Virus record (IMG/VR): IMGVR_UViG_3300047322_000556
Span: 25,362-89,361 of that record
Direction: 5' to 3' (one strand)
Source of the DNA: a virus
Length of the DNA: 64,000 nucleotides
The translations under genes were made by a program, and so were the position numbers. Within the stretch, counting starts at the first letter, position 1, and every line of letters begins with the position of its first letter. This document shows, one piece after another, positions 1-64,000 of the stretch. Under the pieces are notes generated by a model. It saw nothing but the letters and a program-made list of their open reading frames with translations. It had not been told where the DNA came from and ran no database searches.

Positions 1-1
1 G

Positions 2-133
2 AAGGACATTCAAAAGGTCTGGAATCACATGCACAAGGCGGCGACGCCGGGCGCTGTCGGCAAGCCGCAGACGATGGCTGACTACGACGCAATCGACTAT
101 CACAAGGGGATTAAGGCTGATGGCACGTTCTGA
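2..133 (+). CDS. C-terminal end of an unidentified protein (5' truncated)
   Basis: An open frame runs in from the left edge and stops at TGA 131-133, giving the last 43 residues of a protein whose start lies outside the window. Its end overlaps the start of the helicase-loader gene by 14 bases, so it belongs to the same operon. In phages the gene just upstream of a DnaC-like loader is often a replication initiator or DnaT/O-like protein, but nothing in these residues confirms that. Function unknown. Confidence 0.6.
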   Translation, partial: KDIQKVWNHMHKAATPGAVGKPQTMADYDAIDYHKGIKADGTF

Positions 134-923
134 CGATTTTCAGCCGGTGGCTGCGATGCTTGGCAAAGTCGAGATGGAGCGCCGCGACGCGGTGTGCGCG
201 ACGCATGGCGCGTATGTCGAGCTCGCCTCGACGTTCGGTGGCGTCAAGCGATGGGCTGGCTGCATGAAGTGCATGGAAGAGCGAGAAGCGCAGTCGGCAG
301 CGGCCGAAGTCGCCGAGACGATGCGCACCGCGCGCCGCACGAACCTGCTGAGCGGCTGGCAAGGCGCGGAGATTCCGAAGCGCTTCGCCGACGCGTCGCT
401 CAAGTCGTATGTAGTCGAGACGCCTGCGCAGAAGGCCGCGCTCGACGTGTGCGCCGACTATGCGGCGTCGTGGGAGACGGTGCGCGAGACGGGCAAGAAC
501 TTGATTCTTTGCGGCAAGCCCGGCACTGGCAAAACGCATCTGGCGGTGTCGATCGCCCGGCAGATCGCGCGCATGGGCGCTCTGCCGTTCTTCGCCCGGA
601 CGTATGAAGCGGTGCAATTCGTGCGCGAGTCGTATCGGCCGGGCTCGAAGCTCTCCGAGCGCGAGTCGATCGCGAAGTTTGTCGAGCCCGATCTGCTGAT
701 TCTGGACGAAGTCGGCATTCAGGGCGGCGGCGACAACGAGCAAATGATCCTGTTCGCGATTCTCAACGGCCGCTATGACGCGTGCAAGCCGACGATCGTG
801 ATTTCGAATGAGTCGCTCGAAGGCATCGAGAAATACCTGACGCCGCGCGTGGTCGATCGGCTGCGCGAAGGCGGCGGCCGCGTGCATGTGTTCGATTGGG
901 ATTCGTACCGGAGCCGCGCATGA
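120..923 (+). CDS. DnaC-like replicative helicase loader (AAA+ ATPase)
   Basis: 267 aa. Residues about 26-51 hold a Cys/His cluster (C26, H29, C48, C51) typical of phage and bacterial DnaC N-terminal regions. An AAA+ core follows, with Walker A GKPGTGKT at about 132-139 and Walker B LLILDE at about 192-197. The family loads the DnaB-type helicase onto DNA opened by an initiator, which makes this part of the phage replisome. The start overlaps the preceding frame by 14 bases, and the stop overlaps the next ATG as ATGA, indicating translational coupling. The symbol dnaC is withheld because orthology to the host gene cannot be shown. Confidence 0.9.
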   Translation: MARSDDFQPVAAMLGKVEMERRDAVCATHGAYVELASTFGGVKRWAGCMKCMEEREAQSAAAEVAETMRTARRTNLLSGWQGAEIPKRFADASLKSYVVETPAQKAALDVCADYAASWETVRETGKNLILCGKPGTGKTHLAVSIARQIARMGALPFFARTYEAVQFVRESYRPGSKLSERESIAKFVEPDLLILDEVGIQGGGDNEQMILFAILNGRYDACKPTIVISNESLEGIEKYLTPRVVDRLREGGGRVHVFDWDSYRSRA

Positions 924-1306
924 GCGCATCCGATCTCGTCACGCTGCGCTTTCAGTCGGGCGGTGGTTTGTCCGGTCTGAAGGGCGCGGCGGTGCGCAAG
1001 GGGATCTACTGGACGGACGCCGACGAGTCGGTCTATCAGGCCGCCGCCGCACAGCAGGAGTTCGAAGGGAAGAAGCCGCGCGACGAGGCCGAGCGCGTGG
1101 CGCGCGAGTTCGCGATTGCCTGCGCGTGCGGCCGTCGCTTGAAGGCGGAATTCGAGCGCGCCGCGAAGTGCAAGACGCCGAACGACAAGCGCGCGCTCTA
1201 TCAGGAGTGGGCCTATCTGCTCGGCAAGGCCGCCGCCGACAGGATCGCCGCCGGGTTCAAGGATGAAGCTGAACGGGCGCGCGTGCTCGCGAAGGAGTTC
1301 GCATGA
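920..1306 (+). CDS. Hypothetical protein in replication operon
   Basis: 128 aa from the ATG at 920, chosen because it forms an ATGA overlap with the stop of the helicase loader. An in-frame upstream codon at 896 would lie inside that gene. The protein is alanine-, arginine- and glutamate-rich and mostly predicted helical, with three cysteines. No family is recognised. Its position in a run of overlapping genes suggests a replication or recombination accessory role, but this is only context. Confidence 0.75.
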   Translation: MSASDLVTLRFQSGGGLSGLKGAAVRKGIYWTDADESVYQAAAAQQEFEGKKPRDEAERVAREFAIACACGRRLKAEFERAAKCKTPNDKRALYQEWAYLLGKAAADRIAAGFKDEAERARVLAKEFA

Positions 1307-1773
1307 AGGCGATGTTTCAGAAGGTTAAGGGCGGGCTGCTCGCGCCGGTCTGCGAGCAAGCCGAGAAGCTCATGAAGTCGCTCAAGGTGGGCGATGGCGC
1401 GGCGGTCGAAGCGACGAAGATGCGGAATTACAAGTTCCACAAGAAGTTCTTCAAGCTCATCGAGCTCGCCTTCGATGTGTGGGAACCGGCGGACGAACAC
1501 GAGTATCGCGGCGAAAAGCTCTCGAAAAACATCGAGACATTCCGCCGCGACATTCTGATTCTCGCCGGGCATTGCACCGCGAGCTACGGCATCGATGGAT
1601 CGGTGCGGCTCGAAGCGAAGTCGATCAGCTTCGCGAAGTGCGACGAGTTCGAATTCAACGACGTCTACGCCTCGGTGCTGCGCGTCGTGTGGGAAAAGAT
1701 TCTGCGCCATGCGCACTTCGCGAGCGAGCAAGAGGTCGAGCTCGTGGTCAATCAACTTTTGGCGTTCGAATGA
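1303..1773 (+). CDS. DUF1367-family phage protein
   Basis: 156 aa. The central FHKKFF and LIELAFDVWEP motifs after an N-terminal lysine-rich segment are the signature of DUF1367, a family of small proteins in the replication and nin-type regions of many siphophages and myophages. Biochemical function is not established. It overlaps both neighbours by four bases (ATGA), so it is co-translated with the helicase-loader operon. Confidence 0.8.
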   Translation: MKAMFQKVKGGLLAPVCEQAEKLMKSLKVGDGAAVEATKMRNYKFHKKFFKLIELAFDVWEPADEHEYRGEKLSKNIETFRRDILILAGHCTASYGIDGSVRLEAKSISFAKCDEFEFNDVYASVLRVVWEKILRHAHFASEQEVELVVNQLLAFE

Positions 1774-2282
1774 GTCAAGTCGAGTATTTCACGTATCCGG
1801 GCGTCGAAGGCCAGTACTTCGAATGCGCCAAGCTGCGCGCGTCGCTGTCCGTGGATCGGTGCGTCACGCAGTTTCAGGGCTCGCAAAAGGGCGGCGGTTA
1901 TCTCGCCTGCGCGGGCTGCCCGATCGGCGCCAAGCACGCGCACGTCGAAATCAAGGTCACGGCGATCAAGCGCCGGACGTGCGCGCGGTGCCTGACGGGT
2001 GCGACGCGGCTGATCGGCGATCGCATCTGCGTGAGCTGCTACAACCGCACGCTCGAAACGAAGCGCGGCCGCAACGCGAAGGGCGGCCGGCCGCGCAAGC
2101 TCGCGCGCATCGGCACGGCGTCGGTGACGTGCGTATCCGGCGGCCGGGGTGTCGTGCGCAGCGTCGATGACGTCGCGACGAGCATTGAGGCGCTTGTCTC
2201 GATCGCGCGCAGTGATTCGACGTCGATCGTGTTCGGCTGCGCGATTCCGCATCCGGTGTGCGTCCTGCAGGAGCGTGCATGA
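1770..2282 (+). CDS. Cysteine-rich hypothetical protein
   Basis: 170 aa from the ATG at 1770, which overlaps the previous stop. About nine cysteines lie in the first half, arranged as several pairs (CAGC, CARC, CVSC), suggesting one or two zinc ribbons. A basic stretch rich in Arg, Lys and Gly follows at about residues 95-115. A nucleic-acid-binding role is plausible; no named family is recognised. Confidence 0.75.
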   Translation: MSQVEYFTYPGVEGQYFECAKLRASLSVDRCVTQFQGSQKGGGYLACAGCPIGAKHAHVEIKVTAIKRRTCARCLTGATRLIGDRICVSCYNRTLETKRGRNAKGGRPRKLARIGTASVTCVSGGRGVVRSVDDVATSIEALVSIARSDSTSIVFGCAIPHPVCVLQERA

Positions 2283-2656
2283 CGCAGCAGCTCTTCCTGT
2301 TCGGCGAAGTGTCGGTCGATGGACCGGTGAATCCGCTGCCCAAGCCGCCCAAGGCGGAACGGTGGGTGCTCGTGGATCACGCGTGCCGCCATTGCTTCGG
2401 GCGGCTGCTCGCGACGGGAAAGGGCAAGACGGCGGCCGTGCAGTGCTCGCAGTGCGGTCGGCGCGAAGAGGGCCAGGTCGAAGCGCTCTGCGCGTGCGGC
2501 GTGACGACGCCGAACGGCCGTCATCTGCTGGAGTGCTATCGCAATGCCGAGAAAACGCTCGAAGTGCCGCACGAGATCCTCGTGCGCGTGCGCGAGCTCG
2601 AAGAGCGCGCGAGCGAGATACCGAGCGCGCGCCGCGTGGCAATACCCGGATTTTGA
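2279..2656 (+). CDS. Zinc-ribbon-like hypothetical protein
   Basis: 125 aa from ATG 2279 (ATGA overlap with the upstream gene). Residues about 36-72 contain CRHC, CSQC and CAC groups consistent with a zinc ribbon, followed by a helical arginine/glutamate-rich tail. It is the last gene of the left operon; a terminator hairpin begins within its stop codon. Function unknown. Confidence 0.75.
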   Translation: MTQQLFLFGEVSVDGPVNPLPKPPKAERWVLVDHACRHCFGRLLATGKGKTAAVQCSQCGRREEGQVEALCACGVTTPNGRHLLECYRNAEKTLEVPHEILVRVRELEERASEIPSARRVAIPGF

Positions 2657-2677
2657 CGCTCGCAGCGTCATTCTTTC
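2654..2677 (+). terminator. Rho-independent terminator after replication operon
   Basis: A perfect 7-bp stem TGACGCT/AGCGTCA (2654-2660 with 2664-2670) with a CGC loop, followed by TTCTTTC. It overlaps the stop codon of the preceding gene and lies directly before a GTCGTGAC element. Confidence 0.7.
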
Positions 2678-2678
2678 G

Positions 2679-2695
2679 GTCGTGACGCCATCGTG
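2679..2695 (+). promoter_or_regulatory. GTCGTGAC element, copy 1 (putative late promoter/activator site)
   Basis: GTCGTGACGC followed by CATCGTG, 3 bases after a terminator and 42 bases before the HU-like gene. It matches the recurring consensus GTCGTGACGCNACNNTG found at nine structural or helicase-gene junctions in this window. Confidence 0.6.
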
Positions 2696-2736
2696 AGGGT
2701 GCGGGATAGACCCGCGCAACTCATGAAGGTAGATCC

Positions 2737-3015
2737 ATGCGTAAGGACATGTTCGTGCAAGTGCTCGCCGATCGCGCGGGCGTGAAGCGTGCCGAAGCCG
2801 GTGCGGTGCTCGATGCGCTGACCGGGCTTATCTCGGCGGCAAGCGGCGGCGTCGGCCGCATCCGCGTGCCGGGGCTCGGCAGTTTCGAAGTGACGCAGCG
2901 CGCCGCGCGCCGTGGCGTCAATCCGCGCACGCTCACGCCGATCGATATTCCGGCCCGCCGCAAGGTGCTTTTCAAGCCCGCAATCGAGCTCGTGCGCGCC
3001 GCTGGAGCCGAGTAA
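2737..3015 (+). CDS. HU/IHF-like DNA-binding protein
   Basis: 92 aa, the usual length of HU-family proteins. The helical N-terminus is followed by the FEV...RAARRG..P.T segment and the basic arm ending in FKP, as in bacterial HU and IHF subunits. It is expected to bend and compact DNA, which fits phage DNA packaging or transcription. The weak upstream AGGT lies 7 bases before the ATG. Its TAA overlaps the ATG of the terminase-like gene (TAATG). Confidence 0.88.
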   Translation: MRKDMFVQVLADRAGVKRAEAGAVLDALTGLISAASGGVGRIRVPGLGSFEVTQRAARRGVNPRTLTPIDIPARRKVLFKPAIELVRAAGAE

Positions 3016-3623
3016 TGGCGAAGCTGACTGACGCCGAATGGGCACAGGCCCGCGCGGTATGGGAAGCGGACCCGAAGGTCAACTTCGTGCATATCGCGGC
3101 CGAATTCAACGTCACGAAGCAGGCCGTCGCACTGCGCGCGAAAAAGGACGGCTGGCAAAAGCAAGCCGACATGCCGCATATCGTGCGCGAGGCGCATCGC
3201 GCGGCTGACGCGAAGAGCAAGCCGCCGACGCCGATCGGCAAGAAGGGCGCGGCGGCCGAGCCCGCCGAGAAGCCGAAGATCGAGCGCACGGCGCCCGCTA
3301 TGCTGCCGACGCCGCAGGACCGCGCCGAAGCCGTCAATCGCGCTGTCGATCATCGCGCCGAGCTGCTGAGCCGTCATCGCGCCGAGTGGGAGGACGTTCG
3401 GCGGATTGTGCAGGCCGCCGTCGATCTGGAGGATTTCGACAAGGCCAAGCTCGGCAAGATCACGAGCGAGGCGACGAAGATCATTCAGGAAGGCGAGCGC
3501 AAGGCGTGGGGTATCGATCAGGACCAAGGCGACGATAAGAGCAAGACGACTATCGTCATCGAGCGCCGCGACGAGAGTACTTCACGGCACGCGCCGCGCG
3601 CTGATCCACAAGCGCCGTCGTGA
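3015..3623 (+). CDS. Putative terminase small subunit
   Basis: 202 aa. Residues about 1-50 form a helix-turn-helix of the kind in which AAEFNVTKQAVALRAKKDGW resembles terminase small subunits. An Ala/Lys/Pro linker follows, then a helical segment ending in IIQEGERKAWGID (about 155-175), a motif common in small terminases of high-GC-host phages. It would recognise the packaging site and regulate the large subunit. The large subunit lies 6.5 kb downstream, separated by a giant gene. The C-terminal tail is basic and low-complexity. Confidence 0.65.
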   Translation: MAKLTDAEWAQARAVWEADPKVNFVHIAAEFNVTKQAVALRAKKDGWQKQADMPHIVREAHRAADAKSKPPTPIGKKGAAAEPAEKPKIERTAPAMLPTPQDRAEAVNRAVDHRAELLSRHRAEWEDVRRIVQAAVDLEDFDKAKLGKITSEATKIIQEGERKAWGIDQDQGDDKSKTTIVIERRDESTSRHAPRADPQAPS

Positions 3624-3634
3624 CGCGACGATGC
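3617..3634 (+). promoter_or_regulatory. GTCGTGAC element, copy 2
   Basis: GTCGTGACGCGACGATG overlaps the stop codon of the putative small terminase and precedes the 1,508-aa gene. It matches the consensus seen at the other structural-unit starts and is followed at once by a hairpin. Confidence 0.6.
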
Positions 3635-3657
3635 CCCTCAGACCGTTACTGAGGGGC
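3633..3657 (+). promoter_or_regulatory. Hairpin containing the ribosome-binding site of the giant gene
   Basis: A perfect 9-bp stem GCCCCTCAG/CTGAGGGGC with loop ACCGTTA. No T-run follows, so it is a poor terminator. Its right arm contains GAGGGG, the only good Shine-Dalgarno sequence for the GTG start at 3662, so folding would hide that site. Confidence 0.55.
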
Positions 3658-3661
3658 GTCT

Positions 3662-6600
3662 GTGACTGCTCGCATCATTTTCTTCGTCAATCCCGAGATT
3701 GACTTGCTCAAGGCCACTTTCAAGAAAGAAATGTGGATTCCGGGCTATACGAAACACGACGGCACTTCCGTCGAAGGCCATTACAAGCACGTCAACGTCG
3801 CCGACGATCACGACGATGCGAAGGTGCTGAGCGGCAACGGTTCCGCGACGCAGAAGGACGCGCACAAGCTGCTCACGAAGCACGGCTTTTACGGGCTGCC
3901 GCAAGAGCATCATCTGCCGGTGCTGCTCGCGCACGCGACCGATATGCAGGACGCCGCCGGTATCCGCGCGCGCGCCGCGAAGTTCCGCGTCGCCATTCTC
4001 GGCGGCGCAATGCCGATTCCCTCTCAGACGAAAGCGTATCTGCTGCTCGACGCGGACAAGCAGGCGAAGTACAAAGCCGAGTTCGAAAAGGCGGGCAAGC
4101 TCGATCTGTTCGAACAGGCGATCGCCGAAGGCAAGGCCGCGCCGGACGAACCGGGCGAAGCGCCGCAGAAGCCCGCAGAAGCCGCCGCCGCGCCCGCGCC
4201 CGAAGCGGTGCAGCCGGAAGCGCCAGCGAGCGCGCCCGAGGCCGCGCAGGAGCCCGCATTCAAGCCGCTCGATCACGGCGAGCTGAACATTCCCGGCAAG
4301 ACGAAGAACATCGACGCCGAGCTCGACAAGTACAAAAAGCAGCAGGCCGCCGACGCGAAGGCGAAGGCAAAAACCGCCAGCGCCGAGAAGAAGGAAAACA
4401 AGGCGAAGGCGAAGGCGCTTTTTGACGAGTACATCGACGCGATCAAGGCCAAGCATGGCGCGAAGTACGGCGCGAAGGAAGTCGAGAACATGCTCGACGG
4501 TTGGGTGAAGTGGGAGCCGAAGAAGGCGATCCAGTTCATCGAGCAATTCGTGAAAGAACAGGGTGCCACCTATGAGGCTGCGGCGCCTGAAGTTGCGCCC
4601 GAGCCGACGCCAGTGCAGCAGGCCGCGCCGAAGAGCGACGAGGCGAAGGAAAAAGCCGAGAAGCTCACGTCGATGGTGGCCGATCTCAAGGGCATGGAGT
4701 TCCCTGCAATGGACGAGCTCGCGGACTCGCTGCCGGGCAAGGCGTCGTGGTTCATGTCGGGCATCGCGCAGGCGAATGACGACTGGATCAAGGAAGGTCA
4801 GGCCGCGTGGGACGCGCTCGCGCCCGAGCAAAAAGCCGCGTCGCTGTCGCTGCTCGAAGCGTCGATCAAGCACGATGCGGAATACGACGCCAAGCACGCC
4901 GAGAAGCTGACCGATGACAAGCTCACGGCAGTCGCGCACAAACTCTCGATTCTCAACGGGCTCAAGAAGCAGTGGCTTGTCCCTGCAATCACGAAAGAGA
5001 CGATTGACGATGCGGCCGCCAATGGCGACGTTCAAACGCTTCAGCAGCTCGCGAGCATCTTCGAAGGCAAGGAACAGCTCGGCTCATTGAGCTACGTCAA
5101 GCAGGCGCTCGCGCAAGCGCAGGCCGGGAAGGAAGAGCCGAAAGCCGAAGTGCCCGCTGCCGCATCGAGCGAGCCGGTCAAGCCCGTTCTGCCGGGCAAC
5201 GCGCACCATCTCTGGTTCGATGAGGTTGAGGAAGCATACAAGGCCGGTGACGCCGAGAGTCTGGAGAATCTGGCGCATGCCTTCGGTGTCGATGACGAGG
5301 CGGCGGCTAAAGCGATCACAGGCTACGCGAAGGCGTGCATCGCTGCGCTCGAAGCGAAGAGTGCGCCCACTGCGGCGTCGAGCGCGTCGGTCAAGCCGAC
5401 TATGCCCGACTTCGGCGGCTCGCTCGTCTCTGGTGGCATCGCGAAGAAGATTGCGGCCGAGATGGAGGCTGGCAACGTCCAAGGGCTTCAGGATCAGCTC
5501 TACATGATCGGCAATCCCAATCCGGGGTCGCAGTTTGCCACGCTGAAGAAGTATGCCGAGGATGCGCTCGCCTATGTGAATGGCGGTGGCGCTGCTGCCG
5601 ATGACGGCCCGAAAGAAGGCGACACGAAGGTTATCGACGGCGTCACCTATGAGCTCAAGGGCGGCCGCTGGCACAAGGTCGGCGGCGCTGAAACGGCGTC
5701 CGATACGGTCGGCATGCCGGTGTTTGCTGGCAAGACGATCGAGTATTACAGCAAGGTCGCGGCGAAGCTCAAGGCGCTCTTCGACAAGGGCGATTGGGAC
5801 GGCATTCAGAAGATGATGGACGGCGACGGCAAGACGTGGGCGGGCACGTCGCCGAATAGCAAGCTGCTGATCCAGTACGGCAAGGAATTGCTCGGCGCGC
5901 ACGCCGCGCATGGTGACGCCGCGCCGGTCGAGCAAGCGGCGCCCGAGCCCGCGCTGCAAGCCGCGCCGGAACCGGACGCCGACGAGCCTGAAGCTGATCC
6001 GAGCAAGCCTGAGTCGATCGACGGCTGGCATCAAACCGGCGGCCAGAAGGGTTCGAACGCGGGCGGCGAATTCACGGACGAGCACGGCCAGAAGTGGTAC
6101 TGCAAATTCCCGGCATCCGAGTCGCACACGAAAAACGAGATGCTCGCGGCGAAGCTCTATGAGGCCGCAGGCATCGAAGTGCCGCATCTGAAGCTCGTCA
6201 CGCAAGGCGGAAAGGTCGGCATCGCCTCGAAGATCATCGACGGCGTCAAGAAGGATTCGTCGGCGCTCGCGGCCGGTGTGCCGGGCGTGGCCGATGGCTT
6301 CGCGGTCGATGCGTGGCTCGCGAATTGGGACGTCGTCGGCACTGGCTACGACAACATGCAGATCAAGCCGAACGGGCATGCTGTACGCCTCGACGTCGGC
6401 GGCTCGCTGCTGTATCGCGCGCAAGGCACGCCGAAGGGCGACGAGTTCGGCAACACGGTCGGCGAGCTCCAGACGCTCAAGAACGGCAAGAACGGCTATG
6501 CCGCGCACGCCTTCGGCAAGCTGACCGACGCGCAGATCGCGGAGTCGGCGAAAAAGGTGTCGGCGGTGTCGCCCGAGACGATCCAAAAGCTCGTCATGGA

Positions 6601-8188
6601 GTACGGGCCGGGCAGCCATGACGCGAAGCTGACGTTGGCGGCGAAGCTCATCGCGCGGCGCGAGGACGTGCTCAAGCAAACCGGCGCAAGCGCGCCGAAG
6701 CCGGGCATCGCGTCGGCTGTCGAAAAGCCCGCCGAGTCCGCTCCGCAACCGGCGGCGGCCGCGCCCGCACCGAGCGGCGAGCTGGCGATTCCGGAATTCG
6801 ACGGGCCGAAGGCGGCCGGTTACGCGTCGGCCGCGAAAAAGCTCATGGAGACGGCGGCCGCGCAAGGCAACACGAAGCATCTGCACAAGCTCATGGGCGG
6901 CAAAAAGCATCTGCTCTACGGCCCGAGTCTGTACTCGCCGGGCAAGTACGTGAAGATCGCTACGATCATGGAGCCCGCCAAGACGCCGAACGGCGCGAAG
7001 CTGCTCGAATTCTGGCAGCAGCTCGAAGCGAAGTACGCAGGCCCGAACAAGAAGAAGTCGCCGCCGAAGGTCGTCGCCGCGAAGGAAACGAGCGCCGCGC
7101 CCGCTCCAGCGCAGGCTGCGCCCGCCGAGCCCGCGAAACCCGATCTGCGCAATCTCGCGATCGACACGAACAAGTTGCCGAAGCTGACCGACTTCCACGG
7201 CGGCAACGGTGGCAGTGGCATTTCGAGCAAGGCGCACGTCAACGACGCGAACGCGAAGGATCAGAAGGACGTGCTCAACTTCGCGCTCAAGGGCGACTTG
7301 ATCGCGCTGCGCAAGTACGAATACGAGGCGTTCGACAAGCAAACCGGCGCGTCGCTCGGCATGAAGCCGATCACGGATCACCCTTCGAAGCACGTCAAGG
7401 AATTTTGGGAGGCATGCTGCTCGACGCTGGAGTTGGTCGCATTCCCGCCCGCGCCGCTCAAGGCGTTCGATGAGCATGTATCCGATGACGTCAAGGCGCT
7501 CTCGGACTCGTTCAAGCCGCATCTGTACGGCAAGTCAGTCCACAATGTCGCGGCGAATGAGAAGCTCGGATTCTGGATCGCGCTCGGCGTCGAATCGGGC
7601 TGGAAGAAGTTCAAACCGCAGCAGATGCAAAACGCCGTCGATGTGCCGGGCATCAAAGAGAAGGGGCATGCTCTTTTCGCGAAGTACACTGCGAACGTGA
7701 AGCACTTCATCAAGAGCGTTCAGGCAACCGGGTCGTACAATAATGCTTACCGTGAAGGTAAGGACGTCGATTCATACGGCAAGGCGACGCGCCCGATTCT
7801 TTATGATCTGTACGGTGCCGCTCAGACAAAGCCCGCCGGGACGACGATTACGAAGTGGATGTCAATGCCGGATGAGATGATCGATCAGTTCATGAGCGCG
7901 CCGGACGGGCTCGTGTTCCAGAATCCGGGCTCGATGTGCTGCTCGATGCACCCGACCGGCACGAAGGGCTTCGGCAGTAACAAGATGACGATCCACTACG
8001 CGCCGGGCGCGAAGGCGATCGATACCTTCGGCTCTGGCGGTTTCGCGGGCGAGATGGAAATTACGACGTTGCCGGGCACGCGGTTCATGGTGCTGAGCAA
8101 GAAGAAAACTTCGGACGGCAATCTGCATCTCGAAGTGCTTATGCTCCCGCCGGACCAGACGTATATCGACAACATTCTGACTAAGTGA
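3662..8188 (+). CDS. Giant multidomain protein with kinase-like and ADP-ribosyltransferase-like parts
   Basis: 1,508 aa from GTG 3662. This start is preferred over ATG 3731 because the N-terminus then resembles MTTIVFFKS and MGLILFLKS of two other genes here. IPGYTKHDGT follows. The first half alternates helical units with Ala/Pro/Glu-rich linkers. Residues about 785-980 look like a divergent kinase: Lys in WYCKF (about 812), NWDVVGTGYDN (about 888-898), LDVGG (about 908). The last 120 residues resemble a mono-ADP-ribosyltransferase: SMCCSMHPTG in place of an STS loop, then GEMEIT with an ExE pair and PGTRFMVLS. The expected N-terminal Arg is not obvious. Lying between terminase genes, it may be a head-packaged effector; that is inference. 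Confidence 0.7.
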   Translation: MTARIIFFVNPEIDLLKATFKKEMWIPGYTKHDGTSVEGHYKHVNVADDHDDAKVLSGNGSATQKDAHKLLTKHGFYGLPQEHHLPVLLAHATDMQDAAGIRARAAKFRVAILGGAMPIPSQTKAYLLLDADKQAKYKAEFEKAGKLDLFEQAIAEGKAAPDEPGEAPQKPAEAAAAPAPEAVQPEAPASAPEAAQEPAFKPLDHGELNIPGKTKNIDAELDKYKKQQAADAKAKAKTASAEKKENKAKAKALFDEYIDAIKAKHGAKYGAKEVENMLDGWVKWEPKKAIQFIEQFVKEQGATYEAAAPEVAPEPTPVQQAAPKSDEAKEKAEKLTSMVADLKGMEFPAMDELADSLPGKASWFMSGIAQANDDWIKEGQAAWDALAPEQKAASLSLLEASIKHDAEYDAKHAEKLTDDKLTAVAHKLSILNGLKKQWLVPAITKETIDDAAANGDVQTLQQLASIFEGKEQLGSLSYVKQALAQAQAGKEEPKAEVPAAASSEPVKPVLPGNAHHLWFDEVEEAYKAGDAESLENLAHAFGVDDEAAAKAITGYAKACIAALEAKSAPTAASSASVKPTMPDFGGSLVSGGIAKKIAAEMEAGNVQGLQDQLYMIGNPNPGSQFATLKKYAEDALAYVNGGGAAADDGPKEGDTKVIDGVTYELKGGRWHKVGGAETASDTVGMPVFAGKTIEYYSKVAAKLKALFDKGDWDGIQKMMDGDGKTWAGTSPNSKLLIQYGKELLGAHAAHGDAAPVEQAAPEPALQAAPEPDADEPEADPSKPESIDGWHQTGGQKGSNAGGEFTDEHGQKWYCKFPASESHTKNEMLAAKLYEAAGIEVPHLKLVTQGGKVGIASKIIDGVKKDSSALAAGVPGVADGFAVDAWLANWDVVGTGYDNMQIKPNGHAVRLDVGGSLLYRAQGTPKGDEFGNTVGELQTLKNGKNGYAAHAFGKLTDAQIAESAKKVSAVSPETIQKLVMEYGPGSHDAKLTLAAKLIARREDVLKQTGASAPKPGIASAVEKPAESAPQPAAAAPAPSGELAIPEFDGPKAAGYASAAKKLMETAAAQGNTKHLHKLMGGKKHLLYGPSLYSPGKYVKIATIMEPAKTPNGAKLLEFWQQLEAKYAGPNKKKSPPKVVAAKETSAAPAPAQAAPAEPAKPDLRNLAIDTNKLPKLTDFHGGNGGSGISSKAHVNDANAKDQKDVLNFALKGDLIALRKYEYEAFDKQTGASLGMKPITDHPSKHVKEFWEACCSTLELVAFPPAPLKAFDEHVSDDVKALSDSFKPHLYGKSVHNVAANEKLGFWIALGVESGWKKFKPQQMQNAVDVPGIKEKGHALFAKYTANVKHFIKSVQATGSYNNAYREGKDVDSYGKATRPILYDLYGAAQTKPAGTTITKWMSMPDEMIDQFMSAPDGLVFQNPGSMCCSMHPTGTKGFGSNKMTIHYAPGAKAIDTFGSGGFAGEMEITTLPGTRFMVLSKKKTSDGNLHLEVLMLPPDQTYIDNILTK

Positions 8189-8196
8189 GGCAGCGA

Positions 8197-8649
8197 ATGA
8201 ATCCGCTGGCAGGACTCAAATTCGACGGGGCGCCCGATGGGCGTCCGTCGCTTGGCGACTATGAGGTCGTCGATCGGCTCGTGACGGGTTTCGCGCAGGA
8301 CGTGCTCAACGTGCGAAAGGACTTCCACGCGGGCAAGCCCGGCGGCGATAAGCCGGTCGAGCGCATCGAAGCGCTCGCGCAGCACTTCGGCGACATTTTC
8401 ATGGGCCGCAACGACGCCTATCAGGCGCAGCCGTGGAATAACCCGATTCGGCTCGGCTCGAAAATCCGCGTGCTGCTCAACGGCACGAGCGATCCGGACG
8501 AAGGCAAGTCGCTGTTCGTGTGGGTCGCGAGCAACGTCGTGCGATCGTCCGAGGCGGTCGAAAGCGGCAGCATGACGGACGAGGCAGCGGGCAAGAAGCT
8601 GCGCGAGGTTCTAGACAGCGTCGTCGCGATGCTGCTCGGTATTCGCTAA
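8197..8649 (+). CDS. Hypothetical protein downstream of the giant gene
   Basis: 150 aa from ATG 8197, preceded by GAGG at 7-8 bases; the in-frame GTG at 8185 is less likely. It is mixed alpha/beta in composition, without signal peptide or membrane segment, and starts eight bases after the giant gene's stop. It may be a partner of the giant protein, judged only by this linkage. No family recognised. Confidence 0.7.
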   Translation: MNPLAGLKFDGAPDGRPSLGDYEVVDRLVTGFAQDVLNVRKDFHAGKPGGDKPVERIEALAQHFGDIFMGRNDAYQAQPWNNPIRLGSKIRVLLNGTSDPDEGKSLFVWVASNVVRSSEAVESGSMTDEAAGKKLREVLDSVVAMLLGIR

Positions 8650-8654
8650 AGAAA

Positions 8655-8683
8655 TTTACCCAAAAGGTAAAACATGGGGTAAA
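8655..8683 (+). promoter_or_regulatory. TTTAYC-N5-GRTAAA operator with extra half-site
   Basis: A perfect palindrome TTTACC-CAAAA-GGTAAA (8655-8671), then another GGTAAA at 8678-8683. It lies 34 bases before the ATG at 8717 in an AT-rich gap, and matches operators found throughout the window. A separate promoter for the 8717 gene is likely. Confidence 0.6.
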
Positions 8684-8716
8684 GTGTAGCCACTAACACG
8701 AACAAAGGAAAAAACC

Positions 8717-9166
8717 ATGTGGCTCACCTTCTCTGACGCATTCCTCTCCATCGTTTCGATTCCGGGCGACGCCGCGAACCTGAAGGTGCGCGCGCGCCGC
8801 AAGGGCGATATCGAGCGCATCTTCAAGCACTGCGGCGCGGCCGTGAAGGTCGAACGCACGCCGGGCCGTGACTATCTGTATCGCGCGGTGATTCCGCGTG
8901 ACGTCGTCGGCGCGGTCGTGGCCGAGCACGTCGCGGGCATCAGCTATCCGAATTTCAAGAACTCGGTGCGCGACGATCGTCTGCACACGGCATGCAATCG
9001 CGTGTGGCACGTCATGGCCGATCTGCAGGAGATTCCGCCGTATGCGCGCGATCGCCGCCGTGGTCTGTCGCTGTTCGATGAGGCGGATGAATCGACGGGC
9101 TTCGACCCGGTGCCGGTGGTGACGAAGCCGCCGGTCAAGCGCCGCGCGCCCGCACGCAAGTCGTGA
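8717..9166 (+). CDS. Conserved phage hypothetical protein
   Basis: 149 aa. The N-terminal pattern (SIVSIP...LKVRARRKGDIERIF) and NFKNSV followed by VWHVMADLQ resemble a small conserved phage protein often found near morphogenesis or accessory genes. No activity is known. AGGAAAAAACC precedes the ATG. The C-terminus is a short basic Pro/Lys/Arg tail. Its own operator-bearing upstream region suggests regulation separate from the flanking structural genes. Confidence 0.75.
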   Translation: MWLTFSDAFLSIVSIPGDAANLKVRARRKGDIERIFKHCGAAVKVERTPGRDYLYRAVIPRDVVGAVVAEHVAGISYPNFKNSVRDDRLHTACNRVWHVMADLQEIPPYARDRRRGLSLFDEADESTGFDPVPVVTKPPVKRRAPARKS

Positions 9167-9200
9167 ATCGATACTGATCCCGCATAACTACAAGGCAATC

Positions 9201-10097
9201 ATGGGACTCATTCTCTTCCTCAAGTCGCACATTCCGGGCTACACCAAGAAGGACGGCACTTTCGTCAAGCCGCACGACGACAAGCGCCAGAAGGCCGCGC
9301 AGCCCGCGAAGTGGTCCGGCGCGAAGGCCGCCGAGCACGCGTATTTCGCCGGGGAAGAGAAGGGGCCGAAGGGCTGGCCGTATGCGTCGCAAAAGCCGAT
9401 CGCCTCGAAGCCGAGCGAAGGCGCGAACGCGCATTGGCATCCGAAGCTCGATGACAAGGGCAAACAGGTGCGCGTGCGCTATCCGCATAAGGCGACGGAC
9501 ACGGCGAGCATGCGTCATCCGGACGCGATCGCGACGTTCACGCCGGGCATGGAAAGCATGCCGCACTCGCTCAACGGCGTGCCGTTCAAGGCGTGGATGA
9601 ACGCGCCGACGACGACGGAAGAGTGGGCGAACGTCGCGGGTCAGGTCGATATCGAAGAGCCGCAAATGCAACTGCCCGCGAAAAAGACGGCGGCGTCAGG
9701 CGTGGTCATTGTCGAGCCGGACGGCCGTTACTGGCTCATGGCGCCGACGAATCGCTTCGGTGGGTACCATCAAACCTTTCCGAAGGGCCAAGCCGAGCCC
9801 GAGCTCTCATTGCAGGCGAATGCCATCAAGGAAGCCTACGAAGAGACGGGGCTCAAGGTCGAGATCCTCGGCTTTCTCGGCGACTTCGAAAAGACGACCA
9901 GCGTCGCGCGCTACTACATGGCGAAGCGCGTCGGCGGCACGCCTGCTGATATGGGATGGGAAGCGCAGGCACTTTGCCTCGCGCCGACTGACAAGCTCTA
10001 TTCGCTGCTCAACATGAGCGGCGATCACGCCGTCGCTGAGGCGCTCGGTGCGGGTCCGGCTCCAAAGCCCAAGGCCGCGCCCGGCAAGCTCTTCTGA
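9201..10097 (+). CDS. Nudix hydrolase-domain protein
   Basis: 298 aa. The N-terminus MGLILFLKSHIPGYTKKDGT shares the FFKS and IPGYTKxDGT pattern of the 3662 gene. The last 140 residues hold a Nudix fold. The box reads G..E(L)SLQANAIKEAYEETGLK at about residues 195-217, with Lys where the canonical Arg of REUXEE is usual but both catalytic glutamates kept. Nudix enzymes hydrolyse nucleoside diphosphates linked to another moiety, such as ADP-ribose, NAD, capped RNA or dNTPs; the substrate here cannot be told. It sits directly before the large terminase gene. Confidence 0.8.
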   Translation: MGLILFLKSHIPGYTKKDGTFVKPHDDKRQKAAQPAKWSGAKAAEHAYFAGEEKGPKGWPYASQKPIASKPSEGANAHWHPKLDDKGKQVRVRYPHKATDTASMRHPDAIATFTPGMESMPHSLNGVPFKAWMNAPTTTEEWANVAGQVDIEEPQMQLPAKKTAASGVVIVEPDGRYWLMAPTNRFGGYHQTFPKGQAEPELSLQANAIKEAYEETGLKVEILGFLGDFEKTTSVARYYMAKRVGGTPADMGWEAQALCLAPTDKLYSLLNMSGDHAVAEALGAGPAPKPKAAPGKLF

Positions 10098-10104
10098 TAC
10101 ACCG

Positions 10105-10128
10105 CGCCGCTCACTGAGCGGCGTTTTT
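10105..10128 (+). terminator. Rho-independent terminator before terminase gene
   Basis: A near-perfect palindrome CGCCGCTCA-C-TGAGCGGCG (10105-10123) followed by five T's (10124-10128). It ends the Nudix-gene transcript 7 bases before the next GTCGTGAC element. Confidence 0.85.
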
Positions 10129-10134
10129 CATTGC

Positions 10135-10156
10135 GTCGTGACGCCACCGTGACGTC
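10135..10156 (+). promoter_or_regulatory. GTCGTGAC element, copy 3, abutting the terminase start codon
   Basis: GTCGTGACGCCACCGTG then ACGTC and the ATG at 10157. No Shine-Dalgarno sequence is visible between the element and the start codon. It lies between a strong terminator and the first codon of the large terminase. Confidence 0.7.
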
Positions 10157-11575
10157 ATGGCCTATACCGTAACACTCCCGATCCTCCACGCCGGGCAGCA
10201 GCAGCTCATGCACGAGTCGCGCCGCTATAACACGGCGTCGTGCGGCCGCCGCTTCGGCAAGACGTTTCTCGCGCAAGAAGTGCTGCTCGATGGGCCGCGC
10301 CAGAAAGGCGCGCTCAACGGCTATCCCGTCGCGCTCTACGCGCCGACGTATCAGACGATGCTCGAAAGCTGGCGCACGCTCTGTCGCACGCTCAAGGACG
10401 TCACTGACACGAAGAGCGAACAGAACAAGCGCATCGACTTGATAACCGGCGGCTCGGTCGAGTGCTACTCGCTCGATGATCCAGACGCCTCGCGGGGCCG
10501 CAAATTTGCCGTCGCCGTCATCGATGAGGCCGCGATGATTAAGCGGCTCGAAGAGGCGTGGGAACAGACGATCCAGCCGCTTCTGCTCGACTTTCAGGGT
10601 GAGGCGTGGTTTTTCTCGACGCCCAAGGGCGACAACTACTTCAAGAAGCTCTTCGACAAGGGCAACCCCGCCAATCCGAACCGCGATGACGAGTGGCAGA
10701 GCTGGCAGCTCCCGACGATCACGAACCCGCATATCAGCAAGCGCGACGTCGAGAAGATGAAAGAGGGGCTGCCGCGCCTCGTCGCACTTCAAGAATTCGA
10801 CGCCCAATTTGTCAGTTTTGCCGGTACCTTCGTCAAGGCCGAGCATATCCGCGTCGGTCAGGCGCCGCGCGGCATGCGCCTGTATCAAGGCGTCGATCTG
10901 GCAATCTCGATGAAGCAAAACGCCGACTACACGGCGATTGTGACGGTCGGGGTGGACGATCAGGGGCGCGTGTGGATCGTGGACGCCGAGCGCCGCCGGG
11001 TGGGTTTCCGCGACGCGCTCTCGTTCATCAAAGAGAAGGCCGCCAGATACAAGCCGCAGGAAATCGCGATCGAAGCGGTCCAGTATCAGGCGGCCGTGGT
11101 CGAAGAGCTGCTGCGCTCGACGGATCTGCCAGTTCGGCAAGTCAAGCCGGATAAGGATAAATTCACGCGTGCGCAGGGGCTCATCACGCGCTACGAAAAC
11201 GGGCTCGTGTGGCACAACGAGACGCTGCCGTCGTACTTTGTCGAGGAAATGCTCGCGTTCGGCCCGGACTGCGAACACGACGACTTGCTCGACGCGGCGG
11301 TCTACGCTTACGCGCTATGCGGCGACTTCGGGCGCACGCAGTTCATCCTGCCCGAGCATCAGGTGTATGAGTCGAAGATCGAGATCGTTCGCTCGATGCA
11401 CGGTCTGCCGTCGCAGGTCGCGCAGATGGTCGATACGGGCATGGAGCAGCTCGCCGCAAAGCTCAACGGCGATGCCGGGACGTGCGGCGCGTGCTCGGCG
11501 TTCGATGGGCGAGGGTGTACGTTGCGCGGATTTTCGGTCAACCGTACTGATCCGGGGTGCGAGTTCTACGCGTGA
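10157..11575 (+). CDS. Terminase large subunit
   Basis: 472 aa. ATPase part: Walker-A-like GRRFGKT at about 30-36 and Walker B VIDEAAM at about 121-127, with the conserved FSTPKG at about 153-158. Nuclease part: GVDLAIS with the first catalytic Asp near 247 and DDLLDA at about 375-380. It powers DNA packaging through the portal and cuts the concatemer. The C-terminus has a Cys-rich tail (CGAC, C, C). It is transcribed from its own GTCGTGAC element rather than with the small subunit. Confidence 0.95.
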   Translation: MAYTVTLPILHAGQQQLMHESRRYNTASCGRRFGKTFLAQEVLLDGPRQKGALNGYPVALYAPTYQTMLESWRTLCRTLKDVTDTKSEQNKRIDLITGGSVECYSLDDPDASRGRKFAVAVIDEAAMIKRLEEAWEQTIQPLLLDFQGEAWFFSTPKGDNYFKKLFDKGNPANPNRDDEWQSWQLPTITNPHISKRDVEKMKEGLPRLVALQEFDAQFVSFAGTFVKAEHIRVGQAPRGMRLYQGVDLAISMKQNADYTAIVTVGVDDQGRVWIVDAERRRVGFRDALSFIKEKAARYKPQEIAIEAVQYQAAVVEELLRSTDLPVRQVKPDKDKFTRAQGLITRYENGLVWHNETLPSYFVEEMLAFGPDCEHDDLLDAAVYAYALCGDFGRTQFILPEHQVYESKIEIVRSMHGLPSQVAQMVDTGMEQLAAKLNGDAGTCGACSAFDGRGCTLRGFSVNRTDPGCEFYA

Positions 11576-11817
11576 AGAAAGGAGACAGTAAACGTCCGAT
11601 TTTATCCGTATGATGGAATTTAATTGCTTAATACAAGCTACGCAAACGGTCAACATTGCGGCGGGAATTTTTCGAAAAAAATGTTTCCGGTTGAAACAGT
11701 GGTTTTTCCCACAGTTCGCTTGTATTATCCACCCAACGGATAAAGTTTCATACGAAATGACAAGGAACTTTTACCGCGCTCCCACTACGTCACAACCAGC
11801 ACGCCCCGCTTAAAAAG
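11576..11817 (+). promoter_or_regulatory. AT-rich regulatory gap with two degenerate operators
   Basis: 242 bases without a supported gene and clearly more AT-rich than the flanks. It holds TTTATC-CGTAT-GATGGA (11601-11617) and TCCACC-CAACG-GATAAA (11728-11744), both variants of the TTTAYC-N5-GRTAAA operator. The imperfect inverted repeat GGGAATTTTT/AAAAAAATGTTTCC at 11661-11689 may help terminate the terminase transcript. TTGTAT at 11720-11725 is a possible -35 element. Confidence 0.5.
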
Positions 11818-12048
11818 ATGCCCCACGCACGCATGGATTCGCCTGAAGTCCTCAACGAAGAAGTCGAGCTGCTGCTCGGCGAAATGGAAGTCATGAAGGC
11901 GACGCACAAGGCGGAACTCTCCGCTACTAAAGCGATCGCGCGCCGTGAGGCGATCTCGGAAGTTCGTCGCCTGTTGCTGGAAGGTGACGGAAATCGCGAC
12001 TCGATTCTGCTCGTGCTCGATGAATTGCAGAGCAAGGCCATTCATTGA
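11818..12048 (+). CDS. Small coiled-coil hypothetical protein
   Basis: 76 aa, almost entirely predicted helix, with heptad-like Leu/Val spacing (EEVELLLGEMEVM and ISEVRRLLLE). AAAAAG precedes ATG 11818; the in-frame ATG 11833 is an alternative start. It is an isolated gene between two regulatory gaps. No family recognised. Confidence 0.65.
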   Translation: MPHARMDSPEVLNEEVELLLGEMEVMKATHKAELSATKAIARREAISEVRRLLLEGDGNRDSILLVLDELQSKAIH

Positions 12049-12119
12049 TGCGTCAAGTAAAGATTGCGAACGTCCGTTCGCGATTCGTCGGACGAAAAGC
12101 AGCGCCAAGTAAAATAAAT

Positions 12120-12161
12120 TTTATCTCTGAGGTTGACATTTATCCCGTTAGTGCCTAACAT
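12120..12161 (+). promoter_or_regulatory. Early-type sigma70 promoter with two operators
   Basis: TTGACA (12133-12138), a 17-base spacer and TAACAT (12156-12161) form a good sigma70 promoter. The degenerate operator TTTATC-TCTGA-GGTTGA (12120-12136) overlaps the -35. The palindrome GTTAG-TGC-CTAAC (12147-12159) overlaps the -10. This is the plus-strand member of a promoter family otherwise seen on the minus strand. The transcript would have a leader of about 100 bases with an inverted repeat GGCGTTA/TAACGCC. Confidence 0.75.
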
Positions 12162-12268
12162 TCAGTCTTGTGCAGTGCGGTAGACGCACAAGCGAGTGTT
12201 ACCAGTCAAGGCGTTACGTTTTGAGGGTTTCCACTAACGCCGGGGAAATCGGTTTACCTGAGAGAGAT

Positions 12269-12607
12269 ATGGCAATCACGTTCAATACCCAAGTGTCACA
12301 GGTGCGCATCGACGCGATCCTCGAAGCGCTGTCGGAAGGCCCGATGACGACGATCCAGATCGCCGGGGCGGCCGACTGCTCGGAGACGACTGTGCGCCGC
12401 TATATCCCGTATCTGACGGGCGAAGTGAAGCTGGTTCGCGAATGCGCCTTCGTGGACGGCAAGCAGGCGTATGCGCTGCGCGACGGCTTCGAGATCGCGC
12501 CGCGCGTAACCGGTGGTCGCATCTATTCGCAGTTCGCGCGCCATGACGTGCCGCAGCCGGTCATCCGGCGCGATCCGATGGTCGCGGCGTTCTTCGGGGG
12601 TGTGTGA
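12269..12607 (+). CDS. Winged-helix/HTH DNA-binding protein
   Basis: 112 aa from ATG 12269, preceded by GAGAGA; the longer frame from 12170 would include the promoter leader. Residues about 10-60 form a helix-turn-helix (ILEALSEGPMTTIQIAG, CSETTVRRYIPYLT) like winged-helix regulators. The remainder holds a short beta-rich wing and a proline-rich tail. It sits behind the only plus-strand promoter carrying both operator types, which makes it a candidate regulator of those operators. That is inference. Confidence 0.75.
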   Translation: MAITFNTQVSQVRIDAILEALSEGPMTTIQIAGAADCSETTVRRYIPYLTGEVKLVRECAFVDGKQAYALRDGFEIAPRVTGGRIYSQFARHDVPQPVIRRDPMVAAFFGGV

Positions 12608-12732
12608 TGCGCGCGCTGCGTCTGGTGCTGTGGTCTGTGCGCGCCGCGCTCACCGCGCCGCTCATGCTGGTCGTGTGGATCGCGGCGAAGCTCGTGCGCA
12701 CGCTTGCGCGCCTGCTCGGGAGTGCCGCATGA
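12607..12732 (+). CDS. Small membrane peptide
   Basis: 41 aa. ATG 12607 overlaps the upstream TGA (TGATG), and its own TGA overlaps the next ATG at 12729. It carries a single hydrophobic segment (about residues 14-27) flanked by arginines, consistent with one transmembrane helix. The frame is supported by both overlaps. Function unknown. Confidence 0.55.
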   Translation: MRALRLVLWSVRAALTAPLMLVVWIAAKLVRTLARLLGSAA

Positions 12733-12944
12733 AGCCTGCCGCCTTCCTTGTGACGTGGGCTAATGGCGAGCGCTCGCTGAAGTTCGCCGAGACGTTTGGA
12801 CCGTATTTGCGCGCTGGCGCGATCTCGCGCGGCGCAGTGGTGACACCGCTCGGGGCTATCGACTATGTCGAGCCGAAGAGCCTGCCGCATCGAATTGAAG
12901 TCGGAATGGCCGATCCCTACGCGTTCTATCGGCCGACCGCGTAA
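12729..12944 (+). CDS. Hypothetical protein
   Basis: 71 aa from ATG 12729 in an ATGA overlap with the preceding peptide. Beta-rich, with a VTWANGERSLKF start and a conserved-looking YAFYRP end. No family recognised. Part of the small dUTPase operon. Confidence 0.65.
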   Translation: MKPAAFLVTWANGERSLKFAETFGPYLRAGAISRGAVVTPLGAIDYVEPKSLPHRIEVGMADPYAFYRPTA

Positions 12945-12962
12945 CACTCGTTGGAGTTGGAA

Positions 12963-13085
12963 GTGAACGATCAAGTTTTTGTCGCGCTCGCCTGTCTCGT
13001 GGGCGCGGTGCCGGTGGTGTGGGTCGCGGCGCGCATGGTGTTGCGCGATGCGTCTGCAATTCGTTCGATGATGGAAACACAATGA
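12963..13085 (+). CDS. Small membrane peptide, GTG start
   Basis: 40 aa from GTG 12963, with GGAG 6 bases upstream. A single transmembrane segment (about residues 5-24) is followed by a basic tail. Its TGA overlaps the ATG of the dUTPase gene (ATGA), which supports the reading. Confidence 0.55.
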   Translation: MNDQVFVALACLVGAVPVVWVAARMVLRDASAIRSMMETQ

Positions 13086-13525
13086 AAACAAAATTCAAGA
13101 AGGTTCATCCGCTCGCGGTCGCGCCGCTCTACGCGACGCCGGGCGCGGCATGCTTCGATCTGGTGGCAGTCGATCACGGCACGCAGCACAAGCGCGATTC
13201 GCTCGCGATCGTGTACCGAACCGGGCTCGCCTTCGAGATTCCGGCGGGGCACGTCATGCTCGTCTACTCGCGCAGCGGCCACGGCTTCAATCAGGGCATC
13301 CGGCTCTCGAATTGCGTCGGCGTCATCGACTCGGACTATCGCGGCGAAGTCATGGTCGCGCTGCGCGACGACGGCGCGCGTGGGGCAATGATTCCGATTC
13401 CGAAGGCGGGCGATCGCGTCGCGCAGGCGATGATCGTGCCGGTCGATCGCGTAGAATTCGAAGAGGCCGACGAGCTCAGTGAAACGGCGCGTGGTGCGGG
13501 AGGTTTCGGCTCGACGGGGAACTAG
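13082..13525 (+). CDS. dut: dUTP diphosphatase (dUTPase)
   Basis: 147 aa, the typical length of trimeric dUTPases. The five family motifs are present in order: PGAACFDL, SRSGHGF, GVIDSDYRGE with the catalytic Asp and Tyr, GDRVAQ, and RGAGGFGSTG. Motif II reads SRSG where PRSG/PRSSG is usual. It hydrolyses dUTP to dUMP, keeping uracil out of phage DNA. ATG 13082 overlaps the preceding stop. Confidence 0.93.
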   Translation: MKTKFKKVHPLAVAPLYATPGAACFDLVAVDHGTQHKRDSLAIVYRTGLAFEIPAGHVMLVYSRSGHGFNQGIRLSNCVGVIDSDYRGEVMVALRDDGARGAMIPIPKAGDRVAQAMIVPVDRVEFEEADELSETARGAGGFGSTGN

Positions 13526-13527
13526 GG

Positions 13528-13752
13528 ATGATGATGGTCGAACGGGAAAGGGAGCGCGTGAGTGGCGCGGATCGCGTCGCGAAGCATCGTGACAAGGTGA
13601 TACGGGAGGGCGGCAAGCGCACGACCGTCACGATACAGCCCGACGCGGTGCGAGCGTCCGACGAGCTGATCGAGCTCGGTTACGCGGACAATCTCACTGA
13701 AGCCATCAACAAGTCGCTGCTCGAAGCGCGACGAAAACACCGCCAAGCCTGA
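13528..13752 (+). CDS. Ribbon-helix-helix DNA-binding protein
   Basis: 74 aa. RTTVTIQPDAVRASDELIELGYADNLTEAI matches the strand-helix-helix layout of Arc/MetJ-type regulators. The N-terminal VAKHRDKVIREGGKR is repeated closely in the minus-strand paralogue ending at 21686 (VAKSREKTLAAGGRR). Such proteins bind short palindromes as dimers, so this is a candidate for one of the operators in the window. A terminator follows directly. Confidence 0.8.
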   Translation: MMMVERERERVSGADRVAKHRDKVIREGGKRTTVTIQPDAVRASDELIELGYADNLTEAINKSLLEARRKHRQA

Positions 13753-13757
13753 TCCAA

Positions 13758-13780
13758 AGCCCGCCGCGTGCGGGCTTTTT
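13758..13780 (+). terminator. Rho-independent terminator before portal gene
   Basis: Stem AGCCCGC/GCGGGCT (13758-13764 with 13770-13776) with loop CGCGT and a T-run to 13780, ending the dUTPase operon. A GTCGTGAC element starts 9 bases later. Confidence 0.85.
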
Positions 13781-13788
13781 GCTATCCG

Positions 13789-13805
13789 GTCGTGACGCAA
13801 GGATT
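13789..13805 (+). promoter_or_regulatory. GTCGTGAC element, copy 4
   Basis: GTCGTGACGCAAGGATT between a terminator and the portal gene, whose strong AAGGAGG Shine-Dalgarno lies further downstream. It matches the other structural-unit elements in its first ten bases. Confidence 0.6.
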
Positions 13806-13826
13806 CCTCTATCAAGGAGGAATTCG

Positions 13827-15701
13827 ATGAGCAAAGCCGAAAATGTGGCGTTCGACGCCAGCGCGCCCGCCGACGAGCGCGGGGATGCGCTCGGGCAGCT
13901 ACAGAAGGCTCATGCGCCGACTGCACTCTCTAGCCTGCTGCCGAACGACGCCGTGCGCGACGTCATCTCGTTCATTCAGGACGGCTTCGAAGAGGCCGCC
14001 ATGAACAAGGCGATCAACCCGAACATCGTGCCTTTCCCGTCCAAGCGCTCGCGCGACGGCGAGCCGGGCGTGCAGTCGGTCACGCTCGATGAATGGCAAG
14101 TGCAGGTTCAAGGCCAGTATTGGGACCGGCCCGGCGCGCTCTCGTTCGATTCGCTGCGCGCGATGGTCGATCAGACGCCGATTCTGAACGCTGTCATCCT
14201 CACGCGCATTCGCCAAGTGCAGCGCTTTTGCCGCGTGGCCGAGTCGGGCGACGACAAGCCCGGTTTCGAGATCCGCCACGTCGATAAACACCACAAGCTG
14301 ACGGAAAGCGAGCGCGAGTCGATCCAGTTGCTCAACCGTTTCATCGGCAACTGTGGGTGGGAGTTCAAGCCGCGCCGACGCAAGGCGCTGCGCCGCGACG
14401 CCTTCAGTCAGTTCATGGCGAAGTGGGTGCGCGATACGCTCTCGATGGACTCCGCGCCGATCGAGCTCGAATGGAAGCGCGACAAGGCGCTCGGCATCGA
14501 CGGCTTCTACAGCGTGGACGGTGCGACCATTCGCCTCTGTACAGAGGACGGATACGAAGGCGACGACGAGGTTTTCGCGCTTCAGGTCGTGCAGGGCCGC
14601 ATCTCGACGGCATATACCTTCGATGACTTGATCTACGAGCCGCGCAACCCGCGCACGGACGTGAGCGCTTCGGGCTACGGCATCTCCGAGACGGAGCTGC
14701 TCATTCGCATCGTGACGGGCTTCCTGAATGCGCTGACCTACAACATCAAGGGCTTCGATTCGAACGCGATTCCGAAGGGCATGCTGCATCTGAGCGGCAA
14801 CTACACGCAAGACGATATCGCCAGCTTCAAGCGATATTGGAATTCGATGGTGAAGGGCATCAACAATGCATGGGCGCTGCCCGTCATGGTGTCCAAGGAT
14901 CAGGAGTCGCGCGCGGGCTTCGAGAAGTTCGGCGTTGAATACAACGAAATGTACTTCGCCAAGTGGATGACCTTCTTGACCAGCATCATTTGCGCGGTCT
15001 ACGGCATGAGCCCGGCGGAAATCAACTTCGACGCCTTCAGTGGCGGCGCTACGTCGGCGCTCTCGGGCTCGGATACGGGTGAGAAGCTCGCCGCGTCGAG
15101 GGACTCGGGGCTCATGCCGCTGCTTTCGCATGCCGAAGGCATCATCACTGACTACATCATCGGCGACTTTTCCGACAAGTTCGCGTTCCGCTGGACGGGC
15201 CGCGATCCGGAGGACGCCGACCGCAAGCAGAAGAAAAAGGAGCTCATTCTCACGGTCGATGAGATGCGCTCGGAAGAGAGTTACGACCCGCATCCGGACC
15301 CGCTTATCGGTGGTGCGCCGCTCAACGGCCAGCTCGTCGCGCTCTACACGCAATCGAAGCAGCCGCAGCAGCAGGAGGACTTCGGTGCGCCGGGCGGCGG
15401 TGCGCCGGGTGAAGGCGGTGAGGCGCCGGGCGACGGCGACTTCGGCGGGCAAGGCCCGAATGGCGACTTCGGCAAGGGCGATGATCCACAGCCGGACTTT
15501 GGCAAGCCTGACGCCGTGGGCGACGCGGGCAAGCCGGGCGACGTCGCGAACGCGCCCGCTGATCCAGCGCTCGGCGACGACGCGACGGGCGACGAAATTC
15601 CTGGAGACGGCACGCCCGACGAGCCCGCCGACTTCGGCAAGCAGGCCGGTGAAGAGGACTTCGGCAAGGCGCTGCCGACCATCTACTCGCTGGAGGACTG
15701 A
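13827..15701 (+). CDS. Portal protein
   Basis: 624 aa from ATG 13827, placed by the strong AAGGAGG 6 bases upstream. Features fitting HK97-type portal proteins include an N-terminal region leading to WDRPGALSFDSLRAMVDQTPILNAVI, a clip/stem-like middle (GMSPAEINFDAF near residue 400) and FRWTGRDPEDADRKQ. The last 110 residues are a Gly/Asp/Pro-rich low-complexity tail with repeated DFG triplets. It forms the dodecameric ring through which DNA enters the head. It opens the portal to head-morphogenesis unit. Confidence 0.88.
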   Translation: MSKAENVAFDASAPADERGDALGQLQKAHAPTALSSLLPNDAVRDVISFIQDGFEEAAMNKAINPNIVPFPSKRSRDGEPGVQSVTLDEWQVQVQGQYWDRPGALSFDSLRAMVDQTPILNAVILTRIRQVQRFCRVAESGDDKPGFEIRHVDKHHKLTESERESIQLLNRFIGNCGWEFKPRRRKALRRDAFSQFMAKWVRDTLSMDSAPIELEWKRDKALGIDGFYSVDGATIRLCTEDGYEGDDEVFALQVVQGRISTAYTFDDLIYEPRNPRTDVSASGYGISETELLIRIVTGFLNALTYNIKGFDSNAIPKGMLHLSGNYTQDDIASFKRYWNSMVKGINNAWALPVMVSKDQESRAGFEKFGVEYNEMYFAKWMTFLTSIICAVYGMSPAEINFDAFSGGATSALSGSDTGEKLAASRDSGLMPLLSHAEGIITDYIIGDFSDKFAFRWTGRDPEDADRKQKKKELILTVDEMRSEESYDPHPDPLIGGAPLNGQLVALYTQSKQPQQQEDFGAPGGGAPGEGGEAPGDGDFGGQGPNGDFGKGDDPQPDFGKPDAVGDAGKPGDVANAPADPALGDDATGDEIPGDGTPDEPADFGKQAGEEDFGKALPTIYSLED

Positions 15702-16219
15702 TGACGCGCGAATTCAACGTGAAGCAGCCGCATAGCGTCATCGAAGGCGACGAGCTCTACTTCCAGCATCCGACGCGCGGCGTGAGCTGCGCGGCCGTGC
15801 GCTCGGTGGGCAAGCACGGCGTGCGCGTGAGCGATGACGAGGCGCCTGACGGTCTGCCGGTGCGGTGGGAGCATGTACTTGGGCACAAGGCGCGCGCGCA
15901 GCGCAAGCTCGTTGTCGTGGACAAGGGCGAGGACGGCTCGATCGCCGAGGACGAAAGCGGCAAGCGCGTCTATATCAACGGGCGCATTCCGGGCGAGGCG
16001 CCGAGCGCGCCGCTCGCGAAGTCATTCGAGCTCGGTGCGGTCGCGACGCCGGACGATATCGAGCCGGTTCTGCTCGCCGCGCTTGAGGCCGGGCGCGGTT
16101 CCGCCGAGCTCGCCGCACTGATCCATCAACTCATCGAACGCACCGCGCGCACTGAGGCGCTGCTGCTGGCGCTCGTCGCGAAGTTCGGCATTCAAACTGA
16201 CACTGGAGTATCCGCATGA
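15701..16219 (+). CDS. Hypothetical head-region protein
   Basis: 172 aa starting in the stop codon of the portal gene. The beta-rich N-terminal half (HSVIEGDELYFQHPTRGVSC) resembles small SH3-like barrels. The C-terminal half is helical and ends in a likely coiled coil (LAALIHQLIERTARTEALLLALV). It overlaps the next start by four bases. It may be a head decoration or portal accessory protein by position only. Confidence 0.7.
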   Translation: MTREFNVKQPHSVIEGDELYFQHPTRGVSCAAVRSVGKHGVRVSDDEAPDGLPVRWEHVLGHKARAQRKLVVVDKGEDGSIAEDESGKRVYINGRIPGEAPSAPLAKSFELGAVATPDDIEPVLLAALEAGRGSAELAALIHQLIERTARTEALLLALVAKFGIQTDTGVSA

Positions 16220-16629
16220 CCACGATCGTGTTTTTCAAGTCGATTCGTCCGGCTGACGACAAAGAGCAGCTCGGCGCGAAGCCGGGCGAAAAGCCGCAGG
16301 AGCCCGCAGGCGACGCCGCTGCTGCCGCACAGAAGCCCGCGCCCAAGGAAGCGCCGCAAGCCGCGCAGAAGCCGCAGGGTGAGCCGCGCGAAGGTGGTGA
16401 AGGTGAGGAAGGCGGCGAAGGCTTCGGCCCGCACAACGTCGAAGCCGGGCATCACGTCGCGTTTCACGCGGGCGAGTTCAAGGGCGCGGGCAAGGTGACG
16501 GCTTCGGGTGAGGACGGCTGCACGGTCGCGGATAAGAGCGGGCGCGAGCATCGCGTGCATTGGCACGAGGTCAAGGGTCATCACGACGGCGCGGCTGAAG
16601 GTGCGGCCGAGAAGGGTTCGGCCGAGTAA
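16216..16629 (+). CDS. Acidic head-region protein with SH3-like C-terminus
   Basis: 137 aa. The first residues MTTIVFFKSIRP resemble the starts of the 3662 and 9201 proteins. An Ala/Pro/Lys/Glu-rich disordered stretch (about 20-75) follows, then a compact beta domain (FHAGEFKGAGKVTASGEDG) similar to the preceding gene's N-terminal half. Overlaps both neighbours. Function unknown. Confidence 0.7.
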   Translation: MTTIVFFKSIRPADDKEQLGAKPGEKPQEPAGDAAAAAQKPAPKEAPQAAQKPQGEPREGGEGEEGGEGFGPHNVEAGHHVAFHAGEFKGAGKVTASGEDGCTVADKSGREHRVHWHEVKGHHDGAAEGAAEKGSAE

Positions 16630-17792
16630 TGGCGCTCCTGCTCGACATTGGTCCGATCTCGTGTGGCTGCACGAATCACGCGCTGGAGCTCTTTTCGAAG
16701 GCAATGAGCGGTGAGGACGGCTCGGACGAAGGCATCTGGAAGCCGCACGATTCGCCGTTCGTGCGGTATCTGATCGAGCTCTTCACGTCGAAGGGCTTGA
16801 CGATGCTGTCCGACGTGCAGGCCGAGCTCAATGCGTGGATCGAAGGGCAGCGCTATCAGCCGAGCCCGCAGCCGGTCGAGAAGCCGCAGCCGCAGCTCTA
16901 TGCGCAGTGGACGCCCGCCGAAATGGATCTTGTCGAGCTCTACCTATCGAGCCTCTCGCGCATGCAGTTCACGCTCGAAGATTGGGGCTTGCTGATCGAC
17001 TTCCTGATTCAGCGCTATATGCCGCTGTCCGATCTTCAGAAGCAGGCGACGGCGCTCGCCGTGCGCGCCGCGCTCATGGGCAAGGCGCAAAAGATCATCG
17101 AGACGATTCCGGATGATGCGGCCGCGAAGGTGGTCGAGTCCATGCCGCAGAGCTACGCGGAAGCGCGCGAGCTCTTCGGCGGCCAGAAGCTCTTCGACTC
17201 GGTCATGGAATACGGCACGCTGCGCGCGTGCGAGAACGTGCAGCAGTTGAGCGACGAAGTACGCCATCGTATGAAAAGCACGGTGCTCGCGTCGGTGTCG
17301 CAAGCGCAGCAGGGCGACGTGTGGGCGGTCAGTGCGCTCCAGCAAAAGCTGCTCGATGACTTCGCGACGATGAACAGGGATTGGCGTCGCATCGCCGTGA
17401 CCGAAGCCGGTGAGTGCGCGAATCAGGGCTTCATCGCGTCGCTGCCGCTCGGCACGAAGGTCAAGCGCATGGAGATTTATCACGGCGCGTGCTCCTACTG
17501 CCGAAAGATCAACGGTCGTGTGATGACGGTCGTCGCGGCGAACGACCCGAACAAGGACGGCGACACGGACGTGTGGCCGGGCAAGACGAACGTCGGGCGA
17601 TCCAGCGCGCGGCGCAAGCGCGTCGGCGACGAGCTCATCGAGCGCACGCCTGAAGAAATGTGGTGGGTACCGGCGGGCACGGTGCATCCGCATTGCCGGG
17701 GCATCTGGCATGTGCTGCGCAAGATTCAGACGGCGGGCGACGAGAAGTTTACGGCGTGGCTCGCGCAGCATTTGGCGGGTCCGGATAAATAA
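16629..17792 (+). CDS. Head morphogenesis protein (Mu gpF/SPP1 gp7-like)
   Basis: 387 aa. A largely helical N-terminus precedes the minor-head-protein signature near the C-terminus: HGACSYCRKINGRVM, then WWVPAGTVHPHCRGIWH. CxxC and HPHCRG are hallmarks of the Mu F-like family. Such proteins sit at the portal in a few copies and aid assembly or DNA injection. It is the last gene of the left structural block; capsid genes resume only at 48.3 kb. Confidence 0.85.
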   Translation: MALLLDIGPISCGCTNHALELFSKAMSGEDGSDEGIWKPHDSPFVRYLIELFTSKGLTMLSDVQAELNAWIEGQRYQPSPQPVEKPQPQLYAQWTPAEMDLVELYLSSLSRMQFTLEDWGLLIDFLIQRYMPLSDLQKQATALAVRAALMGKAQKIIETIPDDAAAKVVESMPQSYAEARELFGGQKLFDSVMEYGTLRACENVQQLSDEVRHRMKSTVLASVSQAQQGDVWAVSALQQKLLDDFATMNRDWRRIAVTEAGECANQGFIASLPLGTKVKRMEIYHGACSYCRKINGRVMTVVAANDPNKDGDTDVWPGKTNVGRSSARRKRVGDELIERTPEEMWWVPAGTVHPHCRGIWHVLRKIQTAGDEKFTAWLAQHLAGPDK

Positions 17793-17794
17793 AA

Positions 17795-17835
17795 ACTACC
17801 TACCGGATAAAAAGCACTTGTATCTCCGAGATAAA
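17795..17835 (+). promoter_or_regulatory. Two tandem TTTAYC-N5-GRTAAA operators
   Basis: ACTACC-TACCG-GATAAA (17795-17811) and TGTATC-TCCGA-GATAAA (17819-17835), 24 bases apart. TTGTAT at 17818-17823 with TTAAGA 17 bases later could form a promoter for the 17888 gene and the following island. Confidence 0.6.
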
Positions 17836-17887
17836 GTGTTTTAAGATTGCTCCCACTGAGACGCAGCAAACAACACAGGGGAACGAG

Positions 17888-18034
17888 ATGAAAAACGCAG
17901 ACTTCGGATTCGCGCATCGCAAGGCTTTTCTGGCTGAAACGGCGCGCAGCGTGGCTTCGCGTGTGTTTGGCGCGGCGCTCGGAATCATCATCTGCGGCTC
18001 GATCACTGGTGCGATGCTGGCGGCTCGGGGATAA
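17888..18034 (+). CDS. Small membrane peptide
   Basis: 48 aa from ATG 17888, with GGGGAACGAG upstream. A basic N-terminal half is followed by one hydrophobic segment (about residues 27-46, ending AMLAARG). It is preceded by two operators, and its stop overlaps a third. Function unknown. Confidence 0.6.
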   Translation: MKNADFGFAHRKAFLAETARSVASRVFGAALGIIICGSITGAMLAARG

Positions 18035-18048
18035 ATCTACCGGGTAAA
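18032..18048 (+). promoter_or_regulatory. TTTAYC-N5-GRTAAA-type operator
   Basis: TAAATC-TACCG-GGTAAA, a degenerate left half with a perfect right half, overlapping the stop of the small membrane peptide and preceding the 18089 gene. Confidence 0.45.
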
Positions 18049-18088
18049 GTCGGTGCAACTCCATCTCTTCACGAAGGAAATTAGTCGC

Positions 18089-18502
18089 ATGGGTTTCGTT
18101 TCTGCAATTGAGCTGCAAAAGCCGATCGTTCGCAATCGCATCAAGAAGGGCGTCGCGATTTCGACCATCCGCAACAATGACGAGGCGTATCTTCAGGTGC
18201 GCATCGACAACGAGACGCTGAAGGAAGCGCGCTTGTTCGTCGGCGATCGCCTCGATGTGCTGTTCGATAAGGAAGGCCGCCTCGGGCTCGTCAAGCGCGT
18301 GAAAGAGGGCGGCTGGCAGTTGACGACGGCAGGCGATAAGGCGGGCCGTGTTCGCGTGCGTTGGGCTCCGGGTCTGCCGCATACGAGCGAGTTTGTCGAA
18401 ATTTTTGACGTGACGGCCGATGAAACTGAGGGCGTCATGTTCCAGTTGCCCGAAGCTGTGACTTTCGTCGGCTCGCCGAAGTTTTCGGAAGCCAAGGCAT
18501 GA
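18089..18502 (+). CDS. Hypothetical protein
   Basis: 137 aa from ATG 18089, behind GAAGGA; the GTG at 18053 is an alternative start. Beta-rich with alternating charge, no membrane segment. The LFVGDRLDVLFDKEGRLGLVKRVKEG stretch resembles small barrel-type phage proteins with no assigned function. It overlaps the next start by four bases. Confidence 0.7.
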   Translation: MGFVSAIELQKPIVRNRIKKGVAISTIRNNDEAYLQVRIDNETLKEARLFVGDRLDVLFDKEGRLGLVKRVKEGGWQLTTAGDKAGRVRVRWAPGLPHTSEFVEIFDVTADETEGVMFQLPEAVTFVGSPKFSEAKA

Positions 18503-18765
18503 AGCGCATGGCTGTTGCGGCGATTCTCGCGATCGTTACTGCGACTGCGCTTGCGAAGGGCGGCGGCGGCGGTGGTCACGGTGGTGGTGGCGGTCATGCG
18601 AGCGCAAGCGCGCATCCTTCCGCCTCGGCGCATCCGGTGACGTCCGCGCACGCTGTCGAGTCGCCCGCGCCGCATGCTTCGACGTCGTCGGGCAGTCGTC
18701 CTTTCTCTTGGTTCTTCGGTGGATCAAGAGGCTGCGACAAGTCGAAGCAGCAGGATTGCAAGTGA
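18499..18765 (+). CDS. Secreted Gly/His-rich small protein
   Basis: 88 aa. A clear signal peptide (MKRMAVAAILAIVTATALA) is followed by a Gly-run with His, then a Ser/Ala/His-rich region and a C-terminus with two cysteines (GCDKSKQQDC). It would be exported to the periplasm, where His/Gly tracts might bind metal; function is unknown. It is the last coding gene before the structured RNA region. Confidence 0.65.
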   Translation: MKRMAVAAILAIVTATALAKGGGGGGHGGGGGHASASAHPSASAHPVTSAHAVESPAPHASTSSGSRPFSWFFGGSRGCDKSKQQDCK

Positions 18766-18774
18766 TTCCTGTGA

Positions 18775-19779
18775 AGAGGGAGAGTCGCCGGACTTAAATC
18801 GGGGAGTGGCTCGCCTAACGAGCCGCCTCAGAAGAGCGGCCCGCCGTCGTCGCGCCGACGTAAAAGTGGCCGTAGCTCCGTATGTCGATAGGCAAGGGTC
18901 TTTAGCTCGCGTTTGAGCCCTTTCCGTACACAGGGCCGCTCTTCTGAGGTTGCGCGTGGTGTGCAAAGCCGCGCGCGAGCTTCGAATGACTGGCGTAACC
19001 AGTTGGGCCGCCGACCGGCGGTGAGGGGCGCAAGTCGCTTCACCGTCAGCCCGGCAACGAATTCTTCCTACGGGTACTCGCGCGAGCGAGTTTGGAATGC
19101 TGGCAGATATCCCGTTGAATGATCCAGCCCCCGGCGATGCGGGTGTAATCATCAGGTGGCCGTCACCATGAGCATCGTTAATCCTCGGCCGCGTGGCTCC
19201 CGTAAGGAGCCGCCCGCAAAGCGCATTCGCTGAGTGCTCTTTGCGGGTCTGGATGACTACCTTTCAAGACGGACCCTGTAAATGTCCACGAAGGCGCGAT
19301 CAGCTCTGCGTTACATGCGACGACTGACTGCCGTAAGCAGTCATCTCACGCGAAGCATTTGGGTCGGTGCCACCAGCAGTATGCCGATCTCCCCGACCGA
19401 TCAGCGCGAACACGTCATCGGTTCAAATGCTTCGACGTGAGATTAAGCGGTCGCAGCCGCTCGGAAACGTCGCGAGACGCTCCTGACTGCCGGGAAAGTA
19501 CCGGCCCAATTTTGTGTGACCCGCGATGTTGGGAACTACGACCGTAGCCTCGGCGGCCCTTTCGGGGGATAAACGAGGACGAGGATTAGCAGGCGAGTGC
19601 CTCGGCAGCAAAACCCTTGCAGCACAGCACGACTATCCTAACCGCCGTTTCGCTCTAGCTTCGAGCGCGGTCGTCGGGGCTGATCGACGCGAGAGACGAG
19701 AACGGCGTCGCGCGTTCGTTTGCCGAGTGGCTCCCGTAAGGGGCCATGCCCGACTTGCCGCCGTAAGTGGCAGCCCTTC
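18775..19779 (+). ncRNA. Candidate giant structured RNA (GOLLD/ROOL-like setting)
   Basis: About 1 kb with no convincing gene but dense in perfect helices. Two 17-bp long-range helices: 18826-18842 with 18933-18949, and 19345-19361 with 19424-19441 (one bulged A). A 9-bp helix: 19213-19221 with 19239-19247. Six hairpins with a C(G/C)TAA pentaloop: 18808-18824, 18988-19004, 19195-19211, 19325-19343, 19728-19746, 19756-19772. GCGA tetraloop hairpins: 19076-19091 and 19468-19479. tRNA-Tyr follows directly. Size, ornate folding, phage location and tRNA linkage recall GOLLD and ROOL RNAs, but class membership is not shown. Ends are approximate and no dedicated promoter was found. Confidence 0.75.
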
Positions 19780-19866
19780 GCGTGGGTAGTCCCGTAACGG
19801 TATCGGGGGGAGACTGTAAATCTCTTGCCTTCGGCCTTGGTGGTTCGAATCCATCGCCACGCACCA
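19780..19866 (+). tRNA. tRNA-Tyr (anticodon GTA)
   Basis: 87 bases including an encoded CCA. Acceptor GCGTGGG pairs with GCCACGC (one G-G mismatch at the base). Anticodon stem GGAGA/TCTCT with loop CTGTAAA gives anticodon GTA. A long variable arm, expected for tRNA-Tyr, is followed by the T-arm GGTGG-TTCGAAT-CCATC, discriminator A and CCA. The D-arm (TCCC/GGGG) has an 11-base loop. It sits directly at the 3' end of the structured RNA region. Confidence 0.88.
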
Positions 19867-19882
19867 TATTTTCGGAGTCTGA

Positions 19883-20371
19883 ATGTCTCGTCGCGTCAAG
19901 CTGGTGCTGCTCGGTGTGGTCGTGTTCATCGCGATCGCGATTCTCTTCTCGTCGTGCAGCTCGCGCGAGTACTCGACGGCATACGCGCCGCAATATGCGC
20001 CGCCGGTCGTCGCGCAAGCGCCGATCATTCAGCCCGCGCCGATCGTCCAAGCTGCGCCGGTCGTCGTGCAGCAAAACGACGGCTTCATTCATGGCCTTCT
20101 GCTCGGGCACATGATGAGCGGCGGCGGCAGTCATTCGGTCGTCCATCACTACGATGCGCCGCGCCCGGCATACGTCGCGCCGCGCACGACAGTCGTCAAT
20201 AACACGACCGTCATCAATCGCCCGGCCGCGCCCGCATACGTGCCGCCAAAGCCCGCTTACGTCTCTCCGAGGCCCGCATACGTCGCGCCGCGCGCAACGT
20301 CCTACGCGGGCTCCTATGCGTCGCGATCGAGCTATTCGTCCGTGACGTCGCGCGCAGTCTCACGCCGGTAA
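19883..20371 (+). CDS. Lipoprotein with PAYV(A/S)P repeats
   Basis: 162 aa. A hydrophobic N-terminal segment ends in a lipobox-like FSSC (about residues 22-25), so Cys lipidation and inner- or outer-membrane anchoring are likely. The rest is low in charge, with repeated PAYVxP and APxV motifs and a short central IHGLLLGHMM. CGGAG precedes the ATG. A phage lipoprotein could act at the surface, for example in superinfection exclusion, but nothing shows this directly. Confidence 0.7.
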   Translation: MSRRVKLVLLGVVVFIAIAILFSSCSSREYSTAYAPQYAPPVVAQAPIIQPAPIVQAAPVVVQQNDGFIHGLLLGHMMSGGGSHSVVHHYDAPRPAYVAPRTTVVNNTTVINRPAAPAYVPPKPAYVSPRPAYVAPRATSYAGSYASRSSYSSVTSRAVSRR

Positions 20372-20388
20372 CGCTCAAGGGGCATCGC

Positions 20389-20508
20389 ATGTACATGACC
20401 GATCTATTCGAAAGCCTGAGCATGTGTATGAACGCCTACGCGCGCGCCGCGTGGCTGTGGTCGATCGAACTGGATCGGCTTTCGGCGATGTGCTCGACGC
20501 GCAAGTAG
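20389..20508 (+). CDS. Small hypothetical peptide
   Basis: 39 aa from ATG 20389, with AAGGGG upstream. Amphipathic helix rich in Met, Cys and Trp. It ends just before the structured leader of the next gene. Short and unrecognised; supported mainly by its ribosome-binding site and fit between genes. Confidence 0.45.
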   Translation: MYMTDLFESLSMCMNAYARAAWLWSIELDRLSAMCSTRK

Positions 20509-20516
20509 GGCTCTGA

Positions 20517-20650
20517 CGTATCGCGCCGGGTGTCGTTCAGCGCGTAACAGGGGTGGACTTCAGTGATGACCCGACCCGGCGCGATACGCGAGAGTCCAAT
20601 GCAAGGGTAAGAGCGGGTGAGTGCATCAATATCCCGCCGCTCTCAACCCA
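20517..20650 (+). promoter_or_regulatory. Structured leader RNA with probable pseudoknot
   Basis: A perfect 15-bp stem CGTATCGCGCCGGGT/ACCCGGCGCGATACG (20517-20531 with 20574-20588) encloses 42 bases. Loop bases TGGACT (20544-20549) can pair with AGTCCA (20593-20598) beyond the stem, the arrangement of an H-type pseudoknot. GCGGG/CCCGC (about 20615-20640) adds a further hairpin before the ribosome-binding site of the 20671 gene. No known riboswitch class is recognised. Confidence 0.6.
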
Positions 20651-20670
20651 ATTTCAACGAAGGAGCCGAT

Positions 20671-21069
20671 ATGTCGGACGTGCAAGACAACACCGCAGCG
20701 CAAGACGCTGATATCGAACAAGCCGCGCAAGCCGTGGATCAAGCCGCCGCGACGGAAGTGTCCGCAAGCGACGAACCGGCTGTGACGGCTGACGCATCGG
20801 CTGAAGTGCCGGTCGATACGGCGCCGGACGCTCAAGCGCCCGCGACCGATGCTGACGTCGGCGAAGCTGCCGATGCGGCGAAGGACGATGGCGACGCCCT
20901 GGCGGGCGATGTGCTCGACGCGGCCGAAGAGCTGATCCATCCGGCAGTCGGCGAGCTGAACACGCTGCGCGCGACGATCCGCGCCGAGCTCAATGCGATT
21001 CTGACGGGCATCAAGACGCGCGTGCATAACGGCGAAGCGCATCTCGAAGCGCTGATCTCGCGCCTGTGA
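20671..21069 (+). CDS. Acidic Ala/Asp-rich protein
   Basis: 132 aa from ATG 20671, preceded by AAGGAG at 6-7 bases. The first 90 residues are low-complexity, strongly acidic and likely disordered. The last 40 are helical (LRATIRAELNAILTGIK). It follows the structured leader described at 20517. No family recognised; DNA mimicry is conceivable from its charge but unsupported. Confidence 0.7.
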   Translation: MSDVQDNTAAQDADIEQAAQAVDQAAATEVSASDEPAVTADASAEVPVDTAPDAQAPATDADVGEAADAAKDDGDALAGDVLDAAEELIHPAVGELNTLRATIRAELNAILTGIKTRVHNGEAHLEALISRL

Positions 21070-21160
21070 AGCGTTTAGACGTCCAGCGATGGGCGTCTCT
21101 CAAGTCTCTGTCCGCTTCGGCGTGATGGAGCTGGTTGCCGATCCACAAACGCGGCGGACT

Positions 21161-21184
21161 GGCCGCCCTAAGCGGCCTTTTTTT
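21161..21184 (+). terminator. Rho-independent terminator
   Basis: GGCCGC-CCTAA-GCGGCC (21161-21177) followed by seven T's. Its CCTAA loop equals that of the first pentaloop hairpin in the structured RNA. It ends the island transcript before the 21202 gene. A further imperfect hairpin GACGTCC/GGGCGTC lies about 80 bases upstream. Confidence 0.85.
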
Positions 21185-21201
21185 ACGACTATGGGGTGAC
21201 G

Positions 21202-21681
21202 ATGTTTATTCGAAGTGTGCTCGCCGAGATAGGCGCGTATTACGGCACTCGGCGCGGCGTGGGGCATACGACGTGCGCTCTGCGCGGCATGGGCGAGCGT
21301 GTCGAGGCGGCGACGATCAAGCCGCTCATGGTGGTCGGCACGCATCAGCACGGCCGCATCATGGCCGGTCAGATCGGCCGCAATTTCACGACGCTCGGAA
21401 ATATTGAAGGCGGGGCGCTGCGCGGTATCGACCGGCCGCTCGTGTGGGATAACCATGCGATCGCGCTGCTGGCGATGAATTCGTCGCAGGAGATTGAGCG
21501 CGCCGAGCGGGAAAAGTTGGACGCGCTCGCGATGGCCGAGCGAACGCGCATGGATCTAGTTTCGGCGCGTCGTGAGCTCGTGGCCGTCGAACAGAAGTGC
21601 GCCGAGCTGCGCGACGAACTCGCGACGGCGCGCGCGAACGCGGCGAAAGCCACGTTCACGAAAAAGCGCGGAAAGCGCTGA
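21202..21681 (+). CDS. Hypothetical protein with C-terminal coiled coil
   Basis: 159 aa from ATG 21202 (the GTG at 21196 is in frame). The N-terminal 90 residues are compact, including GTRRGVGHTTCALRGMG, loosely P-loop-like but lacking a proper Lys. The remainder is a long charged coiled coil ending in KKRGKR. The gene converges with the minus-strand block, leaving only four bases between stops. Confidence 0.7.
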   Translation: MFIRSVLAEIGAYYGTRRGVGHTTCALRGMGERVEAATIKPLMVVGTHQHGRIMAGQIGRNFTTLGNIEGGALRGIDRPLVWDNHAIALLAMNSSQEIERAEREKLDALAMAERTRMDLVSARRELVAVEQKCAELRDELATARANAAKATFTKKRGKR

Positions 21682-21685
21682 TCCA

Positions 21686-21898
21686 TCAGCCCTTCGCGCT
21701 GTTAATCAGCCATTCGATGACACTCGTCGCGGTTGACGAGTGCTTCTCGATTAGCCGATTGAGCTTGTCGTTCGTCTCGGGCTGCAGGACGATCGTGAGG
21801 CGGCGGCCGCCAGCGGCAAGCGTTTTCTCGCGGCTCTTGGCGACGCGCTCGGCGTTCGTGGTGGTGCGTTCAGTCTTTGCGGGCATGCGTTGATCCAT
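21686..21898 (-). CDS. Ribbon-helix-helix protein, paralogue of the 13528 gene
   Basis: About 70 aa (start ATG 21898; ATG 21886 is equally possible). RRLTIVLQPETNDKLNRLIEKHSS has the strand-helix-helix form of Arc-like DNA-binding proteins. VAKSREKTLAAGGRR matches the 13528 protein's N-terminus. It is the last gene of the minus-strand unit starting at the 24.0-kb promoter and may be autoregulatory. Confidence 0.75.
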   Translation of the reverse strand: MDQRMPAKTERTTTNAERVAKSREKTLAAGGRRLTIVLQPETNDKLNRLIEKHSSTATSVIEWLINSAKG

Positions 21899-22190
21899 CG
21901 GTGATAGGTAAGTCGTAGTGGGCGATCGCGCGGCGCAGCTCCGCAAGCGTGAAGCCGAGCATCTGGCCTTCGTTCAGTATCTCGCGCATGACGATGCTCG
22001 CGTTGCGGTTGATGAGGCCCATCTCGCGCGGCGTCGCGGGCAGGATGCCGTCGCGCCCGATCGGGCCGGTGCATACCGTGCGGTCGTAGGCTTCGGTGCG
22101 CTCGTGATACGCGCGCGCCAGTGAGAAAAGCCGCGCATCAGGCGGCGGAAATTCGCACTTAAACATGGATCGAAGTTCGCCGGGCGTCAC
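21870..22190 (-). CDS. Hypothetical protein, GTG start
   Basis: 106 aa from GTG at 22190, which overlaps the upstream stop as GTGA. Helical, with NRNASIVMREILNEGQMLGF near the middle. No family recognised. It overlaps the RHH gene by a few codons, so it is translationally linked. Confidence 0.65.
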   Translation of the reverse strand: MTPGELRSMFKCEFPPPDARLFSLARAYHERTEAYDRTVCTGPIGRDGILPATPREMGLINRNASIVMREILNEGQMLGFTLAELRRAIAHYDLPITDGSTHARKD

Positions 22191-22561
22191 GGTTTCGCCT
22201 TGGCGATGAGCGTGTCGATTTCGTGCTCTTCGACTCGGTTGATGTAGCGATGCTTGCGAGCCATGCGATAGCGCGCCGCGTCGCGCGCATCAGCTTGCGC
22301 GGCATGGTGTCCGATCTGAAACGCTGCGCGCATTCCATCGAAGCCGAACGATGCGCGCCTCGCTGCCTGCTCATTCAGCCCGTATTCCGACGTCATCCAC
22401 GCGTCGAATGTGCCGAACTCGGACGTCTGCTTAGCGGCGCTCGCCGCCTGCGCGCGCAAGACTGCTTCGATCGCCTCGGGCGACACAAATTGCATTTCAC
22501 GCGGCGTCAGTTCGTTCCAGATCGCCGCCTCGGCGTCCGTCATCTCGTTTTGTTCGGTCAT
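22187..22561 (-). CDS. Hypothetical protein
   Basis: 124 aa from ATG 22561. Mostly helical, Ala/Glu/Arg-rich, with WNELTPREMQFVSPEAIEAV. The C-terminal third is basic (ARYRMARKHRYINR). Unknown function; early-type unit fed by the 24.0-kb promoter. Confidence 0.65.
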   Translation of the reverse strand: MTEQNEMTDAEAAIWNELTPREMQFVSPEAIEAVLRAQAASAAKQTSEFGTFDAWMTSEYGLNEQAARRASFGFDGMRAAFQIGHHAAQADARDAARYRMARKHRYINRVEEHEIDTLIAKAKP

Positions 22562-22615
22562 TGCGTTGATCCAAGGTGAGAAAGTACGGGAGCCGCATCG
22601 CACGGCTCCGGGTCG

Positions 22616-23419
22616 TCATCGCACTTCGGACGCTATCGCGTTCGGGTAGTGCTTCGCGAGGATGAGATTCATCTTATCGACTAGCTCGGGCCGCTTGAAC
22701 GTCAAGTGCCCGTTGCCGTTCTTAAACCATTTGACCGTGAAGTACTCCAGCTCGATCGTGTGGTTGCGCTCCGTCGCGGCGCGGCTCAGGTGGTGATACA
22801 TGCCGTTGCGGTGGTCGGGCTCGGGCTTTCCGTCGAGAACGCTGAAAACCCGCACGAGGTCGTCCAGCTCGTTCGCGTTGCTGTGGTTGACGTGCTGCAT
22901 CCAGTTGCCAGTCGCCTTGTGATACAGGAACGAGACGACTAACCGCTTGCCGAACTTGAAGGGCTGGTTCGTCTTATAGCTCCAGCTTAGGCGCCTGAAG
23001 CAATGGATCACGCCGCGTTCGAACAGCTCGCCGCGCCCGTCGCGAAGCATCGTGAACGTCGAAGTCACGTTCGCCGCCGTAAGCTCGGGGGTCTTGAACT
23101 CGTGAACGCCATTGGCCCATTCGTCGCGGGCCTTCGCATCCATCAGGGAGCGCAGACCCGATTCCTTCATCAGGTGATTCCAGCCGGTCGCGTCGATGCG
23201 CTTGCGCATGGATTCGATGAAGTCCGGGGCGCCGATCGGGGCGCCGCTTGAGCGGCCGTACTTGTCGCCGATGTGGCCGCTGACCGTGCCTAGTCCGGCG
23301 GCGGCGCCGATCGCGTCCGCCTCGTCAATCAGCGCCTTCGCTTGCGTGATGCGCTCGATAACCGCGTCGCGCTGACGCAGCATGTTCTCGACGCTGATGC
23401 TTTTCACGAGCTCGTTCAT
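22616..23419 (-). CDS. DUF4942-family protein
   Basis: 267 aa from ATG 23419. MKESGLRSLMDAKARDEW and the KTNQPFKFGKRLVV to GNGHLTFKRPELVDKMN layout match DUF4942, a domain found alone in phages and fused to DNA methyltransferases in some bacteria. A link to DNA modification or anti-restriction is suspected for the family but not proved. It overlaps the start of the preceding small gene's stop by four bases. Confidence 0.8.
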   Translation of the reverse strand: MNELVKSISVENMLRQRDAVIERITQAKALIDEADAIGAAAGLGTVSGHIGDKYGRSSGAPIGAPDFIESMRKRIDATGWNHLMKESGLRSLMDAKARDEWANGVHEFKTPELTAANVTSTFTMLRDGRGELFERGVIHCFRRLSWSYKTNQPFKFGKRLVVSFLYHKATGNWMQHVNHSNANELDDLVRVFSVLDGKPEPDHRNGMYHHLSRAATERNHTIELEYFTVKWFKNGNGHLTFKRPELVDKMNLILAKHYPNAIASEVR

Positions 23420-23625
23420 TGTGCGCCGCCTTTCTTCTTCTGGAAGTCGATCGCGGTCTGTGCGCGAATCCGCTGGAGCACGAGCAAGCCCGCGACGTCG
23501 GCGAACTGGCGGCACATATCGCGATCGCCGAATTCGAGCGCGTTGCGGATGGTGCGCGCGCTGCGATTGTGCGCCTTGCAAAGCGCGCCGATCGTGACGA
23601 TGCGGGTAACTTCGTTGTGGGTCAT
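23416..23625 (-). CDS. Small HTH-like protein
   Basis: 69 aa from ATG 23625, placed by AAGGAG 6 bases upstream. IGALCKAHNRSARTIRNALEFGD reads as a helix-turn-helix. The C-terminus ends in KKKGG. Its stop overlaps the DUF4942 gene start (ATGA). A transcriptional or DNA-binding role is likely but unproved. Confidence 0.65.
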   Translation of the reverse strand: MTHNEVTRIVTIGALCKAHNRSARTIRNALEFGDRDMCRQFADVAGLLVLQRIRAQTAIDFQKKKGGAQ

Positions 23626-23635
23626 GGCGGGCTCC

Positions 23636-23977
23636 TTAGACGTTGCGGTAGCTGTAGACCAGCGCCGAGAATTCACGGCCCTTCGTGCGCGTCACGTTGC
23701 TCGCGCTGCCTTGCCAGTGGCCGCAGCAGTCGTATGAGCAAGTGCAGCCGAAGCGCGACGCGTCGTAGATCGCATCGACCGCGTCCTGCTCGCTCACGCC
23801 GCGCGGCGCGACGAACGTCACGCGCTGCTCTGCGTGATCGCCGTACTGGTCATACACGGCCGGGCGGTTCGATTCGAGCCGCTTGAACACGCCGACATAC
23901 TGGCGCTCGTCGTGCTGCTTCGCGCCGTCGCGATACTTGAACGTCTTGCGCGCGTAACCGTGAAATTTCGTCGCCAT
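23636..23977 (-). CDS. Hypothetical protein with CxC..CCGH cluster
   Basis: 113 aa from ATG 23977, with GGGAG upstream. The N-terminal half is basic (KFHGYARKTFKYRDGAKQHD). The C-terminal half contains FGCTCSYDCCGHWQG, a possible metal site. It is the first gene after the 24.0-kb minus promoter. Function unknown. Confidence 0.7.
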   Translation of the reverse strand: MATKFHGYARKTFKYRDGAKQHDERQYVGVFKRLESNRPAVYDQYGDHAEQRVTFVAPRGVSEQDAVDAIYDASRFGCTCSYDCCGHWQGSASNVTRTKGREFSALVYSYRNV

Positions 23978-24010
23978 CTTCGTGCTCCCGTTGTGTTTGT
24001 CGATGGAGCT

Positions 24011-24074
24011 ATATTAGTCGCCTAACGACGAACGCGCAAGGGGTAGATGCAAAAAAAGTTACCCGCCAGATAAA
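24011..24074 (-). promoter_or_regulatory. Early minus-strand promoter with double operator
   Basis: On the minus strand: -35 TTGCGC (24034-24039), a 17-base spacer, -10 TAATAT (24011-24016). The palindrome TTAGTCGCCTAA (24014-24025, plus-strand reading) overlaps the -10. The operator GTTACC-CGCCA-GATAAA (24058-24074) lies 18 bases upstream of the -35. It drives the 23977 to 21686 genes. Confidence 0.8.
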
Positions 24075-24075
24075 C

Positions 24076-24100
24076 AAAAAGCCCGGCGCGGGGCCGGGCT
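24076..24100 (-). terminator. Rho-independent terminator (minus strand)
   Basis: Read on the minus strand: AGCCCGGC, a short G/C loop, GCCGGGCT, then a run of T's (the plus-strand A's at 24076-24080). It ends the transcript of the 24105 gene just before the 24.0-kb promoter region. Confidence 0.8.
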
Positions 24101-24104
24101 CGGA

Positions 24105-24344
24105 TTAGGCGTTTCGCCGCGCGGTGACTGACGCATTGGGCCGCACCTTCGTCTTGCGCTGGATCGCCGCGTAGAACATATCGGCGGGTGCCGCGCTGGC
24201 GTTCTTCGGCGGCCGATAGCCGCTCTTCTTTGCCTGCTCGGCGACGATTCCGACTTGCGACTCGCTCAGCGAATTGAAATTCGCCTTCAAGTCGATGCCT
24301 TGGATCTGCAACGTGTCTGCGGCGTGTTTCCAGTTGACGGCCAT
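24105..24344 (-). CDS. Small basic hypothetical protein
   Basis: 79 aa from ATG 24344, with GGAG upstream. Helical N-terminus (WKHAADTLQIQG) and a basic, Ala-rich tail. Last gene of the 25.2-kb minus-strand unit. No family recognised. Confidence 0.65.
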   Translation of the reverse strand: MAVNWKHAADTLQIQGIDLKANFNSLSESQVGIVAEQAKKSGYRPPKNASAAPADMFYAAIQRKTKVRPNASVTARRNA

Positions 24345-24364
24345 GCTCTTGTGCTCCGTTATTG

Positions 24365-24382
24365 AGCCCGCCGAAGCGGGCT
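24365..24382 (-). repeat. Intergenic GC hairpin (type AGCCCGC-N4-GCGGGCT)
   Basis: AGCCCGC-CGAA-GCGGGCT between two small minus-strand genes. A near-identical hairpin lies at 24601-24618 and a related one at 24939-24954, so these are repeated intergenic stems, perhaps processing sites or weak terminators. Confidence 0.6.
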
Positions 24383-24393
24383 GGGTGGATCTG

Positions 24394-24585
24394 TTACTTG
24401 CTCGCCTTCTGACTGGCTTCAACGACCGAAAATAGGGTATCGCCCCATCGCATCAAGCCGTTCCAGTTGCAGTACTCCGAGAAGAACTCACGCGCCGTCA
24501 TTGCGCGGATATCGTCGTCAGAGTAGCCGCGCTTACGCACGTCCTGCAGCGCGTGCGCCGGGATTTTTGACAGGTCAAGTGCCAT
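24394..24585 (-). CDS. Small hypothetical protein
   Basis: 63 aa from ATG 24585, with GGAG 8 bases upstream. TAREFFSEYCNWNGLMRWGDTLF resembles a short conserved segment of phage accessory proteins. The acidic SDDDIRAM precedes it. Function unknown. Confidence 0.65.
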   Translation of the reverse strand: MALDLSKIPAHALQDVRKRGYSDDDIRAMTAREFFSEYCNWNGLMRWGDTLFSVVEASQKASK

Positions 24586-24600
24586 TGCTTTGCTCCATTG

Positions 24601-24618
24601 AGCCCGCCGAAGCGGGCC
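24601..24618 (-). repeat. Intergenic GC hairpin, second copy
   Basis: AGCCCGC-CGAA-GCGGGCC, the same stem and CGAA loop as the hairpin at 24365, in the gap between the 24585 and 24626 genes. Confidence 0.55.
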
Positions 24619-24625
24619 GGGGTGG

Positions 24626-24916
24626 TTATTGTGCGCGCGGCTCGATCGCGACGATGTGGCGGCGGTTGCCTTGGAAAAACCAGTCGCGTTCGGGGCCGAA
24701 GTAACCCTCGACCACTTCGCCGCCGAGCCAGCGGCCGCGCGGCATAGCGACGGGCGACGGGCCGACGAAGTCGTTGAAAGAGTTGTTGTACGCTGCCACG
24801 CCGTCGATGTGCCCGCGCGATTCGCCAGTGGACACAATTTCGAATTGCGCGCCGTGGAACAGGGCGACGTCGCCCGCGTGAAGCTCGGTGACGGAGACGT
24901 ATTGGACGTTTTTCAT
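24626..24916 (-). CDS. Hypothetical protein
   Basis: 96 aa from ATG 24916. Beta-rich: VSVTELHAGDVALFHGAQFEIVSTGES has the look of a small barrel such as a Hedgehog/intein- or PRC-like fold, but no family can be named. Single gene flanked by intergenic hairpins. Confidence 0.65.
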   Translation of the reverse strand: MKNVQYVSVTELHAGDVALFHGAQFEIVSTGESRGHIDGVAAYNNSFNDFVGPSPVAMPRGRWLGGEVVEGYFGPERDWFFQGNRRHIVAIEPRAQ

Positions 24917-24961
24917 GGCTTGCCCTTGTGAAGAGGAAGCCCGGCGGGCCGGGCGTGTCGG

Positions 24962-25168
24962 TTAGATTGCGATGATGGTCTGAATGCCGCGCTTGCTCGC
25001 GAGGGTGACGGCGATCGTGTTCTTGATCTGCTGGAGGTCGCCGCAGCCCGCGCCGAACTTGCCGTTGAAGCGGTAGCCGACTTTGCCGCTCGCGAAGGTG
25101 GTGCGGAACACTTCGAAGCCGATTTGGCCGCTCTTCGTCAGATACTTCGCGATCAGTTCCGTTTTCAT
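24962..25168 (-). CDS. Small hypothetical protein
   Basis: 68 aa from ATG 25168. Mixed alpha/beta, basic, with two cysteine-free strands around FGAGCGDL. First gene downstream of the 25.2-kb minus promoter. Function unknown. Confidence 0.65.
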   Translation of the reverse strand: MKTELIAKYLTKSGQIGFEVFRTTFASGKVGYRFNGKFGAGCGDLQQIKNTIAVTLASKRGIQTIIAI

Positions 25169-25201
25169 CTCTGCGTCTCCGCGTGCGTTGTCGATGTAGA
25201 G

Positions 25202-25264
25202 ATATTAGTCGCCTAATACATGGAGCGCAATAGGGAATCGAAAAGAATTTAGCGGGCCGGTAGA
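25202..25264 (-). promoter_or_regulatory. Early minus-strand promoter with double operator
   Basis: On the minus strand: -35 TTGCGC (25225-25230), 17-base spacer, -10 TAATAT (25202-25207). TTAGTCGCCTAA (25205-25216) overlaps the -10. A degenerate operator TTTAGC-GGGCC-GGTAGA (25248-25264) sits 17 bases upstream of the -35, the same layout as at 24.0 and 29.1 kb. Confidence 0.75.
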
Positions 25265-25291
25265 AAAGCAAAACCCGGCGCGGGGCCGGGT
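25264..25291 (-). terminator. Rho-independent terminator (minus strand)
   Basis: Minus-strand stem ACCCGGC/GCCGGGT (25273-25279 with 25285-25291) followed by TTTGCTTTT. It ends the GIY-YIG gene transcript before the 25.2-kb promoter. Confidence 0.7.
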
Positions 25292-25294
25292 CGG

Positions 25295-25444
25295 TTACTG
25301 GCGGTTGAGGCTTTGCAGGTATTCGAGTATCGGAACGGCTTCATATCGCGCCGTGTTGAGCGCGTCAACCGTGCGCCGCTCGAATGTCTCGCATATCACG
25401 CGGCCGGTGGCTTTCTCGCGGATGATCCAGCTCGCCGTTCTCAT
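25295..25444 (-). CDS. Small hypothetical protein
   Basis: 49 aa from ATG 25444, which overlaps the stop of the GIY-YIG gene (ATGA). Begins MRTASWIIREKATGRVI, a short two-strand then helix layout. Translationally coupled to the nuclease gene; function unknown. Confidence 0.55.
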   Translation of the reverse strand: MRTASWIIREKATGRVICETFERRTVDALNTARYEAVPILEYLQSLNRQ

Positions 25445-26442
25445 GCGCGCGCCTCGGCTGCGACGCGCGCGCTGAGAGTGTCGATTCCGTGCTGAGAGGC
25501 CCGCCACGCAGAAAGGACGTCCAGCGTGAAAACTTCGGTCCAGCCGTTCAGCATAAAGGCGTCGCCGTCGTAGCATTCATCCCAAGCATCGCTTTTGTAG
25601 GCTCGTTTGATGTGCGCCTCTGCCTCAAAACATGCGCGGCCGTCATCAAATCGATATTCCGCAAGCACGGTCGCGGTCCACTCTGGATCGAGCCCATACT
25701 CCTTCGCGCGCTCGGCGGCGGCTCTGTTCGTGATGCCCGCCTTCCAAGCGCGTTTCCCGTTTGGGCCGCTGAACTCTACGAAATAGAGCGTGCCGGGTCT
25801 ATCGGGATTGAAGCCGCCATTGCCGCGATCCATGTGGGCGCAAATAGATTCGAAAAAGTCGCTTCCACGGTTTTTCGCCGTAACGTATTCAGTTTTGCGG
25901 GCCTTCGCAAACTCGCCTCGCCTAGTGAACTGAGCCGCGCACGCGCGCAGGCAGTCGTCTGTATAGGCGGTTTTAAGGGTCGCCATATGCGAGCAGATAT
26001 CTTCAAAAAACGCCTTGCCGCGCTTCCGGGCGGCGTTGTGCGCTCCTGACGCGCGCGCCTTGAATTCCCATCGTGTAGCGAAGCCTTTTGCGATCGCTCG
26101 AAGCTCATCATCGGAAAAGGCGAGAGACTCCATGTGCGCGCAAATGGAGGCCATGAATGGTTGCCCCCGATTGACGGCGACAGAGTATGCGCCGCGATTG
26201 CCCCGCTCGAATGCCTTCCGGGTAGCGTAGCTGCTGGCGATCACGCGAAGCTCGTCGTCGGCGTATGGATCATGCTTGATGATTTCCATGTGCGCGCAGA
26301 TATCGGCCATGAATGCTTTCCCGCGCCTGCACGCGCACTGATACGCGCCTGAATTGCTCGCTTTGAACTCGCGGCGCGTTTGGTATTTTGCTGCCTCCGC
26401 GCGAAGGGATCCTTCGGTATGACGTTGGTAAGGTGCGCGCAT
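25441..26442 (-). CDS. GIY-YIG/T5orf172-like nuclease with four DNA-binding-like repeats
   Basis: 333 aa. Four tandem units of about 40 residues (about 12-52, 62-104, 110-152, 161-203) share the pattern LR..A..F.TR.EF..A...AY..A..RGKAF...ICAHM. The C-terminal half contains GTLYFVEF and WKAGITNRAAAER, then EAEAHIKRAY, resembling GIY-YIG nucleases of the T5orf172/MUG113 type. The repeats probably read DNA; free-standing homing endonucleases of phages are built this way. Flanked by a perfect inverted repeat upstream and a terminator downstream, it is a self-contained unit. Confidence 0.75.
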   Translation of the reverse strand: MRAPYQRHTEGSLRAEAAKYQTRREFKASNSGAYQCACRRGKAFMADICAHMEIIKHDPYADDELRVIASSYATRKAFERGNRGAYSVAVNRGQPFMASICAHMESLAFSDDELRAIAKGFATRWEFKARASGAHNAARKRGKAFFEDICSHMATLKTAYTDDCLRACAAQFTRRGEFAKARKTEYVTAKNRGSDFFESICAHMDRGNGGFNPDRPGTLYFVEFSGPNGKRAWKAGITNRAAAERAKEYGLDPEWTATVLAEYRFDDGRACFEAEAHIKRAYKSDAWDECYDGDAFMLNGWTEVFTLDVLSAWRASQHGIDTLSARVAAEARA

Positions 26443-26474
26443 CGTAAGCCGGAATGGTCTGGTGCGGCGATGAT

Positions 26475-26512
26475 ACTACCCCACAGATAAAAAAGTTCGC
26501 TTATCTGTGGGG
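26475..26512 (-). promoter_or_regulatory. Operator overlapping a perfect 12-bp inverted repeat
   Basis: CCCCACAGATAA (26479-26490) and TTATCTGTGGGG (26501-26512) form a perfect 12-bp inverted repeat around AAAAGTTCGC. Its left part is also an operator, ACTACC-CCACA-GATAAA (26475-26491). It lies upstream of the nuclease gene and just after the DUF2786 gene, so it could end one transcript, control the next, or both. Confidence 0.6.
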
Positions 26513-26518
26513 ATTCGC

Positions 26519-27049
26519 TCAGCCTTCGATGGCTTTGTGAAGCTCCGTTCGCTCGATGCCGCGCATCATGCGCCGGATGGCGGCGAGTTCCGCCTCGCTG
26601 CGCTGCTTGGCAGGCTTGGCGTCGTCGTCCTCGCGCGCGGGGCCGGTTATGTCGTTCTTGTGGATGAAGGCGACGAAGAGATGATCCATCTGCTGCGCGA
26701 GCTCGCGCCGATAGACGGCATATCGCATCTCGACTTCAAGATGCTGCGCCTTCGTCATCTCGACGTCGAAGCCGCGCTTGCCTCGCGTATGCCATACGGT
26801 GAGGTTTCCGGTCTGGAGCACGCTGAATAGGATCTGATTGAGCAGGCGGTGCTCGACGTCGGTCTTGTACGTGAATTTGAAGCGCTGCGTCGCGCTCGCG
26901 GCGTCGTCCAAGTCGGCGATCGTCATGCCGTGTTTGGCGAGCTGCTTCTCGAGGAAGCGCTGCGCGTTCTCGCGCTCGCCGTGCTCGCCGCGTTTCGCCA
27001 GCTCGTACAGCTTCATCAGGCGGGCGTGGATCTTGTCGTTGTCGGTCAT
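26519..27049 (-). CDS. DUF2786-domain protein
   Basis: 176 aa. The N-terminal KIHARLMKLYELAKRGEHGE followed by NAQRFLEKQLAKHGM is the DUF2786 signature, found in many phage and bacterial proteins of unknown function. The middle has a beta-rich segment (HRLLNQILFSVLQ) and the C-terminus is acidic then basic. Two bases from the next gene's stop. Confidence 0.8.
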   Translation of the reverse strand: MTDNDKIHARLMKLYELAKRGEHGERENAQRFLEKQLAKHGMTIADLDDAASATQRFKFTYKTDVEHRLLNQILFSVLQTGNLTVWHTRGKRGFDVEMTKAQHLEVEMRYAVYRRELAQQMDHLFVAFIHKNDITGPAREDDDAKPAKQRSEAELAAIRRMMRGIERTELHKAIEG

Positions 27050-27051
27050 GG

Positions 27052-27354
27052 TCAGGCTGCGTATGCGGTGGTGGTCTTGCGCTTCTTGTCGGGCTCGCCA
27101 AGCGCTTGTCGGGCTTGGTCAAGTGCTGCGGTCCATTCGGCGCGCGGGGCGCGCTCAGCGGCGATCAGGCGCATCAGCGCGGCGCGCAGCTTGTCGTGCT
27201 CATTCCAGCGGCGCGCGAGCTCGGCGGCGTCGGCGGCGTCTGTCGCCGCGCGCATGTGGCCGCACAGGATATGCGTGCCGACGATCGCGAAGGAAATGCC
27301 GAGCTCGGGCTTCCAGCGCGCGCGCGGCATGGCGGTGAGGGTGGCTTTGGTCAT
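27052..27354 (-). CDS. Hypothetical protein
   Basis: 100 aa from ATG 27354, preceded by GGGGAA. Contains AIVGTHILCGHM then a long helical Ala/Arg-rich tail. No family recognised. Confidence 0.65.
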   Translation of the reverse strand: MTKATLTAMPRARWKPELGISFAIVGTHILCGHMRAATDAADAAELARRWNEHDKLRAALMRLIAAERAPRAEWTAALDQARQALGEPDKKRKTTTAYAA

Positions 27355-27427
27355 GGGTTCCCCGTTGAGATGCGCGGCGCGTGCCGGGCGATTTGTGGTG
27401 AAGCGTATTATGTATCTTGCAGGTTGA

Positions 27428-27444
27428 TTCATCCGCTAGATATG
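27428..27444 (-). promoter_or_regulatory. Degenerate TTTAYC-N5-GRTAAA-like site
   Basis: TTCATC-CGCTA-GATATG in the AT-rich 94-base gap upstream of the 27354 gene. CATAAT lies downstream on the minus strand as a possible -10. A weak match, listed because of its spacing and location. Confidence 0.35.
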
Positions 27445-27448
27445 CGAA

Positions 27449-27664
27449 TTAAATGCCAGCGAGCTTCTTGCGGAAGAGCGTCTCGGCGTCCATGTGCGCG
27501 CGGTGCAGCGCGTCGCAAATGATCCGGACTTCGGCTTGCGCCGCCGGTAGCGTCGTCGCGCCCATGATGGCGCGCTCAAGCTGCTTGATCGTCGCGCGTT
27601 GCAGCTTGCGCATGCTCTCGCAGTGCTGAAGCGTAAGAGCGGCTCGGGTGGTCGCTTTAGACAT
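27449..27664 (-). CDS. Small helical hypothetical protein
   Basis: 71 aa from ATG 27664, with GGGAG upstream. Almost all helix, with LQRATIKQLERAIMGATTL. No family recognised. Stands between two short gaps. Confidence 0.6.
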   Translation of the reverse strand: MSKATTRAALTLQHCESMRKLQRATIKQLERAIMGATTLPAAQAEVRIICDALHRAHMDAETLFRKKLAGI

Positions 27665-27699
27665 GGTGGGGCTCCCTGTTCTTGTTGTGGATCGGCGGG

Positions 27700-27900
27700 C
27701 TATCGGTCGGCGCGGTAGATGCGGCAATGTGCGTTGAGTGTGGCGCTTCCGATGTGGATTGCGCCGTCGCGCCGCGTGACGGTCACGCGCAGCTCGGGCT
27801 TCGCGCGCCGGTTGCCGCGAATGATCTTTGCTGCGATGTGGCGATCCATCGGCATCGCGGCACCGTCGCGCCACTGAAACATGATTGCGGGCTTGGTCAT
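27700..27900 (-). CDS. Small hypothetical protein
   Basis: 66 aa from ATG 27900, with GAGGA upstream. Basic and beta-rich (ELRVTVTRRDGAIHIG). No family recognised. Confidence 0.6.
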   Translation of the reverse strand: MTKPAIMFQWRDGAAMPMDRHIAAKIIRGNRRAKPELRVTVTRRDGAIHIGSATLNAHCRIYRADR

Positions 27901-27913
27901 ATCGGCGTCCTCG

Positions 27914-28312
27914 TTAGTGGCTGCGAAACGCTGCGCGCTCGCTGAAACGGTTGAAGCGATCCACAAAGCGCCGGGCGCGGCGAAGGTTCGCGTAGTGGCG
28001 AACGGGCGGCCGGTCGTCCAGCTCCACGCTCACGATGTAGCCGCGCTTGTGGTTGTGGCCTTCGATGTAGAGGCGCTTGGGCTCGACGTGGACTTGCACG
28101 GTGTCGGCAATGCGTGCGGTCGTGCTGAAGCGGCGGCATACGCTCACGCCGACGACGGCGGGCTCGCCGATGATCGTCTTGAGCTTGACGGCCTCGAAAA
28201 CCGTCGTGTTGCCGAGCAGGCGGAACTTGTCGCCGATCGCGAGCTTGTCGTTGAGGATCAGCGGGGGCAGCGCGCGCCCGGTGCGGGCGTCAGTGCGGGG
28301 GATGGTCTGCAT
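27914..28312 (-). CDS. Hypothetical protein
   Basis: 132 aa from ATG 28312, placed by AAGGAG 7 bases upstream. Beta-rich with IGDKFRLLGNTTVFEAVKL near residues 25-45 and a basic C-terminus. No family recognised. The strong ribosome-binding site suggests good expression. Confidence 0.65.
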   Translation of the reverse strand: MQTIPRTDARTGRALPPLILNDKLAIGDKFRLLGNTTVFEAVKLKTIIGEPAVVGVSVCRRFSTTARIADTVQVHVEPKRLYIEGHNHKRGYIVSVELDDRPPVRHYANLRRARRFVDRFNRFSERAAFRSH

Positions 28313-28322
28313 GGCTGGCTCC

Positions 28323-28481
28323 TTACTTCGGTTTGCGGGCGCTGACGACGAACGTCTCTTCGGGCTCGTCGCGGCGAAAGATGGCGAGCCATTGCTCGGC
28401 CGTCTCGGGCGTGACGTCGCGCGCGATGCGCCACAGGCCGCTCGTGCGGCTCTTGCGCCAAAGGTGAAGAGGTTTCGTCAT
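28323..28481 (-). CDS. Small basic hypothetical protein
   Basis: 52 aa from ATG 28481, with GGAG upstream; stop TAA at 28325-28323. The sequence begins MTKPLHLWRKSRTSG, is rich in Trp and Arg, and fills the gap between two better-supported genes. Function unknown. Confidence 0.55.
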   Translation of the reverse strand: MTKPLHLWRKSRTSGLWRIARDVTPETAEQWLAIFRRDEPEETFVVSARKPK

Positions 28482-28494
28482 GGTGGGCTCCGGG

Positions 28495-28791
28495 TTAGGC
28501 GGCGGCGCTCATGGCCGCTTCGATCTTGTGGGCTGCCTTCGCGGCTCCATCGAGAGTCGCGAACGCGCTGCGATAGGTGCGCATGCCGGTATGGCGGCTG
28601 TAGACGACGAAGGGACGCTCGCGCACGTTGCGATAATCGGCGGTGTACTTCTCATACGAGATGACGACCGTCGCGTCATTGGCGGTGATGCCGGTGCGGT
28701 TGATGGCGATGCCGAGCGCCTTCGCGCGTTCGTCTTGCTGCTGGCGAGCGTCGTCGGTCTTTGCTGCGCGCGGGTGGAAGTAGATCGTCAT
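28495..28791 (-). CDS. Hypothetical protein
   Basis: 98 aa from ATG 28791, with GGAG upstream. Beta-alpha composition, with PFVVYSRHTGMRTYRSAF near the end. No family recognised. Confidence 0.65.
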   Translation of the reverse strand: MTIYFHPRAAKTDDARQQQDERAKALGIAINRTGITANDATVVISYEKYTADYRNVRERPFVVYSRHTGMRTYRSAFATLDGAAKAAHKIEAAMSAAA

Positions 28792-28819
28792 GTTCGGCTC
28801 CGGTGTCTGGTACCGACAA

Positions 28820-28837
28820 AGCCCGCTTGCGCGGGCT
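28820..28837 (-). repeat. Intergenic GC hairpin
   Basis: AGCCCGC-TTGC-GCGGGCT, the same stem as the hairpins at 24365 and 24601. On the minus strand it is followed by TTTGT, so it may be a weak terminator after the 28843 gene. Confidence 0.5.
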
Positions 28838-28842
28838 ACTGC

Positions 28843-29067
28843 TTACTGGAGCGTCTCGATCACGGTGTCGAGACGGTTGAATCGATCGCCGCCGGGGTGC
28901 GTCAGGCGCACGCGCTCGCCGTCCTCGTGGTTGTGGTGAATCAGGGTGAACGCGACCGAGTAGGCGGTGAGCTCGCTCGCGTCTCGCACGATGGCTCGGC
29001 CCGCCTCGGTGACGGTGTATGTGCCGCGCGTTGCGTTCTCTTTGATCTCGATTCGGGTCGATGCCAT
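28843..29067 (-). CDS. Small hypothetical protein
   Basis: 74 aa from ATG 29067, with GGAG upstream. RGTYTVTEAGRAIVRDASEL suggests a small winged or barrel fold. First gene of the 29.1-kb minus-strand unit. Function unknown. Confidence 0.65.
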   Translation of the reverse strand: MASTRIEIKENATRGTYTVTEAGRAIVRDASELTAYSVAFTLIHHNHEDGERVRLTHPGGDRFNRLDTVIETLQ

Positions 29068-29107
29068 GTTTTTGCTCCGGTTTGTTAGTGGTTGCGTCGA
29101 TGTAGTG

Positions 29108-29172
29108 ATATTAGGCGACTAACCAGACGAACGCAAGGGGTTAGAGCAACTTTATTTTACCCCATAGGTATA
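29108..29172 (-). promoter_or_regulatory. Early minus-strand promoter with double operator
   Basis: On the minus strand: -35 TTGCGT (29131-29136), 17-base spacer, -10 TAATAT (29108-29113). TTAGGCGACTAA (29111-29122) overlaps the -10. Operator TTTACC-CCATA-GGTATA (29156-29172) lies 19 bases upstream of the -35. It feeds the minus-strand block starting at 29067. Confidence 0.8.
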
Positions 29173-29191
29173 ACTATTGACCCGGCGGAAA

Positions 29192-29231
29192 GTCGTGATA
29201 CGGGCTCGGTCGTGACTCGAAAATGGACGTC
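29192..29231 (+). promoter_or_regulatory. GTCGTGAC element, copy 5 (with a partial second copy)
   Basis: GTCGTGATAC at 29192-29201 and the full GTCGTGACTC at 29209-29218, the latter followed by GAAAATGGACGTC and ATG 29232. Comparison with the terminase (10157) and 54701 elements places the start codon at 29232 rather than 29223. Confidence 0.6.
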
Positions 29232-32200
29232 ATGACCTATCAAACCGATTCCGCCTATCAGCTCCGCGACGGTGCGCTCGCGTTCTCGTTCGCTGTGTCA
29301 TTAACCAATCAGTTAAAAAGCTCAGACGTCGCGCGCGTGCTGGCGAATGCCGATGCGTGCGGGTGGCTCCATAAGAGTGAGCCGGGTGCCTTCTGTGCGC
29401 GGTTGGTGGTGGCGGCGGGGGATGAGGCCGTCGAGCTCATGCCGGTGCCCACGGTGGGAGAGATTGCCCATAGGCGGGTGAATCACTTCGAGCCGGTGCG
29501 AATGCTCGCGAAGGCTGAGGCGGGCGAATTGCCAGCGCTCACGCCGTATAAGGGAAGCGATGCGGACACGCCGCACATTGGCATTCCCTTCGATTGGTCA
29601 GTCCTCGCGCCGAAATATCCGGATATGGCCGTACAGCCGCGTCAAGCCGTCGAGCCGCGCTTCGTGGTGGATGACGCCGGGCGGATTCGGCTAGGGTCAA
29701 ATTTGACGCCTGAGGCCGAAGAGGGCCATTCCCACAGGGGGGAGATACTCCAGAAGGCAGAGGGGGGCACAGAGGCGATTCCGGCGGGGGCTCGCTGGAT
29801 CACAGTCCATCCAAACGGCGAAGGCTCCAAGGGTGTGCCGGTGCTCGTGCAGGAGACTCACCACGGCTCGGGGGTGATGCACGTTATCGGTGGTGCGGGT
29901 GGGAAGCTCAACTACCTGAAGCTCAAGGGCGTCAAGTCCGAAAGCGAATATCGACAAGAAAGCGCTGAACGACAAGCCGCCAATAGGGAGGCGCGACAAG
30001 CTCAGGTCAAGCAGGACAAGCTCAACGGCACGCACGACGCCAAGCAGCTTGCTCGCCAGTCGATAAAGGATCAGAAGCGCCAAGCGGAAAACGACTTCAT
30101 CTCGACTGTTGCTGAAGCAATGGGATGGGACGCGGGCGCGCTGTCACTGCCTGCTGCTCAGTTGCAAGGCTTGTCCGACAAGGCGGTAAAAAAGGCGTCG
30201 GAGGCTTATCACGCCGAGCTTCTGGCGAAAGCGAAGGCCGCTGTCGGTCTCCAGAGACAAGCGCTGTTGGCTGATCCAGAGCAAATCGACAAGGCATTCG
30301 GGCCGGACGTGCCGCTTGTCAGTGACGACGCGGCGGTCTTGTCGGTGGCTGATCTTGATCCAGTCAAACCGGTGAACGAGAACGGGCTCGCGCCGGATTT
30401 CAAGGTGCGCGCGGAAAAAGCCGGGCTGACCGATGAGGCGCTCGCTGACGAGGTCAAGGAGATTCAGGGCAAGGACGACGTACAGGCGGCCGCCGAACAG
30501 AGCGCGCAGGATTCCAAGCAGCTCCAAGCCGAGAAAATCGACGCGGAGATTGCAGCCGCGCAGCTCCAGAAGCCCGATCTGAAGCCGCAAGTCGTCCAGG
30601 CGAAACAGGCGGCGGCGCTGCTGGTCGCGCAGAAGAAGTACCAGGCGGTCGTCGCGGCCGCGCGCAAGGCATCGCGTGACGTGGATCAGGCGCGCGACGT
30701 CGAGCCGCAGGCGTATGTGCTCGAAGTGCATCCGGCGACGGCTCAGCAGGCGCAAGACGCGCTCAAGGATGAGCTCGCGACGCTGTCCACGCGCTCATTC
30801 CTCGCGGAAGTGAGCAAATCGACCGAAGAGACGCTCGGCACGCACGCGGCGGCGGGTGCCTTCAATTCGCTCAATGCGCTGTCTCAGGCGGCCGCAGGCG
30901 CGTCGCTCGTGGATCGCTCGGTCGTGGACGTGCTCGGCATGGCCGGGGCCGCTCAGGTGCTCGCGCGTCGCTTGCGGGCGGATCTCGGCGACGATCGCGC
31001 CGATGAGATGGCGGAACAGTTCGCCGATTTCCACAAGCAGCGCTATATGACGGTCGCGGGCGCGGCGCTCGATCAGGTCAAGCAGCTTCACGAAGAGGCC
31101 GCCAAGCTCGAAATGCAGGCCGCTGACGGGCCGGACGACGTCGTGACGAAGGTCGGCATCAACAAGCGGCGCACAGAGGCGCTCGCGGCCGCCGACAAGG
31201 TGCTCGGCATGTCGCTCGGCGAGATGGAAGCCAATGCCGCGCTCGTGGCGGCGATGAAAGAGCGCCAGCGCAACACGCTTACGGTGTCGCTCGGTCGCGC
31301 GCCGCTGGAGTCGGCCGTGCGTCAGGTGCGCGCGCTCGGCATGGTGCCGGGCGACTACAAGCTCGAAAGAACCGGCGTGAACGTGTTCCTGTCGCTCAAT
31401 GCGTCGGGGCTCGACAAGCTCGCGCGCAACGTGGATCAGGAAGGCATCGCGCGGGTGAGGCGCAATCTCGACATCATGGAAGGCAAGCACGACGAGGCGA
31501 ATTGGTTGCCGCAGGGCTTCGCCGATCGCGCCGATCTGGCGCTCAAGTCCGAGCCGGGCGTCGCGCAACGGCTCGCGCAGCCGTTTGACGGGCACGCGAA
31601 CGATCTGCAGGCGGCGCTGCGTGACTACATCGGCGGCCGATACGCGGACGGTGACGCGCCCGCCGATATCCTGTCGGACGTCCAATCGGCCGCGTTTTAC
31701 GACAAGGTCGGGGCCGCGCGCAGCGAAGAGTATCGCGCCGCGCTCGATGCGGTCGCGCCGAACAAGCTCGAAGGCAAGCAGCTCCAGCGCGCCGAGCAGC
31801 TCGCACCGCTCTTCGATGGCTACGCTGACGCGTTCGTCGCGTCGCATTGGGGCGGGCAGCGCTCCACGTTGAACGCTCAGACGTTCGACGCCAGCGACAA
31901 GGCGCAAGATGCGGCGCACAGGGCGCTCGCGGCGATTCCTGAAGGTGTTGTCGCCTACAAGGCGATCGGCAGCCTCACGCGCGCGGATCGGGCCGCGCTG
32001 CGCTCATGGTTTCACAAGAACATCGCGCACGATTCGCCGGAACGCGCCGCGATGCTCGCGCAGTACGACAAGCTCATGCAGGACGAGCCCGAAAAGACGG
32101 TCGCGGATATGTTCGGCGAAGAGTCGGAAAATCCGAGCTGGTCGGCGTGGACGTCGGCGCGCGACGAGCTCGCGGGCAACATCAAGGCCGCCGGGCTGAC

Positions 32201-34280
32201 GTGGGACGACTACGCCAAGCAGCTTCGCAGTCAACCGAAGGCGTATGAGGCGGTGCAAGACTTGATCCGCTCGCGCGTGACGGACGAATTCGCGAAGGCA
32301 TACAACACGCTGCACGCCGACGCGCCGCTCAAGGTCGGCCGCACGGTCATCCGCAACAATCTGAACCATCTTGACGCGGTCGATCCAGCGGCGCGCGAAG
32401 AGCGCATCGCGAAGGAAAAGTCGCTCATGGCCGGGCTCCAGAAGGGCGCAGACGGCAAATTCCAGTCGGGCAGCGTGAAGGACAAGCTCGACGCGGTGAA
32501 GGAACAGAAGGCCGCGTTCGAACAGGCGCAGATGGGCTTTTTCAGCTCCGACGACGAGCCGGAAGCGCACGAGGACAAGCCGCTCGCGGCCGATGAGCGG
32601 CGCACGATCGGGCACGCAGCCGAGAACAAGCTCGCGAGCGTCATTCAGGCGATCGGCGGCGGCTTCAAGCCGGGGCAGCCGGTGAAGCTCTTCCACGCGT
32701 CGATGAGCGGGCCGGAAGGCGCCAAGCGGCAGCGCGCTATCAAGATGGTCGGCGCGAACAAGCGCGTCGCGCTCGGCTTCGGTGTCGGCTCGGGCAAGAC
32801 GGGCATCGGGCTCGGTGCGTTCGCGCAGCTCCACGGCGAAGGCAAGGTCAAGAAGGGGCTATTCGCGGTCCCGTCGATCGTTCAGGGTCAATTCGGCGCT
32901 GAAGCGCTGCGCTTTCTGAAGGCGGGCGCGTTCAAGTGGCATTGCGAGCCCGGCGGGTCGCGCGAAAGCCGCATGGCCGCCTACAAGGACGCGGGCAATC
33001 ACTTCACGGTCGTCACGCATCAGGCGCTTCGCGATGACGTGCTGCACATGGCCGCCGAGCATGACGGCATCACGCCGGAAGCGGCCGCCGAGAAAATGCG
33101 CGGCATGGATCGCGCCGAGCGGGCCGCCTACGTGCGCGGCGCGCTCGCAAAGCACGGCATCGACTTCGACTTCATCATGGCCGATGAGGCGCACGGTCTG
33201 CTCGATCGCGAGGGGAAAGAGGATTCGACGCTGTCGCACACGGTCGCGGCGCTGACCGATAAGCACGGCGACGCCGAGCCGTATTACGTCCACGCGACGG
33301 GCGATCCAGTCAAGAATGACGCGTCCGAGATTTTCAGCCTGCTTCAGAAGATGGACCCGGCGCGCTACAACGATCGCGGCGCCTTCATGCGCATGTATGG
33401 CGGCGATACGATCGCGGCGAAGGACGGGCTCAAGCGCGAGATGGCGCGGCATCTCTACACGGCAAGCATCAAGCCGGACGTGCCGGTCACGCGCAGCGAG
33501 GCGCACACGGACCTATCCGACGCGCAGCACGCCGCGCTCAAGACGCTCGACTCGAATCTCGGCAAGGTGAAAATCAGCCGCCTCATGGGCGATCTGGACG
33601 TCGGCGCGGTCAAGGCGCTCGCGCCGCACATGTTCGACGGCGTGCCGGACGATCAGCACGAGGCGATCGCGCGCGAGCTCGGCAAGTCCGCCGGTCTGCT
33701 GCGCAATGCCGCCGAGCGATCCATCATCTACGATCATCCGCAAGCCGCCGGTCTGGATCGCGTCGCGCAAGAGGCGGCGAAGCGTAAGGGCAAGCCGGGC
33801 GTCGTGTTCGCCACGTCGCGCCGCGCCGTCGAGAATCTGCGCAAGCGGCTCGAAGCGGAAGGGCATCGCGTGGTGACGATTACGGGCTCGGATTCGAGCG
33901 CGGACAAGGCCGCCAAGATTCAGGCGTTCAATCCGGATAGCGGCGAGCGCAAGGCCGATATCGTGGTCTGTTCGGACGCGGCCGCCACTGGCGCGAATCT
34001 CCAGTCGGGTAACTGGCTCGTTAATTACGACACGCCCGACACGGCGATGGTGCACGCGCAGCGGCAGGGACGGATTAACCGAATCGGACAGAAGAACGCG
34101 ATCGAGCTGATCGACCATGTGCCGCGCCATGCGTCGGTGTCGAAGGCGCGCGAGCGGCTGGCGAAGAAATACGTCTTGCGCGAGCTCATGACGTCGCCGC
34201 TCGAAGGCATGGACGATACCGGGCTCGCGTCGTTCCTGCACGCGAAGAAGGTAGACGAAGAGCAAGCGTCGCTCTTCTGA
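29232..34280 (+). CDS. Giant SNF2-type helicase/ATPase protein
   Basis: 1,682 aa from ATG 29232; ATG 29223 is in frame, but the element upstream aligns with 29232. The first 1,150 residues have no clear enzyme, but include ARWITVHPNGEGSKG and VIGGAGGKLN (about 190-240) and long coiled-coil tracts. The C-terminal 500 residues are a superfamily-2 helicase: GVGSGKTG (about 1183), ADEAH (about 1317), HATGDP, VVFATSRRAVENL and QRQGRINRIGQ (about 1609). The order resembles SNF2 proteins and the helicase part of DarB-like antirestriction proteins. A DNA C5 methyltransferase gene follows. Whether it is packaged in the virion is unknown. Confidence 0.85.
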   Translation: MTYQTDSAYQLRDGALAFSFAVSLTNQLKSSDVARVLANADACGWLHKSEPGAFCARLVVAAGDEAVELMPVPTVGEIAHRRVNHFEPVRMLAKAEAGELPALTPYKGSDADTPHIGIPFDWSVLAPKYPDMAVQPRQAVEPRFVVDDAGRIRLGSNLTPEAEEGHSHRGEILQKAEGGTEAIPAGARWITVHPNGEGSKGVPVLVQETHHGSGVMHVIGGAGGKLNYLKLKGVKSESEYRQESAERQAANREARQAQVKQDKLNGTHDAKQLARQSIKDQKRQAENDFISTVAEAMGWDAGALSLPAAQLQGLSDKAVKKASEAYHAELLAKAKAAVGLQRQALLADPEQIDKAFGPDVPLVSDDAAVLSVADLDPVKPVNENGLAPDFKVRAEKAGLTDEALADEVKEIQGKDDVQAAAEQSAQDSKQLQAEKIDAEIAAAQLQKPDLKPQVVQAKQAAALLVAQKKYQAVVAAARKASRDVDQARDVEPQAYVLEVHPATAQQAQDALKDELATLSTRSFLAEVSKSTEETLGTHAAAGAFNSLNALSQAAAGASLVDRSVVDVLGMAGAAQVLARRLRADLGDDRADEMAEQFADFHKQRYMTVAGAALDQVKQLHEEAAKLEMQAADGPDDVVTKVGINKRRTEALAAADKVLGMSLGEMEANAALVAAMKERQRNTLTVSLGRAPLESAVRQVRALGMVPGDYKLERTGVNVFLSLNASGLDKLARNVDQEGIARVRRNLDIMEGKHDEANWLPQGFADRADLALKSEPGVAQRLAQPFDGHANDLQAALRDYIGGRYADGDAPADILSDVQSAAFYDKVGAARSEEYRAALDAVAPNKLEGKQLQRAEQLAPLFDGYADAFVASHWGGQRSTLNAQTFDASDKAQDAAHRALAAIPEGVVAYKAIGSLTRADRAALRSWFHKNIAHDSPERAAMLAQYDKLMQDEPEKTVADMFGEESENPSWSAWTSARDELAGNIKAAGLTWDDYAKQLRSQPKAYEAVQDLIRSRVTDEFAKAYNTLHADAPLKVGRTVIRNNLNHLDAVDPAAREERIAKEKSLMAGLQKGADGKFQSGSVKDKLDAVKEQKAAFEQAQMGFFSSDDEPEAHEDKPLAADERRTIGHAAENKLASVIQAIGGGFKPGQPVKLFHASMSGPEGAKRQRAIKMVGANKRVALGFGVGSGKTGIGLGAFAQLHGEGKVKKGLFAVPSIVQGQFGAEALRFLKAGAFKWHCEPGGSRESRMAAYKDAGNHFTVVTHQALRDDVLHMAAEHDGITPEAAAEKMRGMDRAERAAYVRGALAKHGIDFDFIMADEAHGLLDREGKEDSTLSHTVAALTDKHGDAEPYYVHATGDPVKNDASEIFSLLQKMDPARYNDRGAFMRMYGGDTIAAKDGLKREMARHLYTASIKPDVPVTRSEAHTDLSDAQHAALKTLDSNLGKVKISRLMGDLDVGAVKALAPHMFDGVPDDQHEAIARELGKSAGLLRNAAERSIIYDHPQAAGLDRVAQEAAKRKGKPGVVFATSRRAVENLRKRLEAEGHRVVTITGSDSSADKAAKIQAFNPDSGERKADIVVCSDAAATGANLQSGNWLVNYDTPDTAMVHAQRQGRINRIGQKNAIELIDHVPRHASVSKARERLAKKYVLRELMTSPLEGMDDTGLASFLHAKKVDEEQASLF

Positions 34281-34285
34281 TTCAC

Positions 34286-34313
34286 TTTACCGGCACTTTA
34301 CCTATCAGGTAAA
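34286..34313 (+). promoter_or_regulatory. Operator upstream of C5 methyltransferase
   Basis: A perfect palindrome TTTACC-TATCA-GGTAAA (34297-34313) preceded by one more TTTACC half-site at 34286, so three half-sites are spaced at 11-base intervals. It ends one base before the first possible start codon of the methyltransferase. Confidence 0.7.
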
Positions 34314-34322
34314 ATGCCGGGC

Positions 34323-35453
34323 ATGAAAGCTATCACATTCGGCTCGGTGTGCAGCGGCATCGAAGCCGCTTCTGTGGCGTGGCATCCGATCGGCTGGCGG
34401 GCATCGTGGCTCAGTGAGATTGAGCCGTTTCCGAGCGCGGTGCTCGCGCACCATTACCCGAACGTGCCGAACCTTGGCGATATGACCAAGATCGCGGCGC
34501 GCGTCGCATCAGGCGAGCTCCACGCGCCCGATGTGCTAGTCGGTGGCACGCCATGCCAAGCATTCAGCGTCGCCGGTCTGCGCAAGGGTCTATCCGACGC
34601 GCGCGGTCAACTCACCCTGTCTTACGTCCATCTCGCCAATGCCATTGATTCAGCTCGATCTGTTCGCGGAGAGCAGCCCGCCGTCCTCGTATGGGAAAAC
34701 GTGCCCGGCGTCCTCAATAGCGCCGACAATGCCTTCGGGTGCTTTTTGGGAGCGCTTGCCGGGGAAGATTGCGAGCTCGTCCCGTCAGGGCGCAAATGGT
34801 CGAACGCTGGTTGTGTGTATGGACCCGAAAGAACAGTCGCGTGGCGAATCATCGACGCCCAATATTCAGGAGTGGCCCAACGACGCCGCCGTGTGTTCGT
34901 TGTCGCAAGTGCTCGAAAAGGATTCGATCCATCCACGGTACTTTTTGAGTTCGACGGTGTGCGCCGGGATACTGCGCCGCGCCGAGACGCGCGGCAAGGC
35001 GCTGCCGGAACCGCTGCGAATGGCGCTGGAGCGGGGGACTCAGTAGTTTGCGTATTCGATCCGAACCAAGTAACGAACGTCCACAACCGCAGCAAGCCGA
35101 CGCCTGAGCTTGCACACACTTTGCCCGCTTCCGTCAAGCCTCCGGTCGCATACTCGGTCGCGCTGCGCGGGCGAGAAGGCGGCGCTACTGCCGAGCTTGG
35201 CGGCGACATAGCCGGGTGCCTTCGAGCGTCAACCGGCGGCGGCGACAAGCCGCATGTGCTGTCGAGCATGGCCGTGCGCCGCCTCACGCCGATCGAATGC
35301 GAGCGGCTGCAGGGCTTCCCGGATGGCTATACGGCGATTCTGGTGAGGGGCAAGCCCGCTGCCGATGGTCCGCGCTACAAGGCGCTCGGCAATAGCATGG
35401 CGGTGCCGGTTATGGCGTGGATCGGTCGGCGGATATATGCCGCATTGACTTGA
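34323..35453 (+). CDS. DNA (cytosine-5) methyltransferase
   Basis: 376 aa from ATG 34323; ATG 34314 is in frame but touches the operator. Motif I FGSVCSGIEAAS at the N-terminus, motif IV GGTPCQAFSVAG with the catalytic Cys near 78, ENV of motif VI at about 125-127, QRRRRVF of motif VIII at about 186-192, and LTPIECERLQGFPDG and GNSMAVPV near the end. It transfers a methyl group from SAM to cytosine at an unknown site. No restriction enzyme gene is next to it, so it is probably an orphan protecting phage DNA. Confidence 0.93.
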   Translation: MKAITFGSVCSGIEAASVAWHPIGWRASWLSEIEPFPSAVLAHHYPNVPNLGDMTKIAARVASGELHAPDVLVGGTPCQAFSVAGLRKGLSDARGQLTLSYVHLANAIDSARSVRGEQPAVLVWENVPGVLNSADNAFGCFLGALAGEDCELVPSGRKWSNAGCVYGPERTVAWRIIDAQYSGVAQRRRRVFVVASARKGFDPSTVLFEFDGVRRDTAPRRDARQGAAGTAANGAGAGDSVVCVFDPNQVTNVHNRSKPTPELAHTLPASVKPPVAYSVALRGREGGATAELGGDIAGCLRASTGGGDKPHVLSSMAVRRLTPIECERLQGFPDGYTAILVRGKPAADGPRYKALGNSMAVPVMAWIGRRIYAALT

Positions 35454-35458
35454 CAAAC

Positions 35459-35480
35459 CGGGCCGCCTCAGTGCGGCCCG
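35459..35480. terminator. Bidirectional hairpin terminator between convergent genes
   Basis: A perfect 8-bp stem CGGGCCGC/GCGGCCCG (35459-35466 with 35473-35480) with loop CTCAGT, between the methyltransferase gene and the end of the minus-strand block. T-runs are weak. Confidence 0.6.
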
Positions 35481-35529
35481 TTCGCTATTCGCGAATCACG
35501 AATTGTCGTCTCAGAGCGGCAAGACGTTG

Positions 35530-35997
35530 TCAAGCGTCGGGCACAGTATCGCCGAATTTAGACGCGACGAACGCGCGCATGGCGGCGATGAGAAGCGTCG
35601 GTCCTACCTGAACGTGATTCATCTCGGGATTGCCGCCTTCGGGGCCGTCGTCGCAATACCACGCCTCCCACGGCTGATCCTCCCATGAGGAAAGCCCTTT
35701 GTGCACGCCTACGTGCGCATTGCGCCCGCGATCGCGCCAGCCGATTGCAGCGCGCTCGATGATTGGGCCGCCGTCGCTCCATGTAGTCGAAGGCGAAAAC
35801 ACGCCGTACAGGTCCGGTCCCCAACGAATCAGCTTGCGCGGCTCGCTGCCGGGTTCGTCGCCGATCCATTTGTCGTCGGTGAGCCATGCCGTGTTTTCGC
35901 GCGCCTTCGCGAATTCGGCCGCTGGCACAATAGTCGCACCGTCTGCCTTCGCGACCCATAGATCCAGCATGACGCCGGTAAGCTCAGAGACTTTCAT
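35530..35997 (-). CDS. NinX/DUF2591-like protein
   Basis: 155 aa from ATG 35997, with GAAGG 7 bases upstream. KVSELTGVMLDLWVAKADG, WGPDLYGVFSPSTTW, GPIIERAAIGW and the C-terminal ALLIAAMRAFVASKFGD are typical of DUF2591 (NinX-like) phage proteins, whose role is unknown. It overlaps the next upstream gene, a paralogue, by 14 bases. Confidence 0.8.
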   Translation of the reverse strand: MKVSELTGVMLDLWVAKADGATIVPAAEFAKARENTAWLTDDKWIGDEPGSEPRKLIRWGPDLYGVFSPSTTWSDGGPIIERAAIGWRDRGRNAHVGVHKGLSSWEDQPWEAWYCDDGPEGGNPEMNHVQVGPTLLIAAMRAFVASKFGDTVPDA

Positions 35998-36367
35998 CGG
36001 GAACCTTCGGGCCGTATTTGTGGGAAACAATCATGCGCATGGCGGCTTCGAGATGCGTCTTGCCGCTTTGCATATCGGTGCGGTCCCACACGAACGCCCT
36101 GTAGAAGCGTCCGACGTAGGGCTGGCCGGGCGTGCCTCTCGGCGAGTCGCAAAGCACGAAGCCGATTTCATGCTTCTCGATCAGCGGGCCGCCGTCATGC
36201 CAGCGCGCCGAAGGAATATAGCTCTCGTGATACAGGCGCGGGATAGGGCCGCCGTGCGATCGCGTGATGATCGCGTGCGTCTTATCTTCGCTCAGCCGCA
36301 CGGTCAAGCCTTCGGCCTTCGCGACCCAATAGTCGAGCATTGCGCCCGAAATTTCATCGACTCTCAC
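35984..36367 (-). CDS. NinX/DUF2591-like protein, tandem paralogue
   Basis: 127 aa from GTG at 36367, overlapping the upstream stop as GTGA. VDEISGAMLDYWVAKAEG and the MRMIVSHKYGPKVPDE end parallel the adjacent gene, so the two arose by tandem duplication. Function unknown. Confidence 0.75.
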   Translation of the reverse strand: MRVDEISGAMLDYWVAKAEGLTVRLSEDKTHAIITRSHGGPIPRLYHESYIPSARWHDGGPLIEKHEIGFVLCDSPRGTPGQPYVGRFYRAFVWDRTDMQSGKTHLEAAMRMIVSHKYGPKVPDESL

Positions 36368-36582
36368 CACTGTCCTCCCAATCCGTTGAGTTTGTGAAGC
36401 ACGCCGCGCGCGTTGAAGTTGCACGCGTAGGCGCCGTGTTCGTTGCCTTGCGCGCGGTATCGATGCACGTCGCGCGCGAGATTCGTGAGATAGGCGCGCT
36501 GCGTGACGCGCGTCCATGCGTCGAGCTCGGGCTGCGTGGCCGGAATCTCGACTTCCTCGATCGCGAAGAGGTCGCCTGTCAT
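36364..36582 (-). CDS. Small hypothetical protein
   Basis: 72 aa from ATG 36582, with ATGA overlap upstream and GTGA overlap downstream. RAYLTNLARDVHRYRAQGN is helical; the C-terminus includes VLHKLNGLGG. No family recognised. Confidence 0.65.
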   Translation of the reverse strand: MTGDLFAIEEVEIPATQPELDAWTRVTQRAYLTNLARDVHRYRAQGNEHGAYACNFNARGVLHKLNGLGGQW

Positions 36583-36962
36583 GCCTTCTTCGCCTCGCGC
36601 CGACGCAGTGCGATCGCCTTGTTGACGAGCCCGCGCCCGAATCCGTCAGTCGGGAAAATCGCCTCGCTGCAATGCGGGCAGTAGGGAACCATCGTGCGGC
36701 TTCGCCACGCCTTTTCGACGTCCTGCGCGGCCTTCGTATGGATCGACTTTTCGGCGGCTTCCTTGAGCGCTTCCTCGCGGCGTATGAGGGTGTCGCGCTC
36801 GCGGCGGAATGCGTCGAGATAGTGATTCAGCGTCCACCATGCGCTGAGCTGCTTCTTGCAGTCGTCGCAATGGATCGTCTCGCCGTTGCTGTCGAGCGTG
36901 ATGCGCATATGTCTGCACTCGGGCGACGGCCGATAGGCGCGCGTGTCGCGCGTTATGCGCAT
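36579..36962 (-). CDS. Zinc-binding hypothetical protein
   Basis: 127 aa from ATG 36962; a TTG at 36989 would overlap the upstream stop as TTGA and would better fit the coupling seen elsewhere. CRHM...CDDCKKQL and a second PYCPHC pair suggest one or two zinc sites around a long helical middle. Function unknown. Confidence 0.65.
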   Translation of the reverse strand: MRITRDTRAYRPSPECRHMRITLDSNGETIHCDDCKKQLSAWWTLNHYLDAFRRERDTLIRREEALKEAAEKSIHTKAAQDVEKAWRSRTMVPYCPHCSEAIFPTDGFGRGLVNKAIALRRREAKKA

Positions 36963-36985
36963 CTCTTCGATGTTGATGACGTTGT

Positions 36986-37195
36986 TCAATCCTTCTCCCA
37001 CTTGCGCGAGTGCGTGACGAACTTCACTTCTTTGACGTTCAACAGGCTTACGGGCACGCCCTTCGTGCGCATGTTGCCGAGAATCTGCTTTCCCTCGCGC
37101 ACGGCTTGCGCTGCAAGCGCGTCGAACGTCGATCCCGAATCCCACGTATCGACGGTGACTTCGACTTCGCATATGAGTCGGACGGTCGTGCTCAT
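36986..37195 (-). CDS. Small hypothetical protein
   Basis: 69 aa from ATG 37195 (ATGA overlap). Begins with a long strand (TTVRLICEVEVTVDTWDSG), then helix. No family recognised; part of the coupled accessory chain. Confidence 0.65.
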   Translation of the reverse strand: MSTTVRLICEVEVTVDTWDSGSTFDALAAQAVREGKQILGNMRTKGVPVSLLNVKEVKFVTHSRKWEKD

Positions 37196-37641
37196 GCGTG
37201 GATCTCCGTCAGCTCGGCGATCGCCGCGCGCAGCACGAGCGAGCCGCTCGGAATGTTCTCGCACAGATAGTCGGCGGGGTCGCGCGTTTTGCCTTCCCTC
37301 ACGTAGCATCGTTCAATGTCGGCGGCCGTCGCCTCGCGCAGCTTGAGCGTCACGCCGGGGCAGACGTCATGCCACCATCCCAAGCTCTCGCGCGGAATGT
37401 CGAACTCCATCTGCTCGCGCGTTTTGAGCGTCGCGCGGTAGAGCTTCGGCTTCGGCGCCTCGAAGCGCTGCCAGTGCGTGATCGACACGTTTTGAAGGCC
37501 CGTATGCGCCTCAATGAATTGCTCCATCTCCTTGACGTGCTCGACGTGAGTGAGAGGGCCGTCACGGCTGATCTGAGCGTTTCCGTGCGTCAGTATTGCG
37601 TCGTCGGCGGCGACGTAGGATACGAAATAGTCGATGCTCAT
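37192..37641 (-). CDS. Hypothetical protein
   Basis: 149 aa from ATG 37641 (ATGA overlap). Contains THWQRFEAPKPKLYRATLK and a C-terminal helical region. No family recognised. Confidence 0.65.
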   Translation of the reverse strand: MSIDYFVSYVAADDAILTHGNAQISRDGPLTHVEHVKEMEQFIEAHTGLQNVSITHWQRFEAPKPKLYRATLKTREQMEFDIPRESLGWWHDVCPGVTLKLREATAADIERCYVREGKTRDPADYLCENIPSGSLVLRAAIAELTEIHA

Positions 37642-38258
37642 AGTGCGCGAGTCTCCAGTGCTTTAAGCGCGCGGGCGCGCATGGTTTCGACTTCTCCGAC
37701 CGTGGGGCGTCGCGAGTCGGCGAAGTGCAGATTGCCGTTCTCGCGCGCCGGGATATAGACGTCTGATTGCGTGCGCGTGTCGGCGAATTGAACGAGCCCA
37801 AGCATGACCGGCTCGCGCGGGATGATGAGCGTATGCACTTCGTCGGGCTCAACCCAATACGATTCGCGGATATAGTTGCCCGCCTCATGCAAGCGGCTGC
37901 TGCGCACGGCGATTTCGCAGTCGTCCTCGTTGTGCATCGCGCGCGTCTCTGCCTTGTAGCTCCAGCGCTCCCATGCGCCGAACGCGTTGCGCTCGACGTG
38001 GAATCGCGCATGCCGTAGTTCGCCCGCGAGCACGATCGTATTGAACGCATAGCGGTGCGAATGCGGCGCGACGAGAAACTCGCCGGGCTGCTTGCCGGTG
38101 CGCGCCGGGTCGATGAAATAGAGCTTGGCGGTGAGCGCGTCCGTGCGGTGCAGGCACAGATAATCGAGCCCTTCGACGTGGTGATTGATGGTCGAGTGCG
38201 GCACGGCGGCGGCCGCGTCGAGCTCGGTCAAGAGCTGCTTGAAGAAGCGTTCGTTCAT
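37638..38258 (-). CDS. Cupin-like hypothetical protein
   Basis: 206 aa from ATG 38258; ATG 38288 is in frame but touches an operator. VAPHSHRYAFNTIVLAGELRH and a later HTLIIPREPVML look like the two cupin motifs. If so it is a small beta-barrel dioxygenase-like or sugar-binding protein. Substrate unknown. Confidence 0.55.
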   Translation of the reverse strand: MNERFFKQLLTELDAAAAVPHSTINHHVEGLDYLCLHRTDALTAKLYFIDPARTGKQPGEFLVAPHSHRYAFNTIVLAGELRHARFHVERNAFGAWERWSYKAETRAMHNEDDCEIAVRSSRLHEAGNYIRESYWVEPDEVHTLIIPREPVMLGLVQFADTRTQSDVYIPARENGNLHFADSRRPTVGEVETMRARALKALETRAL

Positions 38259-38288
38259 GGGCGGGTTTATTGTTGTGAACCCGTCCAT

Positions 38289-38305
38289 TTTACCTAAGAG
38301 GTAAA
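38289..38305 (-). promoter_or_regulatory. TTTAYC-N5-GRTAAA operator
   Basis: A perfect palindrome TTTACC-TAAGA-GGTAAA immediately before a possible start codon of the 37638 gene (GGTAAAATG, as at 34.3 kb), plus an adjacent ATTTACC half-site. It lies at the boundary of two coupled sub-blocks and probably marks an internal promoter. Confidence 0.65.
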
Positions 38306-38542
38306 TTATTTACCAGTGGAGCCGCGTTGCTTTTCCATCGCATCGGCGAGCGCGATCACGTCCTTCATCTGCTTCGCGTCGATGCGCATGCGCAGCTCCA
38401 CGTCCACGCCGAGCATGTCGCTGAAAACCTGCGCGAGCGCGTTCGATGCCTCGTGAATGTCGTCCAGACCGGCGTTCGTGCGGTGGATCAGGCGCGCGAC
38501 TGCGACCGAAAGCCGCCGCTTGTTGGCGATTGCGTTGCTCAT
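38306..38542 (-). CDS. Small helical hypothetical protein
   Basis: 78 aa from ATG 38542 (ATGA overlap). Helical throughout, with RRLSVAVARLIHRTNAGLDD. Ends exactly at the operator at 38289-38305. No family recognised. Confidence 0.65.
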   Translation of the reverse strand: MSNAIANKRRLSVAVARLIHRTNAGLDDIHEASNALAQVFSDMLGVDVELRMRIDAKQMKDVIALADAMEKQRGSTGK

Positions 38543-38862
38543 GCTGTCCCTCCGGTGGCCTTGGCGATTGCGGCGCGGGCTTTCTCTTTGAATTCGTATC
38601 CGTACACGTCGGATACGAGACGATCGCCAATCATGAAAACTTCCTGCAGCGCTTCAAGCAGTTCGGGCGCGGCGGCGATTAGCGCGGCATTGGCTCGCGT
38701 TTCTTCGACTTCGCGCTCATGCTGGTCGTCATAGCCCGCATTCATCACATTTGCGATCTTGAAACGCCTGCCGAGCCGGGTGCCGCGAATTCGCACATAA
38801 GGGTTATCGCATTCCTCGGGAAGTGCAGTCCACGGTCCCGGTGTGTGTTTGTGCTTACTCAT
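38539..38862 (-). CDS. Conserved phage protein with HTPGPW motif
   Basis: 107 aa from ATG 38862 (ATGA overlap). HTPGPW at the N-terminus and the NAALIAAAPELLEALQEV helix near the C-terminus are a well-known pairing in small phage proteins of unknown function. Confidence 0.75.
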   Translation of the reverse strand: MSKHKHTPGPWTALPEECDNPYVRIRGTRLGRRFKIANVMNAGYDDQHEREVEETRANAALIAAAPELLEALQEVFMIGDRLVSDVYGYEFKEKARAAIAKATGGTA

Positions 38863-39224
38863 GCCGTCCTCGGAAACACGTTGTGAAAGTTCATCGCGTT
38901 CTGGCTGTTGAGGTATTCGCCGCCGGGCTGGAACGCCGTCGCCGGGAGATTCGCCTTCAACCACGCTTCGATCATCTGGTGATCCACGACTTGACTCGTC
39001 GGATCGATGAAAAGCAGCTTGTGCCCGTCGATCTTGTGGACGAAGAGACTGAGCACGACCGGGCGGCCGTCGAGCTTTCCGATCGTCGGCAGATAGCCGC
39101 CAAGCCCTTGCTCCCACGTCTTGCCGCGCTTCTCGTGCCACTCTTTCCAGAGGCACATCGATTCATACGAGTTCGCCTCGACCACGCCGACGACGCCTTC
39201 GAAAAAGTCCGCGAATCGGCTCAT
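38859..39224 (-). CDS. Hypothetical protein
   Basis: 121 aa from ATG 39224 (ATGA overlap). Contains SLFVHKIDGHKLLFIDPTSQ and a C-terminal AFQPGGEYLNSQNAMNFH. No family recognised; coupled accessory chain. Confidence 0.65.
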   Translation of the reverse strand: MSRFADFFEGVVGVVEANSYESMCLWKEWHEKRGKTWEQGLGGYLPTIGKLDGRPVVLSLFVHKIDGHKLLFIDPTSQVVDHQMIEAWLKANLPATAFQPGGEYLNSQNAMNFHNVFPRTA

Positions 39225-39472
39225 TCGTCCCTCGCTTTCAGCATGGCATCGGCCAACTCATAGGCGGTAATCGCGAGCCCTTCGTTCAATGCTTCGTACC
39301 GCCCTTGCATATCGATATGCGAACCGACGCGAGCGATTAGCGCGGGGAGCGCCTTCGCCGCGAAGTAGTCACGCAGGGTTGCGCCGTTTGCGTGCGCCCA
39401 ATTCGTGTGTTCAAGATCGACGTGTGAGTGCGCCAGTGGAAATGCCGGGCCGCCGTTGTTCTTTTCGCTCAT
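39221..39472 (-). CDS. Conserved small phage protein
   Basis: 83 aa from ATG 39472 (ATGA overlap). NGGPAFPL, then GATLRDYFAAKALPALI and AYELADAMLKARDE form the pattern of a widespread phage accessory protein with no assigned function. Confidence 0.75.
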   Translation of the reverse strand: MSEKNNGGPAFPLAHSHVDLEHTNWAHANGATLRDYFAAKALPALIARVGSHIDMQGRYEALNEGLAITAYELADAMLKARDE

Positions 39473-39771
39473 GCCTTCTTTTCCTTCTTTTGTCGGATAT
39501 TCTTCGCGATGCACTGCGCGGTGGTCGTCGCGTAGACGAAGCTGTTCTCGGCGATGCTGGCCGCCTCTTCAAGCGCCGCGTCGCGCGCAAGATGCGCGAA
39601 GGCGCGCGCGTCCTTCAGTTGCGTCTCCAGCGTGCGAATCTGCGCCTGCAGGACGGCTTCGCGGTCGATCGCGTCGTCGGCATAGACGTATGCACCATCG
39701 GCCGCCGGAATGCGCTCGTGCGCATCGTTTGGGTCGATATCGAAGCGCTCGAATTGGAATGTCTTGCTCAT
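39469..39771 (-). CDS. Coiled-coil hypothetical protein
   Basis: 100 aa from ATG 39771 (ATGA overlap). Residues about 35-65 form a coiled coil (REAVLQAQIRTLETQLKDA). C-terminus is basic (RQKKEKKA). No family recognised. Confidence 0.65.
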   Translation of the reverse strand: MSKTFQFERFDIDPNDAHERIPAADGAYVYADDAIDREAVLQAQIRTLETQLKDARAFAHLARDAALEEAASIAENSFVYATTTAQCIAKNIRQKKEKKA

Positions 39772-39905
39772 TGCTTCCTCGATTTGACGAGCGTTCGCCG
39801 CCCGTCGTAGTGGAATCGCTGCTTGCCGAACGTCATCACTTCGCAGTGGCGCTCGACAAGCCAGAGATAGATGAACGCGGGAAGAAGCCGCGTCCACGCT
39901 CTCAT
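39768..39905 (-). CDS. Small basic protein
   Basis: 45 aa from ATG 39905, with ATGA overlaps at both ends. One short hydrophobic segment (LLPAFIYLWLV) in an otherwise basic chain, so possibly membrane-attached. Supported by both overlaps; function unknown. Confidence 0.55.
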   Translation of the reverse strand: MRAWTRLLPAFIYLWLVERHCEVMTFGKQRFHYDGRRTLVKSRKQ

Positions 39906-40327
39906 TCAGGCTCAACCTTCGTGAACGTGCGGTGGATGATCGTGCGCGGCTCTTCGGTCACGGTCACGTCGTAGGCTTCTTCGATCCAGTCGATCGCCTC
40001 GGGCTCGGCGTGCTTTCCGCCGCCATACCAATATGTCCAACCGATCCATGAGCCGTCGAGATACTGCATCGCGACCGATTGCGACTCGTAGTAGCTCAGG
40101 CCGCGCCCTTGCCACTCGACCGGCACGTCCGTCTCATGCTGGCCGCCGCGCAGCTCGTTCTTCGCGTCTTGAAGCTCCCAATCCTGATTATTCGCCTCGA
40201 AGAGCTCGTCCACGTTCTCGGCGGTCACTTCTTCGGTGAGCGGCTCGATGTACTTCATCTCGACGGCTTTCAGCAGGATCAGGTGCTTGAGCTTGTGCTC
40301 GGCGTTCATCTTCGTTGCTACGGTCAT
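39902..40327 (-). CDS. Hypothetical protein
   Basis: 141 aa from ATG 40327. Contains LDGSWIGWTYWYGGGKHAEPEAIDW, a conserved-looking aromatic stretch seen in several phage accessory proteins. No function known. Confidence 0.7.
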   Translation of the reverse strand: MTVATKMNAEHKLKHLILLKAVEMKYIEPLTEEVTAENVDELFEANNQDWELQDAKNELRGGQHETDVPVEWQGRGLSYYESQSVAMQYLDGSWIGWTYWYGGGKHAEPEAIDWIEEAYDVTVTEEPRTIIHRTFTKVEPE

Positions 40328-40336
40328 GCGGTCCTC

Positions 40337-41305
40337 TCAATAGGCTGAGCCGGGCTGTCCGGGCTCGTTGGAATCGGTACAGGTGTTGCGGTGGTCGTTC
40401 GCGTGCGGGCAGCGCTTATTACTGCACTTCGCGCAGACGATCATTCGCGTCATTTCGACGGGCATTGCGCCGAATCCGGTATCGACCGTCTTGCCCTTCA
40501 GGCACGCGCGGCACTCGCACGGCGTCGTCGGCGCGAAAACTTTCGTGAGCGCGGCGCGCAGCTTCTCTTGCTGCTCGGGCGTCATGCCGGGCTTCGGCGT
40601 GCCGTCCGCATTGAAGCAGTAGAACCCGCCTTCGCATCCGATCGACGCGCAGCCGCCGGGTTTGCAGTCCGGCACGAGGAACTCGCGCATCTGACTAATC
40701 GTGTCGCCGCTCGCATACTTCATCGAATGGCAGTTCCCGCATGTGCCGGGGTCGTGCGCCATGATGCTGTCGCCGCAATCGACGCACTCGGGCCGCGCGG
40801 CGGCCGCCTCGACGCGCGACTTGTGGAACGCATCGGCGTACTCGCGCATCTGATCCATCGTGTAGAGCGCGTCGGCTGGCGGATGCGCATAGAGCTCGTG
40901 GCGGCCCTTGCCGAGCGTCGCGCGGCCGTGCTCGTTGAGCGACATAAACGAGATGCCGGTCAGACTGTCGCCGGGCTTCGTGATGGTCACGCCTGCGACC
41001 GGCTGCGAGCGCTCATGCGCCGCTGTTGCGATCGCCGCATCCTTGCGGATCGACTCGGCAAGCGAAAGCTCGCCGGTCAGAACGCTTCGCGCACCGTTCG
41101 GCTCCCATACGCCGCCGACTGCGACGACGAACGCGGCGAGCTGCTTGTTCTCTTCGCGCAGTCGCTCCAGCTCAGCGCGCGCCGCGTCGCGGTCATCGAG
41201 CGCATGGCTCCATGATCCAGCGGACCATTTCGGGTGTTGGCCGATCTCGCGCGCCTCGTCGGTCGTCACGTTGCGAAAAACGGCGGTGAATACCTTGTCG
41301 GTCAT
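40337..41305 (-). CDS. Cysteine-rich hypothetical protein
   Basis: 322 aa from ATG 41305. An N-terminal coiled coil (AARAELERLREENKQL) is followed by a Cys-rich C-terminal half with several CxxC pairs (CVDCGD, CGNCH, CECRAC, CAKCSNKRC), indicating multiple zinc sites. Largest gene of the block; no family recognised. Confidence 0.7.
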   Translation of the reverse strand: MTDKVFTAVFRNVTTDEAREIGQHPKWSAGSWSHALDDRDAARAELERLREENKQLAAFVVAVGGVWEPNGARSVLTGELSLAESIRKDAAIATAAHERSQPVAGVTITKPGDSLTGISFMSLNEHGRATLGKGRHELYAHPPADALYTMDQMREYADAFHKSRVEAAAARPECVDCGDSIMAHDPGTCGNCHSMKYASGDTISQMREFLVPDCKPGGCASIGCEGGFYCFNADGTPKPGMTPEQQEKLRAALTKVFAPTTPCECRACLKGKTVDTGFGAMPVEMTRMIVCAKCSNKRCPHANDHRNTCTDSNEPGQPGSAY

Positions 41306-41640
41306 GCTGTTTTCAATCCTCCGATTGCCTTGATTACCCATGAGATAGCGGTGTGTGCGCGCTCGTTCGACTCGCTCGTCCAATGTGCGGATTCATTCAT
41401 GGCCGCGCCGATCGCCTCGTCAAGCGCCGCGTTGCGTGCGCCTGCGGTGTCGGGCGTCGGGCGCTTGTTCCACGCGACGATCGCCGCGCCTTCGTCCTTC
41501 ATCAGCGGGCCGCGCGCGAAGCACGTACCGCAAAGCCCTTGAAAGTAGCTGCCGACGCGCGAATAGCCGCCGCGCCGCTTCTCGGTGATTCGTGCCTTCC
41601 CTTGGCAGTGCGGGCAGGGCAGAAGTGTGATCGTCGTCAT
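41302..41640 (-). CDS. Lar-like restriction alleviation protein
   Basis: 112 aa from ATG 41640 (ATGA overlap). [12 protein letters not shown], then CGTCFARGP and AAIVAWNKR reproduce the Lar (Lar_restr_allev) pattern of two CxxC pairs and a WNxR end. Lar proteins of lambdoid phages and Rac counter type I restriction by enhancing host modification. Whether this member does so is unproved; the C-terminal extension is phage-specific. Confidence 0.75.
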
Positions 41641-42056
41641 GCTTTTTCCTTCGCCGCGTTGTGCTCGGCGATGATCTGATTGCACTGGTCGATGCACTCA
41701 TTGCAGATAGCGGTGTCGCGCTCGCCCGCGATGATCTTCTCGACTTGCTCCTGCGTCTTGTTGCAGAAGTCGCACATGAAAAACTTGCCCCACTTCTCGG
41801 GCGGAATCGGCGGAACGGGCTTCACGTCTCTCAGCAGGCGGCAATTCGGCGCGTCGGTGCCCTTGTAGACAACGTCCACGAATACGCGGTGATAGACCGG
41901 ATTGCCTTCGAGACTTCCCTCGACGTGATAGCCGGTCACGGTGCACATGACGAGCCCCGACGAGTTGGTATCGATAAGCACGTCGGTGCCGACCGGCGGC
42001 AGCCCCTTGCCGTCCCATGACGGCGTCGGTTCGATTGCGCGTGCGCTCATGGTCAT
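41637..42056 (-). CDS. Protein ending in a ClpX-type zinc-binding domain
   Basis: 139 aa from ATG 42056, in an ATGA overlap with the upstream gene. The N-terminal part ([17 protein letters not shown] and a beta-rich stretch) is of the small phage barrel type. The last 45 residues, starting [17 protein letters not shown] and ending [12 protein letters not shown], match the C4 zinc-binding domain of host ClpX in spacing and surrounding residues. In ClpX this domain dimerises and binds adaptors such as SspB and substrates such as lambda O. No AAA+ domain is present. Confidence 0.8.
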
Positions 42057-42367
42057 TCGCTTTGCGTAGTGATGGATTCGACTTTGTGCCGCGTGCAGTT
42101 CTTGCCGCAGTTCTCGGTGTATGAGCGATCGGTCTGCACGGTGCTGTTCGGGCAGCGCGTGAAGTAGTGCCATTCGCCCGTCTTGAACGCGTACACCTTG
42201 CATCCGTCAGCTTCGCGAATGACGTGCGGCGTGCGGTCGGCGCGATCCTGCGCTTCGTGCCTTTCTTGAATCTCCTTGGCGGATTCGGAGAAAAACATAA
42301 AGTAGATGAAGCCAGCGGCAGCGGCGAGTCCAATGAGCCATTGAATAAGCGTGATGACGCGGATCAT
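42053..42367 (-). CDS. Single-pass membrane protein
   Basis: 104 aa from ATG 42367 (ATGA overlap). A transmembrane helix at about residues 7-27 is followed by an outside domain with cysteines and [13 protein letters not shown] periplasmic anchored role is likely. Function unknown. Confidence 0.65.
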
Positions 42368-42963
42368 TCCGAGCGCTCCCGCTTGCGCCACGTCTTGACG
42401 CGCGCGACGTGATTGCCCATTGCGAACGGCGGCACGCTCACGCGCTCGACCGTTGCGAAGATGCTGCGCTTCTCGAAGTCCTCGATCAGCTCTTGCAGTT
42501 GGCGGCCCGCGTCGGACGGCTTCAGCGGGCGGTCGCGCTCGGCAGCCTGTTCCATGCGCCAGAGCGCGAGAACCTTCGCGAAGCGCTGCGCGAGCGGCAG
42601 ATCCAGAATGCGCTGCTGGCACGTCTCGACTTCATACTCGCGCATATGCGAGCCGTGCAGCACTTCGAGCGGGGAAAGCTCGTTGAGCGAGTCATCGGCC
42701 GTGACGAGAAATTGATAGTCGAATCGCATGCGCAAGTCGCTCATCTGAAGCGTCTCGACGTCTTTCGGCACGCGCTTGCGCTTCTCTGCCTCGATCGCGT
42801 CGATGCTCTGCACGAGCTCGCGAAGGTGGCCTTGCCATTCCGGCGGGAAAGCGTCAGTCGGCGGCGGCGTCAGGCCGGTGAGCCTGCCGATGAAGGTTGC
42901 GATCGCGCCGACGAGCGCGGGATTCAGGTCGTCGGGGAATGCCGGTTCGTTGTTCTGGTTCAT
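42364..42963 (-). CDS. Hypothetical protein
   Basis: 199 aa from ATG 42963. Helical, with a conserved-looking MSDLRMRFDYQFLVTADDS. No family recognised. Start region lies just after the secreted-protein gene's end. Confidence 0.65.
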   Translation of the reverse strand: MNQNNEPAFPDDLNPALVGAIATFIGRLTGLTPPPTDAFPPEWQGHLRELVQSIDAIEAEKRKRVPKDVETLQMSDLRMRFDYQFLVTADDSLNELSPLEVLHGSHMREYEVETCQQRILDLPLAQRFAKVLALWRMEQAAERDRPLKPSDAGRQLQELIEDFEKRSIFATVERVSVPPFAMGNHVARVKTWRKRERSE

Positions 42964-43021
42964 GTTAGCTACGTGCGAAGGCAAGTGAAGAGCGCCGCGT
43001 GATACGGCGCTCGCAGTGTGT

Positions 43022-43375
43022 TCAGTTGGAGTTATTGCCCATTTGAGAGAACAGGCGCTTTCCCGCTGCGGTGATGGTCACGCCGTCAGCGCGATAGAAG
43101 CGCATCTGGCCGTTCGCCCACGTGACTTGAAGGTTCGGCTCGACATACTTGTAGCAGCCGAGCATGACGGCGTTTCCTTGCGCGTCCGTGATGGCCGCGC
43201 TGAGTCCATCCATGCGCTTGAGCTTCGGAAAGCCGGTGATCTTCGAGCACGCCATATCCGAGAACTGGATAAGGCCGCCCGCCTCATTGTTGGCGTACAT
43301 CAGGAACTCGGCGTGTGCGGTGGCCGCGCCGATTGACAGAAGGGATGCGACGAGAACTGATAGCGTTTTTTTCAT
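43022..43375 (-). CDS. Secreted small protein
   Basis: 117 aa. Clear signal peptide (MKKTLSVLVASLLSIGAATAHA) ending in AxA. Mature part is beta-rich with two cysteines (MACSK and LGCYK). Likely periplasmic. GGGGGAAAT precedes the ATG, and the gene is first behind the 43.4-kb promoter. Function unknown; a superinfection or host-envelope role is only a guess. Confidence 0.7.
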   Translation of the reverse strand: MKKTLSVLVASLLSIGAATAHAEFLMYANNEAGGLIQFSDMACSKITGFPKLKRMDGLSAAITDAQGNAVMLGCYKYVEPNLQVTWANGQMRFYRADGVTITAAGKRLFSQMGNNSN

Positions 43376-43403
43376 TTGATTTCCCCCGTGAAGTGGTGAG
43401 AGG

Positions 43404-43458
43404 ATATTAGCCGCCTAACCGTAGTGAAGGCAAGCGTTTTATTTATCTATCGGGTAAA
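43404..43458 (-). promoter_or_regulatory. Early minus-strand promoter with double operator
   Basis: On the minus strand: -35 TTGCCT (43428-43433), 18-base spacer, -10 TAATAT (43404-43409). The palindrome TTAGCCGCCTAA (43407-43418) overlaps the -10. The operator TTTATC-TATCG-GGTAAA (43442-43458) is closer to the -35 (8 bases) than in the other promoters. Confidence 0.75.
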
Positions 43459-43484
43459 CCTATACAGGGGAAACGTGGGGATTG

Positions 43485-43844
43485 CTACGGCTTCGGCGGT
43501 GCGCCGAGCTGGTCGATCAGACCGAAAATGATCGCATCCGCCTGCGAGCGGCTCGCCTCGGGTAGACGATGCACGCGGCCGTCCTCGTCTAGCTCGCCTT
43601 CGATGGCTTGCGCCTTCAGGAGCGCGGCGTAGAGCTCGAATTCCCATCCGCTGTTGCCGTAGGGGCGCTTCCCGCTGAATCCTTCGCCGTCATTCCAGAG
43701 CGTCCAAAGGAGCTTCACGAGATATTCGCGGATGGTCAGATCGCGATCCAAGTCCTCGGAAAAGAAAACGAAGTCCAGCAGCTCGGGCTTCTCGCAAGGT
43801 GTTGGCGCGGGCACATAGCGCACGCCGTCGATGACTACGTTCAT
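43485..43844 (-). CDS. Conserved phage hypothetical protein
   Basis: 119 aa. MNVVIDGVRYVP and LLWTLWNDGEGFSGKRPYGN followed by the short GWEFELYAALLKAQAI match a conserved small phage protein of unknown function. Last gene of the 45.8-kb unit before the 43.4-kb promoter. Confidence 0.75.
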   Translation of the reverse strand: MNVVIDGVRYVPAPTPCEKPELLDFVFFSEDLDRDLTIREYLVKLLWTLWNDGEGFSGKRPYGNSGWEFELYAALLKAQAIEGELDEDGRVHRLPEASRSQADAIIFGLIDQLGAPPKP

Positions 43845-43853
43845 AGTGTTGCC

Positions 43854-44204
43854 TCAGGTGGTTGCGGCGCGCGCTTGACGCCGCTCGTTGAGATTGTCGG
43901 AAAGCCATTGCTCGGCGTCGTGCGGGCTGCCGAGCTGGCCGGTGACGATGCGGCGGCGGTTCATTGCGCCCGCCTGCCGCCATGTTATTTCGACGGCGCC
44001 CGCCGCGACGGCGAGCGAGCGCTTGCTCAGTGCAATGTCGTAGTGGCTGCCGCTGACGGTTTTCTTCGCCGGGTCTTGCCACCATCGACGCGCCACGCCG
44101 ATCGTGTCGGCCATTGCGTGCAGCTCGTCGTCCGAGTCGGCGAGCATGTGGCACATGACCATGCGGCCAAACTTCGCCTTCATATCATCGACATAGACCG
44201 TCAT
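43854..44204 (-). CDS. DUF4031-family protein
   Basis: 116 aa. TVYVDDMKAKFGRMVMCHML, HAMADTIGVARRWWQ and HYDIALSKRSLAVAAGAVEI are the DUF4031 pattern. Function of the family is unknown; it is common in phages and adjacent bacterial regions. ATGA overlap upstream. Confidence 0.85.
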   Translation of the reverse strand: MTVYVDDMKAKFGRMVMCHMLADSDDELHAMADTIGVARRWWQDPAKKTVSGSHYDIALSKRSLAVAAGAVEITWRQAGAMNRRRIVTGQLGSPHDAEQWLSDNLNERRQARAATT

Positions 44205-44446
44205 ACGACGAGCTTCCGCTTGGCCGCGCGCCGCGCGCGCTTCTCTTCGGCCGCCTTCATGCGCTCGCGGTCCTCGTCGGTGATAACCTGCGCGCGCTCG
44301 GCCGTCTTTCGCTGATCCAGCTCGTAGAGCGCGTCGATGCTGACGTTCACGCCTGCGACGGCGAGCGCCGACGCGAGCACGGCGAGACGCGAGCGGCCGA
44401 GCCGGGAGCGGGCCGGGCTGCCGCCTACGATGACGACGTCTTTCAT
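44201..44446 (-). CDS. Small hypothetical protein
   Basis: 81 aa from ATG 44446 (ATGA overlap). N-terminus MKDVVIVGGSPARSRLG resembles a flavodoxin-like or nucleotide-binding glycine loop, but the fold is too short to be sure. C-terminus is a basic coiled coil. Confidence 0.6.
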   Translation of the reverse strand: MKDVVIVGGSPARSRLGRSRLAVLASALAVAGVNVSIDALYELDQRKTAERAQVITDEDRERMKAAEEKRARRAAKRKLVV

Positions 44447-45063
44447 GCGCTGTCCCTCTGCATCAGGCTCATGAGGGTGTCGCGATAGTCGGCTGCCGTG
44501 ATGCAATGCACGAGTGCCGTCGCGATGCGTGCCGGGCGCGATGCCGCCTGCTCGATCCAGTAGCGGAAGAGCGCGCCGTCGAGCTCCGCGCCTCGCTCCA
44601 GTGCGGGCGTGTAGCGGGCCGCGCGCTTGCGAAACTCATGAATGTCCGAGCGCGAGCTTTTCAGCGCCTCGCTGAACGATTCGCGAGCGTCCGTCAGGCG
44701 CTCTTCCGCCTTGTCTGCTGCGTCCTTGTCATCCGCCTCTTCGACCGCCAGCGTCGCATCGATCAGCTCGCATGCGCAATCGATGAAGCGATCCGTGCCC
44801 GCCGCGAGATACTCGGCGTGCTCCAGAATGCGCGTCGTCGGATACGCGTCGGCCGCCTCGCGCACGAACGTGAAGCTGCCGCGCCAGCTCTCCAGCGTGC
44901 GCGTCCACTGGCGCCCGTCCGGGCCGCGATAGAACACGGTGCGTGGGAATTTCTCGGCCTTCTCGGCGTCGGGCTCGCTCGTCAGGCCGATGACGATGTA
45001 TTCGTCGCCGCCGCGATGCTTCCACGTCGAGCCGGGCGTCGGGAGTCGTTGTAGTTCGCTCAC
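44443..45063 (-). CDS. DUF1653-like domain protein
   Basis: 206 aa from GTG 45063, which overlaps the upstream TGA. STWKHRGGDEYIVIGLT and YRGPDGRQWTRTLESW recall DUF1653 barrels. The remainder is helical with an acidic stretch (EEADDKDAADKAEE). Function unknown. Confidence 0.65.
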   Translation of the reverse strand: MSELQRLPTPGSTWKHRGGDEYIVIGLTSEPDAEKAEKFPRTVFYRGPDGRQWTRTLESWRGSFTFVREAADAYPTTRILEHAEYLAAGTDRFIDCACELIDATLAVEEADDKDAADKAEERLTDARESFSEALKSSRSDIHEFRKRAARYTPALERGAELDGALFRYWIEQAASRPARIATALVHCITAADYRDTLMSLMQRDSA

Positions 45064-45257
45064 TGCTGTGCTTCCTCTGCGATTCGCTTGATTCGCCGCA
45101 AGTCGGCGAGTTTGTTTTTCCAGCCCCGATGATCGGTATTCGTGCCGGTGATGGTGACTGTCGCGCCGTAGAACCGATAGACGTCGTGCCTGCCGTGGCG
45201 CACGAACGTGCCATGCGCCTTCAGAAGCGCCGTCACGGCCGCCTTGGGGCAACTCAT
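45060..45257 (-). CDS. HicA-like small protein
   Basis: 65 aa from ATG 45257 (ATGA overlap). VTALLKAHGTFVRHGRHDVYRFYGATV and HRGWKNKLADLRR resemble the double-stranded-RNA-binding fold of HicA toxins, with GRH in place of the usual GSH catalytic histidine site. A HicB-type antitoxin is not visible; the overlapping wHTH gene upstream is the only possible partner. Toxin activity unproved. Confidence 0.5.
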   Translation of the reverse strand: MSCPKAAVTALLKAHGTFVRHGRHDVYRFYGATVTITGTNTDHRGWKNKLADLRRIKRIAEEAQQ

Positions 45258-45781
45258 GCCAAGAGCCCAGAAAACGGCGTCACGGTCTGTTTGCGCGCCT
45301 TGGCATTGATGACGAGCCGCATCTTCTTGCGATACTTCTCGCTCGCCTTCTTCGGGTTGAATTTGGGCTCGGGCGCGTCCTTCTTGTTGCCGATCGCGAA
45401 AACCGGCCTGTGCTTGCCGGCGCCTTCGGGTGCAATCCAACGGCTCACGTAGATGATCTTCGCCAAGCGGAATTCTCGAAGCCGATTGCGCACGGTGCGC
45501 TCCTTCAGATTGAGCGCCACGCGCAGATCGCGATTCGTCGCCTCGCCTCCCTCGGCGTCGGCGATCGCCTTCAGCATGAGCGTCTGAGTCGGGTGAAGCG
45601 GCTTCTCGGTCGGCTTCGTCTGAGCGCGCTTGTGCCACTCGGTGAGCGAGATGACGAAGGGCGTCTCGCGCGGGCGGCGCACCATGACGTAGCGATCGCG
45701 CACCACCATGCAGACGACCGGGCCGATTTCATCGACGTAACGCGCACGCTGGCGTGGCGGGCGAAGTTCTAAAACGGACAT
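45254..45781 (-). CDS. Winged-helix DNA-binding protein
   Basis: 175 aa. Central region ATNRDLRVALNLKERTVRNRLREFRLAKII is a winged-helix/HTH. N- and C-terminal parts are basic. First gene of the minus-strand chain, divergent from the DNA methyltransferase gene across a 103-base gap with an operator, so it could regulate both directions. Inference only. Confidence 0.75.
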   Translation of the reverse strand: MSVLELRPPRQRARYVDEIGPVVCMVVRDRYVMVRRPRETPFVISLTEWHKRAQTKPTEKPLHPTQTLMLKAIADAEGGEATNRDLRVALNLKERTVRNRLREFRLAKIIYVSRWIAPEGAGKHRPVFAIGNKKDAPEPKFNPKKASEKYRKKMRLVINAKARKQTVTPFSGLLA

Positions 45782-45805
45782 TACTGGTTCCTTCTCGGTG
45801 AATTT

Positions 45806-45838
45806 CTACCGCTTCGGTAGATTTACCTGAAGGATAAA
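45806..45838. promoter_or_regulatory. Divergent control region with hairpin and operator
   Basis: CTACCG-CTT-CGGTAG (45806-45820) is a small perfect hairpin. TTTACC-TGAAG-GATAAA (45822-45838) is an operator of the main family. It lies in the 103-base gap between the divergent 45781 and 45885 genes. No sigma70 promoter stands out clearly. Confidence 0.6.
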
Positions 45839-45884
45839 CTATTTTCCTTGCCTTGTGGGTACTTGGTGAGGAAAAATAGCGCCC

Positions 45885-47057
45885 ATGACGAATGAACGCT
45901 ACACCTTGCATCACGGCGACTCCCTTGCTGTGCTTGCCTCACTGCCTGAAAACTCGGTCGATTCGATCGTCTGCGACCCGCCCTATGAGCTCGGCTTCAT
46001 GGGTAAAGCGTGGGATAAAACCGGCATCGCGAACAACGTCGATCTGTGGCGCGCGGCGCTGCGCGTGCTCAAGCCCGGCGGGCATCTGCTCGCGTTCTCG
46101 GGATCGCGCACGTATCACCGCATGGCATGTGCTATTGAAGATGCGGGCTTCGAGCTGCGCGATCAAATCATGTGGGTCTACGCGACGGGCTTCCCGAAGT
46201 CGCGCAATCTTGGCGAAGGGCGCGGCACGGCACTCAAGCCCGCGCACGAACCGATCTGCGTCGGACGCAAGACGCCCGAAGGCACGGTCGCGGCGAACGT
46301 CGAAAAGCACGGTCCCGGCGCGCTCTATATCGATGCGTGCCGCGTCGGCGACGATGTGCGTCACGAACGATTCACTTCGTTCGCTGCCTGTCATGGCAAC
46401 TCGTTCGGCGCTCCCGGTACAGCCGAAGCGCGGCGCGGCACGCAGGGCGACGCGAAGGAATACGTCGGCCGCTGGCCCGCGAACGTCATTCACGATGGAT
46501 CGCCGGAAGTCGTCGCGCTCTTCCCTGAATCGAAAGGGCAGCGCGCCGCTGTGAGCGGCAACGAGCCGAGCTCGAAAACGAACAACGTATTCGGCAAGTT
46601 CGACGGCCGCCCGGCGACTGCGCCGCGCGTGGATCTCGACACGTCGGCCGCGCGCTTTTTCTACTGTCCGAAGGCGTCGCCCGCCGACCGTCACGAAGGG
46701 CTCGATCGGCCCGGCCCGCAATTCAAGAAAGGCACGACGCTGCGCAAGGTGCAAGTCGCCGCCGCCGCTGGCGAGCTCACCGGTAACACGCATCCGACCG
46801 TGAAGCCGACCGAGCTCATGGCCTATCTGTGCCGCCTTGTGACGCCGCCGGGCGGAACCGTCCTTGATCCATTCATGGGCTCGGGCTCGACTGGCAAGGC
46901 CGCGATGCGCGAAGGCTTCAACTTCATCGGCATCGAGCTCGAAGCCGCGTATGTGGCGATCGCCGACGCGCGCATCAAGCACGAGCTGCTCAAGCAAGCG
47001 CCGCCGCCCGCCGACGAGCGCCAGCTCGATCTGCTTTCCTCCCTTTCCGGCTTCTGA
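45885..47057 (+). CDS. DNA methyltransferase, beta-class (N6-adenine or N4-cytosine)
   Basis: 390 aa. DPPY at about residues 31-34 comes before the SAM-binding DPFMGSGSTGKAA near residue 328, the motif order of beta-class enzymes. KPGGHLLAFSGSRTYHRM and IGIELE fit the same fold. Target unknown; no restriction enzyme is encoded nearby. It probably protects phage DNA. Divergent from the wHTH gene and behind an operator. Confidence 0.92.
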   Translation: MTNERYTLHHGDSLAVLASLPENSVDSIVCDPPYELGFMGKAWDKTGIANNVDLWRAALRVLKPGGHLLAFSGSRTYHRMACAIEDAGFELRDQIMWVYATGFPKSRNLGEGRGTALKPAHEPICVGRKTPEGTVAANVEKHGPGALYIDACRVGDDVRHERFTSFAACHGNSFGAPGTAEARRGTQGDAKEYVGRWPANVIHDGSPEVVALFPESKGQRAAVSGNEPSSKTNNVFGKFDGRPATAPRVDLDTSAARFFYCPKASPADRHEGLDRPGPQFKKGTTLRKVQVAAAAGELTGNTHPTVKPTELMAYLCRLVTPPGGTVLDPFMGSGSTGKAAMREGFNFIGIELEAAYVAIADARIKHELLKQAPPPADERQLDLLSSLSGF

Positions 47058-47060
47058 CCC

Positions 47061-47285
47061 ATGACCGAACAGATCCATTCCCTCATGCGCGAGAACGCCC
47101 GCCAGCTCGCGCACTCGCGCGCGCAAGGTGCGCAACTGCGCCGCGCCGCGCAGGCCGAGCTCGCGCAAGTCGAAGCCAAGCTCGAATCGATGGCGCCCGG
47201 CGGCGTCGTCGCGGACCCGGCCCGTCGCGATGAATACATGACGCTCGTCACGCAGCGCGATCAGCTTCGGCGCGCGGTCGCGTGA
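47061..47285 (+). CDS. Small coiled-coil protein
   Basis: 74 aa. Charged helix with QLRRAAQAELAQVEAKLES then MTLVTQRDQLRRAV. Overlaps the next gene's start by one base. Function unknown. Confidence 0.65.
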   Translation: MTEQIHSLMRENARQLAHSRAQGAQLRRAAQAELAQVEAKLESMAPGGVVADPARRDEYMTLVTQRDQLRRAVA

Positions 47286-47383
47286 TGGCGTTCGTTTTTT
47301 TCATGTTCGCCCTCGTCGCGCTGCTGGTCGATTGCCCGTGGTTCGCGCTGCTCTTCGCCATTTTCATGATTAATTCAATCTGA
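47285..47383 (+). CDS. Small membrane peptide
   Basis: 32 aa from ATG 47285, with one-base overlaps (TGATG) at both ends. Almost wholly hydrophobic (FVFFMFALVALLVDCPWFAL). A single membrane segment; function unknown. Confidence 0.5.
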   Translation: MAFVFFMFALVALLVDCPWFALLFAIFMINSI

Positions 47384-47727
47384 TGATCCATCTCCATCTG
47401 ACGTTCGCGCAAATGTGTTTCTGGATGATCGTGTTGCACATGGTCGCCGACTATCCGCTGCAAGGCGACTTTCTCGCGACCGCGAAGGATCGCAACACGC
47501 CGCTCGGCAAGCTCTTCTGGCCGCACGCGCTCGGCGCGCATTCGCTAATCCATGCGGGCTTCGTCGCGCTCGTGACGGGCTCAATAGTGCTCGGGCTGGC
47601 TGAAGCAGTCATTCATGCCGTGACCGATTTTTGTAAGTGCGAGAAACGAATCTCGCTCAACGTCGATCAGGCGATTCACTTCGCCTGTAAATTCCTTTGG
47701 GCCGCGATCGCGGCAGGAGCTCTGTAA
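47383..47727 (+). CDS. DUF3307-family membrane protein
   Basis: 114 aa. VADYPLQGDFLATAKDR, HSLIHAGFVALVTGS and HAVTDFCKC match DUF3307, a multi-pass membrane family found in phages. Three membrane helices are likely. Role unknown. TAATG overlap with the next gene. Confidence 0.85.
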   Translation: MIHLHLTFAQMCFWMIVLHMVADYPLQGDFLATAKDRNTPLGKLFWPHALGAHSLIHAGFVALVTGSIVLGLAEAVIHAVTDFCKCEKRISLNVDQAIHFACKFLWAAIAAGAL

Positions 47728-48221
47728 TGAAAAAACTGTTCTACGGTGTCTTTCTCGTCGTGGCGCTCGCCATGATGGCATTCAACGTCTACACGGCCGC
47801 TCAGGACGTGCAGGCGGCTCGCGGCTGGCCCGCAACGTTTCACGCGCTCATGACGCTGCTGTGGCTCGTCTCGGCGCTCGACGCCGTGGGCGCGCTCGTG
47901 CCGCGCTTCAAGACATGGATGAAGGCACGATGGCGCGCGCTGCAGTTCGTGCTCGATGAATACCGCCTGTATCGCGAGATTTGCTATGCGAGCGCCTTCG
48001 TCATTCCGGTGCTTGCCTTGCCTCTATTGGCCTTCGCCGTCGTCGTAGTCGCGCTTCTGACGCCGTTTCATTACGCCTATTGCTATGTGCGTGACGAGTG
48101 GATCAGTACACGCAATGCCCGACGTGAAATGGAGCGCAGCTATCGAATCAGCCGCGAAGCGTTCGCCAGAGCCAAGGCCGCCACAAGCGACGTGCTCCCG
48201 AAAGCCGCCACAAGCGCCTAA
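47727..48221 (+). CDS. Multi-pass membrane protein
   Basis: 164 aa from ATG 47727. Hydrophobic segments near residues 4-22, 42-60 and 88-115, the last ending in a long charged tail (REMERSYRISREAFARAKA). No family recognised; last gene before the capsid unit. Confidence 0.7.
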   Translation: MKKLFYGVFLVVALAMMAFNVYTAAQDVQAARGWPATFHALMTLLWLVSALDAVGALVPRFKTWMKARWRALQFVLDEYRLYREICYASAFVIPVLALPLLAFAVVVVALLTPFHYAYCYVRDEWISTRNARREMERSYRISREAFARAKAATSDVLPKAATSA

Positions 48222-48241
48222 ACGCTCACCGCGCAGAAACA

Positions 48242-48264
48242 AACCCGCTACGGCGGGTTTTTTT
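48242..48264 (+). terminator. Rho-independent terminator before the capsid unit
   Basis: AACCCGC-TACG-GCGGGTT (48242-48259) followed by T's to 48264. A GTCGTGAC element starts 14 bases later. Confidence 0.85.
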
Positions 48265-48277
48265 ACGCCCGCAAAAA

Positions 48278-48299
48278 GTCGTGACGACACGATGGGCGC
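48278..48299 (+). promoter_or_regulatory. GTCGTGAC element, copy 6, abutting the protease start codon
   Basis: GTCGTGACGACACGATG then GGCGC and ATG 48300. As at the terminase gene, the element lies between a terminator and the first codon with no clear Shine-Dalgarno. Confidence 0.7.
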
Positions 48300-49187
48300 A
48301 TGACGAATGCAGCCGATCAATCGCTTCTCGACGCGCTTCCCGCGTACCTGAGCATCTCAGACATGCTCAAGGCGACGCCTATCACGGAAGGCGCCGATCG
48401 CTTCATCTATCTCGAAGCATCGAACGAGACGACCGACCAACAAGGCGAAGTCGTGCTCGCGAAGGCGCTTTCGGATTCGGCCGCGTACTACCTGAAGTTC
48501 GGCAATCTCGATATCGACCACTTCACGCAGATCGGCGCGAAGCAGGGCATCCCCAATTACGAGCTATTCGAGATTGGGCGCCCGGTCGCCGTGCGTGCGG
48601 AGAAAGGCGCGACGTTCGTGAAGGGGCAGATTTACGCGGGCACTGGCGCAGCCGCCGAGAAGGCGAACGCGTTTTGGGCTTCGCTCACTGAGCTCAATCC
48701 GCCCGCGCGCTGGTTCCCGTCTGTGGGCGGCGCCATTCAGGAAAAGGAAGTCGGCATCGACCCTGCGACGAAGGCTCGTCGCGCGCTCATTCGAAAAGTC
48801 CGCTGGACAAACATCGGCTTCAGCAAAACCCCCGTCAATCCCAATCTCGCGACCGTCAGCACGGTTCCGTTCGGAGCACTCACGAAGTCGTGGGGCTCGG
48901 GCGGCTTCGATCTGACGAAGGCGCTGAGCGCGGGTTACGGCACAGATTCCGCGTCGCTCACTGGTGGAGCGGCGATGCGAGTGCAGTCACTCGATCGCAC
49001 TTTGCACTCGTATTGGGATATGCGCGATCACGTCGCGAAAAAGATTCTCAAGGGCGCGCTCAAGCCGCGCGCTGACGAGATCCATCGCGAAGCTCAAACG
49101 CAATTCGGTTTGTCCGCTGACGAAGCGGGCGACTTCGCCGAACGGTTTTTGGGTGACTTGGAACACAACCTTAAGGAGAGGAAATGA
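48300..49187 (+). CDS. Capsid maturation protease/scaffold-type protein with capsid-like segment
   Basis: 295 aa. RFIYLEASNETTDQQGEVV, NLDIDHFTQIG and FWASLTELNPPARWFPSVGG match phage prohead protease-type proteins encoded before the capsid gene. Residues about 204-231 (KALSAGYGTD... to ...SLDRT) are 21/28 identical to residues 30-57 of the major capsid protein. This suggests a shared assembly or cleavage element. The His and Ser of the usual protease triad cannot be assigned with certainty. Overlaps the next gene by four bases. Confidence 0.75.
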   Translation: MTNAADQSLLDALPAYLSISDMLKATPITEGADRFIYLEASNETTDQQGEVVLAKALSDSAAYYLKFGNLDIDHFTQIGAKQGIPNYELFEIGRPVAVRAEKGATFVKGQIYAGTGAAAEKANAFWASLTELNPPARWFPSVGGAIQEKEVGIDPATKARRALIRKVRWTNIGFSKTPVNPNLATVSTVPFGALTKSWGSGGFDLTKALSAGYGTDSASLTGGAAMRVQSLDRTLHSYWDMRDHVAKKILKGALKPRADEIHREAQTQFGLSADEAGDFAERFLGDLEHNLKERK

Positions 49188-49843
49188 GTTTCAAAGCTCT
49201 GTTGGAGCGTTTCGAGACGCTGCAAAAGTCGCTTCCGGCCGAAGGCTCGGAGGACGACGACAAGATTGCGGCCGCTGCCGCCGCGTCGGGTGACACGCCC
49301 AACGGTGACGACAACGGCGAAGGCGGTGAAGGTCTGTCCGCTGGCGAGGGCGAAGGCGAAGGCGAAGGCGAAGGCAATGAGCCGATGAGCAAGTCGTTCT
49401 CGATCACGCTGGACGACGGCACTGTCATCGACGCGCAAGACGGCACGGCGCTCGTCAAGTCGCTGACCGAACAAGTCGGCGCGCTGCAAGGCCGCATCGA
49501 CGCACAAGTTTCGGAAGGCGAAACGATGGCGAAGGCGCTCGAAGCCGCCTGCGGCGTTATCGAAAAGCAAGACGCGATGTTCAAGTCGCTGTCGGCAAAG
49601 GTCGATGCGCTTTCGAAGCAAGGACGTGGCCGTGCATCGGTCGTGAACGTCAACGAAAAGCCCGCTGCTGCCGCCGTCACGAAGCCCGCAGTCGAAGGCG
49701 TGAAGCCCGACGACTTCATGGCGAAGGCGATGGACAAGTTCAACGCTGGTGCTCTCACAGGTCGTGACGTTGCAATTGCTGAAAACGCACTTGCAGTCGG
49801 GCGCGCTGTTCCGGCCGAGATCGTTTCGAAAGTTTTGTCCTAA
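49184..49843 (+). CDS. Scaffold-like acidic/coiled-coil protein
   Basis: 219 aa. Acidic N-terminal third containing a GEGEGEGEGEG run encoded by repeated GGCGAA hexamers. A coiled-coil middle (SLTEQVGALQGRIDAQ) and a helical C-terminus follow. Placed between protease and major capsid genes, which is where phage scaffold proteins are encoded. Confidence 0.7.
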   Translation: MSFKALLERFETLQKSLPAEGSEDDDKIAAAAAASGDTPNGDDNGEGGEGLSAGEGEGEGEGEGNEPMSKSFSITLDDGTVIDAQDGTALVKSLTEQVGALQGRIDAQVSEGETMAKALEAACGVIEKQDAMFKSLSAKVDALSKQGRGRASVVNVNEKPAAAAVTKPAVEGVKPDDFMAKAMDKFNAGALTGRDVAIAENALAVGRAVPAEIVSKVLS

Positions 49844-49859
49844 TTCAAGGGGATTTTGA

Positions 49860-51317
49860 ATGATTAACCCGGCAATCCTGCAAGGGCTTCAAAGCGGTCA
49901 AGTCGTTACCGGCGACATGACCTCGACGGACGCCGAAGCGCTGCAAAAGGCGCTCTCGTCCGGCTACGGTACCGACGTTTCGACGCTGACCGGCGGCGCT
50001 GCGCTGCGCATTCAGTCGCTCGACAAGACGATGAAAACCGTCATTCAAGAGAACAAGCACTTCGTTCTCTTTAACGAACTCGCCAAGTCGAACGCGACGG
50101 CGACCGTTGACGAATGGACCGAACAGTCGGGCGTGGGCGGCTTCCTCGGCGGCTCGACCAACACCGAACTCGGCGGCATCAATCAGGCAACCGGCCAGTA
50201 CGCACGTCGCGTCGGCATGGTCAAGTTCCTGATGACCCAACGCCAAGTTTCGTTCGTGCAGTCGATCACGAACAACATCGTGGAAGCTGAGGCAGTCGAA
50301 GCCCAAAACGGCGCGCTGCAACTGCTGACCGATGCGGAATACCTGTCGTTCGAAGGCGATTCGACCATCGTTCCGACCGAATTCGACGGCATCGGCGCGC
50401 AAATCGCGAGCCTGAACTCGGCTGACCACGTCATCGACGCGCGCGGCGGTCCGGTCAACCAGATCGATATGATCGATCAGGCTGCGGCAACGATCGCGGG
50501 CTTCGGCAACTTCGGCACGCCGACGCACTTCTTCAGCTCGCAACTCGTACAGAGCGATCTGAATACGAAGCTCGACCCGGCTTTCCGGGTGAACCTGACG
50601 AACGTCGGCGCAGGCGGCATCGAGCTCGGCGCTCCGGTGGTCGGCATGCGCACGTCGTGGGGCGATATCAAGAATTGCCCGGACGTGTTCATTCGCGACG
50701 AAAAACAGATGACGTGTTTCGAGCTGCGTTATCCGGCTTTCGCCACGGCGAACAACGCATTCAAGCCCGCAGGCGTGGCTGTTGCGGTGAACGCAAGCGG
50801 CGGCGCATCGAGCCAGTGGGCGACCGGCCAAGACGGCAACTACTACTACGCAGTAGCAGGCGTGAACGCGAACGGTGAAAGCCAAGCGGTCGTGTCCGCG
50901 CAAGCGGCGGTTACGGTTGGCGGCAACGCTGTGCTGACGATCACGCGCTCGACTTCGGCGACGGAAACGGGCTACGTCATCTATCGCGGCCGCAAAAACG
51001 GCACGTCGGATCTGTCGGATCTGCGCTTCGTCAAGCGTATCCCGGCTTCGGGTGGCGCGACGACCGTGTTCACCGATCTGAACGCGGACATTCCGGGCAC
51101 GACCAAGGCGTATATCTTGAATATGCGCTCGGGCGCGGACGCGATCAACTGGCGGCAGTTGTTGCCGATGACGAAATTCGCGCTCTACCCGACGAACGCG
51201 GCCGTCATTCCGTGGGCGCAGTTGCTCTTCGGCTATCTGCGCATCGCGAAGCGTCAGCAGCACATCGTCGTGAAGAACATCGTCGCGACGGGCCAACTGT
51301 GGAAGCCGTTCGGCTAA
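49860..51317 (+). CDS. Major capsid protein with inserted Ig/fibronectin-like domain
   Basis: 485 aa. AGGGGATTTTGA precedes the ATG. N-terminal arm (about 1-60), then a capsid core with NATATVDEWTEQSGVGGF and FEGDSTIVPTEFDGIGAQI. Residues about 305-415 are a beta-rich insertion (DGNYYYAVAGVNANGES and TETGYVIYRGRKNG) resembling a fibronectin type III domain. The core resumes after it (TKFALYPTNAAVIPW). The insertion would decorate the shell surface. Position and size support major capsid; copy number cannot be shown. Confidence 0.85.
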   Translation: MINPAILQGLQSGQVVTGDMTSTDAEALQKALSSGYGTDVSTLTGGAALRIQSLDKTMKTVIQENKHFVLFNELAKSNATATVDEWTEQSGVGGFLGGSTNTELGGINQATGQYARRVGMVKFLMTQRQVSFVQSITNNIVEAEAVEAQNGALQLLTDAEYLSFEGDSTIVPTEFDGIGAQIASLNSADHVIDARGGPVNQIDMIDQAAATIAGFGNFGTPTHFFSSQLVQSDLNTKLDPAFRVNLTNVGAGGIELGAPVVGMRTSWGDIKNCPDVFIRDEKQMTCFELRYPAFATANNAFKPAGVAVAVNASGGASSQWATGQDGNYYYAVAGVNANGESQAVVSAQAAVTVGGNAVLTITRSTSATETGYVIYRGRKNGTSDLSDLRFVKRIPASGGATTVFTDLNADIPGTTKAYILNMRSGADAINWRQLLPMTKFALYPTNAAVIPWAQLLFGYLRIAKRQQHIVVKNIVATGQLWKPFG

Positions 51318-51355
51318 TCACACGATGAGCCGGGGAAACCCGGTGCGCTGATTAA

Positions 51356-51389
51356 AAATCGGGCCGAGCGTCAAACCTCGGCCCGATTT
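51356..51389 (+). terminator. Long hairpin after the major capsid gene
   Basis: A perfect 13-bp stem AAATCGGGCCGAG/CTCGGCCCGATTT (51356-51368 with 51377-51389) with an 8-base loop. A smaller CCGGG-GAAA-CCCGG hairpin lies just before (51330-51343). Only three T's follow, so it may also protect the capsid mRNA. Confidence 0.7.
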
Positions 51390-51403
51390 ACAGGAGAAAG
51401 AAC

Positions 51404-51661
51404 ATGGCTATCAAAGTCATCTGCACACTGCCCAACGCATCAACGAATATCAACGGCGTGGCCTTCGAGCGCGTGGGCGAGCACGTCCATTCGGTCGATG
51501 AGCTCACGCAAGAGCATCTGGATCACTTCGCATCGATCGACGGCTTCGAAGTAGTCGATACCGACGCGGAACCGGCCGCAGACGGCCAGGATGATCCAGA
51601 CGAGCCCGCGCAAGACGCGAGCGCGCCCAAGCCTGCGCCACGCCGCGCGGCGCGCAAATAA
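51404..51661 (+). CDS. Small acidic protein after the capsid gene
   Basis: 85 aa with AGGAG 7 bases upstream. N-terminus folded (KVICTLPNASTNINGVAFE), C-terminal half low-complexity acidic then basic (PAPRRAARK). Position suggests a head accessory protein. Function unknown. Confidence 0.7.
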   Translation: MAIKVICTLPNASTNINGVAFERVGEHVHSVDELTQEHLDHFASIDGFEVVDTDAEPAADGQDDPDEPAQDASAPKPAPRRAARK

Positions 51662-51683
51662 CGATTTCAGGGTGGGTGACTTT

Positions 51684-51708
51684 GGCGGGCTTCGGCCCGC
51701 CTTTTTTT
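51684..51708 (+). terminator. Rho-independent terminator
   Basis: GGCGGGC-TTCG-GCCCGCC (51684-51701) followed by seven T's. A GTCGTGAC element follows within 2 bases. Confidence 0.9.
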
Positions 51709-51709
51709 C

Positions 51710-51726
51710 GTCGTGACGCAACACTT
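51710..51726 (+). promoter_or_regulatory. GTCGTGAC element, copy 7
   Basis: GTCGTGACGCAACACTT directly after a terminator; the next gene starts at 51751 behind a GAGG. Opens the head-tail connector unit. Confidence 0.6.
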
Positions 51727-51750
51727 CATGCACATCACACGAGGCTTTTC

Positions 51751-52515
51751 ATGACCGTCTTGTTCCCGATCGCCGACGCGCTCACGCAGTTTCGCGCCGA
51801 TCAGCTCCCGCTGCTTCAGGCGAATTTCGCGCTGCCGGTCGCGCCGTCCGATGGGCTGCTCACGCGCAAGTTTGAGGCGGCCGAAGGCGAGCTTCAGCGC
51901 GAGCTCGGCGTCTATCTCGCGCCGACGATGATCTTCGGCGGCGTCGATCCAACGGATGAGCAAATTGCCGCGCTCAACGGCGCTCCGTATGCGATCGAGT
52001 CGGGTTACGACATGACGCCGGATTTCTTCAGCGTCGGGCAGTGGGGCACGCTCATGCTGCGCTCGCGCCCGGTGAAGTCCATCACGTCGATGAAATTCAT
52101 CTATCCGACGTTGAACGCGCAAGTCATCGACATGCCGACGAGCTGGATTCAGCTCGACAAGCGCATGGGGCTCGTGAACGTCGTGCCGGGGCCGGGCGGG
52201 CTCAATATCCCGCTGAATATCTTCGCGATGCAGGCGATGAATACGGGCACGACGGTGCCGAACATGATCCGCGTGCAATACACCGCCGGGCTCGACCCGA
52301 CGCACTTCATGTATGCCGACGTTCAAGACGTGTGCATGCGCCTCGTGGGGCTGCGCCTCATCAAAGACACCTTCACGCCGCAGTCGGGCTCTATCTCGGC
52401 TGACGGGCTCTCGCAATCTCAATCTGTGGATCTGGCGAAGTTTGCTGACGGCATCAAGGACGATATCGCCGCGATGCGAAGCAAGCTGCTCGGCCCGGTC
52501 ATTGGAGTGTTCTGA
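51751..52515 (+). CDS. Head-tail connector candidate
   Basis: 254 aa from ATG 51751, with GAGG upstream. ESGYDMTPDFFSVGQWGTLMLRSRPVKSI and VQDVCMRLVGLRLIKD are compatible with head-completion proteins encoded after the capsid gene. No named family is certain. First gene of the connector unit. Confidence 0.6.
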   Translation: MTVLFPIADALTQFRADQLPLLQANFALPVAPSDGLLTRKFEAAEGELQRELGVYLAPTMIFGGVDPTDEQIAALNGAPYAIESGYDMTPDFFSVGQWGTLMLRSRPVKSITSMKFIYPTLNAQVIDMPTSWIQLDKRMGLVNVVPGPGGLNIPLNIFAMQAMNTGTTVPNMIRVQYTAGLDPTHFMYADVQDVCMRLVGLRLIKDTFTPQSGSISADGLSQSQSVDLAKFADGIKDDIAAMRSKLLGPVIGVF

Positions 52516-52694
52516 TGGATCAACCGCAATTTGGCGCGATCGTGCTGCATATGGGCCGCATGTGCCGCTTCCTCGGCGGCGGCCGCTATGAGCCGATCGA
52601 GACGACGCTTGAGAAGCAGCAAGGCGTCGCGGACGGCGAGATGACGGCGGGCATGCGCTCGGCGCTCGACAAGCTCAACCGCGAGCCGCGCTGA
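52515..52694 (+). CDS. Small hypothetical protein
   Basis: 59 aa from ATG 52515, with one-base overlaps at both ends (TGATG). RMCRFLGGGRYEPIETTLEKQ then a helical end. Unknown function. Confidence 0.6.
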   Translation: MDQPQFGAIVLHMGRMCRFLGGGRYEPIETTLEKQQGVADGEMTAGMRSALDKLNREPR

Positions 52695-53335
52695 TGCAGC
52701 TCAGTCCCGAACGCTTCAACCGCTTTCTCGACGGCATCGGCCAGCTCGTAACGTGGGCGCGCGGCTATGCGTGCCCCTGCGTGAATCCGAATTCCGGATC
52801 AGCCAAGCCCAATTGCCCGTCATGCGGCGGCAAGGGCCGGACATGGGACACGCCTGTCGAGTGCAAGACGGGCGTCGCGGGCCGCAGCGCACATAAGGAT
52901 TGGGCCGCCTTCGGCATGTGGGACGGCGGCGACGTCGTGCTCTCGATTCCGTCCGACTCGCCGCTCTACGCGATCGGCCAGTATGACCGCGTCGTCATGG
53001 TCAATCGTTCCGAGCCGTTCTCGATGAATCTCGTCGCGGGCGTGAACGACAAGGCGCTCTCGCACATGACGTTCGTCTCGGTCGATCGCGTCGCGTATTT
53101 CAGCCCCAACGGCGGGGCGCTCGTGCTCGTGACGCCGCCGGTCGTCAATCCGGACGGCACGCTCACATGGCCCGATGGTGCGCCGCCTGTGGGCATCACG
53201 TACTCGATGAGCGGCCGCCGCCGTCAAGAGTACTTCTGCTTCAACGACATGCCGTGGGACCGGCCGCATCATGCGGGCGCGACCCTGCCGCGCAATGTCG
53301 TGCTGCGTCGCTTTGATCTTTTCGGGAGAGGGTAA
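52694..53335 (+). CDS. Head-closure/neck-type protein with zinc motif
   Basis: 213 aa. Near the N-terminus the pairs CPC and CPSCGGKGRTWD form a DnaJ-like CxxCGGKG zinc knuckle, commonly seen in phage neck-type proteins encoded here. The rest is beta-rich (PLYAIGQYDRVVMVNRSE). Probably involved in joining head and tail. Confidence 0.65.
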   Translation: MQLSPERFNRFLDGIGQLVTWARGYACPCVNPNSGSAKPNCPSCGGKGRTWDTPVECKTGVAGRSAHKDWAAFGMWDGGDVVLSIPSDSPLYAIGQYDRVVMVNRSEPFSMNLVAGVNDKALSHMTFVSVDRVAYFSPNGGALVLVTPPVVNPDGTLTWPDGAPPVGITYSMSGRRRQEYFCFNDMPWDRPHHAGATLPRNVVLRRFDLFGRG

Positions 53336-53859
53336 TGATCGGTTTCTATGCGCTCGTGTGGCTCGTGCTCGCGCTGCTCGACATGCTTTTCACGCTCGTG
53401 TCGTATCCGCTCGCGCCGCTCGTCGCCGCGTTCGCGGACAAGGACGGCAATCTGCCGCGCGCGCTGCGCTGGTTTCAGACGTTCGATGCGTCGCTCGATG
53501 CGGGCTGGCGCGACGGCTATTTCTCGTTTCACTGCCCGAAGCGCCCGTTTGAACTCTGGTGGTTGCGCACGCGCTGGCTCTGGCGCAATCCGGGCTATGG
53601 CTTCGGCTATTACGTCGCGGGCATTGCCTTCGACCCGGCCGCATGGCGCGTCGTCTATTTCAAGACGGACGGCACGAGCTCGACGTTTATTGCGACCGAT
53701 GGGCGGCACTTCAACATCGCGCTCGGGCGATCGCACTTGTCGCTCAAGCTCGGCTGGAAGGCATGGAATTACTTCGAGCCCGACTCGCGCACGTTCCGCG
53801 CGACGCCGTGGGGGCCGGAAATGCGCACGATGATCTGCTCGACTTTCCGGCCGTGGTGA
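53335..53859 (+). CDS. Conserved phage membrane-associated protein
   Basis: 174 aa. N-terminal hydrophobic stretch (YALVWLVLALLDMLFTLVSY), then WFQTFDASLDAGWRDGYF and WLWRNPGYGFGYYV, a pattern of a conserved phage protein of unknown function (DUF7338-like). Unusual to find among head-tail genes. Confidence 0.65.
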   Translation: MIGFYALVWLVLALLDMLFTLVSYPLAPLVAAFADKDGNLPRALRWFQTFDASLDAGWRDGYFSFHCPKRPFELWWLRTRWLWRNPGYGFGYYVAGIAFDPAAWRVVYFKTDGTSSTFIATDGRHFNIALGRSHLSLKLGWKAWNYFEPDSRTFRATPWGPEMRTMICSTFRPW

Positions 53860-53860
53860 G

Positions 53861-54673
53861 ATGAGCGCGCAGTACAAAATCAGCGTCGAGCTCGCGCCTG
53901 TTCTGGACATGCTTCAGGCGCAGGCTGAGACGCTGCTCGGGCGCGTCGCCGAGACGGTGCAGACCTTTGGCGAAGCGGCCACGCAGCAGTGGAAGGGCGC
54001 CGTCATGAACGCGCCGGGCATCTGGGTCGGCGAGAAGCAGGCATACGCCAAGTCGATCGAGTGGTACAACAGCGGCCCGTTCGAAGTGACGGTCGAAGCA
54101 GGCTATGCGAAGGCCGACGAGATTGAAAACGGCCGCCCGGCGCGCGATCTGAAGGACGCGCTCAAGACGTCGCTGCGCGTGCGCGTGGCGAAGGGCGGAA
54201 AGCACAAGGGGCAGCGCTACCTCATTATTCCTTTCCGGCACAACACGCCGGGCTACGACGCGCATGCCGACGCCATGCCCGCCGATATCTACGAAGTCGC
54301 GTCGCAAATGAAGCCGTCGCGCATTACCGGCACGCGCATCGTCGCGAATCAGCAGGGCGCCGTTAAAAACGGCTTCCCGGTGATGATCCATCGCAATAAA
54401 TACAAGTGGGGCGAAAGCCTTCCGTCCGGGCTCGTGCCGAAAAAGAAGAGCTATCATGCGACCGATATCTATGCGGGCATGGTGCGCATGAAAACGAACG
54501 CGAGCGAATCGCCGACGTCGAGCGCCTATCTGACGTTCCGCATCATGGGCGAGTGGTCGAGCGGCTGGATCAGGAAGCCCGAACCGGGCCGCTATATCGC
54601 GAAGGGCGTCGCTGACGCGCTCGGGCCGAAGTTCGATACCGCGATTCAGAAAGCGCTGGAGATGGGCGGCTAA
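53861..54673 (+). CDS. Structural-region hypothetical protein (neck or tail completion)
   Basis: 270 aa. Helical N-terminus (APVLDMLQAQAETLLGRVAE), then a mixed fold with RYLIIPFRHNTPGYDAH. Position between connector and tail terminator genes suggests a neck or tail-completion function. No family recognised. Confidence 0.6.
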   Translation: MSAQYKISVELAPVLDMLQAQAETLLGRVAETVQTFGEAATQQWKGAVMNAPGIWVGEKQAYAKSIEWYNSGPFEVTVEAGYAKADEIENGRPARDLKDALKTSLRVRVAKGGKHKGQRYLIIPFRHNTPGYDAHADAMPADIYEVASQMKPSRITGTRIVANQQGAVKNGFPVMIHRNKYKWGESLPSGLVPKKKSYHATDIYAGMVRMKTNASESPTSSAYLTFRIMGEWSSGWIRKPEPGRYIAKGVADALGPKFDTAIQKALEMGG

Positions 54674-54678
54674 AACAA

Positions 54679-54700
54679 GTCGTGACGCAACAGTGGCGTC
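54679..54700 (+). promoter_or_regulatory. GTCGTGAC element, copy 8, abutting a start codon
   Basis: GTCGTGACGCAACAGTG then GCGTC and ATG 54701, nearly identical in layout to the terminase-gene copy. There is no terminator immediately upstream, and no Shine-Dalgarno. Confidence 0.7.
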
Positions 54701-55516
54701 ATGATCTCGTTCCTTCTAGCACTCGCGGCAGGCAATGCCGTATCGGTCATTCTTCAGCCGCCGCAAGGCGCGCAGAAGTGTTCGGTGCTGCGCAAGGCGA
54801 CCAACGATATCGCAGGACTTTCGGACCCGGCGGCGACGCTCGTCTATACCGGCTCCGACACTTACTTCGTAGATACGTCCGGGCTCATCGACGGGCTCAC
54901 GTACTTCTATCAGCCGTTCTATTACGACGGCGCGCAATGGAGCGCTGGCGCCGTCGCATCGGTGGTGCCGCAGTGCTCCTTCGAATTCATCCAAACGGAC
55001 GTCCAGACGTTTCTGCGCGATCGCATCGCCGCAGGGCTCGATGCTGCCGTCGCGCGGCAGGCGATCTACCCGCAAAGCGGCGTGATTCCAGTGCTCACCG
55101 CATCGCCAGTGTTTGAGGACGTGAGCTTCCCGGTCGTGACGGTACACCTTCAATCAGACGGCTCTGCTGAGCGCGCGGTAGGCGAAGTGATTGGTGCTGA
55201 TGCGCGCGACGAAAGCATCGGGCAGTTCGAAGGATGGCTCAGCCGCTACCAGATCGCGATTGCGATTTCGAGCTTGAGCTCCGACGAGCGGATCACGTTG
55301 CGCAATCTCGTGAAGTCGATCGTGCAAGCCAACTTGCAGGTTTTTGAAGCCGCAGGGATGGAGTTAATCGATCTTCAGTTCTCCGATCAAGAGGATTTCA
55401 CGACTTACAACGTGCCGATGTTTCAGTCGCTCGGCGCCTTCTCGTGCGTGGCTCCCGCCTCGATTCAGGCAACGGTCGCGCCGATCGAAGAGATCGAATC
55501 CAACTATCAATTTTGA
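54701..55516 (+). CDS. Tail-terminator-region protein with fibronectin-like N-terminus
   Basis: 271 aa. Residues about 15-85 are beta-rich with a fibronectin-like end (GLIDGLTYFYQPFYYDG). The rest (VQTFLRDRIAAGLDAAVAR onward, with FPVVTVHLQSDG) resembles tail-terminator or minor tail proteins of myophages. It directly precedes the tail sheath genes. Confidence 0.55.
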   Translation: MISFLLALAAGNAVSVILQPPQGAQKCSVLRKATNDIAGLSDPAATLVYTGSDTYFVDTSGLIDGLTYFYQPFYYDGAQWSAGAVASVVPQCSFEFIQTDVQTFLRDRIAAGLDAAVARQAIYPQSGVIPVLTASPVFEDVSFPVVTVHLQSDGSAERAVGEVIGADARDESIGQFEGWLSRYQIAIAISSLSSDERITLRNLVKSIVQANLQVFEAAGMELIDLQFSDQEDFTTYNVPMFQSLGAFSCVAPASIQATVAPIEEIESNYQF

Positions 55517-55531
55517 CGAAAGGGAATGTCC

Positions 55532-55822
55532 ATGCCCAAGGCTGACGACACCACGAGCACGGCCGATATCGCTGCCGCCGCGACCGTGACGCAAGACGCC
55601 GCGCCCGCCGCGACGACCACGCTCTACACGAATACCGGCCCGGAGACGGTGACGGAATTCGCTCAGGGCATCGAAGAATTCTGCGCGAATTTGTCCGCGA
55701 CTGACCGCCGCATCGAAATGATCGGCGCGTTCTATCGCGTCGAGATGGCCGCCGGTCGAACGCGCGCGCTTCCGTCCGAATTCAAGGACCGCTATTCGGC
55801 GTTCCTGACTCAGCCCGCTTAA
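55532..55822 (+). CDS. Small structural-region protein
   Basis: 96 aa from ATG 55532 (AAGGG 7 bases upstream); ATG 55526 is in frame. Low-complexity Ala/Thr N-terminal half, helical C-terminal half (FAQGIEEFCANLSATDRRIEMI). Unknown function, next to the tail sheath gene. Confidence 0.65.
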   Translation: MPKADDTTSTADIAAAATVTQDAAPAATTTLYTNTGPETVTEFAQGIEEFCANLSATDRRIEMIGAFYRVEMAAGRTRALPSEFKDRYSAFLTQPA

Positions 55823-55835
55823 CCGGAGACTCCTT

Positions 55836-57554
55836 ATGAGTGGTTTGTTTTTCAACGGGCGGCTTTACACGAGCCCGGCCGTCGTCAGCGCAGTTGACGA
55901 TTCGGCAATGAACGATCAAGGCGCCAGCGTTGGTAACTCGCTGCTGCTGATCGGTCAATCGACGGGCGGTGCGCCCAACACCGTGCTCAAGTTCGGCTCG
56001 CCCGCCGAGGCGATCGCGGGCTTGCGCGGCGGCGAGCTCATGGAAGCGTGCCGCAAAGCGTTCTCGCCGAGCGCAGAGACGGGCGGCCCGGCTACGGTCT
56101 ACGCGATTCGCGTGAACCCGGCCGTGCAATCCACGCTCACGCTCAACGACGCGACGAGCACGCCGACGATCGGCCTTTCGACGGACGACTACGGTCTTTA
56201 CACCAACAATATCAAGGTGAAGATCGAAAACGCGACGACGAAGGGGCTCAAGCTCACGACGCAGCTCGGCAACGATTACACGTCGGCCGACAACGTCTAT
56301 CGCGATGCGTTCTCGGTGCAGTACTCGGGCACACAAGCCAGCGCGACGATGACCGTGACGGACTCGGCAATCACGCTGTTCGCGCCCGCCGCGACGCCGG
56401 TGCAGACGATCGATCTGACGCAATTCCCGACGATTCAGCAAGTCGTGGATCGCATCAATGCCGTGAACGGCTTCGCGGCGACGGTGCTCGACGGTAACGG
56501 CTCGCTGGCGGCTCTCAACGGTCTGGACTCGGTCGCGACGCAAGACGTCAAGACGGCGCTCTACACGGCTTCGGCGAACCTGCAGGCGGTCATCGACTGG
56601 TTCAATAGCGCATCGAGCCCGTATGTGAACGCATCGCGGCTCGCTGGCTCGGGCAAGGTTCCGGCGATCATGCCGTTCGCCTATCTGTCGGGCGGCTCGG
56701 ACGGTATCACGACCAACTCCGAATGGTCGGACGCCTTCACGACGGCGCAAACCGCCGATGTGCAATGGCTCACGCCGCTGTCGAGCAATCCCGCGATCGC
56801 CGCGATGGCTGACGCTCACGCGCAGTACATGAGCTCGGTCGCACGCATGGAACGCCGCGCAATCAACGGCACGGCACTCGGCACGAGCGATACCGCCGCT
56901 GTCACGGCCGCCAAGGCGCTCAATTCCGATCGTTCGGGCCTCGTGCATCTCGGCCACTACGGTTACGACATCAACGGCAACTACGTGCTGTTCCAGCCGT
57001 ATATGACCGCTGCGCTCGTCGCCGCTGGCTTCGCCGGTCTGTCGCCGGGCGAAACGATGACGAACAAGTCGCTGTCCGTCTCGGGCTGGGAGCGCACGCT
57101 GCGCAATCCGACCGATACCGACGCGCTGATCTTGGGCGGCGTCATCCCGGTCGAAAGCAACTCGCGCGGCTACATGGTCACGAAGGCGGTTTCGACGTGG
57201 CTCACCAACAGCAACTACAACCGCGTCGAGCTGTCGTGCGGCGCGGCTGTGGACTACACGCTGCGCAGTGTTCGCGATGCAGTCGCGCCGATGCTCGGCA
57301 AGGGCGGCACGCCGCTCACGCTCGCGGCGATCCACGCGCGCGCCGAGTCGGCTCTGCGCCTGTGCGCGACGCCTGCGCCGGGTGGTCCCGGCGTGTTGGT
57401 CGGCGATAAGGCTAATCCGGCCTACAAGAACCTCACGGTTTCGCTCGCGGGCGACAAGGTGGCGATCAGCTTCCAAGCAAGCCCGGTGATTCCGGTCAAT
57501 TACGAGTCTGTGCTCATGTACGCGGTTCCGTACAGCGGCACGGCGTCGGCATAA
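55836..57554 (+). CDS. Tail sheath protein
   Basis: 572 aa. NGRLYTSPAVVSAVDDSAM at the start, a central variable region, then SVSGWERTLRNPTDTDALILGG and a C-terminal GDKVAISFQASPVIPVNYE match contractile tail sheath proteins. It polymerises around the tube and contracts to drive it through the envelope. This gene is the main evidence that the phage is a myovirus. The tube gene follows. Confidence 0.9.
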   Translation: MSGLFFNGRLYTSPAVVSAVDDSAMNDQGASVGNSLLLIGQSTGGAPNTVLKFGSPAEAIAGLRGGELMEACRKAFSPSAETGGPATVYAIRVNPAVQSTLTLNDATSTPTIGLSTDDYGLYTNNIKVKIENATTKGLKLTTQLGNDYTSADNVYRDAFSVQYSGTQASATMTVTDSAITLFAPAATPVQTIDLTQFPTIQQVVDRINAVNGFAATVLDGNGSLAALNGLDSVATQDVKTALYTASANLQAVIDWFNSASSPYVNASRLAGSGKVPAIMPFAYLSGGSDGITTNSEWSDAFTTAQTADVQWLTPLSSNPAIAAMADAHAQYMSSVARMERRAINGTALGTSDTAAVTAAKALNSDRSGLVHLGHYGYDINGNYVLFQPYMTAALVAAGFAGLSPGETMTNKSLSVSGWERTLRNPTDTDALILGGVIPVESNSRGYMVTKAVSTWLTNSNYNRVELSCGAAVDYTLRSVRDAVAPMLGKGGTPLTLAAIHARAESALRLCATPAPGGPGVLVGDKANPAYKNLTVSLAGDKVAISFQASPVIPVNYESVLMYAVPYSGTASA

Positions 57555-57568
57555 GGAGGGCGCGATAG

Positions 57569-57991
57569 ATGCGTACCAACGTTAAGACGCGCAGCGGCAA
57601 CCGGGTCGTCGTGCAGTTCGACGGCAACACGGTCGGCTTGCTGCAAAACATCCGCATGTCGGATGACTACGGCTTGCAAGAAGCAAGCGGCATCGGCGAT
57701 ATCCACGTCATCGAGTGGGTGCCGGGCATGGCGCGTCACCAAGTCTCGGCCGAGACGATGGTGCTCTTCAGCGGCGCGCTGCGCGATTTGGGCCTCGCGC
57801 CCGAAAACGGCGACGCGGTGCTCGAAGGCGCGGTTTTCGACATTTGCGTTATGTCGAAGGACGACGGCAGTGTGCTGCGCAAGATCGTTTCCTGCTCGTT
57901 CGCGAGCGGTGACACGACCGTGAGCAAGCACGCGATCATTACGACCAACTGCCAGTTCAACGCGCTCGACGTGTCGGGCTCGAAGCTGTAA
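57569..57991 (+). CDS. Tail tube protein
   Basis: 140 aa, with AAGGAGG 10 bases upstream. SGNRVVVQFDGNTVGLLQNIRMSDDYG is a typical beta-rich tail-tube start, and placement right after the sheath gene is canonical. C-terminus ends ITTNCQFNALDVSGSKL. Confidence 0.85.
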   Translation: MRTNVKTRSGNRVVVQFDGNTVGLLQNIRMSDDYGLQEASGIGDIHVIEWVPGMARHQVSAETMVLFSGALRDLGLAPENGDAVLEGAVFDICVMSKDDGSVLRKIVSCSFASGDTTVSKHAIITTNCQFNALDVSGSKL

Positions 57992-58005
57992 CGGTGGGGG
58001 CGCGA

Positions 58006-58308
58006 ATGAAGAATACTCTTCGTCGCGCCCGGCATGATTGGCGACTGTGGGCGCTGCTGATTCCGGCAGCGCTCATTTTGTTTACCAACGTGCCGGTCGC
58101 ACTCACCATCGGCTATTCGTTCGCCGTCGTCGTGTTTTTCGCGGCCGCGTCGCATGTGCTGCGCAAGGTGCTCTTCCCGTATGTGGATCTGCGCCAGCTC
58201 GTAGAAATGGCATCGAATCAGCCGCTTCCTTCCGCGATCGTGTTTCTCGCCGTCGCGCTCGTGCTCAGCAGCATTTTCATCGCGAACGCGATATGGCTGT
58301 CGCACTGA
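58006..58308 (+). CDS. Putative holin (three membrane segments)
   Basis: 100 aa from ATG 58006; the GTG at 57994 is in frame. Hydrophobic stretches near residues 15-32, 36-54 and 76-97 fit a class I-type holin. VLRKVLFPYVDLRQL lies between them. It overlaps the endolysin gene by 16 bases, and Rz/Rz1 follow. Pore formation is inferred from context. Confidence 0.7.
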   Translation: MKNTLRRARHDWRLWALLIPAALILFTNVPVALTIGYSFAVVVFFAAASHVLRKVLFPYVDLRQLVEMASNQPLPSAIVFLAVALVLSSIFIANAIWLSH

Positions 58309-58931
58309 CGCCGCCGGACGCCTCGCTCGCCTATCTGCCCGTCGTGCGCGCCGAGCTCGTCGTGCTGTGGCCGGATCATCCGCATCCGGCCTATATCCCC
58401 GCGCAGATTGAGCAAGAGACGTGTCCGTCGCTCAAAAGCAAGCTGTGCTGGAACCCGCGCGCCGAGCTCAAGACGTCCCGCGAGTACGGCTTCGGGCTCG
58501 GGCAGCTCACTGTCACGTCGCGCTTCAATAACTTCGAAGAGTCGAAGAAGTGGGACAAGTCCCTGCGCGACTGGCAATGGAGCGATCGCTTTGACGCGAA
58601 GTATCAGGCGCGCGCGCTCATCGCGTATGACCGGCTGCTCTTTCGTCAGGTGAGGGGTGCGGCCGACGCCGAAAACCAGTATGCCTTCGCGCTGTCTGCG
58701 TACAACGGCGGGCTCGGCGGGCTGCTGAAGGATCGCGAGCTGTGCCGCAACACGCGCGGCTGCGATTCGTCGCGCTGGTGGGGCAACGTCGAGCACACGA
58801 GCCTGAAGGCGAAAACGGCCGTCAAGGGCTACGGACAGAGCTTTTTCAAAGTCAATCGCGACTACGTGGTGAACGTCATGCGCCTGCGCGCGCCGCGCTA
58901 CGAGTCGTCCATGAAGGAGATTCGCAAATGA
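58293..58931 (+). CDS. Endolysin, lytic transglycosylase-like
   Basis: 212 aa from ATG 58293. IEQETCPS near residue 40 supplies the catalytic Glu of a soluble-lytic-transglycosylase fold, followed by YGFGLGQLT and the SAYNGG motif. No signal peptide, so it would reach the cell wall through the holin. Overlaps the Rz gene by four bases. Confidence 0.85.
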   Translation: MAVALTPPDASLAYLPVVRAELVVLWPDHPHPAYIPAQIEQETCPSLKSKLCWNPRAELKTSREYGFGLGQLTVTSRFNNFEESKKWDKSLRDWQWSDRFDAKYQARALIAYDRLLFRQVRGAADAENQYAFALSAYNGGLGGLLKDRELCRNTRGCDSSRWWGNVEHTSLKAKTAVKGYGQSFFKVNRDYVVNVMRLRAPRYESSMKEIRK

Positions 58932-59467
58932 TCTGGCTGGCTATTGTGCTATCCGTCGCGGCGCTCGCCGCGCTGCGCTGGCTGTGGGCTGTCCCGCTCG
59001 CACGCCGCGCGCTCATCGCCGTGCTCATCGGCGCCGTGCTGGCCGTGTGCGGCTACGTGCAGGGCGCTGCGCACGTCACGAAGCAGTGGAACGAGGCGAA
59101 GGCGAAGCAGGCCGCCGCCGTCGCGAAAGTCGAAACGAAGCAGGCCGAGGCGACTGTGAAAGTCGTCACGCAATACGTCGATCGCGTGCAAGTGGTGCGC
59201 GAGAGAGGCAAAACCATCACTCAACAGGTGACGAAATATGTACCGCTATCTGCTCCCGCTCTGCCTTATGGCTTCCGGCTGCTCCACGACGCTGCCGCAA
59301 GCGGTGTGCCCCTTCCCGACGCCGCCGCAAGTCTTGATGGCCCGTCCGTCTCCGCTCAAGACGTTGCCTCAACCGTCTCCGACAACTACGCCAGTTGTCG
59401 CGCCGAGTACGAAAAGCTGACGAGCCTGCAAGACTGGATCAGCGAGCAACAGGCGGCGACGAAATAG
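58928..59467 (+). CDS. Inner-membrane spanin Rz
   Basis: 179 aa from ATG 58928 (ATGA overlap). An N-terminal membrane region (two hydrophobic stretches to about residue 48) is followed by a long periplasmic coiled coil (KAKQAAAVAKVETKQAEATVK). A second gene is nested inside it in another frame, as in lambda. Rz with Rz1 fuses inner and outer membranes in the last lysis step. Confidence 0.85.
   Translation: MIWLAIVLSVAALAALRWLWAVPLARRALIAVLIGAVLAVCGYVQGAAHVTKQWNEAKAKQAAAVAKVETKQAEATVKVVTQYVDRVQVVRERGKTITQQVTKYVPLSAPALPYGFRLLHDAAASGVPLPDAAASLDGPSVSAQDVASTVSDNYASCRAEYEKLTSLQDWISEQQAATK
59238..59420 (+). CDS. Outer-membrane spanin lipoprotein Rz1
   Basis: 60 aa, fully nested in the Rz gene in another reading frame. 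LMASGC is a lipobox (lipidated Cys at residue 15), and the mature part is proline-rich (PFPTPP, TLPQPSPTTTP) as expected for Rz1. The embedded layout matches lambda. Confidence 0.85.
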   Translation: MYRYLLPLCLMASGCSTTLPQAVCPFPTPPQVLMARPSPLKTLPQPSPTTTPVVAPSTKS

Positions 59468-59477
59468 CACGCGCCAA

Positions 59478-59523
59478 GTCGTGACTCGACACTGAAAGGG
59501 CGATCAATCCGATCGCCCTTTTT
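59478..59523 (+). terminator. GTCGTGAC element, copy 9, followed by a terminator
   Basis: GTCGTGACTCGACACTG at 59478-59494, then AAGGGCGATC/GATCGCCCTT (59496-59505 with 59511-59520) with T's to 59523. Here the element precedes the terminator, unlike most copies. It lies between the lysis and tail-chaperone genes. Confidence 0.65.
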
Positions 59524-59534
59524 GCATCTGAAAC

Positions 59535-59741
59535 ATGGATCAATTCGATCGCGCATCCGAGCTGGAAGAAAAGACCCGCGCCGCTGACATAGCTGCCGCG
59601 CTTGCCGCGAAGAAGCTCAAGCCGACGCATTACTGCCACTACTGCTACGAGCCGGTCGAAGCCGCGCTGCTCTTCTGTGATACGGGCTGTCGCGACGACT
59701 ATGAAAAAGAAGCGCGACATAAGCGCATCAACGGCCGATAA
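59535..59741 (+). CDS. Small zinc-binding phage protein
   Basis: 68 aa. HYCHYCYEP and FCDTGCRDDYEKE form a treble-clef-like Cys cluster, a known pattern of small phage proteins near tail genes. Ribosome-binding site is weak. Function unknown. Confidence 0.7.
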   Translation: MDQFDRASELEEKTRAADIAAALAAKKLKPTHYCHYCYEPVEAALLFCDTGCRDDYEKEARHKRINGR

Positions 59742-59750
59742 GGACACCCC

Positions 59751-60164
59751 ATGCGTCAACCATCCGATACCGATTTTTACGTGGAAGTGCCGAACGTCGG
59801 CACGTTTCGTTTCGCGCGCCGGACCTACGGCGACAAAATCCGCATTCGCTCCGAATACCTTCGTCTCGTGAAGGACTTCGGCGACGACGATCCGGACATT
59901 CGCGCGCAAGCCGCGATCATCTCCGCGCACAAGGCGCTCTGTGTCGAAGCGCCCGCCGGATGGGAGGACTTGGAGCATCTCGATATGGCTTCGGTGCCGG
60001 ACGCAGAGGGCCGCGTGCTCGACGTGTACCTCGCGCTGAAGGCAAAGGAGGACTCCTTTCGACGACCCGCGCGAGCAAACCCGCCGGGCGAAGCGAGCGG
60101 CACGGCAAACGTACAAGACGATCTGCTTCTGGTTCCGTCAGAAGTACAACCTGTCGCCTCGTGA
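59751..60164 (+). CDS. Tail assembly chaperone, unshifted form
   Basis: 137 aa. The first 100 residues (FYVEVPNVGTFRFARRTYGD) and position immediately before the tape measure gene fit a gpG-type chaperone. Codon 103 is TTT in the context AAAGGAGGACTCCTTTCGA (60043-60061), a likely frameshift site. The unshifted tail after it is Pro/Ala-rich and does not resemble family members. Confidence 0.75.
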   Translation: MRQPSDTDFYVEVPNVGTFRFARRTYGDKIRIRSEYLRLVKDFGDDDPDIRAQAAIISAHKALCVEAPAGWEDLEHLDMASVPDAEGRVLDVYLALKAKEDSFRRPARANPPGEASGTANVQDDLLLVPSEVQPVAS

Positions 60165-60351
60165 CCCGCGCTTTCTGGAGCTGACGCCCGAAGAAGTCGA
60201 AACCGAGTACTACGCGCATGAGTTCGCCTCGCGCCCGCCTGCGTCGGAAGAGTTTGAAGACGACGACTTCGATACGGACGACATTCTTGAAACGCTCGAA
60301 GCGAATGACGGTGATTGGGAATCCCTCATAAATGACCAATACGCAGATTAA
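60058..60351 (+). CDS. Frameshifted extension of the tail chaperone (gpGT-type)
   Basis: An open frame with no usable start codon, shifted +1 relative to the 59751 gene and bounded upstream by a TGA at 60036-60038. It encodes FDDPREQTRRAKRAA onward, with YNLSPRDPRFLELTPEE and an acidic end, typical of gpT. A +1 slip of UUU to UUC at 60057-60060, before CGA and behind an internal AGGAGG, would make a 199-aa fusion. A -2 shift is equivalent. Confidence 0.7.
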   Translation, partial: FDDPREQTRRAKRAARQTYKTICFWFRQKYNLSPRDPRFLELTPEEVETEYYAHEFASRPPASEEFEDDDFDTDDILETLEANDGDWESLINDQYAD

Positions 60352-63300
60352 GTTTTCGGCGGATGCGTCGGCTGTAACGGCCGCGCTTCAAGCCGTCAAC
60401 GACAAGGCCGCCGAAGTCAACAGCACGCTCAACGCGGGCACGGTTGGCATCGATACCGACAAGGCGCAAAAGCAGCTCGACAACCTGCTTGATACCGTCG
60501 AACAGCTCACGCAGGCGACGCAGGAAGCGGCGAACGCCGGGCACGAGCTCGACTTCGATGACGTCGCCAAGTCGGCCGCCGACGCCGCGAAAGCGGCCGA
60601 AGATCTCGCCAATGCGCTCAACAGTCAGGGCGGTGGCGGCGGCTCGTCTGCGGTCAAGCAACAGGTCAACGATCTGAAGGGGCTCGCCGACACCATCGAG
60701 CGCGTGCGCAAGGTGCAGGAAGTGCTCGCGCAAGAAGGCATTCAGCTTTCTCGCCGTCAGACGATCGAAGCGAAAAAGCGTTACGACGAATGGCGCAAGT
60801 CGGGCGCGGCCGGTAGCGGCAAGATCAAAAACGTCGGCTTCGATGACTTTGTCGATGGCGGCTGGCGCAAGATGGCGCTCGCCGAAATTGATGCGCGGCG
60901 CTTCCGCCGTCAGGTGCTCTCGGCATCGGGCATCGACGTCGCGCCGATCACGCCGGGCGCCGCGCCCAAGGAACCGGCTGCGCCGCGCGAGCCGCGCGCA
61001 CCGCGCGAGCCGAAAGAGCCGACGCCGAAGCAGGTCAAGACGCTCGCGCAGTTCGCTGCGGGCGCAGTGCAAGACGCGATGGGCGGCGTCATGAATACGG
61101 CCGTGCCGGGCGGTGGCGGCATCGGCGGGCGCATCGTGGGCCGGGGCTTCGCAGAAGCGGCCGGAAGCGAAGGCGGGCTGCTCTCGGCCGGCGGGCTCGG
61201 TCGCATGGCGGCGGGGCTCGGCATCGGCGCGCTCGCGTTCGGCGCGGTGAAGGCAGTCGGCGCGATCAAGGACAAGGTCGGCGACGCGCAGGACGAATCG
61301 ACCGCCTATTCCGATCTGCGTCACGCGATGGGGCAGACAACGACCGATTTCGACACGCTGCGCGCTTCTCTGCGCGACGCCGCGCACGGGCTCGGTGTGG
61401 CGAATAACGAAGTCGTGCAGCTCGGCAGCCAGTTCGCCAAGATCGCGGGCGTCGCGCCCGGCCACGAGCGCGGGCTCGGCGACGACGTGCGCACGAGTAT
61501 CGGCTTTGCGCGCAGCTACGGGCTCGATCCATCGCAAGGCATCGGGCTTTTCGGGACTGCGCGCCACTTCGGCGCGACGAGCAACGATTCCGAGAACCGG
61601 CGGCTCGCCATGATGATCGGCGACGCGGTGGCGAAGGCGGGCAGCTTCGCAAAAATGGACGAGATGATTGCCGCCGTGACGGGCTTCACTGAGCGTGCCG
61701 CACGCTCGACGCTCGGCGCGGCGCCCGACATGAGCGCCTTTCTCGATGAAATGTCGAAGCTCACCGGGCTTCACATGAACGGGCTCGACACGAAGGGCGC
61801 CGCGAATATCGTCGGGCAAATGACGAATACGTGGCACGCGGGCGGCGGCATGGGCGAAGCGTCGAAGAATTTCCGCATGCGCTCGTTCACGAACGCGCTG
61901 CCGGGCTTCACGGCGTTCGATCTGGATTACGTCAATGCGATGGACCCGAATTCGACCGTCGCGCAGGCGTTCGGGCACGACTCGTCGGCCTATCGCATCG
62001 CCAGCACGCGGCACGACAAAAAGCGCATGGCGCAGCTCGACACCTACGTGAAAAAGTCGGGCAATCGCCGCCTTCAGGATATCGACGTCGATAGCATCAT
62101 CTCTGAGTACGGCAACGACACGACGCAGCTCGTGAGCGCGATCGCAAACCATACCGGGCTGAGCATTCCGCAGGCGAACGCGTATCTCGAAGCGCGCTCG
62201 TCGGGCCGCACGATCGGCACGACTGAGGCGCGACTGCGCTCGGCGGGCGTCGATCCGTCGTCTGTGCATGGCGACTATTCGATGCTCGCGCAGCTTACGG
62301 GCGCCGACGCGAAAGGTCTGCGCGACACGGCGCGCGGCTATCTGAAAGACGAGTCGCTGCCCGCCGGGCTGCGCGGCAAGCTGCAGGGCATCACAAACGA
62401 TGCGACGGACGGCAACGAGCAAGGCATCGAGACGCTGCGCACGGCGCTGATCCAGATTGCGGCGGCCGTATCGGCGCCGAAGGACGAAGGCCAGCGCGTG
62501 CGCGAAGCCGTCGTTGATCTGAAAAACGTCACGCAGGATATGGCGGCGCATCTCGTGCCGATGACGAACGACGTGCGCGAAGGCATTCTCGCGATCGCGC
62601 AGAAGCTCGCGCCGGACAGCGATCGACTGAAGGAAGTCGAAGCGCGCGAATTCACGCCGCAAGAGCGCGATCTGAAGTCGCAATACGAAGAGGCGAGCGC
62701 CGCGCGCGACGCTGCGATGCAGAATTCGGGCGCGGCGAAGGCGGCCGAAGTCGATGCGCAGATTGCCGATTTCCGCAAGCATCACAAGGGCAATGACCCG
62801 GCGACGAACGCGACGCTCAAGCGGCTCGAAGCGCAGAAGGCGCAATACCTGTCGTCCGAGTACTCGGCCAAGCAGCAGGCCGCGCTCGATGAGGCGAACC
62901 GCAAGCTCGCGGACGTGCGCGAGAAGGCCGCGAAGGACGCGCAAAACAGCGGCGTCTACTTCAAGGATTGGGCGACGCGCATCGCGGGCGGCGGCAGTGG
63001 CGCGGACGGGCGCGACGCGCGCCTCGGCGAACTCGCCGATCATCTCGGCGTCGGCGCGAACGCGCGCAGCGGCGGCCCGAACGGCAACGTCGCGGCGTTC
63101 AAGAAGCAATACGGCCATGCGGCCGAGATTGCAGCGAAGGAGCTCAAAGTCTCGCCCGACGTCGTGCTCGGCATGTGGGGCAACGAAACGGGGTGGGGCA
63201 AGCATATCGTTCCGGGCACGAACAACCTTGGCAACGTCAAGCAGTTCGACGGCGGCGGGGTGGAAGCGATCGACAATATGACCGGATCGCTCGACCGGTA

Positions 63301-63736
63301 CCGCAAATACGGCTCGGACGTCGATTTCGCGAAGCAATGGGCTGAAATGCTCAAGCGCAAATATCCGGGCGCGGTGGGCGCGGGCGGCGACGCGCGCAAG
63401 TTCGCGACGGAGCTCAAGCGCGGCGGCTACGCCACAGACCCGGACTACGTCAGTAAGCTGGTCGGCTCCGCCTACAGCGTCTCAAACGTTCCTACCGATC
63501 CAGCCGCGCCCGCGCGCAAACCTGGCGGTGACTTCGGCGCGATGCCGCTGCCGTCGAATTCCGCTGCGCTTTCCGGGCCGAATGGCGCGATGACAGGCGG
63601 GGCAGCAAGCGGCGTGCAGAAATTTGCCTTCGAGCACAAGGTCGTGCTCGTGGATCAGCTCGGCCGCCCGCGCGCGGCGCCGGTTTTCACGACCCAATAC
63701 GGTGAGCCTTCGCCGAGCGGGGTAGCAAAATCATGA
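60332..63736 (+). CDS. Tape measure protein with FlgJ-type muralytic domain
   Basis: 1,134 aa. Long helical and Gly/Ala-rich regions with KAVGAIKDKVGDAQDE match tape measure proteins, whose length sets tail length. Residues about 919-1050 (AAFKKQYGHAAEIA..., GMWGNETGWGKH, TNNLGNVK) resemble a FlgJ-like glucosaminidase that opens peptidoglycan during DNA entry. It overlaps the frameshifted chaperone by 20 bases. Confidence 0.88.
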   Translation: MTNTQIKFSADASAVTAALQAVNDKAAEVNSTLNAGTVGIDTDKAQKQLDNLLDTVEQLTQATQEAANAGHELDFDDVAKSAADAAKAAEDLANALNSQGGGGGSSAVKQQVNDLKGLADTIERVRKVQEVLAQEGIQLSRRQTIEAKKRYDEWRKSGAAGSGKIKNVGFDDFVDGGWRKMALAEIDARRFRRQVLSASGIDVAPITPGAAPKEPAAPREPRAPREPKEPTPKQVKTLAQFAAGAVQDAMGGVMNTAVPGGGGIGGRIVGRGFAEAAGSEGGLLSAGGLGRMAAGLGIGALAFGAVKAVGAIKDKVGDAQDESTAYSDLRHAMGQTTTDFDTLRASLRDAAHGLGVANNEVVQLGSQFAKIAGVAPGHERGLGDDVRTSIGFARSYGLDPSQGIGLFGTARHFGATSNDSENRRLAMMIGDAVAKAGSFAKMDEMIAAVTGFTERAARSTLGAAPDMSAFLDEMSKLTGLHMNGLDTKGAANIVGQMTNTWHAGGGMGEASKNFRMRSFTNALPGFTAFDLDYVNAMDPNSTVAQAFGHDSSAYRIASTRHDKKRMAQLDTYVKKSGNRRLQDIDVDSIISEYGNDTTQLVSAIANHTGLSIPQANAYLEARSSGRTIGTTEARLRSAGVDPSSVHGDYSMLAQLTGADAKGLRDTARGYLKDESLPAGLRGKLQGITNDATDGNEQGIETLRTALIQIAAAVSAPKDEGQRVREAVVDLKNVTQDMAAHLVPMTNDVREGILAIAQKLAPDSDRLKEVEAREFTPQERDLKSQYEEASAARDAAMQNSGAAKAAEVDAQIADFRKHHKGNDPATNATLKRLEAQKAQYLSSEYSAKQQAALDEANRKLADVREKAAKDAQNSGVYFKDWATRIAGGGSGADGRDARLGELADHLGVGANARSGGPNGNVAAFKKQYGHAAEIAAKELKVSPDVVLGMWGNETGWGKHIVPGTNNLGNVKQFDGGGVEAIDNMTGSLDRYRKYGSDVDFAKQWAEMLKRKYPGAVGAGGDARKFATELKRGGYATDPDYVSKLVGSAYSVSNVPTDPAAPARKPGGDFGAMPLPSNSAALSGPNGAMTGGAASGVQKFAFEHKVVLVDQLGRPRAAPVFTTQYGEPSPSGVAKS

Positions 63737-64000
63737 GGACATTCGAGCCCAAGTGCGAAGTGCGGCTCATCAAGGCGCGTGCGCGCGCCGAGATTGTGAC
63801 CGGCAAGCAGGCAGCAGCTTCCCGCTACGGCGGCAACTTTACGGGCGCCGATCTGACGCCGTTCCTGTCCGATTCCGGCTCGGTGACGGTGTCGAAGTCC
63901 GTGCGCGATGCGGCGGGCGGCTTCTCGATCACGCTGACCGATCGCCCGACGATTTTCGGCGAATCGCTCTACGCGATGATCGAGCCGATGGACATTATCG
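63733..64000 (+). CDS. Baseplate-type protein, 3' truncated
   Basis: The first 89 residues, from ATG 63733 (ATGA overlap with the tape measure gene). VSKSVRDAAGGFSITLTDRP and SLYAMIEPMD resemble baseplate or tail hub proteins after the tape measure gene in myophages. Continues beyond the window. Confidence 0.7.
   Translation, partial: MRTFEPKCEVRLIKARARAEIVTGKQAAASRYGGNFTGADLTPFLSDSGSVTVSKSVRDAAGGFSITLTDRPTIFGESLYAMIEPMDII

What the first reader, a model, noticed from the sequence alone, without database searches (positions are those of the whole stretch)
18775..19779. An approximately 1-kb structured noncoding RNA upstream of tRNA-Tyr in a phage
Between a secreted-protein gene and tRNA-Tyr lie about 1,000 bases with no convincing gene. 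They contain two perfect or near-perfect 17-bp long-range helices, a 9-bp helix and over ten short hairpins. GOLLD and ROOL RNAs are known to be large, ornate, phage-borne and often next to tRNA genes. This region fits that description in size and setting, but I cannot place it in either class, so it may be a new one.
Basis: partly seen in the sequence, partly recalled or inferred. Interest (0 to 1): 0.93.

Follow-up and report, generated by a model that had tools for sequence, protein, structure and literature searches.

The report
Shuffled structured-RNA array in a phage
A 1-kb gene-free stretch of a bacterial virus, just ahead of a tRNA gene, is a string of separate folded RNA pieces, most of them undescribed, that related viruses carry in different orders, which suggests phages trade small RNA tools much as they trade genes.

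Summary
In detail: 18775-19783 has no convincing gene, folds better than shuffles on both strands (z -3.9 on +), holds the longest perfect inverted repeat in 64 kb (17 bp) and leads into tRNA-Tyr. The reading as one new GOLLD/ROOL-like RNA is only partly right. No Rfam family reaches even E = 2 here except Proteo-phage-1 (19542-19624, 57.6 bits) and the tRNA. The other parts are not in Rfam 15 but look real. A pseudoknot core (19245-19299) occurs in over 60 distinct phage and prophage sequences with strong covariation. A long clamp hairpin (module C, 19342-19443) has 24 distinct relatives with covarying stems around variable inserts. Module A's 17-bp helix keeps pairing through three two-sided changes in a relative. 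Across islands the same modules recur on one strand only (167 to 1) but in different orders, among tRNAs and tRNA-like hairpins. So this is a mosaic array of small structured RNAs, not one fixed 1-kb RNA. In two lambda-like prophages the array starts at operator-like sites, pointing to early expression. I favour trans-acting RNAs aimed at host RNA metabolism or defence, with RNA-based antitermination as main rival; function is inferred and no transcript was seen.

The parts
18806..18826 (+). spacer hairpin 1, loop CCUAA
   Evidence: identical in L414
18826..18949 (+). module A: domain closed by a perfect 17-bp helix (18826-18842 with 18933-18949)
   Evidence: in L414 three of its pairs change on both sides and still pair
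18987..19005 (+). spacer hairpin 2, loop CGUAA
   Evidence: stem differs but pairs in L414
19006..19192 (+). module B: structured domain, first ~55 nt conserved in L414, the rest replaced there by sequence with T-arm-like hairpins
   Evidence: boundaries inferred from the flanking hairpins
19193..19213 (+). spacer hairpin 3, loop CGUAA
   Evidence: a like hairpin precedes the core in Mica, L015, L031, L067, L070
19213..19247 (+). hairpin P0 (the 9-bp helix), its 3' arm shares GGG with helix P1 of the core
19245..19299 (+). pseudoknot core: P1 19245-19249 with 19272-19276; P2 about 19260-19263 with 19291-19294 (short in the window)
19325..19343 (+). spacer hairpin 4, loop CGUAA
19342..19443 (+). 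module C: clamp hairpin, 8 bp + 2x3 internal loop + 9 bp around a ~65-nt insert
   Evidence: window copy divergent, not in the 24-copy count
19542..19624 (+). Proteo-phage-1 RNA (Rfam RF03044)
   Evidence: 57.6 bits, gathering 42
19727..19747 (+). spacer hairpin 5, loop CGUAA
19755..19773 (+). spacer hairpin 6, loop CGUAA
19784..19866 (+). tRNA-Tyr, anticodon gta
20513..20600 (+). outlying clamp-type hairpin; near-identical phage L048 holds nearly the same insert in a stem with both arms replaced

Best explanation
Shown or strongly supported: the region is an array of at least five separately folded RNA domains (A, B, pseudoknot core, clamp C, Proteo-phage-1), most of them next to a short CGUAA-loop hairpin, ending in tRNA-Tyr. 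Related phages hold other combinations of the same kinds of domain, on the same strand, in different order. Inferred: the array is transcribed during infection as one long RNA (in the window presumably with the late head genes; in two lambda-like prophages from an operator-flanked leader beyond the repressor gene), is cut between domains, and yields stable trans-acting RNAs together with the tRNA. Most likely, with modest confidence (about 0.35 for this last step), these RNAs act as baits or decoys for host factors that handle tRNA or other RNA, including RNA-targeting defences.
For: Covariation of the core: P1 98.6% paired, P2 86.7%, score 0.463 against 0.147 shuffled and at most 0.09 slid. 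Covariation of module C: 98.5% paired, 45 two-sided cells against at most 17 in 500 shuffles. Module A: three two-sided changes in L414. Same-strand sharing 167 to 1, 92 displaced within 1 kb; order changes. Gain and loss of clamp hairpins between 98-99% identical phages. Phage-borne: 1 of 300 and 1 of 296 genomes of two bacterial orders, in each case the genome used as centre. Operator-like repeats before the array in L179 and L181; repressor site and terminator annotated around the related array of epsilon15. T-arm-like hairpins 20 on +, 0 on -, 0 in shuffles.
Against: No transcript, processing site or partner is shown. No promoter is visible in the window. T-arm-like hairpins may partly be unusual tRNAs, a permuted tmRNA or attachment-site remnants. 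The T-loop look of the core (UUCAAGA) was part of the search key and is not kept in L181 (UUGGAGA). Spacer hairpins also occur between protein genes.
Confidence: 0.6

Rival explanations
1. RNA-based antitermination, as known for the put sites of phage HK022 (own knowledge): the structured leader RNA binds RNA polymerase and lets it read through terminators and the long untranslated, tRNA-rich stretch.
For: Arrays lie in the leader beyond the repressor with operator-like sites in L179 and L181 and upstream of tRNAs in several phages.
Against: Arrays are far longer than needed, contain many unrelated modules, and occur after integrase or between head genes; clamp hairpins carry exchangeable inserts.
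Confidence: 0.2
2. One large ornate RNA of a new class in the manner of GOLLD or ROOL, with a conserved core and variable peripheral domains, perhaps forming a homo-oligomer.
For: Size, phage origin and tRNA neighbourhood match what is described for GOLLD and ROOL, and GOLLD also has a conserved part and a variable part, at times with tRNAs in its linker (PMC12286853); z -3.9.
Against: Modules sit on either side of the core in different islands; Proteo-phage-1 occurs without the core in L195, apparently with its own terminator; helices are local.
Confidence: 0.14
3. The structures act at DNA level or are relics: recombination or attachment sites, intergenic repeats, decayed genes.
For: Palindromic stems, rapid gain and loss at module borders, tRNA-like sequence next to an integrase in Mica.
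Against: Strand bias 167 to 1, G-U pairs kept in stems and crossing helices that covary, no conserved frame since core spacing varies by 1-3 nt.
Confidence: 0.06

Closest known systems
Proteo-phage-1 RNA (Rfam RF03044)
   Same: 19542-19624 matches it over the full model at 57.6 bits: a member
   Different: It is only 83 of about 1,000 nt; here and in L031 it is one element of a larger array and lies on either side of the core
GOLLD and ROOL large ornate RNAs
   Same: Phage-borne, noncoding, about 0.5-1 kb, near tRNA genes, richly structured (PMC12286853)
   Different: No match to either model at E <= 2; the order of domains is not fixed
put antitermination RNA of phage HK022 (own knowledge)
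   Same: Structured RNA in a repressor-controlled early leader, like L179 and L181
   Different: Much shorter; no sequence comparison was made here
Phage-encoded RNA mimics such as the pseudo-ToxI of phage PhiTE (PMC3475682, title and abstract only)
   Same: A structured phage RNA, in that case one that counters a host defence by mimicry; the core here is also a pseudoknot
   Different: No tandem short repeats, no toxin partner known, sequence not compared

Membership tests
GOLLD, ROOL, OLE, HEARO (Rfam covariance models) | match to the family covariance model | tested here: not met
   none at gathering score in the window, none at E <= 2 in 18700-19900
GOLLD / ROOL | phage-borne and near tRNA genes | tested here: met
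   virus record of 89 kb, tRNA-Tyr 4 nt downstream
GOLLD / ROOL | one continuous large RNA with conserved overall fold, homo-oligomer | not testable with these tools
   no transcript data; variable module order argues against it
Proteo-phage-1 (RF03044) | covariance-model score over the gathering score | tested here: met
   57.6 against 42 bits, model 1-82 of 82, for 19542-19624 only
put-type antitermination RNA | lies in a repressor-controlled early leader | tested here: inconclusive
   operator-like repeats before the array in L179 and L181; the window shows none and lies among late genes
put-type antitermination RNA | suppresses termination in cis through RNA polymerase | not testable with these tools
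   needs a reporter assay
RNA decoy against a host defence | binds and blocks a host toxin or nuclease | not testable with these tools
   no partner known; tRNA-like hairpins are circumstantial
Protein-coding gene | conserved open reading frame | tested here: not met
   no Pfam match above cut-off; spacing inside the core varies by 1-3 nt

The most novel reading that the evidence does not exclude
Phages of Proteobacteria share a pool of small structured RNA modules (pseudoknot core, clamp hairpins with exchangeable inserts, Proteo-phage-1 and others) that recombine as cassettes into arrays with tRNAs: an RNA-only counterpart of anti-defence gene islands, made early in infection and acting in trans on host RNA metabolism or immunity.
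Probability: 0.35. Interest if true: 0.95.

Novelty: new variant of a known kind. Interest (0 to 1): 0.8.

Why it matters
Gene-free gaps of phages are usually left unannotated. Here one gap resolves into several RNA families absent from Rfam, two of them with strong covariation and with sequence models good enough to search for, and related islands occur in culturable phages and prophages: the core in Burkholderia phage Mica, Stenotrophomonas phages Piffle and Paxi and an E. coli prophage, other island modules in mEp390 and epsilon15. That makes the purpose of such RNA arrays directly testable by deletion and RNA-seq, and gives the orphan Proteo-phage-1 RNA a wider setting.

Tried and rejected
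One fixed 1-kb RNA: set back because module order varies. GOLLD/ROOL/OLE/HEARO: no model match. Protein-coding: no Pfam hit above cut-off, no conserved frame. GNRA-tetraloop idea: wrong, the repeated hairpins have pentaloops. A third helix UGGA/UCCA in the core cannot be judged: my bracket string did not pair the intended columns and those bases hardly vary. The promoter scan found nothing on the + strand of the window, nor on the + strand of L179 or L180. The spacer hairpin is not specific to RNA arrays. Paper searches found nothing on Proteo-phage-1 or on shuffled phage RNA arrays; the 2017 paper on 224 candidate RNAs is not held, so a prior description outside Rfam cannot be excluded.

Full report
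What was checked. The stretch 18775-19783 has no convincing gene: the longest frames are 80-87 aa on the + strand and 142 aa on the - strand; six frames from the region have no Pfam match and a seventh only sub-cut-off chance matches. The window is part of an 89,361-base virus record; terminase (10157), portal (13779) and tail sheath (55836) mark a contractile-tailed phage. tRNA-Tyr(gta) follows at 19784-19866. Folding energy is better than all 20 shuffles on both strands (z -3.9 and -3.2). The 17-bp inverted repeat 18826-18842/18933-18949 is the longest in the window and exceeds the longest in 20 shuffles, 15.

What Rfam says. Only Proteo-phage-1 (RF03044) reaches its gathering score, at 19542-19624. 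A search of this region against all 4,227 families at E <= 2 adds only a tRNA-type hit on the tRNA. GOLLD, ROOL, OLE and HEARO are excluded as far as their models can tell.

The pseudoknot core. blastn found a short conserved patch at about 19246-19294 in Burkholderia phage Mica and in N4-like phages of Stenotrophomonas and Xanthomonas, where it lies in gaps with few or no annotated genes in tRNA arrays, or between integrase and tRNA-like sequence. A pattern from it hit 55 IMG/VR contigs and 13 GTDB contigs; 5 of the latter lack the rest of the motif and are chance. Aligned (63 distinct rows), helix P1 is 98.6% paired with two-sided changes in four of five pairs; the crossing helix P2 is 86.7% paired with two-sided changes in all six pairs; the covariation score is 0.463 against 0.147 in shuffles, and slid versions fall to 0.03-0.09. 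Rows are related, so shuffles overstate significance; the slid control does not share that fault. TTCAAGACGG and TAAATGTCC were the search key, so their invariance proves nothing; CTGGATG, ACGAA, P1 and P2 were not in that key. L181, reached through another part of its island, has a recognisable core (42 bits) with TTGGAGACGG. In the window P2 is short. In 11 sequences with a strong upstream hairpin its 3' arm shares three bases with P1 (GGG, AAG or GAG), so the two exclude each other there: a possible switch (inference).

Islands are mosaics. All-against-all comparison of 3-kb stretches gave 167 shared stretches on the same strand and 1 on opposite strands outside core and tRNAs; 92 short ones are displaced by more than 60 nt within 1 kb of the reference point. 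Some of the longer shared stretches are flanking genes, which also keep strand. Order differs: Proteo-phage-1 follows the core in the window and precedes it in L031; L023 +213..390 matches L051 -281..-105 at 83%. Very near relatives differ too: L048/L413, 98-99% identical to the window, carries about 375 extra bases with further clamp hairpins at window 20587-20595, and nearly the same insert at 20513-20600 in a stem whose two arms are both different yet complementary.

Module C and module A. A descriptor search placed 19342-19443 near a family of clamp hairpins: 8-bp outer stem ending CACG/CGUG, CA/GY internal loop, inner stem UGNNNAUUG/CAGUNNNCA, and an insert of about 28-100 nt that differs between copies, at times in tandem. 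Of 74 sites with the 3' arm, 39 have some complementary 5' arm and about half of those are clearly the family; the rest are chance. In 24 distinct copies 98.5% of cells pair, with 45 two-sided cells against at most 17 in 500 shuffles; those copies were chosen for complementary arms, so the freely varying inner positions and the number of different pair types carry the weight. The window copy (2x3 loop) is divergent and was not among the 24; its membership rests on outline and position behind a spacer hairpin, as in Mica and L031. Module A is found in L414 (head protein 91% identical) with three two-sided changes in the 17-bp helix; this is one relative only.

Spacer hairpins. Six hairpins with CGUAA/CCUAA pentaloops lie in the array, several directly before a module. 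A like hairpin precedes the core in Mica, L015, L031, L067 and L070. The strict form CTGGCCGCCGTWAGCGGCCA is in 31 IMG/VR contigs, often between protein genes, so it is a general separator, perhaps a processing signal (inference).

When it is made. In E. coli prophage L179 the core lies in a 1,032-nt gap downstream of the repressor gene. The repeat TTGCGTNNNNNGCAA, present beside the repressor start as expected of operators, recurs at 4750 and 4773 before the array (9 matches, 1.1 expected); L181 shows the same. In epsilon15 a stretch similar to the array of L180 (without the core) stands opposite to the late genes, with a repressor site and a terminator annotated by the depositors. This points to expression when repression is lifted (inference). 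In the window no promoter is visible and the array may ride on the late transcript.

Function. Supported: structured, strand-locked, modular, rapidly rearranged, phage-borne. Inferred: trans-acting. T-arm-like hairpins outside recognised tRNAs (20 on +, none on -, none in shuffles) and rapid turnover suggest contact with tRNA-handling host factors or RNA-targeting defences, but some of these hairpins may be odd tRNAs, a permuted tmRNA (L043) or attachment-site remnants. RNA-based antitermination is the main rival.

Noticed in passing
window 20513-20600 and L048: Between two phages about 98-99% identical, nearly the same hairpin insert sits in stems whose two arms are both replaced yet complementary; L048 also has about 375 extra bases with further clamp hairpins there.
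   Followed up: partly
window 21161-21184: Intrinsic-terminator-like hairpin with the same CCUAA loop as the spacer hairpins, followed by seven T: the first strong terminator candidate downstream of the array.
   Followed up: no
L043 1629-1924: A permuted tmRNA (Rfam, 106 bits) directly after a pseudoknot core in a viral contig.
   Followed up: no
L180 4379-4493 and L225 3377-3489: Annotated pseudogenic tRNA-Gly of about 113-115 nt inside related enterobacterial prophage islands between portal and terminase genes; intact acceptor and T arms, odd anticodon region: a tRNA-like RNA rather than a relic?
   Followed up: partly
   Followed up: partly
L411 (Bordetella phage PHB04) 2610-4113 and 4228-5315: Two gaps of 1.5 and 1.1 kb without annotated genes in a 94-kb phage, with a spacer hairpin and the start of a clamp-like match: probably another RNA array.
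   Followed up: no
L034 and L064: Cores lie next to very large viral tRNA arrays (dozens of tRNA hits within 10 kb in L034).
   Followed up: no
L070 2660-3513: A further ~440-nt domain between two spacer hairpins, apparently closed by CCAATTTGGC with GCCAAGAATTGG, not seen elsewhere.
   Followed up: no
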